Assembly: GCA_022510785.1 (NCBI GenBank)
Contig: JAFLSV010000005.1
Span: 1 to 64,000, forward strand
Origin: Desulfovibrionaceae bacterium
GTDB taxonomy: Bacteria; Desulfobacterota; Desulfovibrionia; Desulfovibrionales; Desulfovibrionaceae
Length of the DNA stretch: 64,000 bases
Direction: 5' to 3'
The position numbers were made by a program, and so were the translations under genes. Shown here in pieces: positions 1-64,000 of this stretch (its first letter is position 1; every line of letters starts with the position of its first letter). The notes beneath the pieces were generated by a model, which did not search any database, had not been told where the DNA came from, and saw only the letters and a list, made by a program, of their open reading frames with translations.

Positions 1-224
1 CATCATCAATGCGTCTGTCGATGAATCCTGTCGAACTCCAGCGAGTTCAAATTCGGCCAAAATTTCTTCATCCGCCTTGTTGTGTGTTTGATCGCCATGG
101 GTACGATTTTGTGCCCCTGCTCCCCGGCCATCCGCGAAAAATTTAATATTTTTTGGGTTTGTCATCGCCGGCGGGCTTTTCCGCTGGACGAACGGGGCGT
201 TTGAGGCTATGAAACATCCCTTGC
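1..224. other. Unassigned region upstream of truB
   Basis: No gene can be assigned with confidence. In related genomes a DHH-family phosphoesterase or rbfA normally precedes truB, but the plus-strand frames here end at stops (for example at 89-91) and show no recognisable C-terminus of either. A short AT-rich tract lies near 137-160 and may hold a truB promoter, although no clean -35/-10 pair is visible. One minus-strand frame stays open from about 225 to the window edge, but its translation is unrecognisable and it overlaps the truB start. Confidence 0.4.
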
Positions 225-1172
225 ATGGAACAGCAACACGGAATTTTGGTGATCGACAAGCCCGGAGGGCTCAGTTCGGCCCAATGTGTGGCGCGCCTCA
301 AGCGCCTGGGCCAGAAGAAGATTGGTCACGCCGGCACACTGGATCCCATGGCCACGGGGGTTCTGCTCGTGCTTCTGGGGCAGGCCACCAAGCTTTCAGG
401 CTACCTGCTTGAAGGGGGGGGCAAGCGCTATGCCGGCACGCTGCGTCTGGGCCTGACCACGGAAACGTGGGATAAGGACGGCGCGCCTGTTTCGGAATTT
501 CCGCTCCATGCATACGGCCCCGAGGGCTCATCGTGGGCCGGTCTGCCGCTGGAAGCGGCTGTGCGCCGCGAGGTGGACGCCTGGCTGAACGTGCGGGAAC
601 AGCCCGTTCCCCCCTATTCCGCCGCCAAACACCAGGGTCAGCCGCTTTACAAACTGGCCCGGGCCGGAAAGGATGTTCCGGCCAAGGTGAAGCATATTCA
701 TGTTTCGCACGCCCAGGTTCAATGGGTGAACCTGCCGGATGTGCGATTCCGGGTGACTTGCAGTTCCGGTTCCTACATACGGTCCCTGGCCCACAGCTTG
801 GGGATGCGCCTGGGGTGCGGAGCCACGCTCACGGAACTGACCCGGGAATACAGCCACCCGTTTGGTCTGGATATCGCCCACCGCCTGGACGATGTGCTGG
901 CCGAGCCGGAAAGGCTCCCGCAATGGGTGCTGCCTGTTGACGCCGCTTTGCCCGGCTGGTCCGCGTTCTCTGTGGACGCCCGCGCCGCGGCGGATCTGCG
1001 CAACGGCATACCCGCCCCCCACAGGCCGGAATTCGGCCCCTTTGTGGAGGGCACCCGCGCCGTGCTGCGCGGCGCGGACGGCGAGCCGCTGGCCCTGGCC
1101 GAAGCGCGTGAACAGGCCGGAAAGCCCGTCTGGGCCGTGCTGCGGGGGCTTTTTACCCCATCAACCCCCTGA
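225..1172 (+). CDS. truB: tRNA pseudouridine(55) synthase TruB
   Basis: Isomerises U55 to pseudouridine in the T-loop of tRNAs. The 315-residue product has the family N-terminal motif GILVIDKP (residues 6-13) and the catalytic motif [14 protein letters not shown], with the nucleophilic aspartate at about residue 40; the C-terminal part resembles the PUA-like region of bacterial TruB. An in-frame stop lies at 210-212, so ATG 225 is the first possible start; no strong ribosome binding site precedes it. Its stop overlaps the hairpin leading into rpsO, a gene order (truB-rpsO-pnp) conserved in many bacteria. Identification is firm; only the upstream control is unclear. Confidence 0.96.
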
Positions 1173-1193
1173 ACGCCGTTCAGGGACAGGAGG
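1167..1193 (+). promoter_or_regulatory. rpsO leader hairpin and ribosome binding site
   Basis: CCCTGAAC (1167-1174) pairs perfectly with GTTCAGGG (1178-1185) around a three-base loop, and the strong Shine-Dalgarno AGGAGG follows at 1188-1193. The stem begins inside the truB stop region. In other bacteria S15 represses its own translation by binding a structured rpsO leader, so this hairpin is a candidate operator; that role is inferred. Confidence 0.5.
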
Positions 1194-1201
1194 ATAACGC
1201 T

Positions 1202-1471
1202 GTGGTCATGGATACCGCCCAGAAAAAGGCCGTTATTGCCGCCCACGCCAAACACGAAGGCGATACCGGCTCGCCGGAAGTGCAAATCGCTCTTCTGACC
1301 GCCCGCATCGAAGGGCTGGCTGATCACTTCAAGGTTCACAAAAAAGACTTTCATTCCCGCACCGGCCTGCTCAAGCTGGTCGGTCAGCGCCGCAAGCTGC
1401 TGAACTATCTGAAGAATACGGATATTCAGCGCTACCGCGCCCTGATTGAAAAACTCGGCCTGCGCAAGTAA
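1202..1471 (+). CDS. rpsO: 30S ribosomal protein S15
   Basis: Primary 16S-rRNA-binding protein of the small subunit platform. The 89-residue product matches S15 along its whole length, including GDTGSPEVQ near residue 20, the conserved HxxDxHSR-like stretch ([12 protein letters not shown]) and the basic [11 protein letters not shown] segment. GTG 1202 is the start because it sits eight bases after AGGAGG (1188-1193), while the ATG two codons later is too far from it. It lies 29 bases after truB and is followed by a strong terminator, so truB-rpsO probably forms one transcript with partial readthrough into pnp. Confidence 0.97.
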
Positions 1472-1486
1472 GCGCGGCGATGACCC

Positions 1487-1527
1487 TGCGGGGCGGGCCT
1501 GGGCAAAAGTCCCGCCCCGCATCTTTT
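1487..1527 (+). terminator. Rho-independent terminator after rpsO
   Basis: An 11-bp perfect stem (1487-1497 with 1511-1521, GC-rich) has a 13-base loop and is followed by TCTTTT. It lies 15 bases after the rpsO stop and before the pnp leader. Confidence 0.85.
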
Positions 1528-1564
1528 CCGCGACGGATATTTTAACCCTTTAATCTTTATGCAA

Positions 1565-1630
1565 GGAAGGAGCATCCGCGCAAAGGGCCGAAACACTCTC
1601 GGTCTTTTTCACGGAGTCTCCTTCCGGGAG
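1565..1630 (+). promoter_or_regulatory. Structured pnp leader with possible attenuator
   Basis: Two mutually dependent structures are visible. GGAAGGAG (1565-1572) is complementary to CTCCTTCC (1618-1625), which lies directly before the pnp Shine-Dalgarno GGGAG (1626-1630). Inside it, GGCCGA (1586-1591) pairs with TCGGTC (1599-1604) and is followed at once by TTTTT (1605-1609), the shape of a small intrinsic terminator. PNPase in enterobacteria represses its own mRNA through a double-stranded leader; an analogous role here is inferred. Confidence 0.4.
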
Positions 1631-1636
1631 AAGTCT

Positions 1637-3841
1637 ATGAGCAGTTTGTTGAAAGGAACGCGCGTGAGCGCCACCGTGGGCGGCAAGGAGATTCTTCTGG
1701 AAACAGGCCGCGTGGCCCGGCAGGCCGGGGGCGCGGTATGGATTCAGTGCGGCGGCACGGTGGCTCTGGTCACGGTGTGCGAACAGCCTCTGGACACGCC
1801 CAGGGACTTTTTTCCGCTGACCGTGGAATATTCCGAAAAAATGTATGCCGCCGGCCGCATTCCCGGGAACTTTTTCCGGCGCGAAATCGGCCGCCCCGCT
1901 GACAACGAAACCCTGGTGGCGCGCCTTATCGACCGTCCCATCCGCCCCCTGTTTCCCAAGGGCTACGGCAATGAAGTGCAGGTGCTGGCCAGCGTCATTT
2001 CCGCCGACCCGGACAATCTGCCCGATGTGCTGTGCATTACCGGCGCGTCCGCCGCGGTGTGCCTGTCGTCCACGCCCTTTGCCGGCCCCATTGCCGGGGC
2101 GCGCCTGGGCCGTGTGGACGGGCGCTTTGTCATCAATCCCACCCGGCAGGAGCTGGAGCGCAGCGAGCTGAACATTGTGTTCGCCGCGTCCCGCGACGCC
2201 GTGGTCATGGTGGAGGGCGAGGCCCGGTTTGCGCCCGAAGCCGTGATCATCGAAGCGCTGGAGTGGGGCCACAAGGCCATCCAGCCCCTGCTCGACGCGC
2301 AGGAAGAGCTGGTGCGTCTGGCGGGCAAGCCCAAGGCGCCCTTCACACCCAAGGAAGATGACCCTGAAATTTACGCCCATGTGGAAAAACTGGCTCTGGA
2401 AGCGGGCATGGAAGACGCCCTGCGCATCCCTGACAAGCTGGAGCGCAAGGAAGCCCGCAAGGCCGTGAAGACCAGGGTCAGGGACATGCTGGCCGCCGAC
2501 CCCGCGTGGGCCGAAAACGAGGAAGCCCAGCGCGAAGTGGGCGCGATACTGGAGCATCTGGAGAAAAAACTGGTGCGCCGCCGTATTCTGACGGAAGGCA
2601 CCCGCATGGATAACCGCGATACCAAAACGGTGCGGCCCATTGAAATCGAAACCGGCGTTCTGCCCCGCGCCCATGGCTCAGTGCTGTTTGCCCGCGGTGA
2701 AACCAAGGCGCTGGTGGTGACCACGCTGGGCAGCTCCACCGATGAGCAGCGCGTGGATTCTCTGGTGGGAGACGAAACCAGGCGTTTTATGCTGCACTAC
2801 AACTTCCCGCCCTTCTCGGTGGGAGAGGTCAAGGCGCCCCGTGTTTCCCGCCGCGAAATCGGACACGGAGCCCTGGCCGAGCGCGCGCTGAGGCCCATTA
2901 TTCCTTCGCCTGAAAGTTTCCCCTATACCGTGCGCGTGGTGTCCGAAACCGTGGAATCCAACGGTTCCTCGTCCATGGCCGCGGTGTGCGGCGGCTGCCT
3001 GTCCCTGATGGACGCGGGCGTGCCCATTTCGGCCCCGGTGGCCGGTGTGGCCATGGGCCTGATCAAGGAAGGCGATGAGTACCTGGTGCTGACCGATATC
3101 TTGGGTGACGAAGACGCCCTGGGCGATATGGACTTCAAGATTGCGGGCACGGCCGACGGCGTGACCGCCGTGCAGATGGACATCAAGATTAATGGTCTGC
3201 CCACGGAAGTCATGGCGCGGGCCATGCAGCAGGCCAAAGAAGCCCGCCTGCATATTCTGGGAATTATGACCCGGGCCCTGCCTGCCTATCGTGAAAGCCT
3301 GTCGCCCTATGCGCCCCAGCATGAGGAAGTGTACGTCAACCCCGAGGTCATCCGCATGATCATCGGCCCTGGCGGCAAGAACATCAAGGCCATTACCTCG
3401 GCCACCGGCGCGTCCATCGACATTGACGATTCGGGCCGCGTTTCGGTGTTCGCGCCCACGCAGGAAGCCATGCGGCAGGCCAAGGAAATGGTTCTGTACT
3501 ACGACCAGCACGCCGAACTGGGCAAGAATTATACCGCCAAGGTGCGCCGCATTCTGGAAATCGGAGCCATTGTGGAGCTTTTGCCCAACCTGGAGGCCCT
3601 GGTGCATATCTCCCAGCTGGATACCAGCCGGGTGGAAAAGGTGGAAGACGTGGCCCGCCTGGGCGAGGATATGGTGGTCAAGGTTATCGAGATCAACGGC
3701 GATCGCATCCGCGCCAGCCGCAAGGCCGTTCTGCTGGAAGAACAGGGCGTGGAATGGAAGCCGGAGGACACGGCCCGCCCGCCCCGCGCTGACCGGGGTG
3801 ACCGCGGGGGCCGCCGGGGCGGCAGCCGTGAGCGCCGCTGA
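1637..3841 (+). CDS. pnp: Polyribonucleotide nucleotidyltransferase (PNPase)
   Basis: Phosphorolytic 3'-5' exoribonuclease of the mRNA degradation machinery. The 734-residue product has two RNase PH cores (about 10-210 and 310-540), a KH domain with the [10 protein letters not shown] loop (about 570-590), and an S1 domain from about 620. It ends in a short Arg/Gly-rich tail. ATG 1637 is preferred over an upstream in-frame ATG at 1559 because the protein family starts at this point and GGGAG lies six bases before it. A bidirectional terminator follows 20 bases after the stop. Confidence 0.97.
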
Positions 3842-3860
3842 TCCATAAAGGATACGATGA

Positions 3861-3900
3861 AAACACAAGGGGCCGCGCCTGTGCGGCCCCTTGTGTTTTG
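3861..3900. terminator. Bidirectional terminator between pnp and glutamine synthetase
   Basis: A 16-bp perfect stem (3861-3876 with 3883-3898) encloses a six-base loop. It has T-rich sequence on the plus side and, read on the minus strand, an A-to-T-rich flank, so it can end both the pnp transcript and the convergent glutamine synthetase transcript. Confidence 0.85.
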
Positions 3901-3932
3901 TCATGATTGGGCAGCTTCAATCAGATTTTGTT

Positions 3933-6047
3933 CTACTTGATAAAGAGCATTTCCTGATAGCCGGGCAGGGGCCAGAGCTCAGCGGAAACGCGGCATTCCA
4001 GCGCGTCCGCGTGGGATCGCGCTTCGTCCATGAGCGGCAGGGCGGCCGCGCACAGCCGCCTGGCTTCGCTCAGGGCATCGGCGCTTTCTTCCTCAAGCAG
4101 GCGCTCCAGGCTGTCCACAGCCAGAGCCAGGGCATTGATCTGTTCTTCCAGTTCGCCCGCAAGGCGGGCGCGGTAGGAACCGGGCGCGGCGGCCCTGGCC
4201 GCGGCGCCGGAGCTCAGCCTGTCCTGGTACTTGAGCGCGGCGGGCAGGATCAGCGTGCGGGCCATGCTGATCACAAGCTTTGCCTCGGTGCGGATGGTCT
4301 TGCTGTACTGCTCCAGATAGATGTCCTGCCGGGAGAGCAGCTCCGCCTTGTCAAAGACGCCGTAGCGGGTGAACAGATCCATGACTTCCGGAGATTCCAG
4401 GATGGGCAGCGCGTCTGGCGTGTTTACCAGATTGGGCAGACCGCGCCGCGCCGCCTCTTCCTTCCAGGCGTCGGCATAGCCGTCGCCGTTGAAGACCACG
4501 GCTCCGTGCTTGCCGAGGATGTCGCGCAGCACGGACTGCACCGCCGCGTTGCGGTTTTCCGGCGTGGCGGGCTTTCCTTTCATGGCCGCTTCCAGGGCGC
4601 TGGCCAGACAGTCCAGAGAGTCCGCCATCATGGTGTTGAGGGCCACCTGCGGCCCGGCAATGGACATGCTTGACCCCACGGCGCGGAATTCAAAGCGGTT
4701 GCCGGTGAAGGCGAAGGGGCTGGTGCGGTTGCGGTCGCCGGGATCGCGGGACAGGTCGGGCAGGGTATCCACGCCGATGTGCATGGTCTTTTTGGTTTTG
4801 CTTTTGCCCGCACCGCCGGTGGCGATCCGCTCAAGAATGTCGGAAAGCTGATCCCCAAGGTACACGGACATGATGGCGGGCGGGGCCTCATTGGCGCCCA
4901 GCCGGTGATCGTTGGAGGCCGAGGCCACGGTGGAGCGCAGCAGGCCGCCGTACTTGTGCATGGCGCGTATGGCCGCCGCGCAGAAGATCAGGAACTGCGC
5001 GTTTTTTTCCGGTGTTTCTCCGGGCTCGAACAGGCTGCCCAGTTCCTTGTTGCCGATGGAGTAGTTGAGGTGCTTGCCCGATCCGTTGATGCCGGCAAAG
5101 GGCTTTTCGTGCAGGATGCAGAAGAGATCGTGGCGCTCCGCCACACTTTTCAGAATCTGCATGACAAGCTGGTTGTGATCCGTGGCGGGGTTGGCGGCCT
5201 CGTGGATGGGGGCAATTTCGTACTGGCTGGGCGCCACCTCGTTGTGCCTGGTTTTGACGGGCACGCCGAGCCTGCACAGCTCTTCGTCCACGTCGCTCAT
5301 GAATTCCAGCACGCGGGCGGGAATGGCCCCAAAGTACTGGTCCTCAAATTCCTGGCCCTTGGCCGGTTTTGCGCCAAACAGCGTGCGTCCGGCCACAAGC
5401 AGATCGGGCCGGGCCAGCGCGTATTTGCGGTCAATGAGGAAGTACTCCTGCTCCGGGCCCACACTGGAGAGCACCGGCAGGCTTGTGCGGGTGCCGAAAA
5501 AGTCCAGCACGCGCCGGGCCTGGGCATCAAGGGCCACAAGACTGCGCAGAAGCGGCGTTTTTTTGTCCAGCGCCTCGCCCGACCAGGAAATAAACACCGA
5601 GGGAATGCACAGCACCGTGCCGTGCGGGGCCTGGAGCACATAGGCGGGGCTGGTCACGTCCCAGGCTGTGTAGCCCCGCGCCTCGAAGGTGGAGCGCAGA
5701 CCCCCGGAAGGAAAGCTTGAGGCGTCCGGCTCGCTCTGGATGAGCATATCACCGCTGAAGGCGGCAATGGCCCTGCCGTGTCCGTCCGGTTTGAGGAAAC
5801 TGTCGTGTTTTTCCGCGGTCAGGCCGGTCAGCGGGTAAAAAATATGGGTAAAGTGCGTGGCCCCCTTGGCGATGGCCCAGTCCTTCATGGCTGTGGCGAC
5901 GACATCGGCCGCCGTGGGATCCAGGGGCTGCCTGTGGTCAATGGTGCGCCGCAGGGAGGCATACACGGCCTTGGGAAGGCGCTCCCGCATGACGGCATCG
6001 CTGAAAACATTTTCTCCGAATACTTCGGTGGGCGTTTTGGCGGACAT
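3933..6047 (-). CDS. glnN: Glutamine synthetase type III (GlnN family)
   Basis: ATP-dependent condensation of glutamate and ammonia to glutamine. At 704 residues it has the length of the GSIII family rather than the roughly 470 of GlnA. Family features include an N-terminal GSIII region with the [11 protein letters not shown] segment near residue 70, the substrate/metal motif [14 protein letters not shown] around 260, and a [12 protein letters not shown] active-site segment near 310. The start ATG (complement of 6045-6047) is preceded by AAGGAAG. It is monocistronic, convergent to pnp, and has a good sigma-54 promoter about 155 bases upstream, indicating nitrogen control. No P-II or adenylyltransferase gene is nearby. 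The GSIII class is firm; the symbol follows family usage. Confidence 0.94.
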
Positions 6048-6095
6048 GGTTCTCTTCCTTTGCGCGATAAAGGGGGAATGCCCCGCTTCAGAGAG

Positions 6096-6109
6096 CTTCC
6101 TTAAGGAAG
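6096..6109. promoter_or_regulatory. Palindrome in the glutamine synthetase leader
   Basis: CTTCCTTAAGGAAG is a perfect 14-bp palindrome about 50 bases upstream of the glutamine synthetase start, next to a small GGGG/CCCC hairpin at 6073-6084. It could be an operator or a leader structure; nothing in the sequence decides which. Confidence 0.3.
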
Positions 6110-6201
6110 GCGATCCCTGAAGGAGGGCTCAAGGTGCCGCCGGGGAGGCTTGCTCCGGAAGCGGGCGGCGGAATGTGCGGCGCACCGCACCGATGCGGAA
6201 A

Positions 6202-6217
6202 AGCATGTCGTGTGCCT
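6202..6217 (-). promoter_or_regulatory. Sigma-54 (-24/-12) promoter for glutamine synthetase
   Basis: Read on the minus strand the site is AGGCACACGACATGCT. It has GGCAC at -24 and TGCT at -12, with the required ten bases between GG and GC, against the consensus TGGCACG-N4-TTGCW. Transcription would start near 6192 and leave a leader of about 145 bases. Upstream of it (6220-6290) the DNA is AT-rich, as is usual for IHF or activator sites. Confidence 0.6.
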
Positions 6218-6449
6218 GTTGTGGTAATAATATTTTATTTCAATTGGTTAATAAAATTTTGGGGTGGGCGGCGCTCCACAGGCGCGGTTCATTTTTATTC
6301 CAAAGCCGCTGTGCGGGCTGCCGCACGGCGCGCATGCCTTCCGTGCCGCGTGTGAAGATAAGGGCCGCAAGGCATTCAGGGGCGCGCATGAAACAGGACA
6401 GCGGGGTTTTGTCCCTTCTTTTTCCGCAGCTTGCGGGCGCGGTGCAATT

Positions 6450-6514
6450 TTGTATCAACAGCACAGGATTGTATCAAATAATTATGTGGATTCTTTGACA
6501 AAATTTGTTATACT
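6450..6514 (+). promoter_or_regulatory. Candidate dapL promoter region with direct repeats
   Basis: TTGTATCAA occurs twice, at 6450-6458 and 6469-6477, 19 bases apart. A consensus -10 box TATACT lies at 6509-6514 but has no matching -35 hexamer 16-18 bases upstream. This arrangement would suit an activator-dependent promoter. The remaining part of the 6048-6603 gap holds the glutamine synthetase promoter and no convincing gene. Confidence 0.35.
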
Positions 6515-6603
6515 CCAAGGCCGGGATATTTGGGTTCTTCCCCCAATCCCGCGTTTTGCCTGGGGAAAACTGGGGGAAGCCCTGTTCATAAGGAGATGCG
6601 CCC

Positions 6604-7821
6604 ATGAATGAGCGGACGTCTTTTGTTCCGGCCGACCGGGTGGCCGCGTTGCCACCCTATCTGTTTGCGGGCATCGATCGTGCCCGGGCCGAGGCCGAGG
6701 CCCGGGGGCTGGATATCATCAGTCTGGGCATCGGCGATCCGGATACGCCCACGCCGGATTTCATCATCGAGGCTCTGCGCGGCGCGGCGGGGCGGCCGGA
6801 CAATCATCGCTATCCTTCCTATGAAGGCATGCCGGCGTTCCGGCGGGCCGTGGCCGACTGGTATGCCGCGCGCTTTGGCGTGGATGATCTGGATCCGGAT
6901 CGTGAAATTCTGTGCACCATCGGCTCCAAGGAAGCCATAGGGCATTTTCCCTTCGCGTGGGTCAACCCGGGTGATCTGGTGCTGGTGCCGTCGCCGGGCT
7001 ATCCCGTGTATGCCATTGCCGCCCGCTTTGCCGGCGCTGAGGTTTTGCCCCTCCCGCTCACCGAGGAGAACGGCTTTTTGCCCAATCTGGACGCCATTGA
7101 TGAGGCCGTGTGGGATCGGGCCAAAATCATCTGGCTCAATTCGCCCAACAACCCCACGGGCAGCATGGCCTCCTTGGACTTTTACGGGCGTCTGGTGAGC
7201 CTCTGCCGCCGTCACCATGTGATCCTTGCGCACGATTCGGCCTATTCGGAAATTTATTATGATGATGCGGACAAGCCCCTGTCCGTGTTCAGCGTGCCCG
7301 GCGCGAGGGATGTGGCCATTGAGTTCCAGTCCCTGTCCAAGACCTATAATATGACGGGCTGGCGCGTGGGCATGGCGGTGGGCAACGCGGAACTGGTGCG
7401 CGGGCTGGGCGTGATCAAGGAGAATATGGACTCCGGCACCTTTCAGGCCGTGCAGGAGGCGGCCATGGCCGCGCTGCGCGGGGGGGACGCCTTTTGCCGG
7501 GAATTGCGCCGCATGTACCGCGGCCGGCGGGATACGGTATGCGCGGCGTTGAGGCGTTTTGGTCTGCGCTTTTACGAACCGCGCGGCGCGCTTTATGTGT
7601 GGGCGCGCGTTCCCGACGGATTCACGTCGGAATCCTTTGTTTCCCGCGTGCTCAATGAAACGGGCGTGGTGCTCACCCCCGGCACCGGGTTTGGCGCGGC
7701 CGGAGAAGGCTGGTTCCGCATTTCGCTGACCGTGCCCACGGCCCGTCTGGAAGAGGCCATGTCCCGGCTTGCGCGGGTTCAGGCGATGAATGGGGCGGCG
7801 GGCGCCGGAGGCGTGTTGTGA
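6604..7821 (+). CDS. dapL: LL-diaminopimelate aminotransferase
   Basis: Class I/II PLP enzyme that converts tetrahydrodipicolinate plus glutamate directly to LL-diaminopimelate, bypassing the succinylase or acetylase steps. The 405-residue product shows the family start VPPYLFAGID-like (LPPYLFAGID), SLGIGDPDTPTP, the NSPNNPTGS loop near 180, and the PLP-lysine motif SLSKTYNMTGWR near 245. AAGGAG lies a few bases before ATG 6604. dapF overlaps its end by four bases, which strongly supports the lysine/peptidoglycan assignment over other aminotransferases of the same fold. Confidence 0.93.
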   Translation: MNERTSFVPADRVAALPPYLFAGIDRARAEAEARGLDIISLGIGDPDTPTPDFIIEALRGAAGRPDNHRYPSYEGMPAFRRAVADWYAARFGVDDLDPDREILCTIGSKEAIGHFPFAWVNPGDLVLVPSPGYPVYAIAARFAGAEVLPLPLTEENGFLPNLDAIDEAVWDRAKIIWLNSPNNPTGSMASLDFYGRLVSLCRRHHVILAHDSAYSEIYYDDADKPLSVFSVPGARDVAIEFQSLSKTYNMTGWRVGMAVGNAELVRGLGVIKENMDSGTFQAVQEAAMAALRGGDAFCRELRRMYRGRRDTVCAALRRFGLRFYEPRGALYVWARVPDGFTSESFVSRVLNETGVVLTPGTGFGAAGEGWFRISLTVPTARLEEAMSRLARVQAMNGAAGAGGVL

Positions 7822-8750
7822 ACCGGTATGCCGGGCAGGTGCCCTTTTACAAAATGCATGGCTGCGGCAACGATTTTGTGTTCATTGACAACCGTATAGC
7901 CAGGGTGCCCGAGGAGGATATGGCCCATTGGGCGCGGGCTGTCTGCCGGCCGCATACGGGTGTGGGCGCGGACGGGCTGGTTTTTCTGGAGCTTGTTTCC
8001 GCCGCCTGGAAAGCGCGCCATGGCGGCGCGGATTCTGGTTCGGAGAGTCTGAAAAGGGCGGGCAGGCCGGACGCCGAGCCCGATTATGTCTGGCACTTCT
8101 ACAATGCGGACGGCTCCCGGGCCGGTATGTGCGGCAATGCCTCGCGCTGTGCCGCGCTTCTGTCGCTGCGGCTTGGGCTGGCCGGCCCCGAGCATGTGCT
8201 GGGCACGGATGTTGGGCTGGTGCGGGCCTCGGTCAATCAGCAGGACAGTACGGCGGAGGTGGAACTGCCTCCGGTGCGCGACGCGCGTCCCGCTGTTTCG
8301 CTGGATGTGGAAGGCAGGTCTTTTGATGTGCTGCATGCCGATACCGGGGTGCCCCATGCCGTCATTTTTCTGCATTCCGAGGCCGAGGTGGAGGCTGTGG
8401 ATGTTCAGCGCGCGGGCGCGGCCATCCGCTTTCATCCGCGTTTTGCCCCGGCTGGCGTCAACGTCAATTTCGCCGCGCTGGCAGCGCCTTCTGTCCTCCG
8501 GCTGCGCACCTACGAGCGCGGGGTGGAGGGCGAAACGCTCGCCTGCGGCACCGGCGCGGCCGCCACGGCGTATTGCGCCTTCCGGCAGGGACTGACCGGG
8601 CCGGATGCGCGGCTGGTCACGTCCGGCGGGGAGATTTTGGGCATCCGCATCCGCGACGCTGAGGATGGGGACAGGCCCCTGCTTTCCGGCAGAGCGATCA
8701 CGGTCTTTACCGGGGAGCTCCATCTTGCCGCCGTTCTGGAGGCGCGATAA
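7818..8750 (+). CDS. dapF: Diaminopimelate epimerase
   Basis: Cofactor-independent epimerase converting LL- to meso-diaminopimelate, using two cysteines as acid and base. The first catalytic Cys lies in MCGNASRC (about residue 112) and the second in GETLACGTGA (about residue 240); the N-terminal MHGCGNDF motif is also present. It starts at GTG 7818 within the GTGA overlap with the dapL stop, implying translational coupling. At 310 residues it is slightly longer than usual because of an insertion around residues 65-90 (rich in Gly, Ser and Arg) before the first active-site Cys. Confidence 0.95.
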   Translation: MNRYAGQVPFYKMHGCGNDFVFIDNRIARVPEEDMAHWARAVCRPHTGVGADGLVFLELVSAAWKARHGGADSGSESLKRAGRPDAEPDYVWHFYNADGSRAGMCGNASRCAALLSLRLGLAGPEHVLGTDVGLVRASVNQQDSTAEVELPPVRDARPAVSLDVEGRSFDVLHADTGVPHAVIFLHSEAEVEAVDVQRAGAAIRFHPRFAPAGVNVNFAALAAPSVLRLRTYERGVEGETLACGTGAAATAYCAFRQGLTGPDARLVTSGGEILGIRIRDAEDGDRPLLSGRAITVFTGELHLAAVLEAR

Positions 8751-8839
8751 ACGATTCTTCCGGCGGGCGTATGCGCGGGAGCGGACGGGACAGGAACAGA
8801 AACATCAACAAAAAAACCATGCGATTCGGGAGAGTTGGC

Positions 8840-10342
8840 GTGCCGTCTTTTCAGTTTTCCGACTTTTTTGTGGAGTGTGACGAGGCCCGCTGCACGCGCT
8901 GCCGCGCCTGCGAGCGGCAGTGCTCGTACGGGGTGCATGCCTGGGACGAGGCGGCGCGGCGGATGACGCGCGATTCGCGCCTGTGCGTGGGCTGCCACCG
9001 CTGCGCGGCCCTGTGCCCGGCCCATTGCCTGAGCATCCGCCGGCCTGATCCCGGTTTTCGCCCCAACGCGCTGTGGACGCCGGAAATTCTTCGCGCCATA
9101 GGCAGGCAGGCTGAATCGGGCGGGGTTTTGCTGTCGGGCGCGGGCTCGCCCGTGCCCAAGCCGTCGTACTGGGATCGCCTGCTGCTCGACGCCAGCCAGG
9201 TGACCAATCCGCCCATGGATCCCCTGCGCGAGCCTATGGAGCTGCGCACCGTGCTGGGGGCGCGGCCGGATCGGCTGGAAGCTGGGCCAGAGGGACGCAT
9301 CCGGTCTCTGGATTCTCCGGTTCTGGTGAGCGAATACCCCATTCTTTTCGCGGCCATGAGCTTTGGGGCTATCAGCTACAACATCCATGAGGGCATGGCC
9401 CGCGCCGCCGCGGAACTGGGCATTTATGCCAATACCGGTGAAGGCGGGCTGCATCCTGATCTGTACGCCTATGGCGATCGCATCATTGTGCAGGTGGCGT
9501 CGGGGCGCTTTGGGGTGCACCGGGATTACCTGCGGGCCGGGGCGGCCATGGAAATCAAGATCGGGCAGGGCGCCAAGCCCGGCATCGGCGGGCACCTGCC
9601 CGGGGCAAAAATTGACGCCGAGGTATCGCGCACGCGCATGATCCCTGAAGGGTCGGACGCCCTGTCACCCGCTCCGCATCACGACATTTATTCCATTGAG
9701 GATCTTTTGCAGCTGATCCGCACGCTGAAGGAGGCCACCGAGGACAGCAAGCCGGTAAGTGTCAAGGTGGCGGCCGTGCACAATATCGCGGCCATTGTTT
9801 CCGGCATTGTGCGGGCCGGTGCGGATATGGTGGTCATTGACGGTTTCCGGGGCGGAACCGGCGCCGCCCCCGCCATGATCCGCGACAACGTGGGCATTCC
9901 CATTGAACTGGCGCTGGCCGCGGCCGACAACCGCCTGCGCGAGGAGGGCATCCGGCATCGCGCGTCCATTGTGGCGTCGGGCGGCATCCGGTGCAGCGCC
10001 GACGCCCTGAAGGCCATCGCCCTGGGGGCGGATGCCGTGGCCATTGGTTCGGCGGCGCTCATCGCCTGCGGCTGCACCCTGTGCGGCCACTGCTACACCG
10101 GTAAATGCCCCTGGGGCATCGCCACCAATCAGCCCGAGCTGAAAAAGCGCCAGAAGCCGGCCGAAGTGGCCCGGCGTCTGGTGAACCTGGTTCGGGCCTG
10201 GGGCCACGAGATGGAGGAAATGCTGGGCGGCATGGGCCTGAACGCCATTGAAGGGTTGCGCGGCAACCGGGACAAACTGCGCGGCGTCGGCCTGAGCCGC
10301 CTGGAACTGGATATTCTCGGCGTGAAACATGCCGGGCTGTGA
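8840..10342 (+). CDS. Glutamate synthase FMN-binding subunit with ferredoxin domain
   Basis: Archaeal-type glutamate synthase central/FMN domain as a separate polypeptide of about 500 residues. An N-terminal ferredoxin-like segment carries two clusters (CTRCRACERQC and CVGCHRCAALC, first 70 residues). The TIM-barrel domain contains GEGG, KIGQGAKPGIGGHLPG and the GFRGGTGAAP phosphate loop. A third cysteine group, CGCTLCGHCYTGKCPWG (around 415-430), is typical of this enzyme family. GTG 8840 is favoured because GGGAG sits seven bases upstream; an ATG at 8819 and further upstream codons are also in frame. The glutaminase and GXGXG domains are encoded by the next two genes. No GltD-like NAD(P)H subunit is present, so ferredoxin may be the donor. 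Confidence 0.88.
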   Translation: MPSFQFSDFFVECDEARCTRCRACERQCSYGVHAWDEAARRMTRDSRLCVGCHRCAALCPAHCLSIRRPDPGFRPNALWTPEILRAIGRQAESGGVLLSGAGSPVPKPSYWDRLLLDASQVTNPPMDPLREPMELRTVLGARPDRLEAGPEGRIRSLDSPVLVSEYPILFAAMSFGAISYNIHEGMARAAAELGIYANTGEGGLHPDLYAYGDRIIVQVASGRFGVHRDYLRAGAAMEIKIGQGAKPGIGGHLPGAKIDAEVSRTRMIPEGSDALSPAPHHDIYSIEDLLQLIRTLKEATEDSKPVSVKVAAVHNIAAIVSGIVRAGADMVVIDGFRGGTGAAPAMIRDNVGIPIELALAAADNRLREEGIRHRASIVASGGIRCSADALKAIALGADAVAIGSAALIACGCTLCGHCYTGKCPWGIATNQPELKKRQKPAEVARRLVNLVRAWGHEMEEMLGGMGLNAIEGLRGNRDKLRGVGLSRLELDILGVKHAGL

Positions 10343-10359
10343 GCCGGGGGAGAAAGCGC

Positions 10360-11529
10360 ATGCACACAGAAAGATCGGAAAAGGCCGCAGCCTGCGGAAC
10401 GCCGCTGACAAGCGTATGGCCTTCCGGACATTTTGACTGGCAGAAGGATATCTCGGGCTGCGGCGTCTTTGGGGTGATCAGCCGCAGCCGCGCCCTGATT
10501 CCCGGCACGGTGCCGGTGGAGGCCATGCGCCTCATGCGGGATCGGGGCAACGGGCTTGGCGGGGGCTTTGCCGCCTATGGCATTTACCCCGAATTTGCGC
10601 ATTTGTATGCCTTTCATCTCATGTGTGACGACGAGGACGCCCTGGAACGGGGCGCGCGCACGCTGGCCGAGCATTTCGACATCCACCACAGCGAGCCCGT
10701 TCCCACGCGCAAGGTGGCGCGCGTGGGCGACGCGCCCCTTCTGCGGCGCTTTTTTGTCAAGCCCAAGGAGGTGCGGACGCGCTGGGCCTTTGCCAGTGAT
10801 GACGATTATGTGGTCAACGCCGTCATGTTCATCAATGCCCGCGTGCCCGGGGTTTTTGTCGCCTCCAGCGGCAAGAACATGGGGGCCTTCAAGGGGGTGG
10901 GCTATCCGGAGGACATGGCCGAATTTTACCGGCTTGACGAATACAAGGCGTATATCTGGACGGCCCACAACCGTTTTCCCACCAACACGCCGGGCTGGTG
11001 GGGCGGAGCGCATCCCTTCTGCCTGCTGGATACCGGCATTGTCCACAACGGCGAAATCTCCTCCTACGGCATCAACCGGCGCTATCTGGCGGAACACGGC
11101 TACGAGTGCGTGCTGCAGACCGACACGGAAGTGGTGGCCTACCTGCTGGATCTTCTGATCCGCCGGCATGGCCTGAGCCGGGAGATCGCCGCCCAGGTTT
11201 TCGCGCCGCCCCTGTGGGAGGAAATCGACGCCATGCCGCGCGAGCGGCGCGAGCACTTCACGGCGCTGCGCACGGTGTACGGATCGGCCATGCTGGGCGG
11301 GCCCTTCGCCATTCTCGTCTCGGACGGGCGGGGCCTCATGGGTCTCAATGATCGCATGAAGCTGCGGCCGCTGGTGGTGGGCGAGCACGGGGATACCGTG
11401 TACATGTCCAGCGAGGAGAGCGCCATCCGCCGGGTCTGCCCTGACGTGACGCGCGTCTGGACGCCCCGCGCCGGCGAGCCGGTCATGGTCGATCTGGATT
11501 CGCCCCGTCCGGCGGCGGAAACACTGTGA
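10360..11529 (+). CDS. Glutamate synthase glutaminase domain (class II amidotransferase)
   Basis: Releases ammonia from glutamine for the glutamate synthase reaction. The class II (Ntn) nucleophile is the Cys in GCGVFGVI, at about residue 34 from ATG 10360, so a leader must be removed or the enzyme must differ from classic Ntn processing. Other family segments are WTAHNRFPTNTPGWWGGAHP and the NGEISSYG loop. ATG 10360 has GGGGAG eight bases upstream; GTG 10339, overlapping the previous stop as GTGA, is an alternative seven codons longer. It sits between the FMN and GXGXG subunit genes, so it most likely works in that complex rather than in purine or glucosamine synthesis. Confidence 0.85.
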   Translation: MHTERSEKAAACGTPLTSVWPSGHFDWQKDISGCGVFGVISRSRALIPGTVPVEAMRLMRDRGNGLGGGFAAYGIYPEFAHLYAFHLMCDDEDALERGARTLAEHFDIHHSEPVPTRKVARVGDAPLLRRFFVKPKEVRTRWAFASDDDYVVNAVMFINARVPGVFVASSGKNMGAFKGVGYPEDMAEFYRLDEYKAYIWTAHNRFPTNTPGWWGGAHPFCLLDTGIVHNGEISSYGINRRYLAEHGYECVLQTDTEVVAYLLDLLIRRHGLSREIAAQVFAPPLWEEIDAMPRERREHFTALRTVYGSAMLGGPFAILVSDGRGLMGLNDRMKLRPLVVGEHGDTVYMSSEESAIRRVCPDVTRVWTPRAGEPVMVDLDSPRPAAETL

Positions 11530-11638
11530 TGGGGATGCATGGCGCGGGAACGGCCCCCGTGTTCGCCGGGTGGCGCCGCTTTGTGAACGGGGGCCTCATG
11601 CGGGCTTCAGGAGACGATTCAAGGATGAGGAGAATCAG

Positions 11639-12442
11639 ATGACAGGCGTTGTTCAGCACGCCGGCAAGTCCGGCGATATGGCCGCTGCCGGGCCGGAGGT
11701 CAGACTTGACGCGGAAGGGCTTGAATCCAGGGAGCTCAACGCGCGGGTGCGCCGCTGCCTTGCCGAAGGGGCGGGAGCTGTTGACATCCGCAATATCTGC
11801 GGCCATCGTTACCTCGCCGACGCCCTTGACAGTCCTGTGGATATCACGCTGCACGGCACGCCGGGCCAGAACCTGGGCGCGTTCATGCGCGGCCCGCGTA
11901 TTCTGGTGCGGGGCAACGCTCAGGACGGGGTGGGCAATACCATGGACGACGGCGAAATCCGGATCAACGGCCATGCCGGAGATGTGCTGGGATACGCCAT
12001 GCGCGGCGGCCGCATCCTGATCCGCGGTGATGTGGGCTACCGGGTGGGCATTCATATGAAAGCCTACGCCGACCGCCTGCCGATCATCGTCATCGGCGGG
12101 AAGGCCGGGGCCTTTTTGGGCGAATACATGGCGGGCGGCGTGATCATCCTTCTCGGACTCGACACCCAGTACCCGGCGGCGCCCCTGGCAGGCCGGCGCC
12201 TGGGCACCGGGATGCATGGCGGCCGTATCTTCGTGCGGGGGCAGGTGCCGCCGGAGCTGCTCGGTGACGGGCTGCTGGTGGACAGAGCGGACGGGGAGGA
12301 TCTGGCGCTGATTGAAACCCAGGTGCGCGCCTGGGCCGACGCCTTCGGCCGGGACAGCGACGCCGCGCTGGCTGTGCCGTTCAGCCGCATCCGGCCCGCG
12401 TCGGGGCGGCCCTATGGCAATTTGTATACGGGGATGGACTGA
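11639..12442 (+). CDS. Glutamate synthase GXGXG (alpha-3) subunit
   Basis: The 267-residue product is the right-handed beta-helix domain that forms the C-terminus of large glutamate synthases and occurs alone in split enzymes. Repeats of the GXXXGXXXXXG type are obvious, for example GTPGQNLGAFM, GNAQDGVGNTM, GHAGDVLGYAM and GDVGYRVGIHM between about residues 65 and 145. ATG 11639 follows GAGGAG. The gene begins about 110 bases after the glutaminase gene, and its stop overlaps the next start as TGATG, so the downstream regulator is translationally coupled. Confidence 0.88.
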   Translation: MTGVVQHAGKSGDMAAAGPEVRLDAEGLESRELNARVRRCLAEGAGAVDIRNICGHRYLADALDSPVDITLHGTPGQNLGAFMRGPRILVRGNAQDGVGNTMDDGEIRINGHAGDVLGYAMRGGRILIRGDVGYRVGIHMKAYADRLPIIVIGGKAGAFLGEYMAGGVIILLGLDTQYPAAPLAGRRLGTGMHGGRIFVRGQVPPELLGDGLLVDRADGEDLALIETQVRAWADAFGRDSDAALAVPFSRIRPASGRPYGNLYTGMD

Positions 12443-14121
12443 TGCCGCGCGCTGGTGAAGCGAGGGAACGGACGGGAGAGGCAGGCGGGCACGGCCTGGA
12501 GTCCCTGCTTGACCCCTATCTGGAAACCCTGTGCCGCGTGACCGAGGGGCTGTCTCCCCGCCGGCCCTTTCAGGGGGCACTGCGGGAGATGCTGGCCGCG
12601 CTGGCCGAGCACCTGCATTTTCAGCGGCCGCATATTGTGGTGCTTGATCCGGAAAGCGGCAATCTCCGGCTTTCCCTGGCCTATGGCCGGGAGGCGGGCG
12701 ATCAGGGCGCGGCCGACGCGGCCTATGCCCCGGGCACGGGTGTCACCGGGCAGGTTTTTTCCAGCGGAAGCGCCTGTATTGTGGAGCGCATGGCGGATCA
12801 TCCCGAGTTCCGCAACCGTTTGTTCGGCCGATCCCGGCAGGAAATGGAGAATCTTGCCTTTCTCTGCGTGCCGGTGCGCTCCGGCTCCGGGTATGGGAGC
12901 GGCGCGCTGCCCTCTTCCGGACAGGGGCCCGCGCGCGGAGAGGACGCGGCCGGGGACGCCGCGGAAATCATCGGCACCCTGAGCGCGGATACCCCGCTGG
13001 CTCCGCCCGCCGTCCTGCGCCTGCGCTGCCGTTTTCTGGAAGCCGTGGCCCTGCTGGTGGGCCGGCAGGTCGCCTACCTGCAGGAGGAAATGGCGCGCCA
13101 GCATTTCCAGAGCGAGAGCGACAGCGTGGAGCTGCCCGACATGCCGACCATTGTCAGCGTGTCCAAAAGCATGCGCGGGGTGCTGGCGCAGGCGGCCAAG
13201 GTGGGGCCAAGCCGGGCCACGGCCCTCTTGCGGGGAGAATCGGGCACGGGCAAGGAACTTTTGGCGGAAGCCATTCACCGCTTCAGCCCGCGCCGGGACA
13301 AGCCCTTCGTAAGGCTGAACTGCGCGGCCCTGCCCGCCGATCTGGTGGAAGGGGAACTGTTCGGATGGAACAGGGGAGCCTTTACCGGGGCACGGGATCA
13401 TCACAGGGGGCTTTTCGAACAGGCCGACACGGGCACGCTTTTTCTGGACGAAATCGGCGATCTGTCCCTGCCCGCGCAGGCCAAGGTGCTCCGGGCCATT
13501 CAGGATCGGGAAATCCGCAATCTGGGGGGGGAGCGTTCCGTGCCGGTGGATGTGCGGCTGATCTGCGCCACGCACCAGCCCCTGGAGCAGCTGGTGGAAG
13601 AAGGGCGCTTCCGGGCGGATCTCTATTACCGCATCAACGTGTTCCCCATGTTCATTCCGCCGCTGCGCGAGCGCCGGGATGATATCCTGCCGCTGTGCGA
13701 TTACTTTCTGGGAATCTTCGCCGCGGAATACAAGCGGCCCGTGCGCCGCGTCTCCACACCGGCCATTGACCTTTTGCTCCAGTATCACTGGCCGGGCAAT
13801 ATCCGGGAACTGAAGAATGTTCTGGAGCGCGCCGTTCTGGTCTGCGACGAGGCAGTTATCCGCGCGCACCATCTCTCCCTTTCCCTCCAGACCGCCGGCA
13901 GCAGCGATACCCTGGACGCCCTGCGCCTGGGCTTTACGGAAACCGTGGCCAAGGTGGAGCAGGAACTTCTGGTGGACGCGCTCAAGCACGCGCGGGGCAA
14001 TATCCACCAGGCCGCGCGCGATTTGAGGGTGACCTACCGCATTTTCCAGTACAAACTGAAGAAGTACGCCATCGACTACCGCCGCTTCATCCTGCCCGGG
14101 CAGGCAGGCAGCCGCGGGTGA
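12442..14121 (+). CDS. GAF-domain sigma-54-dependent activator (NifA-like)
   Basis: Bacterial enhancer-binding protein of 559 residues. An N-terminal GAF domain (about 45-210) is interrupted by a Gly/Ser/Ala-rich insertion (about 150-175). The AAA+ domain has Walker A GESGTGKE near 265, the sigma-54-contact loop GAFTGA near 312 and Walker [12 protein letters not shown] near 335. A Fis-type helix-turn-helix ends the protein. There is no receiver domain, so control is by a ligand or partner sensed by GAF, as in NifA. Coupling to the glutamate synthase genes suggests control of nitrogen assimilation, and the sigma-54 promoter of the glutamine synthetase at 6202-6217 is a natural target; both are inferred. 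Confidence 0.88.
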   Translation: MPRAGEARERTGEAGGHGLESLLDPYLETLCRVTEGLSPRRPFQGALREMLAALAEHLHFQRPHIVVLDPESGNLRLSLAYGREAGDQGAADAAYAPGTGVTGQVFSSGSACIVERMADHPEFRNRLFGRSRQEMENLAFLCVPVRSGSGYGSGALPSSGQGPARGEDAAGDAAEIIGTLSADTPLAPPAVLRLRCRFLEAVALLVGRQVAYLQEEMARQHFQSESDSVELPDMPTIVSVSKSMRGVLAQAAKVGPSRATALLRGESGTGKELLAEAIHRFSPRRDKPFVRLNCAALPADLVEGELFGWNRGAFTGARDHHRGLFEQADTGTLFLDEIGDLSLPAQAKVLRAIQDREIRNLGGERSVPVDVRLICATHQPLEQLVEEGRFRADLYYRINVFPMFIPPLRERRDDILPLCDYFLGIFAAEYKRPVRRVSTPAIDLLLQYHWPGNIRELKNVLERAVLVCDEAVIRAHHLSLSLQTAGSSDTLDALRLGFTETVAKVEQELLVDALKHARGNIHQAARDLRVTYRIFQYKLKKYAIDYRRFILPGQAGSRG

Positions 14122-14179
14122 GCGGCGTCTGCAAGCTGCGTTCTCCTGGCTTGCCTGTCACGGTTCCGCTTTGGGCGCG

Positions 14180-14821
14180 TTATCGCAGATTGCGCGCCTG
14201 CGCCCTGTCCATTTCTTCGAGCAGCCGGGCCAGGGCCTTGCCCCGGTGGCTGCGGGCCTTTTTTTCCTCAAGCGTCAGCTCGGCTCCCGTGCGGCCCGAG
14301 GCCGGATCCAGAAAGACGGGGTCGTAGCCAAAGCCGTTGCCGCCACGGGGCGCATGAGTGATGCTTCCCTCCCAGGCGCCGTGGGTCACGATATCCGCGC
14401 GTGTTCCGCCGGGCCAGACCAGAGCCATGCAGCAGCGGAAGCGGGCGGCGCGGGGCAGGGCGGGATCCGCCAGTGCCCTCAGCAGTTTGCGGTTGTTGCG
14501 TTCATCGCGCACGGCGCGCGCGTCGTCCGGCCGGGCGTCCGGCGCGTCGTCCGCGTAGCGGGCCGAGCGCACGCCGGGCGCTCCGCCCAGGGCGTCCACT
14601 TCCAGACCGGAATCGTCCGCCAGGGCGGGCAGGCCGGTAAAGGCCGCGGCGGCGCGGGCCTTGAGCAGGGCGTTTTCCTCAAAGCTGCTTCCGCTTTCTT
14701 CCACATCGGGCATGGCGTCCGGGAGCGATTGCACGGCAAAGCCCCGCAGGGCGAGGGGCGCGGCCAGTTCCCGCACCTTGCCGGGATTTCGGGTGGCAAG
14801 CACCAAAGGGAGAAGGGACAT
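14180..14821 (-). CDS. rdgB: dITP/XTP pyrophosphatase (RdgB/HAM1 family)
   Basis: Hydrolyses non-canonical purine nucleoside triphosphates to monophosphates and so keeps them out of DNA and RNA. The 213-residue product starts LVLATRNPGKVRE, has the SFEENALLKA segment near 45-55, ADDSGLEVDALGGAPGVRSAR around 68-88, and GFGYDPVF near 160. Its start is preceded by AAGGAGG. It stands alone, divergent from rimO. Confidence 0.95.
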   Translation of the reverse strand: MSLLPLVLATRNPGKVRELAAPLALRGFAVQSLPDAMPDVEESGSSFEENALLKARAAAAFTGLPALADDSGLEVDALGGAPGVRSARYADDAPDARPDDARAVRDERNNRKLLRALADPALPRAARFRCCMALVWPGGTRADIVTHGAWEGSITHAPRGGNGFGYDPVFLDPASGRTGAELTLEEKKARSHRGKALARLLEEMDRAQARNLR

Positions 14822-14939
14822 GGAACCTCCTTGCCGAGAGCTTTGTCCTTGCGGGCGGCGTCGTTTCGTGGCACAAAGCTGTACTGTGGGACGGCCCGGA
14901 TGGCAAGTCCCTCCGCCGCCTGCGTGCCGCCGCTTTTCA

Positions 14940-14968
14940 TGGACAGCCTGACAGGCGGGGCGTATACT
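14940..14968 (+). promoter_or_regulatory. Sigma-70-type promoter for rimO
   Basis: TGGACA at 14940-14945 and TATACT at 14963-14968 are separated by 17 bases. A start near 14975 would give a very short leader before ATG 14992, consistent with the absence of a Shine-Dalgarno sequence there. Confidence 0.6.
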
Positions 14969-14991
14969 TCAGTCAATGCGTGGTGCTTGGT

Positions 14992-16275
14992 ATGGTGCGT
15001 GTCTATTCCCAAAGCCTGGGCTGCCCGAAAAACCGGGTGGATACGGAGCGCCTGCTCGGTTCCCTCGGGCCGGATGTCGTGACCGTGACAGAGCCGGAAG
15101 AGGCCGATCTGGTGTTCATCAACACCTGCGCCTTCATTCAGCCGGCGGTGGAAGAGTCTGTCCGGGCCGTGGTGCAGATGGCCGCTGATCTGGACGGCCT
15201 GGAGCCACGGCCGCTGCTGGCCGTGGGAGGATGCCTGCCCGGCCGCTACGGTCTGGCCGAACTGGCCCGCGAAGTGCCGGAAGTGGATCTGTGGCTGCAT
15301 TCGGGCGATCTCGACAGCTGGCCGCGGCGTGTGGCCGCCGCGCTGAAGCGGGGCGCGCCCGCGCCCGGACGCCTGTTGAGCACCGGGCCTTCTTACGCCT
15401 GGCTCAAAATCAGCGAAGGCTGCCGCCATCATTGTTCGTTCTGCACCATTCCCTCCATCCGGGGCCCGCACCGCTCCGCGCCGGCCGGGGCACTGGCGGA
15501 TGAGGCCCGCGCCCTGCTGGCCGACGGCGTGCGCGAGCTGGTGCTGGTGGGCCAGGATGTCACGGCATGGGGCGAAGACAGGGGACAGGATCTGCGCTTT
15601 TTGCTCGATGAGCTCCTGCCCCTGCCCGGTCTGGCCCGTCTGCGCCTTATGTATCTGTACCCTGCCGGACTGAACGGCGAACTCCTGGACTATCTGGCCC
15701 GGGCGGGCCCGCCCTTTGTCCCCTATTTCGATGTTCCGCTTCAGCACGCCCACCCCGATGTGCTCGGCCGCATGGGGCGCCCCTTCGCGGCTGATCCCCA
15801 GGCCGTGGTGGATCGCATCCGCGCCCACTTTCCGCAGGCGGCCCTGCGCACCACCATGATAGTGGGCTTTCCGGGGGAAACGGATCAGCATTTCCAGACG
15901 CTCATGGATTTTGTGGAGCGCGGCCGCTTCCATCATCTGGGGGTTTTCGCCTACCAGGCCGAGGAAGGCACCCCCGCCGCGGCCATGGATGATCAGGTGC
16001 CGGTTCGCGTCAGGGAGGCCCGGCGCGACGCGCTGATGTCCCTTCAGAACGGCATCAGCGAAGATATTTTGAGCAGGTATGAAGGCGAGCGCCTGTCCGT
16101 TCTGGTGGATGCCCCCCACGGCGAATGGCCCGGCCTGTATACCGGCCGGGTCTGGTTTCAGGCGCCCGAAGTGGACGGCGTCACCTACGTCAGCGGGCCG
16201 GGGGTGACCCGGGGCGCGCTGGTGGATGCCGATATTGTGGAAGCCAGAGACTACGACCTGGTGGCTTTGGCCTGA
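14992..16275 (+). CDS. rimO: Ribosomal protein S12 methylthiotransferase RimO
   Basis: Radical-SAM enzyme that adds a methylthio group to the conserved aspartate of ribosomal protein S12. The N-terminal MTTase domain has its three cluster cysteines in SLGCPKN, NTCAF and GGCLPG. The radical-SAM motif is CRHHCSFC near residue 140, with the adjacent IPSIRGPHRS typical of RimO rather than MiaB. A TRAM domain follows from about 360. ATG 14992 fits the family N-terminus; GTG 14980 is in frame but would begin only about five bases after the predicted transcription start. Confidence 0.94.
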   Translation: MVRVYSQSLGCPKNRVDTERLLGSLGPDVVTVTEPEEADLVFINTCAFIQPAVEESVRAVVQMAADLDGLEPRPLLAVGGCLPGRYGLAELAREVPEVDLWLHSGDLDSWPRRVAAALKRGAPAPGRLLSTGPSYAWLKISEGCRHHCSFCTIPSIRGPHRSAPAGALADEARALLADGVRELVLVGQDVTAWGEDRGQDLRFLLDELLPLPGLARLRLMYLYPAGLNGELLDYLARAGPPFVPYFDVPLQHAHPDVLGRMGRPFAADPQAVVDRIRAHFPQAALRTTMIVGFPGETDQHFQTLMDFVERGRFHHLGVFAYQAEEGTPAAAMDDQVPVRVREARRDALMSLQNGISEDILSRYEGERLSVLVDAPHGEWPGLYTGRVWFQAPEVDGVTYVSGPGVTRGALVDADIVEARDYDLVALA

Positions 16276-16408
16276 CGCCGGGCGGGACGCGCTGACATGA
16301 GGGAAGACGCCGGCCATGGAAGGGCCGGCCCGCGCACGCATAACGGTTTTTTCGCCCGTGCGGATCGGAATGGAAAACATGGTTCACCCCATAAGAAAAG
16401 GAAACGTC

Positions 16409-18076
16409 ATGCGACGCACTGCACTGGTTTTCACGCTCTGCTCCCTGCTGGCCGCCTGTGCCCCTCAGACGGCGGGAACGCCATCCGGGGCCGTCCGGCT
16501 GAATTCACCGGTGTCCCGCGAGGCTCTGGCGGGCGTGTGGCAGGATGCCCGGGGGCGTCATTTCTGCCTGGATGCGGACGGCGTGCTCGGTCTGCCGGGT
16601 CAGACCGGGCGCTCGGGCCTGAACTGGTCTCTTCTGGGTGACGTGCTGATTCTGCGCACGCTGGACAGCCCCGGCGGGCAGCCGCTGGAAGAGCGCTTCG
16701 GCCTGACGCGGGTGGAAGCCTCCCGGCTGGAACTGCGCGCGCCGGGCGGGGCGCCGCTGGTCTGGCATAAAAGCCGGGACGCTGTGGGCCGCCTGAACGG
16801 GACGGTCACCTATCGCGAGCGCATGGCGCTGCCTCCCTCGGTGGTGGTGGCGGCAAGGCTCTATCCGCGAGGCTCCGAACTGCCCATAGCCTCGGCGCTG
16901 TCCGTGGAATCCGGCCAGGGGGCCTTGCCCTTCCGGCTGCACTATCTGGCCAGGGATATGGCCGGGGCGGAAGAAGCCCTGCTGGGGGCTGCTCTTTTTT
17001 ACGGGAGCGAAAGCCTTTTTGCCACGCCGTCACCGGTGCCGGTGCGGCTTGATCAGTCGCCTGAACTTCTGCTTCAGCGAACCCTGCCGGGCGAGGGCGA
17101 GCCCGCGCCCGTGGCTGTGCCCGCCCAGTTTCACGGCACGGCTGAGGGAGCCGGGGGAACGCTGAGCGTGACGCTGTATCTGGAGCCCGGCGACCTCTAC
17201 CTGCTGCATACCCGCAACGCCTCGTCCGCGGGAGAGGGCCGTGTGAGCGTCGGGCGCTGGCGGCAGATTGACCGCAATCAGACCATCCAGCTTGCGCGGG
17301 GGACGGCCCGGCCCCTGTCGGCCGCCCTGCGGCCCGAGGGGAGCCTGCTGCTGACCACGCCGGACGCCTCCCGGGGCGAGGTGGAATTGCGCCCCACGGT
17401 GCAGGCCCTGCCCGAGCAGCCTTTTCGTGTGCTGGGCATGTTCCGCCTGAAGGACGGCCGCGCCGTGCTGACGGAATGCGCCTCCGGGCTTGATTGCGTG
17501 GTGCGGCCCGAAAGCGCGGATTTTTCGGCCCTGCGCGCGGCCTATGAGGCAGGCGAAGGCAGGGTGGGCGACGCCCTGCCGGTGGAGTGCGAGGTCACGG
17601 TGCGGCACCGCGGCCTGGTGCCGCGCATCGGCTCCGGCGGAACCGCGGGAGCCGGGGACGAGCTCCCCGCGCTTGACGTTGTCCGCTTTGTGGATGTCCG
17701 GCCGGGCACGCTGTGCGCCGCGCCCTACGCCTCGTCGCCGCTCACCGGAACCTACTGGCGGCTCATGACCCTGAACGGGCAGCCCGCCCGGGCCTTCCCG
17801 AATCAGGCCGAACCTCACCTCATTCTGCGTGACGACGGGCAGGCCGCCGGCTCTGACGGCTGCAACAATTTTTTCATGCAGTGGACAGCGTCGGGCTCCT
17901 CGCTGAGTTTTCAGCCCGGGGGCACGACGCTTATGCTGTGCCCCCAGGGCGCCGAGCAGGCCGCGGCCTTTAAGAATGCCCTCGCGGGCGTCGACGCCTG
18001 GGCCATACACGGCTCGGTGCTTGAGCTGAGCCAGGACGGCAGGCCTCTGGCCAGTTTTGAGGCCGTCGCGCTCTGA
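16409..18076 (+). CDS. Multi-domain envelope lipoprotein with C-terminal META (HslJ) domain
   Basis: A signal peptide with lipobox LLAAC places the lipidated Cys at residue 17 of 555. The mature part appears modular. An NlpE-like segment (about 40-110) is followed by two stretches resembling YbaY-type beta domains (starting near 129 and 240; the first begins LNGTVTYRERMALPPS). Next comes a GMFRL...TECASG domain (about 335-435) like those in NlpE-type lipoproteins, and last a META/HslJ domain (about 447-555) with SDGCNNF and a late Cys. AAAGGA lies before ATG 16409. HslJ and NlpE proteins are linked to envelope stress or copper; no specific function can be assigned. It is monocistronic with its own terminator. 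Confidence 0.75.
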   Translation: MRRTALVFTLCSLLAACAPQTAGTPSGAVRLNSPVSREALAGVWQDARGRHFCLDADGVLGLPGQTGRSGLNWSLLGDVLILRTLDSPGGQPLEERFGLTRVEASRLELRAPGGAPLVWHKSRDAVGRLNGTVTYRERMALPPSVVVAARLYPRGSELPIASALSVESGQGALPFRLHYLARDMAGAEEALLGAALFYGSESLFATPSPVPVRLDQSPELLLQRTLPGEGEPAPVAVPAQFHGTAEGAGGTLSVTLYLEPGDLYLLHTRNASSAGEGRVSVGRWRQIDRNQTIQLARGTARPLSAALRPEGSLLLTTPDASRGEVELRPTVQALPEQPFRVLGMFRLKDGRAVLTECASGLDCVVRPESADFSALRAAYEAGEGRVGDALPVECEVTVRHRGLVPRIGSGGTAGAGDELPALDVVRFVDVRPGTLCAAPYASSPLTGTYWRLMTLNGQPARAFPNQAEPHLILRDDGQAAGSDGCNNFFMQWTASGSSLSFQPGGTTLMLCPQGAEQAAAFKNALAGVDAWAIHGSVLELSQDGRPLASFEAVAL

Positions 18077-18083
18077 TGCCTTG

Positions 18084-18118
18084 AAAGCTCCGCCGGACGG
18101 CCGTCCGGCGGAGCTTTT
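18084..18118. terminator. Terminator after the META lipoprotein gene
   Basis: A 15-bp perfect stem (18084-18098 with 18103-18117) with a GGCC loop is followed by TTTTA on the plus strand and flanked by TTTC on the minus side. The rest of 18119-18248 holds no gene. Confidence 0.85.
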
Positions 18119-18248
18119 ACTGCGTATGTGCGCGAAAGCCGGCTCGGGGCTCATCCCGGCGGCACGGAGGGACAAGCCGGCCTGGCCGGCACAGGCCTTG
18201 CGCCGTGTCCGAATTCGGGGTGCGGCGACGCGCGGGGCGCCGGCCCGC

Positions 18249-19106
18249 TCAGAGCAGTCCGTTCCTGCGTTTCCAGGCTTTGACGGTATTGGCGAGCAGC
18301 TGGGAAATGGTCATGGGGCCAATGCCCCCCGGCACAGGGGTCAGGGCCGAGGCCTTGCGGGATACGGCCTCAAAATCCACATCGCCGCACAGGCCGTTTT
18401 CCTGCCTGGTGATGCCGATATCGACGACAACCGCCCCTTCCCTGACCATATCGGCGGTGATGAAGCGGGGCTCACCCACGGCGGTGAACAGAAAATCCGC
18501 CTGGCGGCACTCTTCGGCCAGATTTCTGGTGCCGGAATGGCACATGGTGACGGTGGCGTTGTTGTCGCGTGAGCCGAGCATCAGGGCCAGCGGACGGCCC
18601 ACCAGATTGCTCCGGCCCACCACCACGGCCTTTTTGCCGTCCACAGACAGCTTGTAGTGGCGCAAAAGGGCGATGACCCCGGCGGGCGTGCAGGGGCGCA
18701 GGCCGGGCAGGCCCAGGGACAGGTTTCCCTGATTTTCGGGGTGCAGGCCGTCCACATCCTTGTGCGGATTGATGGCCTCCAGGCAGGGCTGCGCCTTGAT
18801 GGGCGCGGGCAGAGGCAGCTGGAGCAGAATGCCGTCCACCCCGTCATCCACATTGAGCTGGGAGATGAGGTGCGTCACATCCATCTGTTTGGCATGGGCG
18901 GGCAGGCGATAGGTGATGGTCTCAATGCCCACTTCGGCACAGGCGCGTTCCTTGTTGCGCACATACACCTGTGAGGCCGGATCGTCACCCACCAGCAGCA
19001 CGGCCAGATTGGGCGCGCGCTCCGCGTCGGGCAGCAGGGAGTTGATTTCCTTCTTCAGGGTCGCCCGCAGGCTTGCAGCCGTGGTCTTGCCGTCCAGAAT
19101 CAGCAT
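18249..19106 (-). CDS. folD: Bifunctional methylenetetrahydrofolate dehydrogenase/cyclohydrolase FolD
   Basis: Interconverts methylene-, methenyl- and formyl-tetrahydrofolate in the one-carbon pathway. The 285-residue product contains VGDDPASQVYVRNKERAC with the catalytic Lys region (about 40-60), LLQLPLP and VDGLHPEN (about 95-125), and the Rossmann motif VVVGRSNLVGRPLA (about 160). The C-terminal TPVPGGIGPMT signature is intact. The start at 19106 is chosen over a codon at 19124 because GAGGA lies five bases upstream of it and the family begins here. It is the last gene of the aroQ-efp-ftsK-folD run. Confidence 0.95.
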   Translation of the reverse strand: MLILDGKTTAASLRATLKKEINSLLPDAERAPNLAVLLVGDDPASQVYVRNKERACAEVGIETITYRLPAHAKQMDVTHLISQLNVDDGVDGILLQLPLPAPIKAQPCLEAINPHKDVDGLHPENQGNLSLGLPGLRPCTPAGVIALLRHYKLSVDGKKAVVVGRSNLVGRPLALMLGSRDNNATVTMCHSGTRNLAEECRQADFLFTAVGEPRFITADMVREGAVVVDIGITRQENGLCGDVDFEAVSRKASALTPVPGGIGPMTISQLLANTVKAWKRRNGLL

Positions 19107-19156
19107 AGGGATCCTCGCTTGCATTTTTTTGGTGGGTGTCCAAAGCGGCCCGGGTG

Positions 19157-21415
19157 TCAGAATTTGACCACATTGCGGGGCTTGCTGCTGTCACCGGGGG
19201 AGACCAGGCCGTCGCGTTCCATCTGTTCCACAAAGCGGGCCGCCCGGTTGAAACCTACCCGAAAGCGCCGTTGCAGCAGGGAAATGGACACCCTGCCCTG
19301 TTCGCGCACAAACCGCACGGCTTCGTGGTATATGGGGTCGTCCAGCACATCGTTCTTGTCCGGGCCCGCCCTGCCGTCGCCTTCGGGGGCGGGGTCTTCG
19401 GCCTCGGCGCCAAAGTCGGCAAAATCCACCGTGTAGGCTGGTTTTTGCAATTTTTTCCAATAGCTTACCACGGCGTTGACCTCGTCATCGCTGACAAAGG
19501 CCCCGTGCAGGCGCTGAAGCTTGCCTCCGCTGGGCTTGAACAGCATATCCCCCTTGCCGAGCAGGGCTTCGGCCCCGATGCTGTCCAGAATGGTGCGCGA
19601 ATCGTGATGGCTGGTCACCTGAAAGGCGATCCGGCAGGGAAAGTTGATCTTGATAAGCCCGGTCACGATATCCACGCTGGGACGCTGGGTGGCGATAATC
19701 AGGTGGATGCCCGCCGCGCGCGCCAGCTGGGCCAGACGCACGAGGCTGCTTTCCACCTCCTTGCCCTTGCTCATCATGAGGTCGGCCAGTTCATCCACAA
19801 TGATGACAAGAAAGGGCAGGGGCTCCAGAGCCTCGTCCGTGTCGCCGTGTGTCAGGGGGGTGCCGGCTTCGGCCGCGCGGGCCAGTTTGGCGTTGTAGCC
19901 CGTGATATTGCGCACCCCCGTGCGCTTGAACAGCTCATAGCGGCGATCCATTTCCCCAATGGCCCAGAGCAGGGCGTTTTTGGCCAGATCCATGTCAGTG
20001 ACCACGGGGTGCACCAGATGCGGCAAATCGGCGAACATGGCCAGTTCCACCCGCTTGGGGTCGATGAGCAGCATCTGCACCTCATCGGGCCGTGCCTTGT
20101 ACAGCAGACTGAGAATAATGGCGTTGAGGCACACGCTTTTGCCGGCGCCGGTGGCCCCGGCCACCAGCAGGTGGGGCATTTTGGCCAGGTCGTCGGTCAC
20201 CGGGCGGCCCCCGATGTCCTTGCCCAGGGCCATGGTCAGCAGCGAGGGCGAATCGCGGAAGCTGTCGCTTTGCACAATTTCCCGAAAACTGACCGTGGCC
20301 CGCTTTTCGTTGGGAATTTCCACCCCCACGGTGTCCGTGCCGGGAATGGGCGCCTGGATGCGCACGGCGACGGCCTTGAGCGACATGGCCAGATCCGGGG
20401 CCAGGGAGGCGATTCGGCTGGCCTTGACGCCGGGGTCGGGCCGCACCTCAAACATGGTGACCACCGGCCCGGGCGTGACCCTGGCCAGCTGGGCCTGCAC
20501 TCCGAAGTTCTGAAGGCAGACCATGAGCGCGTTGCCCCTGGCGTCCAGCACGGCGGGGTCGGGCCGGGCGGAGTTCCTGTCTGGCGGCACAGGGGCCAGC
20601 AGGTCGAAGGGGGGCAGGGGCAGGCGGGCGTCGTCGGCCTCTTTGCCTTTTTTTCTGAAGTGGGCAAGCAGGCCTTGCTGTTTGGGCTCCCTGCCCGGCG
20701 TTTTGGGTTTGTCCGTTCCCCCGGGGGCGCTGTCAGGGCGGGGGGGCTGGGCAATGTCAATATCCAGGATGGGCGCGCTTGCATCGCCGGCGCCGGCTTT
20801 CCCCTTCGGGCCGCCGGCCCCGGGCAGGGCCAGTCTGGGCTTGGGCAGGCGCACATGGGGCAGCCGGGGTTTGGGCATGGTTTTGACTGTGCGCGTGGCG
20901 GTTCTGACTCCCCGTCCGGTGAGCGCCAGCCATGAAATCTTGAACGACAGCTCCATGCCCGCCAGAAGGGCGAAAAGCCACACCAGCGCCGATCCGGCGG
21001 GGCTGAATATCTGATGTCCGCTGGCGAACAGCCAGGCGCCGATTACCCCGCCGCCGCGCACATCGCGGATACCCAGGTTCGCCGCCTCGGACAGGGTGAT
21101 AAGGCAGGTTGCCAGGAGCAGATAGCCTATCCAGCGGTACCAGGGCACGACAAACCATGTGGAGACCAGCCCCGCGCCCATGGCAAGGAAGAACAGGGCC
21201 CACAGATAGGAGGCGAAGCCGAAAATATCGGTCAGAAAGCCGGACAGGCAGGCGCCAAACAGGCCCGCTGAGTTGCGGATAAGCGTCTCCCCGCTGATGG
21301 ACTGGTTGAGCGTGGGGTCTTTAATATCAAAAGTCCACAGGCTGAGCAGGATCAGCAATCCGCAAAAAATGAAGAAGAGGCCGAGCAGTTCCCGGATCAG
21401 TTTCTGTCCGTTCGT
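19157..21415 (-). CDS. ftsK: DNA translocase FtsK
   Basis: Septal DNA pump for chromosome dimer resolution and segregation. About 752 residues: four N-terminal membrane segments (roughly 10-165), a Pro/Lys-rich linker, the RecA-like motor with Walker A GATGAGKS near 420, and a C-terminal gamma winged helix that would recognise KOPS. The start is problematic. The frame is open from an in-frame TGA near 21434, and the first ATG/GTG/TTG is TTG 21358, inside the first membrane helix. The hydrophilic N-terminus expected for FtsK instead begins at ACG 21415, exactly six bases after a perfect AAGGAG (complement of 21422-21427). I therefore give ACG as the likely start, with a sequencing difference as the alternative. 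Confidence 0.9.
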   Translation of the reverse strand, partial: TNGQKLIRELLGLFFIFCGLLILLSLWTFDIKDPTLNQSISGETLIRNSAGLFGACLSGFLTDIFGFASYLWALFFLAMGAGLVSTWFVVPWYRWIGYLLLATCLITLSEAANLGIRDVRGGGVIGAWLFASGHQIFSPAGSALVWLFALLAGMELSFKISWLALTGRGVRTATRTVKTMPKPRLPHVRLPKPRLALPGAGGPKGKAGAGDASAPILDIDIAQPPRPDSAPGGTDKPKTPGREPKQQGLLAHFRKKGKEADDARLPLPPFDLLAPVPPDRNSARPDPAVLDARGNALMVCLQNFGVQAQLARVTPGPVVTMFEVRPDPGVKASRIASLAPDLAMSLKAVAVRIQAPIPGTDTVGVEIPNEKRATVSFREIVQSDSFRDSPSLLTMALGKDIGGRPVTDDLAKMPHLLVAGATGAGKSVCLNAIILSLLYKARPDEVQMLLIDPKRVELAMFADLPHLVHPVVTDMDLAKNALLWAIGEMDRRYELFKRTGVRNITGYNAKLARAAEAGTPLTHGDTDEALEPLPFLVIIVDELADLMMSKGKEVESSLVRLAQLARAAGIHLIIATQRPSVDIVTGLIKINFPCRIAFQVTSHHDSRTILDSIGAEALLGKGDMLFKPSGGKLQRLHGAFVSDDEVNAVVSYWKKLQKPAYTVDFADFGAEAEDPAPEGDGRAGPDKNDVLDDPIYHEAVRFVREQGRVSISLLQRRFRVGFNRAARFVEQMERDGLVSPGDSSKPRNVVKF

Positions 21416-21471
21416 GGCAGGCTCCTTGCGCCGTCAGGCGCGTTGTCCGGAGAAAACGCGGAGGAAAAGAG

Positions 21472-22029
21472 CTATTCGCGGCCCAGGTATTCGCGGGTGC
21501 GGGTGTCCACCTTGATCTTGTCGCCCGTATTGACGAATAGCGGCACCTGGACGGTGACGCCGGTTTCCAGCACGGCGGGCTTGGTCACGTTGGACACGGT
21601 GTCGCCCTTGGCGCCCGGTTCGGTCTGCGTCACCTCCAGCACCAGGCTGACCGGGATTTCAATGTCAATGGGCTCGCCATTGTACAGGAGAACGCGGCAT
21701 TCCTGGGCGTCCTTCAAAAAGGCCGACTTACCGCCCGTGAATTCCTCGGACAGATGCAGCTGCTCGTAGGTGACCATATCCATGAACACCAAATCCTCGC
21801 CTTCGCGGTACAGGAACTGCATGTCCCGCTGTTCCATGTCCGGTTTGCCGACCTTTTCGCCGGATCGGAAGGTGTTGTCCACCACGCGGCCGTTGAGGAT
21901 GTTGCGCAGCTTGGTGCGGACCATGGCGCCGCCCTTGCCGGGCTTGAAGTGCTGAAACTCGACAATTTCATAAGGGGTGCCGTCGAGTTCGATTTTGAGA
22001 CCTCTGCGAAAATCGGTAGTGGAATACAT
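21472..22029 (-). CDS. efp: Elongation factor P
   Basis: Rescues ribosomes stalled on polyproline by entering between the P and E sites. The 185-residue protein has the KOW-like N-domain with the tip loop KPGKGGA (modifiable Lys at residue 32) and two OB domains; the C-terminal family segment [16 protein letters not shown] is complete. A Lys at the tip is compatible with beta-lysylation, but no epmA or epmB lies in the window. It is 18 bases downstream of aroQ and 56 bases before ftsK. Confidence 0.97.
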
Positions 22030-22047
22030 GCTGCCTCCGGGCGGGGT

Positions 22048-22506
22048 TCAGGAATGCTGGCGGTTGAGGTGAAACACAAGGGCCTGCACAGCCAGGGCAT
22101 ACGAGCTCAGGCCAAAGCCCGAAACGACGCCCAGGCAGTGTTTGGCCATGAAGCTGCGCTGGCGGATGGGATCTTCCGTGCGGGCGAACACGTTGCTCAC
22201 ATGCACTTCCACACAGGGCAGGCCAATCCAGGCCAGACAATCGGCCAGGGCCAGGCTGCTGTGCGTGAGCGCGCCGGCGTTGAACGCCACGCCGTCCACG
22301 CCCTCGCGCCGGGCCTGCTCCAGGCGGTCAATGAGCGCGCCCTCGTGGTTGGACTGGAAAAATTCCAGGCGCGCGGCATTCTCTCCCAAAAGCTCATGCA
22401 CCAGGCCGGGAATGGCGTCCAGTCCCTCGCTGCCGTATATTTCCGGCTGACGCTGACCGAGGGCGCCCAGGTTGGGGCCGTTGAGCACAAGAATGCGGTA
22501 GGGCAT
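22048..22506 (-). CDS. aroQ: 3-dehydroquinate dehydratase, type II
   Basis: Third step of the shikimate pathway. The 152-residue length and motifs define type II: ILVLNGPNLGALGQRQPEIYG at the start with the catalytic Tyr, FFQSNHEG near 50, NAGALTHSS near 77 and EVHVSNVFARE-like EVHVSNVFAR near 100. It is the first gene of the minus-strand run with efp, ftsK and folD. Confidence 0.96.
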   Translation of the reverse strand: MPYRILVLNGPNLGALGQRQPEIYGSEGLDAIPGLVHELLGENAARLEFFQSNHEGALIDRLEQARREGVDGVAFNAGALTHSSLALADCLAWIGLPCVEVHVSNVFARTEDPIRQRSFMAKHCLGVVSGFGLSSYALAVQALVFHLNRQHS

Positions 22507-22655
22507 GATGTTCCTTATGAACAGGGGACGCGCGCGGAATACGGCGCGCGCCGCCCGCGTTGCGTTTTGAACCGGACAGGGCTACTCTTGCGGAACTTGC
22601 CTGAAAAATCTCATTGTGTCGATGCGTCCCCTTCTTGTCAACCGTGCGAGGATTC

Positions 22656-23363
22656 ATGAACGCCCCTTCCGACCGGACGCCCCTGTCCGCCCCTTCCGCG
22701 GAAGCGGCCCCGGGTGATGACACGTTTCGCCTGCCCACCCTGGAACTGGCGGCCACCCTGTTCACGCCGGAGCAGCTGCGCGCCGCCCTGCCCGATACGG
22801 TTCAGATTGCCCTGGCCGGGCGCTCCAATGTGGGCAAGTCCTCGTTGATTAACGCCCTGGCCCGCCGGCGGCAGCTGGCCAGGGTCAGCGCCACGCCGGG
22901 CAAGACGCGCTCGGTCAACCTGTTCCGCGTTGTGCCCGACGGCTTCTGCCTGACCGATCTGCCCGGTTACGGCTACGCCCGCCGGGGCAAGGAGGAGCGC
23001 CGGGCCTGGGGAACGCTGATAGAAAGCTGCCTGTGCCAGAGCCGGGGCCTGCGGGCCGTTGTTCTGCTGCTGGACTGCCGCCTGCCGCCGCAGGCCGTGG
23101 ATCGGGCCATGGTGGAGTTTGCCCGGGCCCATGCCCTGCGCCTTGTGCCGGTGCTGACTAAGGCCGACAAGTGCAATCAGCGCGAGAGAGCCGCCCGGCA
23201 GAAGGAATGGGCGCCCATGCTGGGGGGGGACATGGCCTTGCCGGTATCGGCCAGAACAGGTCTGGGCCTGCCCGCGCTGTGGGCGCTGCTGCGCGGGGCC
23301 GCCCGATCCGTTGCGCCCGAAGAAGCCGTGCCGCGTCAGTCCGCTTCCCGGGAACTTTCCTGA
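22656..23363 (+). CDS. engB: Ribosome biogenesis GTP-binding protein EngB/YsxC
   Basis: TrmE-Era-Obg-type GTPase needed for 50S subunit maturation. The 235-residue product has G1 AGRSNVGKSSL (about 53-63), G2/G3 with TPGKTRSVN and DLPGYGYA (about 79-110), and G4 TKADK (about 165). ATG 22656 follows GAGGA; an in-frame codon 14 residues earlier is less likely. An N-terminal Ser/Ala-rich stretch of about 25 residues is longer than in many homologues. It is divergent from aroQ and 39 bases before the helicase gene. Confidence 0.95.
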   Translation: MNAPSDRTPLSAPSAEAAPGDDTFRLPTLELAATLFTPEQLRAALPDTVQIALAGRSNVGKSSLINALARRRQLARVSATPGKTRSVNLFRVVPDGFCLTDLPGYGYARRGKEERRAWGTLIESCLCQSRGLRAVVLLLDCRLPPQAVDRAMVEFARAHALRLVPVLTKADKCNQRERAARQKEWAPMLGGDMALPVSARTGLGLPALWALLRGAARSVAPEEAVPRQSASRELS

Positions 23364-23402
23364 CATGCGCGCTGTCCGTCTTTCCCACGCAAGAGGAGTA
23401 TC

Positions 23403-25763
23403 GTGGATATATCCCAACTCAACGAGGCCCAGCGCCAGGCGGTGACAGCGCCGGAAGGCCCGGTTCTGGTCATTGCGGGCGCGGGCAGCGGCAAAACCCG
23501 CACCATTGTCCACCGCCTGGCCTGGCTGGTGGAGCAGGGCTTGCCCGCCAGCTCCATCCTGCTTTTGACCTTTACCCGCAAGGCCGCGCATGAAATGCTG
23601 GATCGGGCTTCCCTGCTGCTTGATCAGCAGCTGATGGGCATCCAGGGCGGCACCTTTCACGCGTTCGCCTTTTCGGTGCTGCGCCGCTATCCCCCCGGCT
23701 GGGTCATGGAGCGGGGCGCGGGCCTCAGCGTCATGGACGCGGCGGACAGCACATCCGCCATCCAGCATTGCAGGGAAGCGCTGTCCATAGGCAGGGGCGA
23801 TCGCAGCTTTCCCCGCACCCAGACCATTCTTGGGCTGTTCAGCAAGGCCCGCAACAAGGAACTGGAGCTGGAGGAAGTGCTGCGGCGCGAGGCCCAGCAT
23901 CTCTTGCCCCACGCTTCGGATCTGGGGCGCCTGGCCGGGGCCTATGCCGAGTACCGGCGGGAGCACGCCCTGCTGGACTATGACGATTTGCTCTTTGAGC
24001 TGGAGGCCATGCTGCGCGATCGCCGGGATGTGCTGGAGCTTCAAAGGCAGCGTTTCCGCCAGATTCTGGTGGACGAGTACCAGGATACCAACAGGGTGCA
24101 GGCCCGGCTGGTGCGTCTTCTGGCCGGCGAGCCCGACAGCGGGGGCAACGTCATGGCCGTGGGCGACGACGCCCAGTCCATTTACGCCTTTCGCGGGGCG
24201 ACGGTGCACAATATTCTGGACTTTCCCCGGCTTTTTCCCGGCACGCGCCTGGTGCGGCTGGAAGAGAATTACCGCTCGGTGCAGCCCGTGCTGGATGTGG
24301 CCAACGCCGTTCTGGAAAACGCGCCCGAAGGCTATCGCAAGCGCCTTTTTTCGCGGCGCGGCGTGCCTGACGGCGCGGCCGTGCGCCTGTATCATCCCCT
24401 GAGCGATCTGTCCCAGGCCCAGATGGCGGCCCGCCGCATTGAGGAGCTTTTGGAACGTTTCCGCCCCTGTGATATCGCGGTGCTGTTCCGGGCGGGCTAT
24501 CAGTCCTACCACCTGGAAGTGGAGCTGAACAAGCGGGGCATCGGCTTCCGCAAATACGGCGGCCTGCGCTACGCCGAGGCCTCCCATGTCAAGGATGTGC
24601 TGGCCTTTGCCCGCCTGGTGGTCAACCCGCTGGATCTGCCCTCCTTTGAGCGTGTGGCCGGCCTGTCGCGGGGCATCGGCCCCAAGACTTCGCGCAGACT
24701 GTACGAGGTGGCCGCGCGCGGGGATCAGGCCGCGCTCGCCAAAGCCTGCGCCAAGTACGCCGAATTCCTGGCGGATATGGAACTGGTCACTGAGCTGCGG
24801 CTGAGGGCCCTGCCGCCTGACCGCACGGTGGGCGAAATTCTTGAGCATTACCGTCCCCGCCTGGAAATGCTCTATCCCGACGACTGGCCCCGCCGCCTTC
24901 AGGGGCTGGAGGAGCTGTCCACCATCGCCGCCGCCTATGACGATCTGGAACTTTGCATCGGCGATCTGTCGCTGGAAAGCCCGGACGAACAGGAGCGGGA
25001 CGAGGAGAGGGACCGGGTGGTGCTGTCCACGGTTCATTCGGCCAAGGGGCTGGAGTGGTCCGCTGTGCTGATCATCGACCTGGTGGAGGATCGCTTCCCC
25101 TCCCGTCACGCCCTGACCCGCCCCGAGGATTTTGAGGAAGAGCGCCGCCTCATGTATGTGGCGTGCACCCGCGCCCGCGATACGCTGGATCTGTTTGTGC
25201 CCATGACCCTGTTCAGCCGCGCGGCGGGCGGCCAGGAGCCGGCCACGCCCAGCCCCTTTGTGCGCGAGCTGCCCCTGGATGCGCTGGATGAGCGCGGCGG
25301 GCTGGAGGAAATCCATGAGGGGTACGGGGGCGCGTTGTCCCGGCGGAGGGCGCGGCCCCCGGCGGGTTCGGACACACTGCCCGGAGCCATGTTTTCCCCC
25401 CGGCCGTCCCTGACCCGTCTCCGGTGCGGAATCCCGCCAGGTGTCCGGATGGAGCAGCCGGAGGCTCCCGATGAGTTTGAGCCGGCAGAGGCTGGCGAGG
25501 CCCTGACCCGCGTTCGGCGCGCCGGCCGGCCGGAAGACCCTGAGGCCGGGTATCTGGCCGCCGTGGCCGCCAGTCCCGATGCGGAAAGCCCGCCCGATGC
25601 GGAGCGGGCCGTTCAGCCCCGCCGCCTGGGCTACTGCCGTCACCGGGTCTTTGGGCGGGGCAAAATTGTGGAGGAACTGCCCCCCGACAAATACCGCGTG
25701 AATTTCCCGGGCTTTGGCCTCAAGGTCATTCTGGCCGCATACCTGAGCCTGGAAGGCGCGTAA
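23403..25763 (+). CDS. UvrD/PcrA-type superfamily I DNA helicase
   Basis: ATP-dependent 3'-5' helicase of the UvrD/Rep family, 786 residues. Motif I GAGSGKT is at 26-32, motif II is VDEYQDTN near 223, and motif III is GDDAQSIYAFRGA near 260. Motif V/VI are STVHSAKGLEW near 545 and MYVACTRARD near 585. After the motor there is a low-complexity linker of about 130 residues. A C-terminal Tudor-like domain (HRVFGRGKIVEE...VILAAY), as found at the end of PcrA and UvrD, closes the protein and can bind RNA polymerase. GTG 23403 is preceded by GAGGAG. Whether it is the cell's main UvrD or a paralogue cannot be seen from this window. Confidence 0.92.
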   Translation: MDISQLNEAQRQAVTAPEGPVLVIAGAGSGKTRTIVHRLAWLVEQGLPASSILLLTFTRKAAHEMLDRASLLLDQQLMGIQGGTFHAFAFSVLRRYPPGWVMERGAGLSVMDAADSTSAIQHCREALSIGRGDRSFPRTQTILGLFSKARNKELELEEVLRREAQHLLPHASDLGRLAGAYAEYRREHALLDYDDLLFELEAMLRDRRDVLELQRQRFRQILVDEYQDTNRVQARLVRLLAGEPDSGGNVMAVGDDAQSIYAFRGATVHNILDFPRLFPGTRLVRLEENYRSVQPVLDVANAVLENAPEGYRKRLFSRRGVPDGAAVRLYHPLSDLSQAQMAARRIEELLERFRPCDIAVLFRAGYQSYHLEVELNKRGIGFRKYGGLRYAEASHVKDVLAFARLVVNPLDLPSFERVAGLSRGIGPKTSRRLYEVAARGDQAALAKACAKYAEFLADMELVTELRLRALPPDRTVGEILEHYRPRLEMLYPDDWPRRLQGLEELSTIAAAYDDLELCIGDLSLESPDEQERDEERDRVVLSTVHSAKGLEWSAVLIIDLVEDRFPSRHALTRPEDFEEERRLMYVACTRARDTLDLFVPMTLFSRAAGGQEPATPSPFVRELPLDALDERGGLEEIHEGYGGALSRRRARPPAGSDTLPGAMFSPRPSLTRLRCGIPPGVRMEQPEAPDEFEPAEAGEALTRVRRAGRPEDPEAGYLAAVAASPDAESPPDAERAVQPRRLGYCRHRVFGRGKIVEELPPDKYRVNFPGFGLKVILAAYLSLEGA

Positions 25764-25769
25764 GCGGGT

Positions 25770-26816
25770 GTGCGCAATCAGGTGCGGAAAATACTGAAAA
25801 AAACCAAGGGGAAAAGCAAGTTGCGCACAATACGAACACCCCGCAGCGAAGATGACATTCTCGCCTTGCTGTCCGAGCATTTCCCCGTATCCTGCCCCGC
25901 TTTGCTGGTAGGGCGGGGGGATGACTGCGCGGTTTTGCGGCCGGGCGGCTCCCTGGCGGTCACCTGCGACGTGTTTGTCGAGGATGTCCACTTCCGCCGC
26001 CGCTATTTTTCCGCCGCTGATATCGGCCATAAGGCTCTGGCGGTGAATCTCAGCGACCTGGCTTCAGCCGGAGCCCGGCCGTTGGGCTTTGTCCTGGGCC
26101 TGACCCTCACCGGACGCGAGGATGAGACCTGGCTGCACGACTTTGCCGAGGGCATGGCCCGGCTTGCGCGGCGCTGGGGGGTGGGGCTGGCCGGGGGCGA
26201 TCTCGCCCGGGCGCGGAGCCTCCATATCAGCATCACGGCATGGGGCGAAGTTCCGGCCCATCTGCCGCGCGGGCTGCGCCGGGCCAGGGCGCAGGAAGGC
26301 GACATTCTGTTCCTTGTGGGAAGCCTGGGCATGGCCCGGGTGGGACTGAATCTTCTGGAGACCGCCGACGGGCCGGACGGGGCGGCGGCGGTTCTGGCCG
26401 CCTGGCCCGCGGCCTGCTCGGCGCATCTGCGCCCCGGGCCCTTGGTGGATGAGGGCAGGCTGCTGGCCCGTCTGGCAGCCCCGGCCCCGGACAGGTATTC
26501 CCTGATGGATGTCTCGGACGGACTGGCCCGCGATCTGCCCCGCCTGCTGGGCGGACGCGGCGCCGAGCTTGAGCTGCCCGCGGCTTTTTTGCCGGACGAG
26601 CTGCGGCGCTATGCCGCCGAACAGGGGCTGGAGGCGGCGTCGTTCGCGTTTGAAGGCGGCGAGGACTATGCCCTGGCGGGAACCTGTCCGCCGGAAGGCT
26701 GGGCGGATCTGATCCGGGCCCTGCCCGTGGCCAGACGGCTGGGCGTGGTGACCGGAAAGGAGATAGTTCTCAATTCGCGTCCCCGCCCGGTGGGCGGCTT
26801 TGACCACTTCGCCTGA
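25770..26816 (+). CDS. thiL: Thiamine-monophosphate kinase
   Basis: Phosphorylates thiamine phosphate to the diphosphate cofactor. AIR-synthase-fold protein with the ThiL pattern SEDDILALLSEHFP, GRGDDCAVLR, DVFVEDVHF (metal and substrate binding), HKALAVNLSDLASAGARP and GGDLARA; a late FEGGEDYALAG is also diagnostic. The start is uncertain. GTG 25770 gives a Lys/Arg-rich extension of 17 residues, while TTG 25821 follows AAGGGGAAA and begins close to where homologues begin. It lies six bases after the helicase gene, so the two are co-transcribed. Confidence 0.9.
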   Translation: MRNQVRKILKKTKGKSKLRTIRTPRSEDDILALLSEHFPVSCPALLVGRGDDCAVLRPGGSLAVTCDVFVEDVHFRRRYFSAADIGHKALAVNLSDLASAGARPLGFVLGLTLTGREDETWLHDFAEGMARLARRWGVGLAGGDLARARSLHISITAWGEVPAHLPRGLRRARAQEGDILFLVGSLGMARVGLNLLETADGPDGAAAVLAAWPAACSAHLRPGPLVDEGRLLARLAAPAPDRYSLMDVSDGLARDLPRLLGGRGAELELPAAFLPDELRRYAAEQGLEAASFAFEGGEDYALAGTCPPEGWADLIRALPVARRLGVVTGKEIVLNSRPRPVGGFDHFA

Positions 26817-26900
26817 AAAAAACGGCTTCCGGAGCGGGCTTGCCGCGCAGCGCAAGACGGGTTATTGGTGAACAATCTTGACCCGTCATAAGGCTCTGGC

Positions 26901-28463
26901 ATGCCGCACACGCTTCACAACTCCCGCGAGCCGCGCGCTCTGCCCGCCGCCCTGCCCATGGTGGGGGCGGCCTTTATCCTGTTTCTGGTGGTGGTGGTCT
27001 TCACCGGGCGGAATATTCAGCAGACCGAGCGATCCGTGGCCCGCCTGCTGGCGGAACGCGGCAACGCCATCATTGAGATTTTTGAAAGCTCCTTGCGCAG
27101 CGATATGCGCACCCGCTCCGGGCTGCGCGTGCAGGAACTGCTGGAGGATCTCGCCTCGCGCGAGGATATTCTGTTTGTGGCCGTAACGCTGGGGGATGGT
27201 GAAATTATCGCCCACAGCGACTCCGGCCGGGTGGGGGGCCGCCTGCAGGCCGACGGCAGGCCCCTGGACGCGGAAATTCTGGCTCAGCTGCACGAGCGCG
27301 GGGAAGGCGAAGACGGCGGTTCCTGGGCTCTTATGCGCATGGAGGGTCACCGCGCCTTTGTGGTTCATCGGGCTCTGTTCCGGCCCAGGGGTGATACGCT
27401 GCAAAAAAATATGCCCCTCCGCCATTCGGAACCGGCCCGCCCCGAATTCGGTCACCGGATGTCCAGAATGACGCCGGAACGGATACAGGTGTTTGTGGGG
27501 CAGGATGCCCGCCTTCTGCAAACCATGCAGGAACAGAACATGCGATCCGCCCTGCTCTCCGGCATGCTGGTGCTTTTGACCGCCCTCACCGGCATAGCGG
27601 CCCTGCGCTATTTCGAGCGCGGCATGGAATCACGCCGCCGGATGCGCGAGGCGGAAAAGCTGGCCCAGAGCATGGTGGACGAGGTCAAGCGCCTGGAAAA
27701 GGAGATGCTCCGCCGGGAAAAACAGGCCGCCGTGGGCGATCTGGCTGCGGGTGTGGCCCATGAACTGCGCAATCCCTTAAGTTCCATCAAGGGCTATGCC
27801 ACCTATTTCGGCAGCCGCTTTCCCGAGGACAGCGAGGATCACCAGGCCGCCCGGATCATGGTGCAGGAGGTGGATCGCCTCAATCGGGTCATTACCGACC
27901 TCATCGGCGTCACGCGGCCCACGCACATTCACCCCGCCCCCACCGACATGGGGCGCCTGGTGGACGACATCCTGAGGCTGCTGAGCCAGGATGCCGGCCA
28001 GCGGGGCGTGGAGCTGCGGCGTGAGGGGCCTTCGGTCTTCGCCTGGATTGATCCCGACCGCCTGCGCCAGGCCGTCCTCAATGTCTGCCTGAACGCCGTG
28101 GAAGCCATGCCGGACGGCGGAACGGTGCGTTTGTGCCTGTCCTCCGATGAAAACCACGTTATGCTCGATGTGGTGGACAATGGTCCCGGCATTCCTTCCG
28201 AGCTGCTGAGCCGGGTTTTTGACCCCTATTTTACCACCAAGAGTCAGGGCACGGGACTGGGCCTGGTCATGGTCATGAACATCGTGGAGGCCCACGGCGG
28301 GTCGGTGCAGCTGAGTTCCGAGCCCGGTCAGGGAACCACGGTGCATTTCTCCCTGCCCCGCCGGCCACCGGAGCCGGTGCAGTCCCCATCCGCGCCCGAG
28401 GCTCCATCTCCGCCGGCCTTCACGGCCGCGGCGGATTCTGCCCGCAAGGACGGCTCATCATGA
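26901..28463 (+). CDS. Sensor histidine kinase (ZraS/NtrB-like)
   Basis: Membrane sensor of 520 residues. One helix (about 18-36) and a second (about 217-236) frame a periplasmic sensor region of about 180 residues that contains several His and Met residues. The cytoplasmic part has a coiled coil, a HisKA motif VAHELRNPLSSIKG with the phospho-His near 286, and a HATPase with NAVEAM, DNGPGIP and GTGLGL. A Pro/Ala-rich C-terminal tail follows. It overlaps the response regulator gene by four bases (ATGA). ZraS-like kinases sense zinc or envelope stress, but the signal here is unknown. Confidence 0.9.
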   Translation: MPHTLHNSREPRALPAALPMVGAAFILFLVVVVFTGRNIQQTERSVARLLAERGNAIIEIFESSLRSDMRTRSGLRVQELLEDLASREDILFVAVTLGDGEIIAHSDSGRVGGRLQADGRPLDAEILAQLHERGEGEDGGSWALMRMEGHRAFVVHRALFRPRGDTLQKNMPLRHSEPARPEFGHRMSRMTPERIQVFVGQDARLLQTMQEQNMRSALLSGMLVLLTALTGIAALRYFERGMESRRRMREAEKLAQSMVDEVKRLEKEMLRREKQAAVGDLAAGVAHELRNPLSSIKGYATYFGSRFPEDSEDHQAARIMVQEVDRLNRVITDLIGVTRPTHIHPAPTDMGRLVDDILRLLSQDAGQRGVELRREGPSVFAWIDPDRLRQAVLNVCLNAVEAMPDGGTVRLCLSSDENHVMLDVVDNGPGIPSELLSRVFDPYFTTKSQGTGLGLVMVMNIVEAHGGSVQLSSEPGQGTTVHFSLPRRPPEPVQSPSAPEAPSPPAFTAAADSARKDGSS

Positions 28464-29815
28464 AAATGCGCGCGCTTATTCTTATTGTGGATGACGACCA
28501 GCCCCACCGCTCCATGCTGCGCACCGTGCTGCGCGGCTGGGGCTATGCCGTGGAGGAGGCGGATGACGGCACCACAGCCGTGTCCCTGGTGCGTGAACAC
28601 GCCTTTGACGCCGTGCTGACCGACGTGCGCATGGCCCACATGGACGGTATGACGACCCTGAGGCAGATCCGCGCCTGGAACCCGGCCATTCCGGTGCTGA
28701 TCATGACGGCCTGGTCTTCGGTGGAAAGCGCGGTGGAGGCTCTGCGCCTGGGAGCTTACGACTATCTGACCAAGCCTCTGGATTTTGACGTGCTGCGCCT
28801 GTCTCTGGAGCGGGCCCTGGATCACACCCGTCTGGCCACGGAAAACCAGGAACTGCGCCGCCGCCTCACGCAGCAGGATTCGCCCATCATCGGGCACAGT
28901 CAGGCCATCCGCGAACTGGTGGAAATGGTGGAGACCGTGGCCCCCACCGAAGCCACGGTGCTCATCAGCGGCGAGTCGGGCACGGGCAAGGAGCTGGTGG
29001 CCCGCGCCATCCAGAGCGCCAGCCTGCGCAGGGACAAGCCCTTTGTCACCATCAACTGCGCGGCCCTGGCCGAAAATCTGCTGGAATCCGAATTGTTCGG
29101 GCATGAAAAAGGGGCGTTCACCGGAGCGGATCGCCGCCGTGAAGGGCGCTTTGTGCAGGCCGACAGGGGCACGCTTTTTCTGGATGAAATCGGGGAAATG
29201 CCCCTCAGCCTTCAGGCCAAGCTGCTCAGGGTGCTCCAGCAGGGCGAGGTGCAGCGGGTGGGCAGCGACGAGCCGCTGACCGTGGATGTGCGCGTTCTTG
29301 TGGCCACCAACCGGGTTTTAGCCGAGGAAGTGGCGGCCGGCCGTTTTCGGGAGGATCTGTTTTACCGGCTCAACGTCATCGGGCTGGAGGTGCCGCCCCT
29401 GCGGGCCCGGCAGGAAGATATTCCCCTGCTGGCGGCGGCGTTCCTGGAGCGCCACGCGGCGGCCAACCGGAAGGCACTTAAGGGATTCACCCCCCAGGCC
29501 ATGGATGCCCTGCTGCGCTATTCGTGGCCGGGCAACGTGCGCGAACTTGAGAACGCCGTGGAACGGGCGGTGATTCTGACCACCTCGGACTATGTGACCG
29601 AACGCGTCCTGCCCCTGACGGTGCAGAACGCGCCCCCTGCGCTTCAGCGCGGCCTGTCCTCGCTGGGCAGCATGTCGCTGGAGGATGTGGAAAAAAGGGC
29701 CATCGAGGCCACCTTGCGCGAAACCGACGCCAACAAAAGCGAAGCGGCAAGGCGTCTGGGCATAACGCGCGCGACGCTGCACAGCAAGTTGAAGAAATAC
29801 GGCCTGGAAGGCTGA
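28460..29815 (+). CDS. Sigma-54-dependent response regulator (ZraR/AtoC-like)
   Basis: NtrC-family regulator of 451 residues. Receiver domain with acidic pocket DDD at 11-13, phospho-acceptor Asp55 and the KPLDFD Lys; AAA+ domain with GESGTGKE near 175, GAFTGA near 218 and [11 protein letters not shown] near 240; Fis-type helix-turn-helix in the last 40 residues. Its ATGA overlap with the kinase gene defines a cognate pair. No sigma-54 target promoter was recognised next to it, so its regulon is probably elsewhere. Confidence 0.92.
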
Positions 29816-29837
29816 TCCGCTTCGCTTTTGTTGCTTC

Positions 29838-29965
29838 CCTGACCGGCGGAGCCGCGAGCGTAGCGAGCCCTGACCGAGGCGCGAAGGCCCGTCGCGGCTG
29901 TGCCGCGCGGGCATGGAGCTGAGCGCCGAGGGATCGAAGGCGCGGCGAGATCTGAGCGAGGCATG
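29838..29965. repeat. Degenerate GC-rich quasi-repeats between convergent genes
   Basis: Four imperfect copies of a unit beginning CTGAsCG and containing GGC and GAAG-like runs start near 29839, 29870, 29919 and 29952. They do not code for a recognisable protein on either strand. They sit between the response regulator stop and the strong hairpin at 29969-30003. Confidence 0.35.
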
Positions 29966-29968
29966 AAG

Positions 29969-30003
29969 TGAGGGGCTGAAAGGCGTGGCCTTTCAGCCCC
30001 TCA
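29969..30003. terminator. Strong bidirectional hairpin between convergent genes
   Basis: A perfect 16-bp stem (29969-29984 with 29988-30003) with a three-base loop. There is no clear T-run on either side, so it may stop polymerase less efficiently than a classic terminator or protect the 3' ends of the two convergent transcripts. Confidence 0.6.
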
Positions 30004-30037
30004 TGCGCATGGGGGAGTACCGTGCGGAAAAGACCCT

Positions 30038-31633
30038 CTAGTCTTTCTTCGTGTAATACGCGGCCAGTCTGTCTCCATCCTGGCGGATAATCTTGAGCCA
30101 GCAGGCGGTCAGAAGCAGCGCGGGCAGGGCCATGAGGGCGCCCGAGAAGTTGCCGAATATCTTGGCGACTTCCAGCCCGCCTATGGCCAGCAGCCCGAGA
30201 GCCAGGCTTGCCTGGGCCACGGCCCAGAAGGTGCGGTGCTTGCGTTCGGGGTCGCAGCCGTAGGGCATGGTTCTGGTGGCCGTGGACGCCACGATATAGC
30301 AGCCGGAGTCCACGCTGGTGGCCAGGAAGATGGTGGAAAAGGCGCAGTACGCCAAAAGCAGAACTGTGCTGCCGGGCAGGGTGCTCAGCACCGAGACCAT
30401 GGCCGCGGGGCCGCCCTGTTCCTTGAGGATGCTTACGGCGTCGATGAGACCGGTATGCTGGGCCCACAGCGTGTATGAGCCGAACACGCCGTGAATGAGG
30501 AAGCCGCCGGCCACGGTGCCGAACATGCCCCAGCCTATGACTTCACGCACGGTGCGGCCGCGCGAGATGCGGGCGATGAACAGCCCCATGAAGGGGCCGT
30601 ATCCGGCCCAGAACAGGGCGTAGAAGATGGTCCAGTCCTGGGGGAAGCTGCTTCCGCCAAAGGGATCGGTCCAGAAGGTCATGTTGAAGTAGTTGCCCAG
30701 CATCTTGCCCAGGCTGTTGGTGAAGATGTTGAACAGGGTTGTCGAGGGGCCGCATACCGCGCCGTAGACAATCATGCTCAGGGCGATGACCACGTTGGCG
30801 TTGCTCAGCCATTTGATGCCCTTGTCGAGGCCCAGCCACACGCTGGTGCCCGCAATGGCCGCGCTGACCAGCAGAATGGTGATTTCCACCGAAAACGAGG
30901 GCGTAATGCCAAACACCTGAACCAGGGCGGCCTCCACCGTGGGCAGCGAGATGCACATGGTCACGGCCGTGCAGAACAGAAGGCCAAGGATAAAGAAAAC
31001 ATCCACCGTGCGGCCCAAAAGCCGATCCTTGTGCCTGCCGATGATCATTTCGGCGGCGGAGCTGATGCGCAGGAAGGGCTTGCGCTTGATATGGAAAATG
31101 TAGGCGATGGGCAGGGCGGTGATGAAATAGGTGCACCACGCGTTGGGGCCCCAGTGCAGCAGCAGGTAGGTCAGTGACCACTCATAGGCTTCCAGGCTCA
31201 GGGGCTCGGCATGCTGGGGCGGCGTGACCAGATCCCACAAAGGTTCCACAATGGACCAGAACATGACGGCCCCGGCCACGCCGGAACAGAAAATCATGGC
31301 CACCCATGACGTCAGGGAGAACTCGGGCTTTTCATCCGGTTCGCCAAATTTGATGTTGCCATAGCGGCTGAACGCGAAAAAGGCGCACAAAAGCACCAGA
31401 AAGACGGTAATCCACAGATACAGGGTGCCAAAGTTGGCGGCGAAGGGGCGGTAGATGGCCCCGATAATTTTTTCGGATGCCGCGGGGTAGAGGAGAGAAG
31501 GAATGCTGATAAGGAAGATCACCAGAATGGCGGGGACAAAAATTTTCCATTCGGGGCGCAGATCGATGTCCGACGGACATTCATCGCGCAGGTCAATGTC
31601 TTTGTCCGGCCGATAATCCGAATCCTGACTCAT
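30038..31633 (-). CDS. BCCT-family transporter
   Basis: Betaine/carnitine/choline-type secondary carrier of 531 residues with about 12 membrane helices and an acidic N-terminal cytoplasmic stretch. The family signature region reads DWTIFYALFWAGYGPF followed by ARISRGRTVREVI. The second half matches the family closely, but the aromatic WAWW stretch of glycine-betaine and choline carriers is replaced by ALFW, so substrate recognition probably differs. The start at 31633 is chosen over one at 31692-31702 because AGGAG lies nine bases upstream and the longer form would overlap the sigma-54 promoter. It is divergent from the phosphatase-superfamily gene and shares its control region. Confidence 0.9.
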   Translation of the reverse strand: MSQDSDYRPDKDIDLRDECPSDIDLRPEWKIFVPAILVIFLISIPSLLYPAASEKIIGAIYRPFAANFGTLYLWITVFLVLLCAFFAFSRYGNIKFGEPDEKPEFSLTSWVAMIFCSGVAGAVMFWSIVEPLWDLVTPPQHAEPLSLEAYEWSLTYLLLHWGPNAWCTYFITALPIAYIFHIKRKPFLRISSAAEMIIGRHKDRLLGRTVDVFFILGLLFCTAVTMCISLPTVEAALVQVFGITPSFSVEITILLVSAAIAGTSVWLGLDKGIKWLSNANVVIALSMIVYGAVCGPSTTLFNIFTNSLGKMLGNYFNMTFWTDPFGGSSFPQDWTIFYALFWAGYGPFMGLFIARISRGRTVREVIGWGMFGTVAGGFLIHGVFGSYTLWAQHTGLIDAVSILKEQGGPAAMVSVLSTLPGSTVLLLAYCAFSTIFLATSVDSGCYIVASTATRTMPYGCDPERKHRTFWAVAQASLALGLLAIGGLEVAKIFGNFSGALMALPALLLTACWLKIIRQDGDRLAAYYTKKD

Positions 31634-31676
31634 GATCCTAATCTCCTGTTGAGGTGGGTCGATGATTCCTAAAAAA

Positions 31677-31692
31677 TGCATATATTGTGCCA
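31677..31692 (-). promoter_or_regulatory. Sigma-54 promoter of the BCCT gene
   Basis: Read on the minus strand the site is TGGCACAATATATGCA. It matches TGGCAC at -24 and TGCA at -12 with the exact ten-base GG-to-GC spacing. Transcription would begin near 31665, leaving a leader of about 30 bases. Confidence 0.7.
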
Positions 31693-31764
31693 TGAATAAC
31701 AATAAATAATTTTAGGGGGTTTTTGTAAAAAGAACCAAAAGGAGCATATATAAGATGATAAATA

Positions 31765-31858
31765 TGTCGCCTTTAACGCCATATATGTCGTTTTAAAAAA
31801 TGGTATAAAAAAGACTAAGTTAACAAAAAAAATTCAGATAAATACGACAGAAATGTCG
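31765..31858. promoter_or_regulatory. Candidate activator sites between divergent sigma-54 promoters
   Basis: ATGTCG occurs at 31764-31769, 31785-31790 and 31853-31858; the last pairs with CGACA at 31845-31849 to form the inverted repeat CGACAGAAATGTCG. The first two copies are 21 bases (two helical turns) apart. The surrounding DNA (about 31693-31850) is strikingly AT-rich compared with the rest of the window. The sites lie roughly 75-170 bases from the BCCT promoter and 150-250 from the opposite one, as expected for enhancers. Confidence 0.45.
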
Positions 31859-32010
31859 CACACGGGAAAAAGCATGGGCCGACGGGCGGGCCAGGAGGAC
31901 ATGTAAATTAATAAGGATGAACCGCGTTTTTCGGACGGCTGACTCAGCAAAGGCGGCCCTCAGCGGGCGTCTCTGGCTGGGGATTGTCCGCATTCAGGGA
32001 GAACTGTCTC

Positions 32011-32026
32011 TGGCATATTTTTTGAA
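32011..32026 (+). promoter_or_regulatory. Sigma-54 promoter of the phosphatase-superfamily gene
   Basis: TGGCATATTTTTTGAA has TGGCA at -24 and TTGA at -12 with correct spacing; the -12 C is replaced by A, so it is a weaker match than the divergent one. A start near 32036 gives a leader of about 50 bases before ATG 32089. Confidence 0.5.
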
Positions 32027-32088
32027 TATGTGTGGGGCGGCATGGGCGTTTTGCCCGTTCACACCGCAATGCTACCAAGGAGTTTTGT

Positions 32089-33975
32089 ATGGCCGCCAAA
32101 GCGAAACGCGCCGCCCTTATCGGGTATGACTGCCTGATCCCCAAACGCCTCGAGGCCATGCTGGCCGAGGGCGGCCTGGAGAATTTCCGAACCTTTATGG
32201 CCGAAGGCAGTTTCATTCCTGAAGGCTACAACCTGCCCACCGTCACGCCGCCCTCGTGGGCCACCATCTGCACCGGGGCCTATCCCCGCACGCACGGCGT
32301 GGAGGATTACTATTACTATCTGGAGGGCAACAGCCTGGAGCACAAGAAGACCTGCCAGGCTTTCGGCTCGGATATCCTGACGGCCCAGACCATTTGGGAT
32401 GCATGGGACAAGGCGGGCAAAAAGTGTGTGGTGATTAATTACCCCATGTCCTGGCCGTCGCACATGACGAACGGCGTCATGATCATGGGCCAGGGCCTGA
32501 CCCCGGCGGAAACCCGCTGGCCTTTGAACGGCAATGAGCACAAGGAATTTCTGGCGTCTGAAAACGTCATTTCCACCGAGTTTTATCACATGGGTGCCCA
32601 GGGGCGCTTTGAAGACGCTGAGGGCTGGGCGAATTTGCCTGACTGCGATGAGCCCCTGGAAATGCAGGTGAAGATGCGCTTCAAGGAATCCATCGAGCCC
32701 ATTGAGGATCAGGTGTGGTATGGCCTTGCGTGGGAAAGCGGTGACGACGGCTTTGACACTTTCGCCCTGTGTCCGGAAAAGGATTACGCCAAGGCCTTTT
32801 TCACCATCAGGGCGGGGCAGTGGAGCGAGCCCGTGGAGCACGACTTTACCGTGAAGGCCGATGGCCGCACGGAAAAGGGCGTGTTCCGCTGCAAGCTGCT
32901 GACCCTGTCGGACGACGCCGAGGACTTCAAGCTGTATGTGTCCGGCATTTCCGGGCGCACCGGCTTTATCGCCCCGCCGGAAGCGGCGAAAAACATTGAT
33001 TTTTCGCGTCACATCACGGCCAACGACATCGGCCTGGTGGCCTATTTGCACGGCGTTATTGACACGGACACCGTGTGCGAGCTGACCCAGTTCCACAGCG
33101 ACTGGCTGTGGAATGTCATCGAGTCCACCCTGAAGGCCAACCCCGACTGGGATTTGTTCTACATGCATTCGCATCCCATCGACTGGTTCTATCACGGCTG
33201 GCTGAGCGAGGTGGACAGCGCGGATGACAAGGTGCGCGCCCGCGCCCGCGCCATGGAGCGCCGCATTTACGAAATCGAGGATCGGCTTCTGGGGCGTCTC
33301 ATGAAGCTCATGGGTGACGAAACCCTCATGTGCGTGTGCTCGGATCACGGCGCCACCCCCATGGGCCCCATCCTGAACACCGCCGCCGCCCTCAGGCAGG
33401 CGGGCCTGTGCTCCTACGAGCCCAAAAAGTCCGAAAACTACTGGGATATCTATGAGGAAAGCGAAGGGTTCGACTATGTGCTGGATGTGAGCAAATCCCA
33501 GGCCGTGCCCCAGCGCTACATGTTCGTGTATGTGAATCTCAAGGGCAAATACCCCGGCGGCATTGTGGAGCCCGAAGACTACGAAAAGGTGCGCAGCCAG
33601 ATTATCGACGCCCTTCTGGATTACAAACACCCCGACACCGGCGAGCGGCCCATCCTGCTGGCCGTGCGCAGGGAAGACGCCCATGTGTTCGGCATGGGGG
33701 GCGCACAGGCGGGTGACGTGGTCTACGCCCTCAAACCCGAATACATGGCCGAGCACGGCTACGGCTTCCCCACCGGTGAATCCGGCTGCGGCAGCCTGAA
33801 GAACCTGCTCATGTTCCGCGGCCCCAACATCAAAAAGGGCTGCCGCTACCCGCGGCCGCGCTGGCTGGCCGACATTGTGCCGACCCTGTGCTATATCACG
33901 GGCAACCCCGTCCCGGCCGACGCCGAGGGCGCGCCCATATATCAGATTATGGAAAACCCGAATCTGGTGGATTGA
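32089..33975 (+). CDS. Alkaline-phosphatase-superfamily hydrolase (type I phosphodiesterase/nucleotide pyrophosphatase-like)
   Basis: Soluble protein of 628 residues without signal peptide. It follows the phosphodiesterase/nucleotide pyrophosphatase pattern. IGYD (Asp14, metal ligand) is followed by PTVTPPSWATICTG with the likely nucleophile Thr53, then MHSHPIDWFYHG (about 361-372) and CSDHGATP (about 421-428) with further metal ligands. A central insertion (about 150-300) is unusual. Where relatives carry a last metal-binding His near G-x-H, this protein reads TGESGCGSLKNL, so one ligand may be missing or different. AAGGAG is six bases before ATG 32089. Context with a BCCT carrier suggests hydrolysis of an imported ester; the substrate is unknown. 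Confidence 0.75.
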   Translation: MAAKAKRAALIGYDCLIPKRLEAMLAEGGLENFRTFMAEGSFIPEGYNLPTVTPPSWATICTGAYPRTHGVEDYYYYLEGNSLEHKKTCQAFGSDILTAQTIWDAWDKAGKKCVVINYPMSWPSHMTNGVMIMGQGLTPAETRWPLNGNEHKEFLASENVISTEFYHMGAQGRFEDAEGWANLPDCDEPLEMQVKMRFKESIEPIEDQVWYGLAWESGDDGFDTFALCPEKDYAKAFFTIRAGQWSEPVEHDFTVKADGRTEKGVFRCKLLTLSDDAEDFKLYVSGISGRTGFIAPPEAAKNIDFSRHITANDIGLVAYLHGVIDTDTVCELTQFHSDWLWNVIESTLKANPDWDLFYMHSHPIDWFYHGWLSEVDSADDKVRARARAMERRIYEIEDRLLGRLMKLMGDETLMCVCSDHGATPMGPILNTAAALRQAGLCSYEPKKSENYWDIYEESEGFDYVLDVSKSQAVPQRYMFVYVNLKGKYPGGIVEPEDYEKVRSQIIDALLDYKHPDTGERPILLAVRREDAHVFGMGGAQAGDVVYALKPEYMAEHGYGFPTGESGCGSLKNLLMFRGPNIKKGCRYPRPRWLADIVPTLCYITGNPVPADAEGAPIYQIMENPNLVD

Positions 33976-33984
33976 AACTCCTGC

Positions 33985-34056
33985 CCCGGGAATGGAGACC
34001 ATTTTCCCGGGTTCCTGTCACGCTTTTGAACGGCGGGGCCGCATGTCCGGCCCCGC
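33985..34056. other. Two hairpins between the hydrolase gene and its small neighbour
   Basis: CCCGGGAA (from 33985) pairs with TTCCCGGG (to 34011), and GCGGGGCCG (34033-34041) pairs with CGGCCCCGC (34048-34056). The second ends 15 bases before the next start. Neither has a T-run, so they are more likely mRNA-processing or stability structures that change the ratio of the two products than full terminators. Confidence 0.4.
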
Positions 34057-34071
34057 AAAAGGAAGACTGTC

Positions 34072-34632
34072 ATGGCCGAAAAAAAAGTGCTGCTCGTGCT
34101 GGCTGAGGATATGGATTGGAACGGCTCCGGCGAGGCTTTGGAGCAATTGAAGAAAAAGGCCGCCCTGCTGCCCCGTGCCGAAAGCGCGGGCCTGGCTGAT
34201 CTGGCCCGGAAAATGGGCGGCGTGGAGGTGCCCGCCGACGCCGAAGCCATGAAGGCCGCCATGTCCGGCGAAAACGGCCTGGCCGTGGCCCACGGCGCGG
34301 CCGCTCTGGCTCCGGCCCTGGAAGCGGCGGATCGCCGCACCCTGCTCCTGGTCGCCGCCGGGAACGGCGCGGCCCTTTACGGCATGGCCATCAACGCCAA
34401 GGCGGGCAGCGTCGACCGGGCCGTGAACGCCCAGGATCTGGCCGTCACCATGGCCGCCATAGGCGACTTGCCCCTGGATGAAACCTATACCGGCGGGATC
34501 ATTTACCAGGTGCTCAAAAATCCCAACTTCAAGCGGGACGAAATCAAAAAGCTTCAGGAAGCCATCCTGCGCATGGAATCCGTGCTGGAACGCAACAGCC
34601 GCGAGCCGTGGGAGAAGCACGACTGCGCCTGA
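34072..34632 (+). CDS. Small protein resembling only the C-terminal part of alkaline-phosphatase-superfamily enzymes
   Basis: 186 residues, preceded by GGAAG. Its middle and end (about 95-160: TLLLVAAGNGAALYGMA, then NAQDLAVTMAAIGDLP and TGGIIYQVLKNPN) follow the same pattern as the tail of the upstream hydrolase (LADIVPTLCYITGNP, GAPIYQIMENPN). No nucleophile or metal ligands are present. The N-terminal 90 residues, starting with KKVLLVLAEDMDWNG, are Ala/Leu/Lys-rich and unrecognised. It is probably co-transcribed with the hydrolase and could be a regulatory or structural partner, or a remnant of a duplicated gene; the intact frame and good ribosome site favour the former. Confidence 0.6.
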   Translation: MAEKKVLLVLAEDMDWNGSGEALEQLKKKAALLPRAESAGLADLARKMGGVEVPADAEAMKAAMSGENGLAVAHGAAALAPALEAADRRTLLLVAAGNGAALYGMAINAKAGSVDRAVNAQDLAVTMAAIGDLPLDETYTGGIIYQVLKNPNFKRDEIKKLQEAILRMESVLERNSREPWEKHDCA

Positions 34633-34689
34633 AAACAGGCGGAAGGGGAGTTCTTTGTTGCCCGGGAAGGCAGGGATGGAGCCGCCGGC

Positions 34690-36078
34690 CTACTTCAGCC
34701 CCAGTCGTTTCATCTTGCGCTGCAGGGTGCGCAGATTGAGGCCCAGTACGGCGGCGGCCTGTCCCCGCCGCCCGCGGCACTGATCCAGCGCCTGGCGAAT
34801 CAGGGTTTCTTCCAGGCGCAGGGTGGCGTCTTCCAGATTCAGCCCCGCCCGGGGCAGGGTCAGCGCGCTGAGGCTGCCCGCCTCACCCAGCGATTCCAGG
34901 GCGGCCTCGCCGAACGCCGCGTAGCGATCGAGAAAGTTGTGCAGCTCGCGCACATTGCCGGGCCAGGTATAGCGTTCCATAGCCTCGCGGACATGCAGGG
35001 GCAGCATGGCGCTCATGCCCCGGCGTTCCAGCCAGGCTTCGGTCAAAAGCGCGATGTCGCCCTGCCGTTCGCGCAGGGGCGGCACAGTCAGGGAGAGCAC
35101 ATGCACCCGATAATAAAAATCCGACCGCATTTTGCCCTCCCGCACCAGCGCCCCCAGATCCCGGTTGGTGGCGGCGATAAGGCGGAAAGACGCGGTTTTG
35201 GGGCTGTGATCTCCCACCGGGGTGTACATCCTGTTTTCCAGCGCCCGCAGCAGCTTGACCTGAAGATGCAGGGGCAGCTCGCCTATTTCATCCAGAAACA
35301 GGGTGCCGTCGCGGGCCGCCTCGATATACCCCGTTTTGGCGGTGTAGGCCCCGGAAAAGGCTCCCCTGGCATGGCCGAAAAATTCGCTCTCCATCAGTTG
35401 CTCGGGAATGGCCCCGCAGTTGACCGGCACATAGGGGCCCCGCCTGCCGCTGAAGGCGTGGATGGCCTGGGCCGCAAGGTCTTTGCCCGTGCCGGTTTCG
35501 CCATAAATGATGACGTTGGCGTCGGTTTCGGCCGCCCGGAGTATCTGCGTGTACATCCGGCGCATGGCCGGGCTGCTCCCCACCATGGGGCCCAGGCCGT
35601 CCGCATGTTCCATGGTGGCCTTGAGGCGCCGGTTTTCCTCCTGCAGCTCCAGCTCCACAAATTTCTGATCGCTGATGTCCAGCATGAGCCCCTGCAGGCA
35701 ATAGGGCTCAGCCTCACCCGGCCGGTAAATGCCCTCGCCCTGATCCCATATCCACTTGACCCTGCCCGAAGGCAGAATCTGGCGGTAATACAGCTGGTAG
35801 GGACGGCGCTCGGCAAAACTGGCTTCCATGACCCGGCGCACTTCGGCGAGATCCTCGGGGGGCGTCATGCGTTCAATCGTGTTCCAGCTGTTGCGCAGCA
35901 TGTCTTCGGGCGTCAGCCCCAGCAGATCGTAACAGCCGCTGCTGGCGAATTCGAGCACATAGCTGTGCCCCGCCCCCGGCGATTCCGGCGGCAGGATGCG
36001 GCACTGATAGACCAGGCCGGGTATGTGGTTGAGCAGCCTGAAGTAGCTTTCGCGCACGTCGGAAACGGTGCTGTGCAT
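34690..36078 (-). CDS. PAS-domain sigma-54-dependent activator
   Basis: 462 residues. An N-terminal PAS domain (about 8-145, with FASSGCYDLLGLTPEDML) is followed by an AAA+ motor with Walker A GETGTGKD near 193, Walker [12 protein letters not shown] near 265, and a Fis-type helix-turn-helix at the end. The sigma-54-contact loop reads GAFSGA (near 237) instead of GAFTGA. There is no receiver domain, so the PAS domain probably binds the inducer. The start at 36078 has GAGG upstream; an in-frame codon at 36114 is less likely. It is convergent with the hydrolase pair and is the obvious regulator of the two sigma-54 promoters at 31677-32026, though this is inferred from position. Confidence 0.87.
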   Translation of the reverse strand: MHSTVSDVRESYFRLLNHIPGLVYQCRILPPESPGAGHSYVLEFASSGCYDLLGLTPEDMLRNSWNTIERMTPPEDLAEVRRVMEASFAERRPYQLYYRQILPSGRVKWIWDQGEGIYRPGEAEPYCLQGLMLDISDQKFVELELQEENRRLKATMEHADGLGPMVGSSPAMRRMYTQILRAAETDANVIIYGETGTGKDLAAQAIHAFSGRRGPYVPVNCGAIPEQLMESEFFGHARGAFSGAYTAKTGYIEAARDGTLFLDEIGELPLHLQVKLLRALENRMYTPVGDHSPKTASFRLIAATNRDLGALVREGKMRSDFYYRVHVLSLTVPPLRERQGDIALLTEAWLERRGMSAMLPLHVREAMERYTWPGNVRELHNFLDRYAAFGEAALESLGEAGSLSALTLPRAGLNLEDATLRLEETLIRQALDQCRGRRGQAAAVLGLNLRTLQRKMKRLGLK

Positions 36079-36266
36079 GGCGCGCCTCGTCAAAAATGGT
36101 CGTGGGGACGGCATGGGGCTGCGCGGAGGAAGACGGGAATGTTCCGCAGTCCTGTTGTTTCACAGTTCGGCTTTCCATGCAAACATGCGGCCGGCCGTGC
36201 CGGAGCGGCCCGCCGGAAAAAATCCCGCGTCCCGGCGTGGTTCGGGGCGGTACCCGGGAGGGGAGC

Positions 36267-37325
36267 ATGACGCAATCCACAAACGCCGCGGACGCCATGG
36301 CGGCTCAGCTGGCCCGGGCGCGGGAAAAAAAGGAGCTGGGCTACGCCAAAAAAGGTCTGGTGCTGGCCCTTGTGTCCGGAATAATCTGGAGTTTTGACGG
36401 GCTGGCCCTGGGGCAGGGGCTGGGCTGCGCGCCGTTCACGCTGCCCGCGGTCTGGCTGCTGGCGCCCCTGCTGGCGGCGGGTGTCCACGACCTGTGCGCC
36501 GCGCTGTTCTGTTTTGGCTGGAACGCCGGACAGGGCCGCGCCCGTGAAGTCTTTCGCACCCTGGTCAGCCGGCCGGGCCGCCTGTGCGTGCTGGGGGCCC
36601 TGTTCGGCGCGCCGCTCGGCATGGGCGGCTATCTCATGGCCGTGTCCCTGGCCGGGCCGGCCTATACCCTGCCCATCACCTCGCTGTACCCCGCCATCGC
36701 CGCCGTGCTGGCCGCCGTGTTCCTTCGGGAGCGCATCAGCCGCCGGGCCTGGGTGGGGCTTGCCCTGTGCGTGGCCGGGGCTGTCGTTATCGGGTACACG
36801 CCGCCTGAAACGGACGCGGGCAGCTTTTCTTTTTATCTGGGCATAGCCTTTGCCGTGCTGGCCGCCTTCGGCTGGGCGGCGGAAGGGGTATGCGTGACCT
36901 CGGGCATGGATTTGGCGGAACCCGCCGTGGCGCTGTGCATCAGGGAGTTCACATCCGCGCTCCTCTATGGCCTGTTCATCGTGCCCGGCGTTATGCTGTA
37001 TCTGTCCCTGGGACAGTCCGCCTTTTCCTCCGCCCGCTTTCTGGCCGAGGCCCTGACCAGCGCGGGGCTTCTTTTCGTCATGCTGGCCGGGGTTATCGGC
37101 TGCACATCCTACCTGTGCTGGTACCCGGCCATGAACATGACCGGGGTGAGCCGGGCCATGTCTCTGAACATCACCTATTCCCTGTGGGGGGTGCTGTTCA
37201 GCGCCCTGTTCACGGATATTGACATCACCCGCAATCTGGTTATCGGATCCCTGATTATTTTCGCGGGCATGTTTCTGGTCATCGGCAATCCCAGGGATAT
37301 CATCAACCTGCGCAACGTGGACTAA
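36267..37325 (+). CDS. EamA/DMT-superfamily transporter
   Basis: 352 residues with about ten membrane helices arranged as two EamA repeats (about 22-170 and 190-340); the first repeat has ITSLYPAIAAVLAAVFLRERIS, typical of drug/metabolite exporters. ATG 36267 follows GGGAGGGGAG, and starts further upstream would add a non-homologous, charged leader. It is divergent from the PAS activator, which suggests joint control with the BCCT cluster, perhaps as an exporter of a product. No sigma-54 site was found in 36079-36266. Confidence 0.82.
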   Translation: MTQSTNAADAMAAQLARAREKKELGYAKKGLVLALVSGIIWSFDGLALGQGLGCAPFTLPAVWLLAPLLAAGVHDLCAALFCFGWNAGQGRAREVFRTLVSRPGRLCVLGALFGAPLGMGGYLMAVSLAGPAYTLPITSLYPAIAAVLAAVFLRERISRRAWVGLALCVAGAVVIGYTPPETDAGSFSFYLGIAFAVLAAFGWAAEGVCVTSGMDLAEPAVALCIREFTSALLYGLFIVPGVMLYLSLGQSAFSSARFLAEALTSAGLLFVMLAGVIGCTSYLCWYPAMNMTGVSRAMSLNITYSLWGVLFSALFTDIDITRNLVIGSLIIFAGMFLVIGNPRDIINLRNVD

Positions 37326-37455
37326 AGTTCGCCCGTGCCCCGCAAGCGGCCCGCGTGTCGCCGGAAGGCGCGCGGAGCCTTCCGCCAGGCCGCTGTCCGC
37401 TGTAAAAGCGCCGGGGCGGAACGGGATATGCGCGGCATGGCCGCAAGGAGGCCCC

Positions 37456-37728
37456 ATGTTCGGCATTAAAGCTCCCTTCCGTCTGGCCGTGGGCGCCCTG
37501 CTTCTGGATGGGCAGCCCCGCACGCCCGCCCAGGTCGCGGAGGCTCTGCGCCCGGAATACGCGGGCAGCCGCCTGATCCGTCTGGCCAACGTGGAGGCCC
37601 AGCTGCAGGCACTGAAAGCCGTGGGCGTGGTCAGGGTGGTCTCCGAGCGGCTAAGCGCCGTGGGCGATCTGGAACAGAGCTACGTCATCAGCGACTATGG
37701 CCGCGACAAGGTGCGGAAGAATTTGTGA
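37456..37728 (+). CDS. Small winged-helix-like protein of unknown function
   Basis: 90 residues behind a perfect AAGGAGG. The sequence reads like one winged helix-turn-helix: a helix pair (RTPAQVAEALRPEY, VEAQLQALKAVGVVRV) and a wing ending ISDYGRDKVRKNL. This resembles small PadR/ArsR-type DNA-binding domains, but no family signature is strong enough to name it. It stands alone between an exporter gene and a convergent methyltransferase; the 130 bases upstream show no clear promoter. Confidence 0.6.
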   Translation: MFGIKAPFRLAVGALLLDGQPRTPAQVAEALRPEYAGSRLIRLANVEAQLQALKAVGVVRVVSERLSAVGDLEQSYVISDYGRDKVRKNL

Positions 37729-37771
37729 GCGGGCGCTGCCTCAGCGCTTTCGGCAAGGCTTCCCGGCGCCG

Positions 37772-38488
37772 TCAGGCCTCCGCCCGGCGGATTTCCCAGA
37801 TGCTGACCGGCACGGGCACCGTCTGGGCCGTCAGGGGCCAGGTGGGCGCGAAGCTGACCCTGGCGCCGCTCAGCCCGTGGGCGGGCATTTCGTCCAGCAG
37901 CGAGCGGAAGACCGTTCGTCCCGGTTCCGCAATCCAGGCGGTGCCGTCCGGGCTCAGAACATGGGCCAGAAAGGCCGCCACGGGCGCGGCAAAGCGTTTT
38001 TCGTACACGATGTCCGCGGCCCAGGCGCGCTGGATGGAACCCTCCTCAAGGGTGGGCCTGCGCCAGTCCATGAGCGTCCAGGTCACGCCGGGCACGGCGT
38101 TGAGCTGGGCATTGACGCGGGCATAGGCCAAGGCGTCGGCGTCGCAGTCCATGCCCGTGACCCGGCCGCCCAGCCATTGTCCGACCAGCGCGGTGAAACC
38201 CAGACCGCATCCCACATCCAGGCAGGAGCGGCCCCTGATGTCTTCGCGCCGATCCGCCAGCCAGGCGGCCAGGGCCAGAGACGAGGGCCACAGCTCGGCC
38301 CAGTAGGGCAGCCGCTCATCCTGCCGCCAGCCGGGGTCGTCCTCGCTCATGGCGGCCCACAGCGCTTCCAGGTCGGCCCGGCGCAGACGCCAGGCCCGTC
38401 CGCAGGCGCTGAAGCGCAGTTCGGAACCGTCTGAGGGATTGGCCCCGGAACTTTTTGGGCGCGGCATGGATTCCCCGCTGTCCGTCAT
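37772..38488 (-). CDS. Class I SAM-dependent methyltransferase
   Basis: 238 residues with Rossmann motif I CLDVGCGLGFTALV (about 90-103), an acidic strand-2 end (GMDCDADAL) and a WAELWPSS stretch before motif I, a pattern found in protein-lysine methyltransferases related to METTL20/Nnt1. The substrate cannot be told. Its start overlaps the xerC stop by four bases, so it is the last gene of the cpoB-dprA-xerC-methyltransferase run. Confidence 0.75.
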   Translation of the reverse strand: MTDSGESMPRPKSSGANPSDGSELRFSACGRAWRLRRADLEALWAAMSEDDPGWRQDERLPYWAELWPSSLALAAWLADRREDIRGRSCLDVGCGLGFTALVGQWLGGRVTGMDCDADALAYARVNAQLNAVPGVTWTLMDWRRPTLEEGSIQRAWAADIVYEKRFAAPVAAFLAHVLSPDGTAWIAEPGRTVFRSLLDEMPAHGLSGARVSFAPTWPLTAQTVPVPVSIWEIRRAEA

Positions 38489-39465
38489 GGCGTTTCCTTT
38501 TTGTCTTTGGCGTCGGCCAGCGGATGGGCGGCGTCATAGACCCTGGTCAGCGCGTCGAGGTTGAGGTGCGTGTATCGCTGGGTGGTGGAAATACGGCGGT
38601 GGCCCAGAAGCTCCTGCACGCTGCGCAGATCCGCGCCGCCTTCCAGCAGGTGCGTGGCGTAGGAGTGACGCAAATGGTGCGGGGAAAGATGCTGCTGTAT
38701 GCCCGCCAGTCTGGCCGCTTCGCCCACAATGCGCGCCGCCTGACGGCGGTGGAGGCGCGCCCCGCGCCGTCCCACGAACAGCGCCGTTTCATCATGGCCG
38801 GCCAGCAGGGGCCGGGCCGTCAGCCAGGCGTCCAGAGCGGCGCGGCTGGTGTCGCTGAGGGGCGACAGGCGTTCCTTGCCGCCCTTGCCCATGACTTTCA
38901 CTGCGCGGGCGCCGGGGCTGTAGGCGCCTTCGTCCAGATCCAGCGCTTCCGAAATGCGAAGCCCGGAACCGTAGAGCAGTTCGAGCAGGGCATGATCCCG
39001 GATACGGATCGCGGCTTCCATGGCCGCGGCCGCCGCGCGGGGAGGCGTATCGGCCAGCAGATCAAAGGCCTGATCCACGTTGAGCACGGACGGGTTCCGC
39101 TGTTCCTGGCGGGGATTGCGCACGCCCCGGCACGGATCGGCACTGATTTTATGGGTTCTCAGCAGATGGCGGAACAGGGAGCGCAGGGCCGAAAGCTTGC
39201 GGGCCGTGGTGCTGCGGGCGCTGCCTTCATGAAAGAGCCGGGCCGAAAAGCCCTGGACGTGCCGCCTGGTCACGGTGCGCGGCATGTTCAGGCTGGCGCC
39301 TTCCTGGCGCACATAGCGTTCAAAGTCCAGCAGATCGCGGCCATAGGCCGCGATTGTGGCCGGAGAAGCCCCTTTTTGCAATTCCAGCCAGGCCAGAAAC
39401 GTGGCGGCGCAGTCCGGCAGATCGCGCAGAGAGGGGGGCAGAGCCTTTTCGGGCGGGCGCTTCAT
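38485..39465 (-). CDS. xer: Tyrosine recombinase XerC/XerD
   Basis: Resolves chromosome dimers at dif in partnership with FtsK. 326 residues: SAM-like core-binding domain (about 18-105) and catalytic domain with Arg in GLRISEAL, Lys in GKGGKERLSP, and HxxR/H...Y in SPHHLRHSYATHLL, LLGHRRISTTQRYTH. All catalytic residues are present. The C-terminal tail is longer than in E. coli XerC. It overlaps dprA and the methyltransferase gene by four bases each, and no attachment site or mobile element is near, which argues for a housekeeping Xer rather than a phage integrase. Single Xer versus XerC/D pair cannot be decided here. Confidence 0.9.
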   Translation of the reverse strand: MKRPPEKALPPSLRDLPDCAATFLAWLELQKGASPATIAAYGRDLLDFERYVRQEGASLNMPRTVTRRHVQGFSARLFHEGSARSTTARKLSALRSLFRHLLRTHKISADPCRGVRNPRQEQRNPSVLNVDQAFDLLADTPPRAAAAAMEAAIRIRDHALLELLYGSGLRISEALDLDEGAYSPGARAVKVMGKGGKERLSPLSDTSRAALDAWLTARPLLAGHDETALFVGRRGARLHRRQAARIVGEAARLAGIQQHLSPHHLRHSYATHLLEGGADLRSVQELLGHRRISTTQRYTHLNLDALTRVYDAAHPLADAKDKKETP

Positions 39466-40757
39466 GACTGGCGCGCCTCATAGACGGCCCCCGGCAGGCG
39501 TTGAACCGATCCGTTCAGTTCCAGCATCAGAAGCAGGGCGCTCAGGGAGCCTGCGTTTTGGTCAGGCAGCAGGATCAGCAAATCGTCCATGTGCAGGGGG
39601 CCGCGGGTCTGGAGCAGGGCCAGAGCCCGTCCTTCCGCGGAATCCGGGGCGCAGGCCGGGGCGCCCGGCCTGCGCGCTGCGCTGCCCGGCGCGGCTTTGG
39701 AGCGCAGATGCGGCGGAGCGGATGCTTCGGCGGGCGGGCTTTGCCCGGGAGGGACATGATCCAGCAGGTGGCGGAGCTGCGGCAGCAGATCCTCCAGGAT
39801 GTCGGCGGCCCCGCGAACCGGGCGGGCGCCATCGGCCAGCAGCCTGGCGCATCCGTTGAGATCGGGCGTGTTTTCCGTCGCTGTGCCGTCCGTCTGTGGG
39901 GCATCCGCCCTATCTGCCGGTACCGGCGGCGTCCAGCCCCGCGGAGGAACGGCGTACACGGCCCGGTTCTGCTCCAGCGCCAGGCGCGCGGTGATCAGGC
40001 TGCCGCTGCGCGGCGCGGCTTCCACCACCACAACCCCCAGCGCCAGCCCGCTGATAATGCGGTTGCGGATGGGAAAATGCGGGCCCTCCGGGCGGGTTCC
40101 GGGTGGAAATTCACTGAGCAGCAGCCCCCTGACGCCCACATCGTGGTAAAGCTGCCGGTTTTCGGGTGGATAGACCACGTCCAGCCCGGCTCCCAGCACG
40201 GCGATGGTCCGGCCCTGTTCCGCCAGGGCCGCCGTGTGGGCCGCGCTGTCGATGCCGCGCGCCAGGCCCGAGACCACAGTGACGCCGCAGGCCGACAGCT
40301 CGCGGGCCAGATCGCGGGTTCGGCGCAGATTGTCCGCCGAACAGGCGCGGGAGCCCACCACGGCCAGGCAGGCGTTGTTCAGCAGGGACAGATCGCCCCG
40401 GGCGTACAGCAGGGCGGGGGCATCGGGCAGTTGCCGCAGCAGGGACGGATAGCGGGGATCCGTCCACAGCAGGATAACGCCGTCCAAATCGCGGCTGTCC
40501 TCCCACTCGGGCCGGGCCTCGCGCCGCCATGCGCCGTCGCTCAGGCCCGCGCCGCGGGAGACGGGCACCCCGGCCTCGGCCCATCGGGCCGCATGGTGCA
40601 CAGCGGCGAAGGCTGAACCAAAATGGGTCAGCAGGCGGTGTATGCTGCGCGCGCCCAGTCCCTTTGTCCGGCGCAGCGCCAGAGCCGCCCAGTATTCGGC
40701 CCTGGCGCTTTCGTCCAGTCTGGACAGAGCGGTGGGGAGGGGGCCGGGATCACCCAT
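39462..40757 (-). CDS. dprA: DNA-processing protein DprA/Smf
   Basis: Loads RecA on incoming single-stranded DNA in transformation. 431 residues: N-terminal SAM-like helices, the Rossmann core with AVVGSRACS, GLARGIDSAAHTAAL (about 165-180), AVLGAGLDVVYPPENRQL and FPIRNRIISGLA, and a C-terminal winged helix (about 365-431). A Pro/Ala-rich linker of about 90 residues joins them. It overlaps xerC by four bases. Confidence 0.93.
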   Translation of the reverse strand: MGDPGPLPTALSRLDESARAEYWAALALRRTKGLGARSIHRLLTHFGSAFAAVHHAARWAEAGVPVSRGAGLSDGAWRREARPEWEDSRDLDGVILLWTDPRYPSLLRQLPDAPALLYARGDLSLLNNACLAVVGSRACSADNLRRTRDLARELSACGVTVVSGLARGIDSAAHTAALAEQGRTIAVLGAGLDVVYPPENRQLYHDVGVRGLLLSEFPPGTRPEGPHFPIRNRIISGLALGVVVVEAAPRSGSLITARLALEQNRAVYAVPPRGWTPPVPADRADAPQTDGTATENTPDLNGCARLLADGARPVRGAADILEDLLPQLRHLLDHVPPGQSPPAEASAPPHLRSKAAPGSAARRPGAPACAPDSAEGRALALLQTRGPLHMDDLLILLPDQNAGSLSALLLMLELNGSVQRLPGAVYEARQS

Positions 40758-40766
40758 GGGACTGCC

Positions 40767-41681
40767 TCAGGGCTTGAGCCCCATGCGCTGGGCACGCTGG
40801 GTGGCTTCGGCCTTGGGCCAGTCTTCAAACAGGACGGTCAGGTGCAGCGAGGTATTCGTCGCATCGCCCAGCTTTTGATAGGCCATGGCTGTTTTAAGCA
40901 GGGAATCCGGGGTCTTGGCATCTTGAGGGAAGCGCGTCTGCACGTCTTTGAAGGCAAAGATGGCATCCGTGTAGCGGCCGCGCGCGTACAGCGTTTCGCC
41001 CTTCCAGTACAGGGCGTTGGGCACCAGGCGGCTGGTGGGATACACTTCCAGAAAGGCCTGGAAGGCGGCCTCCGCTTCGGGATAACGGCCTGTGCGGTAT
41101 AATTGCAGGGCCGCGTCATAGGCGTTCCGCTCAGGCCGGGCCGGGGTCTTTGACGGCGCGGCGGCGGGCGTGGGCGTGGCCGGAGTGCTTTCGTTCAGAC
41201 GCGGCAGCATGGCCGGCGGCAGGCTTGTCGGCGTTTCCGGGGGAGCCTCGCCCGTTGAACCGGATGCGGCGGCTTGGGGGGCGGCGCCGGAAAGCGGTGA
41301 CGGCAGGGCGCCGGGAGCGGGGCTTTGGGGAGACTCCGGCCTGGCCGCGGCATTTGTCTGGGGACTCTTTCCGGCCGGAGAGGGAGCGGGGACGCTTTTT
41401 TCAGTCTGCGGGGCGCTTGCAGCGCCGGAGGCGGCAGCCGTTCCCGGCCGGCGCGGGGGCACGGCCTCGCCCCGTTTCAGGGCTTCGTTCTCCAGGTATT
41501 CCACCCGCAGTTCCAGCTGGTGCAGCTCATCCTTGAGGGCGTTTTCCTCCGTGCGGACGGCCAGCACTTCCCGTTCCAGAAACACCATGCGCTCGCCCAG
41601 GCCGGCGACGGAACTCCGGCTGGCGCACGCGCTCGCGCACAGACAAAGCAGGATGGGAACAAAGGCGAAATATCGGGTCAT
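40767..41681 (-). CDS. CpoB/YbgF-like TPR lipoprotein
   Basis: 304 residues. The N-terminus is a lipoprotein-type signal with ASAC (Cys19), followed by a coiled coil (about 28-62), a long Pro/Ala/Ser-rich linker (about 65-175) and a C-terminal TPR block (about 180-300) with the YDAALQLYRTGRYPEAEAAF pattern of Tol-Pal-associated CpoB. CpoB coordinates cell-wall synthesis with outer-membrane constriction; here the gene lies away from tol-pal, so a Tol role is only inferred. The start at 41681 is chosen because GGGGAGG precedes it and the signal peptide starts there. Confidence 0.78.
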   Translation of the reverse strand: MTRYFAFVPILLCLCASACASRSSVAGLGERMVFLEREVLAVRTEENALKDELHQLELRVEYLENEALKRGEAVPPRRPGTAAASGAASAPQTEKSVPAPSPAGKSPQTNAAARPESPQSPAPGALPSPLSGAAPQAAASGSTGEAPPETPTSLPPAMLPRLNESTPATPTPAAAPSKTPARPERNAYDAALQLYRTGRYPEAEAAFQAFLEVYPTSRLVPNALYWKGETLYARGRYTDAIFAFKDVQTRFPQDAKTPDSLLKTAMAYQKLGDATNTSLHLTVLFEDWPKAEATQRAQRMGLKP

Positions 41682-41802
41682 GGTACCTCCCCTGTCTGCT
41701 TTTCGTGTAGGCGAGAGCGGCTTCATTGGCAAGCCGCGCCCATGCCGGGCCGGTGGCAGACCCGCATTCCGTGGGGGCGGCGCCGTCAGCGGCGGCCGGG
41801 GC

Positions 41803-43836
41803 TTACGCGGTTTCGCGGGCCTCCGGCGTGCGGAACAGCACAGCGGCGGCCTGCAGCGCGGTTTGTGTGGCGAACAGGTAAACCACGTCTCCCGCGAGGA
41901 ACATGGTGTCAGCCGGGGGCGAGGTCAGGGTTTTTCCGTCCCGCCGGATACCCGCCGCCGTCACGCTGTAGGCGCGTCCCAGGCGGCTTTCCGCCAGAGT
42001 TTTGCCTTCCAGGGGCGAGCCCTGTTCCACCGTGTAGGCCGCGGATTGAAGATCGGGCAGGCTGTGGCGCAGGTCGCTGACATCCGTCGAGGCCATGCTG
42101 ACCTGGCGCAGCATGCCGTAGTTTTCCTGCCGGATGCGGGCGATGAAGCTGTCGATGGTCTGGCGGGGCACCAGATAGTGGTTGAGCACGCGGGCGAACA
42201 CCTCAATGGAGGTTTCAAACTCTTCGGGAATAACGTCATTGGCGCCCAGCTCGCGCAGGGCCGACACCTCGCCCACAAAGCGCGAGCGAACCACGATATA
42301 CAGGGCGGGGTTCAGGGCGCGGGCCGCCGCGATAATGGCCCTGGTGCCCGCCGGATCGGAAATGACAATGGCCAGCACGCGGGCGCGGGCCACGCCCAGA
42401 TGTTCCAGCACCAGGGGAAAGCTGGCGTCACCGTGCCGGATGGGTTCCTGGTCGCGGTAGCGGGCCACGGTATCGGGGTTCATCTCGGAAATAATATAGG
42501 GAATGCCCAGCTCGCGCGCCCCGCTGGCCAGATTTTTGCCGCCTATGCCAAAGCCGATGATGATAAGATGATCGCGCAGAAGCCGCCCGTCGCGGATAAT
42601 GCCTTTTTCCTCGCTGTCCCTGGCGGCGCCGTCGGGGCCGCCCTCCTCGGCGGCTTCCGCCTCCGTCTGGGCCAGGGACTTGCGCAGCCAGCGGGCGGCC
42701 GCGCGCGGGGCCACGGCCATGAGCACCGGCGTGAGTGACATGGTGACAATGCTGGCCGCCAGGAAAATCTGGTAGGTTTCCGTATCCAGCAGGCCGAGGC
42801 CCAGGGCCGAGCGGGCCAGCACAAAGGAAAATTCTCCAATCTGGGCCAGGCTGAACGCGGTGATGATGGCCGTGCGCATGGAATAGCCCACCAGCCGCAC
42901 CACGGGGATGACCATGGCGATCTTGACGGCAGCGATGCTTCCCGCCACCAGCAGGATAAAGGGCAGATGCGTCACAAAAAAGGCCATGTTGAGCAGCATG
43001 CCCACGGACATAAAGAAGATGCTGGTAAAGACTTCCTTGAAGGGCAGAACGTTTTCCAGCGCGTTGAGGCTGTATTCCGACTCCGCCAGCATGAGCCCGG
43101 CAAGAAAGGCCCCCAGCGAGAGCGAAAGCCCCAGGGAGGAGGTGACCATGGCCACGGCCAGGCAGAGGCCGAGGGTGGTCATGAGCATGAGATCGCGGCT
43201 GCGCACCCGCACCACGCGCAGCATGAGCCGGGGCAGGACAAAACGGCTGAACAGGGCCAGGCCGCCCAGCACGATGACGCTTTTGCCCACCGTCCACAGC
43301 ATGTGGCTGGCGTCGGTGTCCAGCTCGCCGCCCAGCAGGGGAAAGAGCAGCATCATGGGAACAATGGCCAGATCCTGAAAAATCAGCACGGCCAGACACA
43401 TGCGCCCCTGCGGAGATTCCGTCTGGGCCTTTTGCTGGAACAGGCTCAGCACAATGGCCGTGGAGGACAGCGCCACCAGGCAGCCGAAGACCAGGGCCCG
43501 GGACAGTCCGGCCCACCACACGGTGGCCCCGGCAACCGCGCCCGCGGTGAGCAGCACCTGGGCCGATCCTCCCACAAAGAGCGGTTTTTTCAGCCGCATG
43601 AGCTCGCCGGCGGAAAGCTCCATACCGATGGTGAACAGCAGAAGGGCCACGCCCACTTCAGCCATGGTGTCCACGGCGGCCATGTTGGGCACCAGCCCCA
43701 GAGCCGAAGGCCCGCACAGAGCCCCGGTGATCAGAAAACCCACGATGGACGGAATGTGCAGGCGGTGGCACACCAGCACCACGGCGATGGACAGCACGAA
43801 AAGGACAACTATTTCGCGGAGAATTTCAAATTCCAT
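41803..43836 (-). CDS. Kef-type cation:proton antiporter (CPA2) with RCK domains
   Basis: 677 residues. About 12-13 membrane helices (1-385) of the CPA2 fold are followed by a TrkA-N Rossmann domain (IIGFGIGGKNLA, about 420-432) and a TrkA-C domain (about 585-665). Motifs LLLFTIGMELS and SLGAFLAGLMLAES are typical of KefB/KefC/YbaL proteins, which exchange K+ for H+ under control of nucleotide or glutathione ligands. It lies 121 bases upstream of the cpoB-like gene and is preceded by a 250-base gap holding a palindrome. Confidence 0.88.
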   Translation of the reverse strand: MEFEILREIVVLFVLSIAVVLVCHRLHIPSIVGFLITGALCGPSALGLVPNMAAVDTMAEVGVALLLFTIGMELSAGELMRLKKPLFVGGSAQVLLTAGAVAGATVWWAGLSRALVFGCLVALSSTAIVLSLFQQKAQTESPQGRMCLAVLIFQDLAIVPMMLLFPLLGGELDTDASHMLWTVGKSVIVLGGLALFSRFVLPRLMLRVVRVRSRDLMLMTTLGLCLAVAMVTSSLGLSLSLGAFLAGLMLAESEYSLNALENVLPFKEVFTSIFFMSVGMLLNMAFFVTHLPFILLVAGSIAAVKIAMVIPVVRLVGYSMRTAIITAFSLAQIGEFSFVLARSALGLGLLDTETYQIFLAASIVTMSLTPVLMAVAPRAAARWLRKSLAQTEAEAAEEGGPDGAARDSEEKGIIRDGRLLRDHLIIIGFGIGGKNLASGARELGIPYIISEMNPDTVARYRDQEPIRHGDASFPLVLEHLGVARARVLAIVISDPAGTRAIIAAARALNPALYIVVRSRFVGEVSALRELGANDVIPEEFETSIEVFARVLNHYLVPRQTIDSFIARIRQENYGMLRQVSMASTDVSDLRHSLPDLQSAAYTVEQGSPLEGKTLAESRLGRAYSVTAAGIRRDGKTLTSPPADTMFLAGDVVYLFATQTALQAAAVLFRTPEARETA

Positions 43837-43959
43837 GGAGAGCCCTGCCGCATACCGGAAGAATGCATATGCCTATCCTTTTCTTGGATAAGAGACAAGG
43901 GCGCTGGTTCTGGGAACCATCCGCCATATCAGGGAAGGCAGCTTCTTAATCCTTTGAAA

Positions 43960-43981
43960 TTCAAGGAAAATTTTTCTTGAA
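43960..43981. promoter_or_regulatory. AT-rich near-palindrome upstream of the antiporter gene
   Basis: The 22 bases are a palindrome with one mismatch: TTCAAG at the left end, CTTGAA at the right end, AAAATTTT in the centre. It lies about 125 bases upstream of the antiporter start, in the gap to the TauE-type permease gene (43837-44087). It could be an operator, or it could help end the permease transcript. Confidence 0.35.
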
Positions 43982-44087
43982 ATTATCAAAAAAGCGAATG
44001 CCCCGGTTCTGGCTGGGCAGGCAGCGCGCGAAACTCCGGAGCCGCAAAAGCGGAGTGTCCCGGCAGTGAGCGCCGGCCCGGAACGCC

Positions 44088-44843
44088 TCAGCCCACAGCG
44101 CGCACGCAAAGAACCAGCGCCGCCACAGCCAGAAACGTAAGGATCAGGCGGTTAAACAGCTCTTCCTTGATATTGCGGCCCAGGCGCACTCCCGCAAACT
44201 GCCCCAGGGCGCATCCCGCTATGCCGGCAAGCGAAATCCGAAGCAGTTCCATGGTGTACAGGCCGGAAAGCGCCTGCATCGTCACCGCTCCAAGGCTCGT
44301 AAAAATATAAATCACGCTCATGTTGCCGCGGGCGCGGTCGGGTTCCCAGTGTCTGAGCAAGGCATAGATCCCCAGGGGGGCGCCGACCATGGCGACCGAT
44401 GAGGCGACAAAGCCGCATACTGTCCCGGCCGCGGCGCCCAGAACCGTGGATTCGGGAAGGCGGTACGTTGTCGCCTTGCGGAACAGCCGCAGGAGGACAA
44501 ACACGGCAAGCATGGCGCTGATCATGAGCTCAAGGGTTCTGACAGAGGCCAGTTTCAGGGCCAGCACACCGATAACGCATCCCGGGACAATGCCGATGCC
44601 CAGAGCCCGGATATCCGGCCATACGCAATCCCTGCGGTAGGCAAGGGCCAGATGCATGCAGCCGTACACGCCGATAAGGCACGAGATCAGCACGGCCTCA
44701 CCGGCCGGCAGCACCGTTGTCAGAATGGGCATGGCGACCATGATGGAGCCCACGCCGGTGGCTCCGCCGACAATGCCGCCCAGCATCCATCCCACAAAAA
44801 CAACAACGCTGATCCACACTGTATCAGGCGGCATTCGGTTCAC
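44088..44843 (-). CDS. TauE/SafE (TSUP) family permease
   Basis: 251 residues with about eight membrane helices and the glycine-rich first repeat GGATGVGSIMVAMP, mirrored by SVAMVGAPLG in the second half. TSUP proteins export or import sulfur-containing or small organic anions (sulfite, sulfoacetate and others). It begins at GTG 44843, 33 bases after dnaJ, with no clear ribosome binding site; the third-codon ATG is an alternative. In a sulfate reducer a sulfite or thiosulfate substrate is plausible but unsupported by its neighbours. Confidence 0.8.
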   Translation of the reverse strand: MNRMPPDTVWISVVVFVGWMLGGIVGGATGVGSIMVAMPILTTVLPAGEAVLISCLIGVYGCMHLALAYRRDCVWPDIRALGIGIVPGCVIGVLALKLASVRTLELMISAMLAVFVLLRLFRKATTYRLPESTVLGAAAGTVCGFVASSVAMVGAPLGIYALLRHWEPDRARGNMSVIYIFTSLGAVTMQALSGLYTMELLRISLAGIAGCALGQFAGVRLGRNIKEELFNRLILTFLAVAALVLCVRAVG

Positions 44844-44876
44844 TCATTGGCTGGCATTCATTCATGCGGGAATTTT

Positions 44877-45995
44877 TTAGTCCATGCCCATGGCCTTGCC
44901 GAATTTGTGCATGGCCTTTTTGACCTTGCCGCCCAGGGTTTTTTCCTGTGCCCTGGTTATCTTTTCAAATTCGCGGAGCAGGCGCTCCTGCTCGTCGGTG
45001 AGCCGGGTGGGAGTCTGCACCCGGACTTCCACAAGCATGTCCCCTGTCCGCTGTTCCCCGGGGTACTGCAAACCCTTGCCGCCCAGGCGGAAGACGGTGC
45101 CGCTCTGAGTTCCCTTGGGGATGTCCACATCCAGCGTTTCATCCAGGCCGGGTACTTCGATGCGTGCGCCCAGGGCGGCCTGGGGAAAGGATATGGCGGC
45201 GGTGTAGATGAGATCCTGGCCCTGGCGGCCAAAGATCTTGTCTTCCTCCACCCGCAGAACAACATACAGATCCCCCGGAGGGCCGCCGTGCGCGCCCAGT
45301 TCTCCTTCGCCGCGCAGACGCAGGCGCGCGCCGTCATAGACGCCCGCCGGGATGCGGACGGTGAGATCGCGCGTTTGCTGGATGATGCCCTGACCCTTGC
45401 ACTTGGGACAGGGATGCGGAAGGGTGAAGCCCTGGCCGCCGCAGGCCGCGCAGGGCACGCTGATCTGAAAAAATCCCTGGGAGTGGCGCACCTGGCCGCT
45501 CCCGCCGCATTTTTTGCAGCTTTCGGGATGGGTGCCCCTGGCCGCCCCCGTGCCCTCGCATTCATCGCACGGTACATGGTGGGGGATGGAAATGGGCACT
45601 TCGGCGCCCTTGGCCGCCTGCCGGAAGGAAACGGTCAGGTTGTAGCGCAGGTCGGCCCCGGCCGTGGGGCGAGGGCCGCGCGGGCGGGCGCTGAAGCCGA
45701 AGAGGTCGCCAAAAATATCGCTGAACTGCGAAAAGATGTCATCCGCGCTGGAGAAACCGCCGCCGTGACCAAAGGGATCGGGCGAGCCGTAGCGGTCATA
45801 GTTGGCCCGGCGCTCGGGATCGCGCAGGGCGTCATAGGCTTCGGCCGCCTCCTTGAATTTTTGCTCCGCCTCTGGATTATCCGGGTTGCGATCCGGGTGG
45901 TATTGCAGGGCCAGTTTGCGGTACGCGTGTTTGATTTCCTCATCCGAGGCATCCCGCGCCACACCCAGAATTTCGTAAAAATCGCGCTGACTCAT
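44877..45995 (-). CDS. dnaJ: Chaperone DnaJ (type I)
   Basis: Hsp40 co-chaperone that stimulates DnaK. 372 residues: J domain with HPD at about 33-35, Gly/Phe region (70-110), four CxxCxGxG zinc repeats ([32 protein letters not shown]; about 140-200) and the C-terminal client domain. All zinc ligands are present, so it is a full DnaJ, not CbpA. dnaK and grpE are not adjacent; rpoZ lies 44 bases upstream with a GC-rich hairpin (46023-46039) between them. Confidence 0.95.
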
Positions 45996-46039
45996 ACTGC
46001 TGCTGTTGTTCCCGCGCCGGCTCCCCGGCCATGCCGGGG

Positions 46040-46276
46040 CTAGTCGTCCAGAACGGGAGAGGCGCCGTCTTCCAGGGGAGTATAAAAGCGGTGATCCTCC
46101 GGCAGAATTTTGCCGGCGGCTATTTCGCGCAGGGCTGTGACAACTTCCTTGTTTTTGGATTCCACCAGGGGTTCGTACCCTTCGCGGTACTGGTGCACCC
46201 GCTTGATGGCCATCTGAACAAGCAGAAAGCGGTTTTCCACGCGGCGCTGGCAGTCTTCGACGGTAATGCGGGCCAT
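46040..46276 (-). CDS. rpoZ: RNA polymerase omega subunit
   Basis: 78-residue omega subunit that helps assemble RNA polymerase and contributes to the ppGpp site. Family pattern [21 protein letters not shown] (residues about 14-25) and [16 protein letters not shown]. The start at 46276 has GGAGG upstream; a longer in-frame version beginning at 46330 lacks homology. A sigma-70-type promoter lies at 46395-46423. Confidence 0.94.
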
Positions 46277-46394
46277 AATGCCTCCCAAGAAAGAAAAGAG
46301 AGCGTCGGCTGACGCTTCATGAGTGCACAATACGTCGTCTCAGCGCCTTGTCTGGGCGTGGAGACACCAAAAGCGGCATGGTGCCGAACTTTAT

Positions 46395-46423
46395 TTTTTA
46401 GCCTGTGTGCCGGGGCATGTCAA
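46395..46423 (-). promoter_or_regulatory. Sigma-70-type promoter for rpoZ-dnaJ
   Basis: On the minus strand, TTGACA (complement of 46418-46423) and TAAAAA (complement of 46395-46400) are 17 bases apart. A start near 46388 gives a leader of about 110 bases. Confidence 0.6.
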
Positions 46424-46450
46424 GGGGTGAAGGACTGCCCGCGGCCTCTG

Positions 46451-48826
46451 TCATTGTCCAGATCGTGACGGATCGTGTTTGTGCCCGATCCTGGCTTTCA
46501 CGCGCGGAGCCCGGCTTTGCGTTTTTGTCCGGCGGGGTGGGTCATGGCGGCGCTCCGCCCGGGGCGGCATGTCCCTTCTGCCGGAATGCGGCGCGCGGCC
46601 CTTCCGGGGCGGCGGATCAGCAGCCGCGGGCGTCAGGCGTATTTCCAGGCGCTCCACGTTGACATCCGTCAGCCGCACATCAAGGGCCCCGCCCAGCCGA
46701 TAGGCCCGGCCGCTCAGGCGGCCGCGCAGTTCCTGACGGTCGCCGTCGTATCCGAAAAAGTCGCGGCCCAGGCTTTCCACACGCACCATGCCTTCCAGGG
46801 GCATCCCCTCCAGTTCCACAAAGAGGCCGAAGGGCATGACGCCGCTGATCACGCCGTGCATGACCTCGCCCACACGGCCGCGCAGCAGCAGGCAGCCGAG
46901 GCGGCGGGTAATTTCCCGTTCCGCATTCTGGGCCGCCCGCTCGCGGCTGTTGCACTGTTCGGCCACGGTCAGCAGCCGGTGGCCGGCGGGGAGCGGCCCG
47001 CCCGCGCTCAGGCCCAGCGCCCGGCGCAGGGCCCGGTGGGTGACCAGATCCGCATAACGGCGGATGGGTGAGGTGAAGTGGCAGTAGAGGGGCGAGGCCA
47101 GGCCGAAATGCCCCTCCGCCCGGGGATCATAGCGGGCCTGCATCATGGAGCGCAGCACCAGCCGTTTGACCAGAAAGGCCTGATCCGTTCCCGCGGCCGC
47201 TTCCAGCACGCCATGCAGCCAGCGCAGCCGGGCTTCGGGCGTCATGCGGGCGGCGGCCCGGGGCAGGGGCAGGCCCGTGGCGTTCAGGGAGCGGATAAGA
47301 TCCGCCATTTTTTCCGGGCCTGGCTCCGGGTGTGTCCGGTACAGCACAGGGGCGCCGCGCGCGCCGAGAAACGCGGCCACAGCCTCGTTGGCCGCCACCA
47401 TGAAGGCTTCAATCAGGCGATGGCTGAACAGGCGCCGCCGGTGGCGCACGGCCATGACCCGGCCCTTGTCCAGCACCCATTCCGCTTCGGGCAGATCCAG
47501 ATCCAGACCGCCTTGCCCGCGGCGGCGCCGGATGAGCAAGTCGGCCAGCTGCGCGGCCTCACGCAGCATGGCGGCCACCTCGGCGGGCATGGCGTTCTTT
47601 CCTTCCGGGGGGTCATCGCGCGGCGCGGCGTCCAGCAGAGCCTGAACGCCGGTATAGGTCAGGCGCGCCCGCGATCGCATGAGCGCGGCCGCAAACGTGG
47701 TGCCCTGGATACGCCCCGCCCTGTCCATGCGCAGATCCACCGTCAGAACACGGCGATCCTCGCCTGGCCGCAGGCTGCACACGCCGCCGCTCAGCGCCTC
47801 GGGCAGCATGGGTTCCACCGAAGCGGGAAAATAGGCGGAATTGCCGCGTTCCCGCGCCTCGCGATCCAGAGCGCTGCGGGGACGCACATACAAGGACACA
47901 TCGGCAATGGCCACCAGCAGGCGCCAGCCGTCGTTCTGGCGTTCCACATAAATCGCGTCGTCAAAGTCGCGGGCATCCTCGCCGTCAATGGTGACCAGGG
48001 GCAGATCGCGCAGGTCAAGGGGCTCTTCCCCTTCCGGCTCGCGCCGGGCAACGGTCTCGGCCTCGGCCCGCACATGGTCGGGAAAGCCCTGGGGGATGGC
48101 GTGGCTGAATTTTGTTATCTGTTCCTGCGCCGCCACCTCATCGCCGGGCTCCAGCGAGCGGACAGCCGTGCCCGACCATCGCGCGTCTTTCCCGGATGGC
48201 GCGGGTGGCCGCCCCGCCGGGGGGGACAGGGCCGGCGGGGGGGACGGCAGGCGCTCTCCGGGAGTCACGCGGATAAGCTCTCCCTCCCGTGGGGCCGCGG
48301 GCAGGCCGGAGACGTCGATCAGCATGTCAAAGGCAAGGCGCGTGTCCATGGGGCGGGCCAGTACCAGCGCGTCACGCCGGGCCGCATGCAGCACCTGCGC
48401 GGTCAGCTCTTCCCGGCTCCGGCGCAGCACCCGCAGCACACGGCCTTCCGAGCCGTGCCGGCCGGGCAGCAGGGCCGCTTCCACCAGATCACCGTCCCAG
48501 GCATCTCCCATGGCCTCCGGCGCTATGAAAACGGCGTGGACGCCGTGTGGATCACGCTGCTCGGGCCTGACAAAGCCCGCGCCGGATCGCCGCATGGACA
48601 GGATGCCGCTGATTTTTTTCAGGCGGTCGGCCACTGTCCAGGTTCCGCCGCGCAGGCGGGCCAGAGAGCCCTCGCCGGCCATGTGGCGCAGGCTTGCCAG
48701 CGCCTCGCGCTTGAGGCGGCGGGACAGTCCCGCGCGGCGCAGAATTTCGTCCAGGTTCAACGGGTGGGGCGCGGCGGACAGCACATCGATCAGGGTCTGC
48801 GGCGTCAGGGTATCATGTTTTTTCAC
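46451..48826 (-). CDS. rnr: Ribonuclease R
   Basis: 3'-5' hydrolytic exoribonuclease able to degrade structured RNA. 791 residues: N-terminal winged helix (about 1-65), cold-shock domains, the RNB catalytic core with TIDGEDARDFDDAIY (Asp cluster near 290) and SPIRRYADLVTHR (near 615), an S1 domain (about 665-745) and a long basic Arg/Lys/Pro/His tail. GTG 48826 overlaps the lpxK stop as GTGA; a start at 48928 inside lpxK would add a non-homologous leader. Confidence 0.93.
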   Translation of the reverse strand: MKKHDTLTPQTLIDVLSAAPHPLNLDEILRRAGLSRRLKREALASLRHMAGEGSLARLRGGTWTVADRLKKISGILSMRRSGAGFVRPEQRDPHGVHAVFIAPEAMGDAWDGDLVEAALLPGRHGSEGRVLRVLRRSREELTAQVLHAARRDALVLARPMDTRLAFDMLIDVSGLPAAPREGELIRVTPGERLPSPPPALSPPAGRPPAPSGKDARWSGTAVRSLEPGDEVAAQEQITKFSHAIPQGFPDHVRAEAETVARREPEGEEPLDLRDLPLVTIDGEDARDFDDAIYVERQNDGWRLLVAIADVSLYVRPRSALDREARERGNSAYFPASVEPMLPEALSGGVCSLRPGEDRRVLTVDLRMDRAGRIQGTTFAAALMRSRARLTYTGVQALLDAAPRDDPPEGKNAMPAEVAAMLREAAQLADLLIRRRRGQGGLDLDLPEAEWVLDKGRVMAVRHRRRLFSHRLIEAFMVAANEAVAAFLGARGAPVLYRTHPEPGPEKMADLIRSLNATGLPLPRAAARMTPEARLRWLHGVLEAAAGTDQAFLVKRLVLRSMMQARYDPRAEGHFGLASPLYCHFTSPIRRYADLVTHRALRRALGLSAGGPLPAGHRLLTVAEQCNSRERAAQNAEREITRRLGCLLLRGRVGEVMHGVISGVMPFGLFVELEGMPLEGMVRVESLGRDFFGYDGDRQELRGRLSGRAYRLGGALDVRLTDVNVERLEIRLTPAAADPPPRKGRAPHSGRRDMPPRAERRHDPPRRTKTQSRAPRVKARIGHKHDPSRSGQ

Positions 48827-49983
48827 AAGGGCGCTCCGCCGGTCGTTCCGCGGGCTTCGCACCGGGCGTGCCCCGCCTGGGCTCGCGCGTGCGGAAGAAA
48901 AGGGGTGCATGCCCACCAGGCGTTCCACCAGCTTTCAAAATCAGGCCCCTGGGCGTCGTCCGGCCAGGCGGCCGCATAAAAATCCGCCTTGACTTCCAGG
49001 GTGTACAGGGCGGGCAGTTTCAGGGAACCCAGCTTGACCGCGTCCTTGGCCGTGCACAGCACGGGCAGACCGGGCGCCGACAGGCGCCGCGCGTCTTCCC
49101 GGCCGCTGTAGTCGTGATGATCGGGAAAGATGAGATGCGCTTCCGGCGCCCGTCCCATGAAGGATTCGGCACTGCGCCGCACCTGGACGGGATTGCCCAC
49201 GGCGCTGGTCAGCAGGTAGGGGCCGGGTACCGCGTCCGCGGGCAGCAGAGGGGCGGAATTTTGCCCGCAGGCGAGCAAGCCCTGCGGGCGCAGGCAAAAG
49301 GCGAAAATCGGGCGTGGAAAGGAGGCCAGGCGGCGGCGCAGCTTGGGCAGGGCGTCCGGCCATGCGGCCGGGTCCAGCTTGAGCACAAAGGCATCGGCCG
49401 CGTTGAGGCATGCGGCCGGCTCGCGCCAGGTTCCGGCGGGCAGTACCCGGTTCCAGCCGGAGGATGCCCCGTCGTCGAGGTCGTCAGCGTCCAGCAGAAC
49501 CAGATCGAGGTGGCGGCCCGTGGACAGGTGCTGAAAGCCGTCGTCAAGGATGAAGAGAGCGGGGGGAAGGGCATCGCCCAGGGCGTGGCGGGCCGCCCGG
49601 TTGCGGTCGGGATCAGCCAGGATGAGAGCCTCGGGGTGGCGTCTGGCCAGCATGAGCGGCTCATCTCCGCTGTGCGCGGGACTTGCGCCGGCGTTGACGG
49701 GAAAGGGCCGGAACGGCGCCCTGGCGCCATAGCCGCGGGTGAGCACGGCGGCCCGCAGCCCCCGCGCGCCTGCCCAGTCGAGCAGCCAGTCCGTCACCGG
49801 GGTTTTGCCCGTGCCGCCCCAGGAAATATTGCCCACGGAGACGCAGGGTCTGGAAAAAAAGCGGGCGCGCGGAAGGCCGTGTTCCGCAAGACGGCGACGG
49901 AGCAGGGCCGCGCCGCCGTACATGAGGGACAGCGGAAGCAGCAGGGGGGCGAGGGTGTTCTGGAGGGGGTGCCGGCGGGCCAT
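48823..49983 (-). CDS. lpxK: Tetraacyldisaccharide 4'-kinase LpxK
   Basis: Phosphorylates the lipid A precursor to lipid IVA at the inner membrane. About 386 residues: an N-terminal hydrophobic anchor (about 6-20) and the P-loop SVGNISWGGTGKTPV (about 50-64), then LTRGYG and the conserved LDDGFQH motif (about 145). The start at 49983 (MARRHPLQN) is the family start but has no ribosome binding site and lies two bases after the T-run of a perfect intrinsic terminator; an ATG at 50001 sits in that terminator's loop. A C-terminal extension of about 20 residues overlaps RNase R by four bases. Confidence 0.9.
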   Translation of the reverse strand: MARRHPLQNTLAPLLLPLSLMYGGAALLRRRLAEHGLPRARFFSRPCVSVGNISWGGTGKTPVTDWLLDWAGARGLRAAVLTRGYGARAPFRPFPVNAGASPAHSGDEPLMLARRHPEALILADPDRNRAARHALGDALPPALFILDDGFQHLSTGRHLDLVLLDADDLDDGASSGWNRVLPAGTWREPAACLNAADAFVLKLDPAAWPDALPKLRRRLASFPRPIFAFCLRPQGLLACGQNSAPLLPADAVPGPYLLTSAVGNPVQVRRSAESFMGRAPEAHLIFPDHHDYSGREDARRLSAPGLPVLCTAKDAVKLGSLKLPALYTLEVKADFYAAAWPDDAQGPDFESWWNAWWACTPFLPHARAQAGHARCEARGTTGGAPL

Positions 49984-50013
49984 ACAAAAAGGGCGGCGCA
50001 TGCAGCGCCGCCC
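49984..50013 (-). terminator. Intrinsic terminator after the Bax-inhibitor-1 gene, touching the lpxK start
   Basis: On the minus strand GGGCGGCGC (complement of 50005-50013) and GCGCCGCCC (complement of 49991-49999) form a nine-bp stem with a five-base loop, followed by TTTTTGT. The T-run ends just before the lpxK ATG. Confidence 0.85.
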
Positions 50014-50020
50014 CGATGCG

Positions 50021-50728
50021 CTAATCGCGGTTGCCGAACAGGCGCAGCAGCATGAGGAACATGTTGACGAAATCAAGATACAGGGTCAGCGCGCCGAGAA
50101 TGGCGCCCCGGCGGATGGCCAGGCTGTCGTCAAGCGGGGCGCTTTCACCCATGGCGCGCAGCTTTTGCGTGTCGTACGCGGTGAGGCCCGCGAACACAAG
50201 GACGCCGATGACGCTGATGGCGAAGTCCATGGCGCTGTTGCGCAGGAAAATATTGACGATGCTGGCCAGGATGATGCCCCACAGGCCCATGATCAGAAAG
50301 CTGCCCATGCCGGTGAGATCACGCCTGGTCACCGTGCCGAACAGGCTCATGCCGCCGAACATGCCGGCCGTGACCACAAAGGCCTGGCTGACGGAGGACT
50401 GCGTGTACACCAGGAGAACCGGCCCCAGCAACACGCCCATAAGCGCCGCGTACAGCATGAAGAAGCCCGTGGCCGCGCCCGCGGACAGCCGGGGCATGGC
50501 CGCCGACAGGTAGATGACCAGGCCGAAGATGGCCACCATGGTCAGGATGGGCATGAGGCTGTTGCCAAAGAAAAACTGAAGCAGGGCCGGGCTGGTGGCC
50601 ATGGCGTAGGCGGCTATGGCTGTCACGCCCAGGGCGGCCGTCATCCACAGATACACCTGCTGCATAAAGACCGAGGCGGTGGAACGCGCCTGCGACAGCG
50701 CGCCGGTTTGATCCCGCAAATCATTCAT
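50021..50728 (-). CDS. Bax inhibitor-1/YccA family membrane protein
   Basis: 235 residues with seven membrane helices and the UPF0005 pattern: FMLYAALMGVLLGPVLLVYT, SLFGTVTRRDLTGMGSFL, and a C-terminal VFAGLTAYDTQKLR followed by LDFVNMFLMLLRLFG. Members act as pH-sensitive calcium leaks or modulate FtsH; the specific role here is unknown. The start at 50728 is eight bases after GGGAGG. It is followed by a terminator that overlaps the lpxK start. Confidence 0.88.
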   Translation of the reverse strand: MNDLRDQTGALSQARSTASVFMQQVYLWMTAALGVTAIAAYAMATSPALLQFFFGNSLMPILTMVAIFGLVIYLSAAMPRLSAGAATGFFMLYAALMGVLLGPVLLVYTQSSVSQAFVVTAGMFGGMSLFGTVTRRDLTGMGSFLIMGLWGIILASIVNIFLRNSAMDFAISVIGVLVFAGLTAYDTQKLRAMGESAPLDDSLAIRRGAILGALTLYLDFVNMFLMLLRLFGNRD

Positions 50729-50775
50729 ACACATAACCTCCCGCACGGCCGGGCCGTGTGTGTTGTCGAACAGGA

Positions 50776-50831
50776 AACGCCGTTTCTTTGGCGTTGTTTA
50801 ATACAATAATACGCTTTGCGGAAATCCGCAA
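50776..50831. promoter_or_regulatory. Inverted repeats upstream of the Bax-inhibitor-1 gene
   Basis: TTGCGGAAATCCGCAA (50816-50831) is a perfect inverted repeat, and AACGCC (50776-50781) pairs with GGCGTT (50790-50795). Between them, on the minus strand, TTGCGG and TATTGT are 17 bases apart and could be a promoter, so the first repeat would overlap its -35. The rest of the gap up to 51262 holds no convincing gene. Confidence 0.35.
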
Positions 50832-50969
50832 GGGACAGCGCTTTTTGAGACTTTTGCCCCTTCAAGGAAAACTATCTTTTATCATACTGAAAAAACACGA
50901 AAAACCTTCACAAAATCATCAAAAAGGTGCATGCCTCCGCTTTTTGGCTGTGCGCGCCAGGCGCGGGCA

Positions 50970-50985
50970 TGGCCCGCCGCTTGCC
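50970..50985 (+). promoter_or_regulatory. Possible sigma-54 promoter upstream of hdrC
   Basis: TGGCCCGCCGCTTGCC has TGGC and TTGC with the exact ten-base GG-to-GC spacing. It lies 278 bases before the hdrC start. In such GC-rich DNA a chance match is quite possible, and no activator gene is adjacent. Confidence 0.35.
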
Positions 50986-51262
50986 GGAACGGATGCGCGG
51001 ATGAGTGCGCCGCGGGGGCTGCCCATGCCCGGCTTGCCGCCTGTATCAAAAACTGGGCCACAGGCGCCGGTGCGGATGATCTCCGGCTGGCAAGGCTGGA
51101 CTTGGGCCCTGAAGTATGTTCTTATAAAAGCTTCCGTGACGCCGCCTTTCCTGACAGGATGCCAGGGAGGAGCGCAACGCGGCGTCCGTTCCAATCCGGA
51201 AAGCGGCAAAGGCGCCGGCTTTTTCGCCAGGCATGTGGATCTTCCTCAGAAGGAACCCCCCT

Positions 51263-51820
51263 ATGGACACCATCAGGCTTGATTTTGCCCGGGACGCGAA
51301 CTTTCTCCACGCCGTGGAGGAGGAGAGCGGCCAGAATCTTTCCACCTGCTACCAGTGCGGCAACTGCACGGCGGGCTGCCCCGGCGCGCAGTTCTATGAT
51401 CGCCAGGTCAGCCAGATTATGCGCGCGGCCCAGCTGGGCCTCAAGGACGAGGCGCTGGGCAACCGCTCGCTGTGGCTCTGTCTTTCGTGCCAGACCTGCA
51501 CGGCCCGCTGTCCCAACAACATCGACGTGGCCCGCGTCATGGAGACCCTGCGCCACATGGCCCGGCGCGAGGGCAGGGTGCAGCACCGGCCCATCGAATC
51601 GTTCTGGAAGGCGTTTCTGGACACGGTGCGCCTGACCGGCCGTTCGTTTGAAATCGGTGTCATGGCCGACTACATGTTGCGCACAGGCCGGGGCTGGGGC
51701 AACATGGATATCGCCCCAACCGCGCTGGCCAAACGCAAACTGCCCTTCCTGCCGCACCGCATTCAGGGACGGGATGAAGTGGCCCGCATCTTCAAGCGGT
51801 ATGCGGAAAAAAGGAGTTAG
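51263..51820 (+). CDS. hdrC: Heterodisulfide reductase-like subunit C
   Basis: 185-residue iron-sulfur protein with two CxxCxxCxxxC clusters, CYQCGNCTAGC (about 29-39) and CLSCQTCTARC (about 72-82), giving two [4Fe-4S] centres that wire HdrA to HdrB. ATG 51263 follows AAGGA; a longer in-frame version from 51233 has no homologous start. No membrane segment is present, so the complex is cytoplasmic. First gene of hdrCBA-flxDC-flxB-flxA, with only three bases to hdrB. Confidence 0.92.
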   Translation: MDTIRLDFARDANFLHAVEEESGQNLSTCYQCGNCTAGCPGAQFYDRQVSQIMRAAQLGLKDEALGNRSLWLCLSCQTCTARCPNNIDVARVMETLRHMARREGRVQHRPIESFWKAFLDTVRLTGRSFEIGVMADYMLRTGRGWGNMDIAPTALAKRKLPFLPHRIQGRDEVARIFKRYAEKRS

Positions 51821-51823
51821 CCC

Positions 51824-52813
51824 GTGAAGTTCGCCTATTATCCCGGGTGTTCCGGCGAAGGAACCTCCACCGAATACGAGGCCTCCACACGCGCCGTGTG
51901 CCGCGCCCTGGGGCTGGAATTTGCCGAAATCGAGGACTGGAACTGCTGCGGCTCCACCCCGGCTCACGCCATGGACACCGTGCTGTCCGGCGCGCTGGGC
52001 GCCCGCAACCTTATGCTGGCCGGCCGCGCGGGGGCCGGGGGCGTGGTGACCCCCTGTCCCAGCTGTCTCTCCAATCTCAAAATGGCCCGTCACCGCATGC
52101 GGGCCCCCGAATTCAAGGCCAGGGTGGACGAACTGCTCGACGCGCCCACCCCGGCGCGCGAGGATGGTTCGGCTGATTTGCCCGACACCTTTTCGGTGCT
52201 TCAGGTTCTTCTGGAAGAGGTGGGGCTGGAGGCCATTGCCACCCGCGTGACCAACTCACTGGAAGGGCTGAAGGTCGCCACCTATTACGGCTGCCTGATG
52301 AGCCGCCCGGCCGAAATCATGAAGTTTGACGACCCCGAAAACCCCACGGCCATGGACAAGATCATGAGCGCTCTGGGAGCCGAGGTGGTGCCCTTTCCGC
52401 TCAAGACCGAATGCTGCGGCGCGGCCATGGGCGTGGCGCTGAAGGAAGTGACCTCCAGCCTGAGCGGCCGCATACTCGCGTCTGCCAAGGCCTTCGGGGC
52501 CGACGCCGTGGTGACGGCCTGCCCCCTGTGCCACATGAATCTGGACTTGCGCCAGGGGCAGGCCGGGCGCGCCACAGGCATCGCGTTTGACATGCCTGTG
52601 TTTTATTATACCCAGCTCATGGCCCTGGCTTTCGGTCTGCCCGCCGCCTCGCTGAAGCTGGAAAAGCTGGCCGTCAGTCCCGGGCCTGTGCTCAAGAAGC
52701 TGGCGGATTGCCGGGCCGAAAAGGCGCGTGTCGCCGCTGAAGCCAAACAGGCCCAGGCGGAATCGGCCGCCAGGCCGGCCGAATCACACGAAGCCGGAGG
52801 AGCCGCGTCATGA
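51824..52813 (+). CDS. hdrB: Heterodisulfide reductase-like subunit B
   Basis: 329 residues with both CCG domains: the first cysteine set ends in NCCGST (about 40) and CPSC (about 77), the second in YGC (about 154), ECCGAA (about 196) and CPLC (about 233). These hold the non-cubane clusters that reduce disulfides in methanogen HdrB; in sulfate reducers the acceptor is thought to be the DsrC trisulfide/disulfide. It starts at GTG 51824. The last 35 residues are an Ala/Glu/Lys-rich tail not needed for the fold. It overlaps hdrA by four bases. Confidence 0.93.
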   Translation: MKFAYYPGCSGEGTSTEYEASTRAVCRALGLEFAEIEDWNCCGSTPAHAMDTVLSGALGARNLMLAGRAGAGGVVTPCPSCLSNLKMARHRMRAPEFKARVDELLDAPTPAREDGSADLPDTFSVLQVLLEEVGLEAIATRVTNSLEGLKVATYYGCLMSRPAEIMKFDDPENPTAMDKIMSALGAEVVPFPLKTECCGAAMGVALKEVTSSLSGRILASAKAFGADAVVTACPLCHMNLDLRQGQAGRATGIAFDMPVFYYTQLMALAFGLPAASLKLEKLAVSPGPVLKKLADCRAEKARVAAEAKQAQAESAARPAESHEAGGAAS

Positions 52814-54783
52814 AAATCGGCGTCTTTGTCTGTCATTGCGGCAGCAATATTGAAGCCACGGTGGATACCGCCGCGGTGGCGAAAATGGCCCTCGGCTACC
52901 CGGACGTGGCCTTTGCCACGGACTCCATGTACACCTGTTCGGAACCCGGGCAGGAGGGCATTGTTCAGGCCATCAGGGAGCACGGCCTGGACGGCGTGGT
53001 GGTGGCCTCGTGTTCGCCGCGCATGCACGAGCCCACCTTCCGCCGCACGGTGGAGCGGGCCGGGCTCAACCGATACATGTTTGAAATGGCCAATATCCGC
53101 GAGCATGTCTCGTGGATCGGCAAGGATCGCGAGGCCAATACCAACAAGGCCGCCGAACTGGTGCGCCTGGCGGTGGAAAAGCTGCGCCGCGACAGGCCCC
53201 TGCACGCCAAGCAGTTTGACGTGACCAAGCGTGTTCTGGTCATCGGCGGAGGCGTGGCCGGTATTCAGGCCGCCCTGGACGCCGCCGAGGGCGGCGTGGA
53301 AGTGGTCATGGTCGAGCGCGAAAGCACCATCGGCGGCAAGATGGCCAAGCTGGACAAGACCTTTCCCACCATCGACTGCTCCAGCTGCGTGCTGTCGCCC
53401 AAAATGGTGGACGTGGCCCAGAACCCCAATATCACGCTGTACGCCTACGCCGAGGTGGAGAGCATTTCGGGCTTTGTGGGCAATTTCACGGTGACCATCC
53501 GCAGGAAGGCCACCTATGTGGACTGGTCGCTGTGCACCGGCTGCGGTTCCTGCACGGAAAAATGCCCGTCCAGGCATACGCCCGACGCCTTCAACGAAAA
53601 GGTGGGCGAGACCACGGCCATCAATATCCCCTTCCCTCAGGCCATTCCCAAAAAGGCCGTCATCAATGCCGAGCACTGCCGCAAGCTGAAATCCGGCAAA
53701 TGCGGCGTCTGCGCCAAGGTGTGCCCCACCGGGGCCATCCGCTACGACATGCAGGACGAACTTGTCACCGAACAGGTGGGCGCCATTATCGCGGCCACGG
53801 GCTATGATTTCATGGACTGGACCGTGCTTGGCGAATACGGCGGCGGCCGTCTGCCCGACGTGGTCACCAGCCTTCAGTACGAGCGCATGATGTCGGCCTC
53901 CGGCCCCACGGGCGGCCATATCCACCGCCCCTCGGACGGCAGGGAGCCCAAAAAGGTGGTGTTCATCCAGTGCGTGGGCTCGCGGGATCGATCCATTGAC
54001 CGGCCGTACTGCTCCGGCTTCTGCTGCATGTACACGGCCAAGCAGGCCATCCTGACCCGGGATCACATCCCGGATTCCCAGGCCTTTGTCTTTTATATGG
54101 ATATCCGCGCGCCGGGCAAGATGTACGACGAATTCACCCGCCGGGCCATAGAGGAATACGGCGTCAACTATGTGCGGGGCCGCGTGTCGGCCATTCAGCC
54201 CGCCATGCGGCCCGATGGCAGCATGGGCTATATCGTGCGCGGCGCCGACACCCTGCTGGGACAGCAGGTGGAGGTGGACGCCGATCTGGTGGTGCTGGCC
54301 GTAGGCATCGAGGGTTCGCGCGGGGCGGGCCATCTGGCCGAAACCCTGCGCATTTCGTACGACAAGTACGGCTTTTTCATGGAGCGGCACGTCAAGCTGG
54401 CCCCGGTGGAGACCAATACCGCCGGCGTGTATCTGGCGGGCGTGTGCCAGGGAGCCAAGGACATTCCCGCTTCCGTGGCCCAGGGCAGCGCGGCGGCGGC
54501 CAAGGTTCTGTCCCTGTTCTCCAAGCCCAAGCTGGAGAACGACCCGCAGATTTCCGTAGTGGACATCAAGCGCTGCGTCGGGTGCGGCAAGTGCATCAGG
54601 GTGTGCCCGTATCAGGCCATCAAGGAAACGGTCATCCGGGGCGAAACCAAGGCCGAGGTGGTGGAAACCGTGTGCCAGGGCTGCGGCCTGTGCACGGCTA
54701 CCTGCCCGCAGGGGGCCATTCAGGTGGCCCATTTTACCGACAATCAGATTCTTGCGGAGGTTAACGCCCTATGTCTGTCCTGA
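52810..54783 (+). CDS. hdrA: Heterodisulfide reductase-like subunit A (flavoprotein)
   Basis: 657-residue bifurcating flavoprotein. An N-terminal domain with CHCGSNI (about 8-14) precedes the FAD-binding Rossmann domain VIGGGVAGIQAALDAA (about 143-158). Cys residues in DCSSCVLSP follow near 195. An inserted ferredoxin domain has CTGCGSCTEKC (about 242) and CGVCAKVC (about 299), and a C-terminal ferredoxin has CVGCGKCIRVC (about 589) and CQGCGLCTATC (about 622). HdrA splits the two electrons of a hydride-derived donor between ferredoxin and HdrBC. No selenocysteine codon is seen. It overlaps the next gene by 13 bases. Confidence 0.95.
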   Translation: MKIGVFVCHCGSNIEATVDTAAVAKMALGYPDVAFATDSMYTCSEPGQEGIVQAIREHGLDGVVVASCSPRMHEPTFRRTVERAGLNRYMFEMANIREHVSWIGKDREANTNKAAELVRLAVEKLRRDRPLHAKQFDVTKRVLVIGGGVAGIQAALDAAEGGVEVVMVERESTIGGKMAKLDKTFPTIDCSSCVLSPKMVDVAQNPNITLYAYAEVESISGFVGNFTVTIRRKATYVDWSLCTGCGSCTEKCPSRHTPDAFNEKVGETTAINIPFPQAIPKKAVINAEHCRKLKSGKCGVCAKVCPTGAIRYDMQDELVTEQVGAIIAATGYDFMDWTVLGEYGGGRLPDVVTSLQYERMMSASGPTGGHIHRPSDGREPKKVVFIQCVGSRDRSIDRPYCSGFCCMYTAKQAILTRDHIPDSQAFVFYMDIRAPGKMYDEFTRRAIEEYGVNYVRGRVSAIQPAMRPDGSMGYIVRGADTLLGQQVEVDADLVVLAVGIEGSRGAGHLAETLRISYDKYGFFMERHVKLAPVETNTAGVYLAGVCQGAKDIPASVAQGSAAAAKVLSLFSKPKLENDPQISVVDIKRCVGCGKCIRVCPYQAIKETVIRGETKAEVVETVCQGCGLCTATCPQGAIQVAHFTDNQILAEVNALCLS

Positions 54784-56258
54784 CCGGCAAAGAGCTCCGT
54801 ATTGTGGGCTTTCTGTGCAACTGGTGTTCCTACGGCGGGGCGGATACGGCGGGGACGGCCCGCGCCGCCCAGCCCACGGATCTGCGCATCATCCGCGTGC
54901 CCTGTTCGGGCCGCGTCAATCCCCTGTTTGTCCTGAAAGCCCTGATGCACGGCGCGGATGGTGTGCTGGTGTCGGGCTGCCACCCGCGCGACTGCCATTA
55001 TTCCTCGGGCAACTTCTACGCCCGGCGGCGTCTGGAGATGCTCAAGGATTTTCTGCCCATCGTGGGCATTGATCCCGAGCGCTTTGAGTACACCTGGGTT
55101 TCGGCCTCGGAAGGCCAGCGCTGGAAGGAAGTGGTCACCAGCTTCACCGACCGCATCCACAGGCTGGGGCCCGCGCCCCGCTGGGCGGACATTAAGCCCC
55201 GTTACGATCTGCCCTTCAACCAGCCCGAAAAACTGCTGGAACCCATCCGGCCCCTGGGTTGCGGGGAAAATCCCTCGCTGGGCGAACTGAAGCAGGCCAT
55301 CAGGGACGCCCTTGCCGCCAAGCCCGGCGCCGATGGCCGCAAGCTGGAAGGCGTGCTGGGCTGGAAGCGCGGCTTTGACGCCGTCCATGCCGAGCCTGTT
55401 TTTATGCAAACCCCGGAAGACGTGGACGAGCTGGTCTGGGGGCCCTTCAACGTACACAACCTGGCCAACTTCCTGCCCCAGTACAAGGGCCGCAAAATAG
55501 GCGTGGTGGTCAAGGGCTGCGACAGCAAGGGGCTTATTGAGCTTTTGGCCGAGGATTTGATCAAGCGCGACGACGTGGTGATTTTCGGCATGGGCTGCAA
55601 CGGCACGGTGAGCGAGTCGCGCATCCGGGCCCGCCTGCCGGAAAACGCGGTCATCGAGGCCGCGCGGGGCCAGGGGGCCACCCTGGTGGTCAGCGCGTCG
55701 GGGCAGGACTTTGAACTGCCCATGAAGGATCTGGCTCAGGACAAGTGCCGCCAGTGCGTCAAGCCCAACGCGCTCGTTTCGGATCGGTTCGTCGGCCGGC
55801 CCGTGACCGAGCCGGAGGCCCCGGCGGATGATCGCTCCGGCGCGCTGCGCTTCCTGGATGATCTCACGCTGGAAGAGCGCATGGGCTTCTGGAAAGGCCA
55901 GATGGAGCGCTGCATCCGCTGCTACGCCTGCCGCAGCGCCTGTCCCATGTGCGTGTGCCGCGACCACTGCGTGTCCGACAGCCGCGATCCCCAATGGCTC
56001 ACGCAGGATGACGACGTGCTGCAGAAGATGTTCTTCCAGCTCATCCACGCCCAGCATCTGGCCGGGCGCTGCACGGGCTGCGGCGAATGCCAGCGGGCCT
56101 GCCCCATGGGCATTCCGGTGTTCGCGCTCAAGCAGCAGTTCAGCCGCATGATCAAGAATGTCTTCGGGTACGCCGCGGGCATGGATCCCACCGCCACGCC
56201 GCCGTTGCTGACCTATCAGGTGGAAGAACCGAATATCAAGGAGCGCGAACTGTCATGA
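54771..56258 (+). CDS. flxDC: FlxD-FlxC fusion: MvhD-like [2Fe-2S] domain joined to iron-sulfur subunit
   Basis: 495 residues. The first 140 match MvhD/FlxD, with LCNWCSYGGADTAG, CSGR, and GCHPRDCHYSSGN supplying the [2Fe-2S] ligands; this domain docks on HdrA. The remainder (about 150-495) matches FlxC-type subunits: a KGCDSKGLIELL and FGMGCNG region (about 240-280), then CIRCYACRSAC (about 381) and CTGCGECQRAC (about 434). FlxD and FlxC are usually described as separate subunits, so this single chain appears to be a fusion. Its ATG lies 10 bases after GCGGAGG inside hdrA, and its stop overlaps flxB by four bases. Confidence 0.85.
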   Translation: MSVLTGKELRIVGFLCNWCSYGGADTAGTARAAQPTDLRIIRVPCSGRVNPLFVLKALMHGADGVLVSGCHPRDCHYSSGNFYARRRLEMLKDFLPIVGIDPERFEYTWVSASEGQRWKEVVTSFTDRIHRLGPAPRWADIKPRYDLPFNQPEKLLEPIRPLGCGENPSLGELKQAIRDALAAKPGADGRKLEGVLGWKRGFDAVHAEPVFMQTPEDVDELVWGPFNVHNLANFLPQYKGRKIGVVVKGCDSKGLIELLAEDLIKRDDVVIFGMGCNGTVSESRIRARLPENAVIEAARGQGATLVVSASGQDFELPMKDLAQDKCRQCVKPNALVSDRFVGRPVTEPEAPADDRSGALRFLDDLTLEERMGFWKGQMERCIRCYACRSACPMCVCRDHCVSDSRDPQWLTQDDDVLQKMFFQLIHAQHLAGRCTGCGECQRACPMGIPVFALKQQFSRMIKNVFGYAAGMDPTATPPLLTYQVEEPNIKERELS

Positions 56259-57400
56259 GCAGCCTCCGCTTTGCCACGCCCGACGCCCTTCTTGGCTGGC
56301 TGAAAAAACTGGCCGCGGAATACCGTGTGCTGGCTCCCCGCCAGGAAGGCCCCAGCGTGCTCTTTCGTCCCTATGCGGCCGCCGATCTGGACGGCGTAAG
56401 CGACCCCGCCGCCCTGCTGCGCCGGGCCACCGCCTCGCCCAAGGGGGCCATGGCGCCCCACAGCGAAACCCTGGTGCGCTTTTCGGCCACCAAGGACGAG
56501 CAGGATCCGGCCAAACTCAACGTCGGTCTTGACGCCCCCTGCCAGGCGGAGCCCACCGTGCTGTTCGGGCTGCGTCCCTGCGACGCGCGGGGCTTTGTGG
56601 TGCTTGACCGGCCTTACACGAGCGGCTCGTTCAAGGATCCGTATTACGCGGCCCGGCGTGAGGCCACGATCATCGTCACCCAGGCCTGTCCCGCGGCCGC
56701 TCCCACCTGCTTCTGCCACTGGACGGGCAGTCACCCCGCCGACAGCGAAGGCTCGGATCTGCTGTTCACCGCTGTGGACGGCGGCTATGTTTTTGAGGCC
56801 GTCAGCGACAGGGGGCGGGCACTTCTGGAGTCCTCGGGCTTTGCCGATGCCGGTGACAGGCAGGCCGCCGTGGAAGAAGCCCATGCCAGGGCGGCCGGGT
56901 CTCTGTGCCCGCCTTCCGGATTGGAGGACATCCCGGCCAGGGTGGCCGCCCGCTTCACGGACAGCGAGTTCTGGATCAGGCACACCGCCAAGTGTCTGTC
57001 CTGCGGGGCCTGCACCTACCTGTGCCCCACCTGCCAGTGCTTTACCATTACTGACGAGGGCTCGCCCCTGGAAGGCCGCCGCCTGCGCAGCTGGGATTCA
57101 TGCATGTCGCCCCAGTTCACGCTGGAAACCAGCGGCCACAATCCCCGGGCGGAAAAATTCAAGCGCATGCGCAACCGCATCAGCCACAAGTTCAGCTATT
57201 ACCCGCAGTCCTATGACGGGGCCTATTCCTGCGTGGGCTGCGGCCGCTGCGTGGTCAGCTGTCCGGTGTCGCTGGACATCCGGCAGGTGGTGGCGGACGC
57301 GGTGAAGGGCGCGCCCGGCGTGAACAGTGACGCCGCCCCTGCTCCGGCTGCCAAACCGGCCAAAGCCAAAAGCGCCAAAAAGTCTTCGGGTAAGGAGTGA
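56255..57400 (+). CDS. flxB: FlxB iron-sulfur subunit (AsrA/HydB-like)
   Basis: 381 residues. The N-terminal part resembles the beta subunits of soluble hydrogenases and anaerobic sulfite reductase AsrA (FGLRPCDARGF near 107). Two ferredoxin clusters follow, CLSCGACTYLC (about 246) and CVGCGRCVVSC (about 326). The last 30 residues are Lys/Ala-rich. It passes electrons from FlxA to FlxC. ATG 56255 lies in the ATGA overlap with flxDC; earlier in-frame codons lie inside flxDC and add no homology. Confidence 0.9.
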   Translation: MSSLRFATPDALLGWLKKLAAEYRVLAPRQEGPSVLFRPYAAADLDGVSDPAALLRRATASPKGAMAPHSETLVRFSATKDEQDPAKLNVGLDAPCQAEPTVLFGLRPCDARGFVVLDRPYTSGSFKDPYYAARREATIIVTQACPAAAPTCFCHWTGSHPADSEGSDLLFTAVDGGYVFEAVSDRGRALLESSGFADAGDRQAAVEEAHARAAGSLCPPSGLEDIPARVAARFTDSEFWIRHTAKCLSCGACTYLCPTCQCFTITDEGSPLEGRRLRSWDSCMSPQFTLETSGHNPRAEKFKRMRNRISHKFSYYPQSYDGAYSCVGCGRCVVSCPVSLDIRQVVADAVKGAPGVNSDAAPAPAAKPAKAKSAKKSSGKE

Positions 57401-57402
57401 TC

Positions 57403-58257
57403 ATGAGCGAGCATCAGTGCACCTGCGGCCACAAGAACCCTTACCTGCCGGAACTTGCCACGGTGGTGGAAACGGTGCAGGAAACTCCCACCATCAAGTC
57501 CATCCGCGTGCGCTTCGACAGTGACGAAGCATGGGAAAAGTTCAGCTATCAGCCGGGTCAGGTGGGGCAGCTGTCCGTGTTTGGCGCGGGCGAATCCACC
57601 TTTGTCATCAATACGCCGCCCTCGTGCCGGGACTACCTGCAGTTTTCGGTGCTCCGGGCGGGCGAGGTGACGAATGCCATCCACAAGCTCCAGGCCGGGG
57701 ACAAGGTGGGCGTGCGCGCTCCCCTGGGCAACTGGTTCCCTTATGAGCAGTGGAAGGGCAAAAACGTATTTTTCGTGGGCGGCGGCATCGGTATGGCTCC
57801 CATCCGCACCATTTTGCTGCACCTTTTGGAAAACGCCGGGGATTACGGGCAGATCAGCCTGCTGTACGGGGCCAAGTCGCCTGCGGACATGGCCTTTCAG
57901 GCCGATTTGCCCGGCTGGCTGAAGCACCCCCATCTCAAGACCACCCTGACCATCGATAGTCCCGCCGAGGGGTGGCCGCACAAGGTGGGGCTTATTCCCA
58001 ACGTGCTCAAGGAACTGGCCCCCAGCCCGGACAATACCATTGCCGCGCTGTGCGGGCCGCCCATCATGATCAGGTTTACCCTGGCGGCGTTCCGTGAACT
58101 GGGCTTTCAGGACGAAAACATCGTCACCACGCTGGAGAGGCGCATGAAGTGCGGCATAGGCATCTGCGGCCGCTGCAACATCGGCGGCAAGTATGTGTGC
58201 CTGGACGGCCCGGTGTTCACGCAGGCCCAGCTCAACGAGCTTCCGCCGGAAATGTAG
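57403..58257 (+). CDS. flxA: FlxA: FAD/NAD(P)-binding NADH dehydrogenase subunit
   Basis: 284-residue ferredoxin-reductase-fold protein: FAD barrel (about 15-110), NAD(H) site GGGIGMAPIRTIL (about 125-137), and a C-terminal [2Fe-2S] set CGIGICGRC...C (about 247-265), as in HydG/PyrK-like subunits. It takes electrons from NADH and feeds the Flx-Hdr complex. ATG 57403 is six bases after AAGGAG; the GTG six bases earlier overlaps the flxB stop. It is the last gene of the operon and is followed by a strong hairpin. Confidence 0.92.
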   Translation: MSEHQCTCGHKNPYLPELATVVETVQETPTIKSIRVRFDSDEAWEKFSYQPGQVGQLSVFGAGESTFVINTPPSCRDYLQFSVLRAGEVTNAIHKLQAGDKVGVRAPLGNWFPYEQWKGKNVFFVGGGIGMAPIRTILLHLLENAGDYGQISLLYGAKSPADMAFQADLPGWLKHPHLKTTLTIDSPAEGWPHKVGLIPNVLKELAPSPDNTIAALCGPPIMIRFTLAAFRELGFQDENIVTTLERRMKCGIGICGRCNIGGKYVCLDGPVFTQAQLNELPPEM

Positions 58258-58327
58258 GCTCACGGAGCCTGCGCCTGGGCGGCGTGATGGCGGCCTGTGC
58301 TGACAACGCCGCTCCCATTAAGTCAGG

Positions 58328-58384
58328 CGCCCCGCTGACGGGGGATACTTCCTTGCGAAGCGTTCCCCCGCCGGCGGGGCGTTT
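58328..58384. terminator. Long bidirectional terminator hairpin after flxA
   Basis: CGCCCCGC (58328-58335) pairs with GCGGGGCG (58374-58381). After a three-base internal loop, CGGGGGA (58339-58345) pairs with TCCCCCG (58364-58370), and CTTC/GAAG closes the tip. TTT follows on the plus strand. It separates flxA from the convergent kinase gene. Confidence 0.7.
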
Positions 58385-58403
58385 GCGTCAGAATGCCCGC
58401 GCT

Positions 58404-59357
58404 CTACCAGCTCAGCGCGGGGAAGGGGCCAAAAGCGGCCTCGTAGCGCTTCACAAAGCTTTCCCTGCTGAAGCTGTGTTCCTGCGTGCCGTATTGTTCA
58501 ACACAGAAGCTGGCGCACACCGTGCCCATTCTGGCCGCGGTCTCCATGTCCAGCCCGGCGTGCAGCGCCTTGAGCAGCCCGCCCCGGTAGGAGTCGCCCG
58601 CCCCTGTGGGATCGGCCACACGGGGCACGCTGATGGGGGCGATGCGGCGGGGTGCGTCCCAGTCCCGGCGCGCCACTTCGGAACCTTCGCCGCCGAGGGT
58701 GGTGATGAGGCAGCCCACGCGCTCCAGCATTTGCGCCCTGGTCAGCCCGGTCATGGTGCCGATGAGTTCAATTTCATAGTCGTTGCCGATGAGCAGCGCC
58801 GCGCCGCTGAAGCCTTCCAGCAGGGCCTCGGGCGTGAGCGCGGGCACCTGCTGGCCGGGGTCGAAGATATACGGCGTTCTGGTGTCACGGTACAGGGCGG
58901 GCAGGGCGCGCATATCCTCCACATTGCCGGGGCCCACCAGGGCCCAGTCTCCGGCCGCGCACTTCGGATACAGGGCCGGATCGCAGGGGGTGTTCATGGC
59001 GGCCGGACTGAAGCCGGTAATCTGGTTGCCCTTTTTGTCCGTGATGATATAGGCGCAGGCCGTCAGGCTTTCTTCCAGGCGGCGAATGCCCGCCAGCGAT
59101 ATGCCCAGGGCCTCCAGTGCCCTGTCATAGCCCGTGAAGTCCCTGCCCACACAGGTGTAAATACACGGTTTTTCTTTCAGAAGGGCCAGGGTATAGGCGA
59201 TATTTCCGGCCGTGCCTCCCCGTTTTTCCTCAATGTGGTCGATGAGGAAGCAGACATTGAGGCTGTGCAGTTTTTCCGGCAGCAGGTGGTCTTCAAAGTG
59301 GCCGGGAAAGGTCATGATGCGGTCATAGGCGACGGATCCGGAAAGATGGATGGACAT
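58404..59357 (-). CDS. PfkB-family sugar/nucleoside kinase (adenosine-kinase-like)
   Basis: 317 residues of the ribokinase fold. GGTAGNIAYTLA (about 47-58) is the first PfkB signature and DPTGAGDSYRGG (about 249-260) the second, with the catalytic Asp. The gene is annotated in relatives as adenosine kinase or carbohydrate kinase; the substrate cannot be read from sequence. The start at 59357 is the family start; a codon at 59456 would run through cutA. It lies 11 bases after cutA and is probably co-transcribed with it. Confidence 0.85.
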   Translation of the reverse strand: MSIHLSGSVAYDRIMTFPGHFEDHLLPEKLHSLNVCFLIDHIEEKRGGTAGNIAYTLALLKEKPCIYTCVGRDFTGYDRALEALGISLAGIRRLEESLTACAYIITDKKGNQITGFSPAAMNTPCDPALYPKCAAGDWALVGPGNVEDMRALPALYRDTRTPYIFDPGQQVPALTPEALLEGFSGAALLIGNDYEIELIGTMTGLTRAQMLERVGCLITTLGGEGSEVARRDWDAPRRIAPISVPRVADPTGAGDSYRGGLLKALHAGLDMETAARMGTVCASFCVEQYGTQEHSFSRESFVKRYEAAFGPFPALSW

Positions 59358-59368
59358 AAGCGCTCCGC

Positions 59369-59698
59369 TCAGGCAAGGGTTGCGGGCCGGGTGGATTCCT
59401 CCACCCAGGCGAGGAATTCGGGATCTCCGGCCGCCAGGGGCAGGGCGACCACGCACGGCGTTTCATAGCTGTGCAGGCGGCGCACCGCGCGGTTCAGCGC
59501 GGCGAAGCGGTCTTCCATGGTTTTGGCGATGAGCACGGTCTCCTGGCTGTCTTCCCGCTTTCCCTTCCACAGATAGAGGGAACGCACGGGCGAGGACAGG
59601 ATGTTGACGCAGGCCGCCAGGCGTTCGTTCAGCAGGGCCTGGCCGATGCGCTCCGCCTCGTCGGGCGAGGAACAGGTGATATACACGAAAAGGGCCAT
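59369..59698 (-). CDS. cutA: Divalent-cation tolerance protein CutA
   Basis: 109-residue trimeric ferredoxin-like protein. The pattern FVYITCSSPDEAERIGQALL, ERLAACVNI and LYLWKGK (about 40-50), then SYETPCVVALPLAAGDPEFLAW, is complete. CutA was linked to copper tolerance in E. coli, but its molecular role is unsettled. The start at 59698 follows AGGAGG; longer in-frame starts lack homology. A good promoter lies about 85 bases upstream. Confidence 0.93.
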   Translation of the reverse strand: MALFVYITCSSPDEAERIGQALLNERLAACVNILSSPVRSLYLWKGKREDSQETVLIAKTMEDRFAALNRAVRRLHSYETPCVVALPLAAGDPEFLAWVEESTRPATLA

Positions 59699-59783
59699 GG
59701 GGCCTCCTGGGTGGGGGATGCGGACACGGCGCGGAGCAAACGGGCCGGCGCCAGATATCCCGCGGGGAAACGACACGGGCATC

Positions 59784-59812
59784 ACTGTACCGGGCGCCCG
59801 GCATCTTGACAA
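59784..59812 (-). promoter_or_regulatory. Sigma-70-type promoter of cutA with palindromic spacer
   Basis: On the minus strand TTGTCA (complement of 59807-59812) and TACAGT (complement of 59784-59789) are 17 bases apart. The spacer contains the perfect 12-bp palindrome CCGGGCGCCCGG (59790-59801), a likely repressor or activator site. The remaining part of the 59699-59979 gap shows no gene. Confidence 0.5.
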
Positions 59813-59979
59813 GCGGCTTTGCGCGCAGCATGGCCCGCCTGTTCCCGCAGCGGGGACAGGGTGCGGACTGGCGGGACAGGTTTTCTTGCCCAATGGCGGC
59901 TTCTGTGGCACAAACAAGCCATGCATCCGGTTGAGCCGCCGCCGTTCAGGCGGAGGGCACGCCATGGCGGGGGAAGGGT

Positions 59980-60654
59980 ATGAAAAAAGCAGGCGAAGCT
60001 GAAAGAAGAGCACGCGCGGCCGAGGTGCTGGCCCGGCTCGCGCGGCGCTATCCCCGGCCCGGAACCATGCTGGAGCACAGCAACGCATGGGAACTTCTGG
60101 TAGCGACCGTGCTGGCCGCCCAGTGCACGGACGCCCGGGTCAATACCATAACGCCCGTTTTCTTTCAGCGCTGGCCCACCCCCCAGGCGCTGCTTTCCGC
60201 CACGCAGGAAGAAGTGGAGTCCGTGATCCGGCCCACGGGCTTTTACCACAACAAGGCCAGAAATCTGCTGGGCGCGGCCAGGCGCGTGACGCACGAGCAC
60301 GGGGGCGAGGTGCCGCGCACCCTGGCCGAACTGGTGCAGGTGCCCGGTGTGGCCCGCAAAACGGCCAATGTGGTGCTGTGGGGCGCCTATGGCATCAATG
60401 AGGGTCTGGCCGTGGACACGCACGTCAAGCGTATTTCTTACCGGCTCGCCCTCACGGATAACACGGATCCCGTGCGCATTGAGCGGGATTTGATGAAAAT
60501 TTTTCCCCGCGATTCGTGGGGAGACGTGAATCATCGACTGGTCTGGTTCGGACGCGACGTGTGCGACGCCCGCAAACCCCGGTGCGGAGACTGTGACATG
60601 GCGGATCTGTGCCCGCGCCGGGATGTGAAAAAAACGGCACCTCCCCGTCCCTGA
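59980..60654 (+). CDS. nth: Endonuclease III
   Basis: Base-excision-repair glycosylase/AP lyase for oxidised pyrimidines. 224 residues: helix-hairpin-helix VPGVARKTANVVL with the catalytic Lys (about 127), the catalytic Asp in VDTHVKR (about 147), and the C-terminal [4Fe-4S] loop with spacing C-x6-C-x2-C-x5-C. The product is full length. It lies 12 bases before the epimerase gene. Confidence 0.95.
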   Translation: MKKAGEAERRARAAEVLARLARRYPRPGTMLEHSNAWELLVATVLAAQCTDARVNTITPVFFQRWPTPQALLSATQEEVESVIRPTGFYHNKARNLLGAARRVTHEHGGEVPRTLAELVQVPGVARKTANVVLWGAYGINEGLAVDTHVKRISYRLALTDNTDPVRIERDLMKIFPRDSWGDVNHRLVWFGRDVCDARKPRCGDCDMADLCPRRDVKKTAPPRP

Positions 60655-60666
60655 ACCGAGGAATCT

Positions 60667-61680
60667 ATGAAAGTACTGCTGACCGGAGCGGCGGGCTTCA
60701 TCGGCTTTCATCTGGCGCGGGTATTGCTGGAGCGGGGCGCGGAAATTGTCGGCATCGACAATCTGAATGACTATTACAGCGTCCGCCTCAAGGAGGATCG
60801 CCTGGCCCTTCTGACGCCGCGGCCGGGCTTTCACTTTATGCGCGGCGATCTCGCCGACGCCCCTCTGCTCAATTCCCTGTTTGCCGACTACAGGCCCACG
60901 CATGTGATCAATCTGGCGGCCCAGGCCGGAGTGCGCTACAGTCTCGTCAACCCGCAGTCCTATATTCAGAGCAATCTGGTGGGTTTTGCCAACGTGCTGG
61001 AATGTTGCCGCCATCACCCTGTGGAGCACCTGGTGTTCGCCTCGTCCAGTTCGGTGTACGGATTGAACGGGGCCATGCCCTACCGGGTTGAGGACAACGT
61101 GGATCACCCGGCCAGCCTGTACGCCGCCACCAAAAAGAGCAACGAACTCATGGCTCACGCCTACAGCCATCTGTACGGCATTCCCTGCACGGGCCTGCGC
61201 TTCTTTACGGTATACGGCCCCTGGGGCCGGCCGGATATGGCGCCGCATCTGTTCGCTTCGGCCATTCTGGCGGGGCGGCCCATCAAGGTGTTCAACGAGG
61301 GGCACATGCGGCGGGATTTCACCTGTATTGACGACATCGTGGAAGGCGTGATCCGCCTGCTGTCCCTGCCCCCCGGGCACGATCCCCACTGGGACGCGCG
61401 CCATCCCCATCCCGGAACCAGCCCGGCGCCCTGGAGGGTGTTCAACATTGGCAACCACGAGGCTGTGGGCCTGATGGAGTTCATCCATCTGCTGGAAGAG
61501 GCTCTGGGCCGGGAAGCCGTCAAGGAATTTCTGCCCATGCAGCCCGGCGATGTGGAAGCCACCTATGCCGACGTGGACGAGCTTTCGCGCCTGACCGGCT
61601 TTGCGCCGCATACCCCGCTGCGCGAAGGCCTGCGCCGCTTTGTTGACTGGCATGTGGGGTATTACGGGGTTACGGTCTGA
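60667..61680 (+). CDS. NAD-dependent nucleotide-sugar epimerase (UDP-glucuronate 4-epimerase-like)
   Basis: Extended short-chain dehydrogenase of 337 residues: NAD motif TGAAGFIGFHLA (about 6-17), IDNLNDYYSVRLKEDRL (about 34-50) that is diagnostic for the UDP-glucuronate/galacturonate epimerase group, and the catalytic SSSSVYG with YAATKKSNE (about 121-165). A 15-residue insertion lies near 240-255. It would supply UDP-galacturonate for surface polysaccharide. A GNAT or glycosyltransferase cluster is not visible here, and it is co-directional with nth. Confidence 0.85.
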   Translation: MKVLLTGAAGFIGFHLARVLLERGAEIVGIDNLNDYYSVRLKEDRLALLTPRPGFHFMRGDLADAPLLNSLFADYRPTHVINLAAQAGVRYSLVNPQSYIQSNLVGFANVLECCRHHPVEHLVFASSSSVYGLNGAMPYRVEDNVDHPASLYAATKKSNELMAHAYSHLYGIPCTGLRFFTVYGPWGRPDMAPHLFASAILAGRPIKVFNEGHMRRDFTCIDDIVEGVIRLLSLPPGHDPHWDARHPHPGTSPAPWRVFNIGNHEAVGLMEFIHLLEEALGREAVKEFLPMQPGDVEATYADVDELSRLTGFAPHTPLREGLRRFVDWHVGYYGVTV

Positions 61681-61834
61681 ACCGGCAGACCTGGGCGCGG
61701 CTTTGCGTGTCAGACTGGCGCATATCCCTGTCTGACATCGCAGCGCGCAGGGACGGCATCCAGAGCAGGGGCGGAGCGGCCTCGCCTCATGACCAGCGGC
61801 CCCGGAACCGAAGAAGCCGCGCTCAACATCAAGA

Positions 61835-61867
61835 CAGGCGACGCGCCCAACCTGGGTGCGTCGCCTG
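61835..61867. terminator. Hairpin between epimerase and small membrane protein genes
   Basis: CAGGCGACGC (61835-61844) pairs with GCGTCGCCTG (61858-61867), with an inner CCCA/TGGG stem. No T-run follows. It lies between convergent genes; 61681-61834 holds nothing else that I recognise. Confidence 0.5.
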
Positions 61868-61891
61868 AGCGGTTACAGGAGCGGCATGAAA

Positions 61892-62065
61892 CTAAGGCTG
61901 GCCTGTGACTGAGGGACGGCGGAAGAACAGGCTTACAAGGAACAGAATCAAGCCTATCACAAAGACAATTTTCGCCGCGGTGGCCGCGGTGCCGGCCAGG
62001 GTTCCGAAGCCCAGCACGGCGGCGATGACGGCGACAATGAGGAAAATGATGGCCCATGTGAACAT
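61892..62065 (-). CDS. DUF1328 small membrane protein (YtjA family)
   Basis: 57 residues, nearly all membrane: [20 protein letters not shown], then [23 protein letters not shown], the two helices with the TAxxAKxxF loop of the YtjA family. GGAGG precedes the start at 62065; a longer frame from 62119 adds a hydrophilic leader that homologues lack. Function unknown in all members; often stress-induced. Confidence 0.85.
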
Positions 62066-62156
62066 GGCGATACCTCCGGTTTTTTTTACCTGCCTATAGG
62101 ACAGGGAAAGTTCGGGCAAATAGATTCTGAATGAAAATGCTTCGCTTTAAAAAAAC

Positions 62157-64000
62157 TCACGCCGGGGGCAGGAAGAGTTCCACGCTGTGATCCTCACCGT
62201 CGTCCACCAGGGGAATGTCCGGGCCGGCCTGGAGCCGTCCATCCAGGAGCAGGCGGGGGGGCTCGCTGCCCGCGGAGCCTGCCTGAGGGCGGTTCACACG
62301 GGTCACCACGCAGTGATACAGGCTGGAACCGCGCCGGTAGTCCAGCCGGAATTCCGGCCAGTCCCGGGGCATGAGCGGCTCAAGGCGCAGGCGGTCGCCC
62401 CGCACGGACAAGCCCAGCAGAGATTCCAGCATGAGCCGGTACATCCAGCCCGCCGCGCCGGTGTACCAGCTCCAGCCGCCCCGTCCTTCGTGGGGCGCCG
62501 CGGCGTACACGTCAGCGCTCATGACGTAGGGTTCCACCTTGTATGTATGGACAGCTTCGGCGCTGTCGCCGTGGCGCGCGGGGTTGACCATATTCAGCAG
62601 AGCCCAGGCGCGATCCGCGTCGCCGAGGGCGGCAAAGGCCATGATGGCCCACAGGGCGGCATGGGTGTATTGACCGCCGTTTTCGCGCACGCCGGGCACA
62701 TAGCCCCTGATATAGCCCGGGTGCAGGGCGGAACGGTCAAAGGGCGGGCTGAGCAGTTGAATAAGGCCCAGATCGCGCCGGATGAGATGCTCATCCAGAG
62801 CCTTCATGGCCGCGCGCTGCCGCCAGTCCGGAGCGGCCCTGGACAGCACGGCCCAGCTCTGGCTCAGGCTGTCGATGCGGCATTCCTCATTCTGGGCTGA
62901 ACCCAGGGGCGTGCCGTCGTCGAAATAGGCGCGCCGGTACCATTCGCCGTCCCAGCCGTGAACTTCCAGATTTTCGCGCAGGGCGTCGGCTTCGGCGCTG
63001 CAGCGCAGGGCAAAGGCTTCGTCGCCGCGCAGGCGGGCCAGGCCGGCGAAGCGCCGCAGCAAATCGTACTGGAAAAAGCCAAGCCAGACGCTTTCACCCC
63101 GGCCCTGTTCGCCCACCCTGTTCATTCCGTCGTTCCAGTCGCCGCTGCCCATCAGGGGCAGGCCGTGCCCGCCGCGGCGCAGACCATGCTCCACGGCCCG
63201 CACGCAGTGTTGGTAGACGCTTTCGACCAGGGCGGAGGGAATGGGCAGATCGTACAGCGATTCCTGATCCGGGGCCGGGGCCGGCCCCTCGATATAGGGC
63301 ACCTGTTCATCCAGTACGCTCCGGTCGCCGGTGATTTCCACATAACGGCACACCGCCAGGGGCAGCCACAGATAATCGTCCGAGCAGCGGGTGCGCACGC
63401 CCCGGTTCACGGGCGGATGCCACCAGTGCTGCACGTCGCCCTGGGGAAACTGGTGCCCCGCGCAGAGCAGCAAATGGGCGCGGGCGGCATCGGGCAAAGC
63501 GTAGATCATGGCCATGGAGTCCTGCAGCTGGTCGCGGAAGCCGATGGCTCCGCCGGACTGGTAGTATCCGCTGCGCGCCCAGAAACGGCAGGCGATGACC
63601 TGATAGAGCAGCCAGCCATTGGCCAGCACGTCGAAGGCCGGATCCGGGGTGGATACGGACAGCGAGCCTAGGATGGCATGCCAGCTGTCGCGCACTTCGC
63701 TCAGAGCCCCGGCGGCGGCCTCCGGGTCGCGATAGCGCTGCGCCAGCCGGGCGGCTTCCTCAACGCTCCGGGCCGCGCCCAGCAGAAAGACCACAGGGCG
63801 GCTTTCGTCCTGCCCCACATCAAGCACGATCTGGATGGCGGCACAGGGGTCAAGGCCCGGCCCCGCGCGGCCGGAAAGACAGGTGCGGCTCAGGGCAGCC
63901 GGAGCGCTCAGGTCGCGGTTGCGGCCGATGAATTCCCGGCGGTCGCAGGTGAAGCTGCGTTCCTGGCCGGCCGCATCAAAAAAGGCCGTGCGGCCGGGGA
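62157..64000 (-). CDS. GH94-type glycan phosphorylase/cyclic beta-glucan synthase-like protein, C-terminal part
   Basis: The frame is open from the stop at 62157 to the window edge, so about 614 C-terminal residues are visible and the start lies outside. Features are those of GH94: DRREFIGRNRDL in the beta-sandwich at the visible N-terminus, the barrel with SGYYQSGGAIGFRDQLQDSM, the catalytic-acid motif GSGDWNDGMNRVG, and VKGYVPGVRENGGQYTH-like YVPGVRENGGQYTH. This module ends NdvB-type cyclic beta-1,2-glucan synthases and also occurs in cellobiose/chitobiose phosphorylases. Which one applies depends on the missing N-terminal part. Confidence 0.82.
   Translation of the reverse strand, partial: PGRTAFFDAAGQERSFTCDRREFIGRNRDLSAPAALSRTCLSGRAGPGLDPCAAIQIVLDVGQDESRPVVFLLGAARSVEEAARLAQRYRDPEAAAGALSEVRDSWHAILGSLSVSTPDPAFDVLANGWLLYQVIACRFWARSGYYQSGGAIGFRDQLQDSMAMIYALPDAARAHLLLCAGHQFPQGDVQHWWHPPVNRGVRTRCSDDYLWLPLAVCRYVEITGDRSVLDEQVPYIEGPAPAPDQESLYDLPIPSALVESVYQHCVRAVEHGLRRGGHGLPLMGSGDWNDGMNRVGEQGRGESVWLGFFQYDLLRRFAGLARLRGDEAFALRCSAEADALRENLEVHGWDGEWYRRAYFDDGTPLGSAQNEECRIDSLSQSWAVLSRAAPDWRQRAAMKALDEHLIRRDLGLIQLLSPPFDRSALHPGYIRGYVPGVRENGGQYTHAALWAIMAFAALGDADRAWALLNMVNPARHGDSAEAVHTYKVEPYVMSADVYAAAPHEGRGGWSWYTGAAGWMYRLMLESLLGLSVRGDRLRLEPLMPRDWPEFRLDYRRGSSLYHCVVTRVNRPQAGSAGSEPPRLLLDGRLQAGPDIPLVDDGEDHSVELFLPPA

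Follow-up and report, generated by a model that had tools for sequence, protein, structure and literature searches.

A probable common enhancer for two opposed sigma-54 promoters beside a PAS-type activator gene in a Desulfovibrionaceae bacterium

Among the closest described systems are the LurR and NrfR circuits of Desulfovibrio vulgaris, in which several 16-bp activator sites lie upstream of a sigma-54 promoter (PMC6456213). The one-component regulons of the same species, as set out in the main text of Kazakov 2015 (PMC4641369), comprise one to four operons, and most of their sites lie no more than 100 nt from the promoter. A divergent module in the 2.2-Mb genome of a Desulfovibrionaceae bacterium (G000, contig 45; loci assigned to its genus bear the name Mailhella) is very probably a sigma-54 switch of a familiar type and is apparently undescribed. 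It shares with LurR/NrfR the multiple activator sites, the proximity of the regulator gene to its target, and conservation across the Desulfovibrionales (PMC6456213). However, LurR and NrfR are two-component response regulators (PMC6456213), their sites read like GTCTGCAATGTCGGAC rather than RCGACA-N4-TGTCGY, and they act on one lactate operon instead of two divergent targets; membership of the LurR/NrfR regulon was rejected, there being neither a receiver domain nor GTCT...GGAC-type sites.

The locus also resembles the Kazakov 2015 regulons of the main text (PMC4641369), being local and having an activator gene co-localised with a sigma-54 promoter, but the motif groups reported there, with TGT/ACA half-sites 9, 11 or 12 bp apart, differ from the motif described here, and that main text includes no BCCT or phosphodiesterase (PDE) target and no such motif. 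NtrC and NorR-type regulators have in common with the present activator an AAA+ core, a GAFTGA-type loop, a Fis-type HTH, and dyad enhancers upstream of -24/-12 elements, whereas their input domain is a receiver or GAF, and here it is PAS_3. The activator scored far below the cut-offs of all full-length NCBIfam equivalogs with which it was compared, and a literature search, confined to main texts outside subscription journals, returned no description of this circuit.

Promoters and dyads of the divergent gap

The 455-bp gap at positions 31634–32088 of the window (the whole 64-kb stretch of DNA analysed) parts a BCCT-family transporter gene on the minus strand (30038–31633; Pfam BCCT, 414 bits) from a plus-strand PDE gene of the alkaline phosphatase superfamily (32089–33975; Pfam Phosphodiest, 92 bits). 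Co-directional with the latter, and conserved beside it, is a gene for a 186-aa protein of unassigned function (34072–34632, plus strand), for which neither Pfam nor NCBIfam gave a match. The proposed regulator, a sigma-54 activator with PAS, AAA+ and Fis-type HTH domains, is encoded on the minus strand at 34690–36114 (Pfam PAS_3, Sigma54_activat and HTH_8), and an EamA-type transporter gene conserved in the module follows at 36267–37325 on the plus strand (Pfam EamA). On the other flank, a ZraSR-like sensor kinase and sigma-54 response regulator (26901–29815) adjoin the transporter gene in this genome and are absent from related loci. No sigma-70-type promoter and no Rfam match were found in the gap, and the latter result led to the rejection of a structured RNA.

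Two -24/-12 elements face outwards from the gap, and the genome encodes RpoN. The minus-strand site, TGGCACAATATATGCA (31677–31692), has a predicted start near 31666, with the transporter gene as its putative target; the plus-strand site, TGGCATATTTTTTGAA (32011–32026), has a predicted start near 32037, is expected to serve the PDE gene, and carries a non-canonical -12 element (GA for GC). Against a weight matrix self-written from the published consensus, and hence approximate, the minus site scored 16.2 of 19.3 bits, the highest value on either strand of the 64-kb window, and the plus site 12.7 bits, ranking sixth. Compared with TGGCAC-N5-TTGCW, the minus promoter shows a single departure, ATGC for TTGC, and qualifies by sequence as a sigma-54 promoter; in the plus promoter, the C of the -12 GC is replaced by A. 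When the 455 bp were shuffled 2000 times with dinucleotides preserved, scores at least as high came up with probabilities of 0.0025 (minus) and 0.012 (plus). A preliminary description of the locus had placed both sites at exactly these coordinates, an observation that is confirmed here.

Between the promoters, ATGTCG occurs three times, starting at 31764, 31785 and 31853; the shuffle probability of three copies on either strand is 0.0005, and an exact dyad arose in none of the 2000 shuffles. The preliminary description had recorded these copies correctly and had recognised one of them as part of CGACA-N4-TGTCG, but all three prove to be dyads of one kind, the first two having degenerate left halves. 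Dyad 1 (31756–31769) reads TGATA-N4-TGTCG, matching at 8/10 positions, and its position is conserved in alignment; dyad 2 (31777–31790), 21 bp from dyad 1, reads CGCCA-N4-TGTCG (9/10); and dyad 3 (31845–31858) is the exact CGACA-N4-TGTCG with spacer gaaa (10/10), present as a single copy in the whole 2.2-Mb genome. Dyads with no more than one mismatch number 46 in this genome, against 110 for a reversed-pattern control, so there is no evidence for distant targets here, and a wider regulon in this genome was rejected. Dyads were also looked for upstream of the EamA-type gene and of the activator gene, and none was found at either position in this genome.

Very probably, 31634–32088 serves as one enhancer for a sigma-54 promoter on either side, under the neighbouring PAS-type activator. 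The activator would bind the RCGACA-N4-TGTCGY dyads, three of which lie in this gap with one pair spaced by 21 bp, assemble through its AAA+ domain, and engage sigma-54 RNA polymerase on both sides, at the transporter and PDE promoters, with dimer binding, DNA looping and ATP-driven promoter opening presumed to follow the pattern of known bacterial enhancer-binding proteins. Genes for uptake and hydrolysis would thus be switched on together by a PAS-sensed signal, which, more speculatively, may be choline, a related quaternary amine or a phospho-ester.

Conservation of the gap and its promoters

The predicted sites, their conservation and their link to the activator are established by sequence and comparison. 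Both promoters and the dyads recur in 24/24 divergent BCCT/PDE gaps, a set that includes this locus and whose members are related, so that the counts are not independent. Desulfovibrio sp. OH1186_COT-070 (L058) is one of the relatives with the module. Minus-strand sigma-54 sites in these gaps score 12.7–18.5 bits and plus-strand sites 9.4–15.2 bits, while dyads matching at 9/10 positions or better total 50, against 0.26 expected from dinucleotide shuffles. A motif-blind scan for exact 5-N(0-12)-5 palindromes ranked CGACA-N4-TGTCG first, in 18/24 loci against a shuffle maximum of 3, and second came TGTCG-N7-CGACA, which is the 21-bp tandem. The consensus across loci is RCGACA-N4-TGTCGY with an AT-rich centre, and when eleven gaps are aligned, promoters and dyads stand out as conserved islands amid diverged sequence. 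Conservation of the half-sites in orthologous regions had been set beforehand as a test capable of refuting the preliminary description, which thus survived it; its proposal that one activator could switch both directions is likewise favoured by the presence of both promoters and dyads in every gap and by the co-occurrence of the activator gene.

Other features of the gap fared differently. The AT-rich block of the preliminary description is real in this locus, where the GC content of the gap core is 0.43 against 0.65 for the whole window, but it is not conserved: three loci (L060, L061 and L087) keep promoters and dyads in gaps of 63–67% GC, and AT-richness was rejected as a design feature. 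The accompanying suggestion of bendable enhancer DNA found no support, IHF-like sites with at most one mismatch occurring in 8 loci against 11.4 expected in shuffles, without enrichment, and the best IHF match in this locus having two mismatches; an IHF-assisted sigma-54 architecture was rejected for want of a conserved IHF site. The distances from dyads to promoters show only a weak periodicity (R ~0.5 at 11 bp, in related lineages), so the claim is limited to the 21-bp spacing between dyads, and strict helical phasing to the promoters was rejected.

The two promoters differ consistently in their -12 elements. At the BCCT promoter, the -12 C is present in 23/24 loci, and the GG and the -12 G in 24/24. 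At the PDE promoter, every one of the 24 loci has TGGCA, TT and the -12 G with the right spacing and places the site 66–103 bp ahead of the start codon, yet position 15, the C of the -12 GC, is A in 16 loci, G in seven, T in one and C in none, such that the element reads TTGA, TTGG or TTGT and never TTGC. The -12 consensus of Desulfovibrio is given as tTGCt in PMC4641369. Three further PDE promoters in non-divergent arrangements similarly have no -12 C. As the invariant bases and a placement within this range have been kept in all 24 loci, the plus site appears to be under selection and not in decay, and the -12 difference may represent a fixed contrast between the arms, in strength or in silencing. 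Separately, two loci (L035 and L036) contain a distant PDE paralogue (~37% identical) with a strong canonical TTGC sigma-54 promoter and no dyads, which suggests a sister circuit with another activator.

The PAS-type activator and alternative explanations

The protein encoded at 34690–36114 matches Pfam Sigma54_activat with 208 bits and HTH_8 with 39 bits, as an enhancer-binding protein should. Aligned homologues have a complete AAA+ core with a GAFSGA or GAFTGA loop (GAFSGA here) and a conserved, LRTLQRKMK-like recognition helix. Activator genes were found in 46 of 197 sampled family genomes, about a quarter, and among the 197, activator and PDE occur together in 44, PDE alone in 1, activator alone in 2 and neither in 150 (uncorrected for phylogeny), meaning that 44 of the 47 genomes with either gene have both. 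In most relatives the activator's own gene also has these dyads in front of it, and a divergent sigma-54 site often accompanies them. The preliminary description had named this protein, from 34690 onward, for binding assays, and it is the one that co-occurs with the promoters and dyads.

Exceptional arrangements served as controls and agreed with prediction. One genome (G193) keeps BCCT and PDE but has lost the activator along with good dyads and strong promoters; in another (G165), whose assembly has the activator and no PDE, exact dyads are present. Where PDE lies inside the BCCT operon (L075–L077, L090), nothing precedes the PDE gene, and in L075–L077 the dyads and promoter have shifted to the front of the BCCT gene; nothing precedes the PDE gene either in L069 and L072–L081, in which no activator gene was seen. 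Repeated upstream dyads conserved with an activator gene have the character of a candidate enhancer, and it is likely, as judged from comparative genomics, that the PAS-type activator regulates them.

Several side observations concern the activator's surroundings. A strong sigma-54 site between the activator and OsmC-like genes faces the activator gene in L057 (~8608), L059 (~9626) and L092 (~11843), and a similar site points away from it in L060 and others. In two Mailhella genomes, a protein of ~830 aa without a Pfam match is encoded between the 186-aa and activator genes (L039:7486–9966; L084:11373–13883).

Several points count against the shared enhancer: the plus promoter has no -12 C, two of the three dyads here have degraded left halves, the loci compared are related, and the activator gene has no dyad in this genome. 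The first could mean that only the transporter promoter is sigma-54 dependent and that the plus site is vestigial, the PDE gene being driven otherwise, a reading consistent with the C missing in all 24 loci and with the score of 12.7 here. This is unlikely given the invariant bases of the element and its placement 66–103 bp ahead of the gene, its retention in the three non-divergent loci, and the failure to find a sigma-70-type site. It is quite improbable that a different sigma-54 activator binds the dyads while the PAS protein regulates elsewhere, although the genome has 13 activator-domain matches and the ZraR-like response regulator (28460–29815) is the nearest on the transporter side. The ZraSR pair is missing from related loci that keep the dyads, and ZraR was rejected as the regulator on that ground; the PAS-type activator, by contrast, co-occurs with the module almost perfectly, is encoded behind matching dyads in relatives, and was lost together with dyads and promoters in G193.

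Dyad symmetry cannot separate an activator from a repressor, and the dyads might be operators of a repressor or of a factor unconnected with sigma-54, their nearness to sigma-54 promoters being incidental. That is very unlikely: in nearly all loci the transporter promoter has the dyads 60–170 bp upstream of it, a spacing like that of enhancers, and the presence of the dyads goes with that of a sigma-54 activator gene. Finally, the shuffle probability of the single plus site, ~0.01, would leave some room for chance motif matches in AT-rich intergenic DNA, but such an explanation is negligible, being excluded by the comparison across 24 loci, all of which, GC-rich ones included, conserve the elements.

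Putative function and the link to choline

Members of the BCCT family transport quaternary amines and related compounds. The nearest solved structures of the transporter encoded here are DddT, CaiT and the choline transporter BetT. In the PDE, metal-ligand-type residues are invariant in 19 sequences, and the modelled fold matches PafA, ENPP5, PhnA (phosphonoacetate hydrolase), ENPP7 and ENPP6 at the superfamily level. The model of the 186-aa protein (pLDDT 93) likewise gives superfamily-level matches, and since it shows a weak likeness to one lobe of sulfatase or YejM-type enzymes, the protein may be a degenerate partner of the PDE; its sequence ends in an invariant REPWxKHDCA-type tail.

In some relatives, dyads and sigma-54 sites also stand before an operon with genes for an OsmC-like protein, lipoamide dehydrogenase and a GcvH-like lipoyl carrier protein (L060:12765–17526; also L165, L169 and L160), the end of which, in L060 and others, is choline TMA-lyase CutC (1561 bits; cut-off 1050). 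In L046 the CutC gene follows the BCCT gene, and across the 197 genomes CutC and PDE are both present in 32, PDE alone in 13, CutC alone in 15 and neither in 137. In G095 and G112 the cut microcompartment cluster has exact dyads and a sigma-54 site in front of it, but cut clusters were rejected as general targets, only 2/29 having an exact dyad in genomes with the activator. The present genome has no CutC above the cut-off and thus falls outside a cut regulon, shared control being seen in some relatives only. As relatives link the module to CutC and this genome has none, a choline-type signal is no more than plausible.

It may tentatively be proposed, with more doubt than confidence, that gut Desulfovibrionaceae have a dedicated and as yet undescribed sigma-54 circuit for compounds of the choline type, to which the module belongs. 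In it, one PAS activator, acting from a single enhancer, would control a transporter and a PDE, joined in some species by a choline TMA-lyase operon, and the fixed non-canonical -12 would make the difference between the two outputs. An uncharacterised activator of the family can now be assigned a likely motif, targets and partner genes, and the fixed non-canonical -12 beside a canonical promoter, under the same putative enhancer, offers a natural experiment on the role of the -12 C. For the Desulfovibrio relatives, some of which make trimethylamine from choline-like compounds, the circuit would represent a candidate control of the uptake of such compounds.
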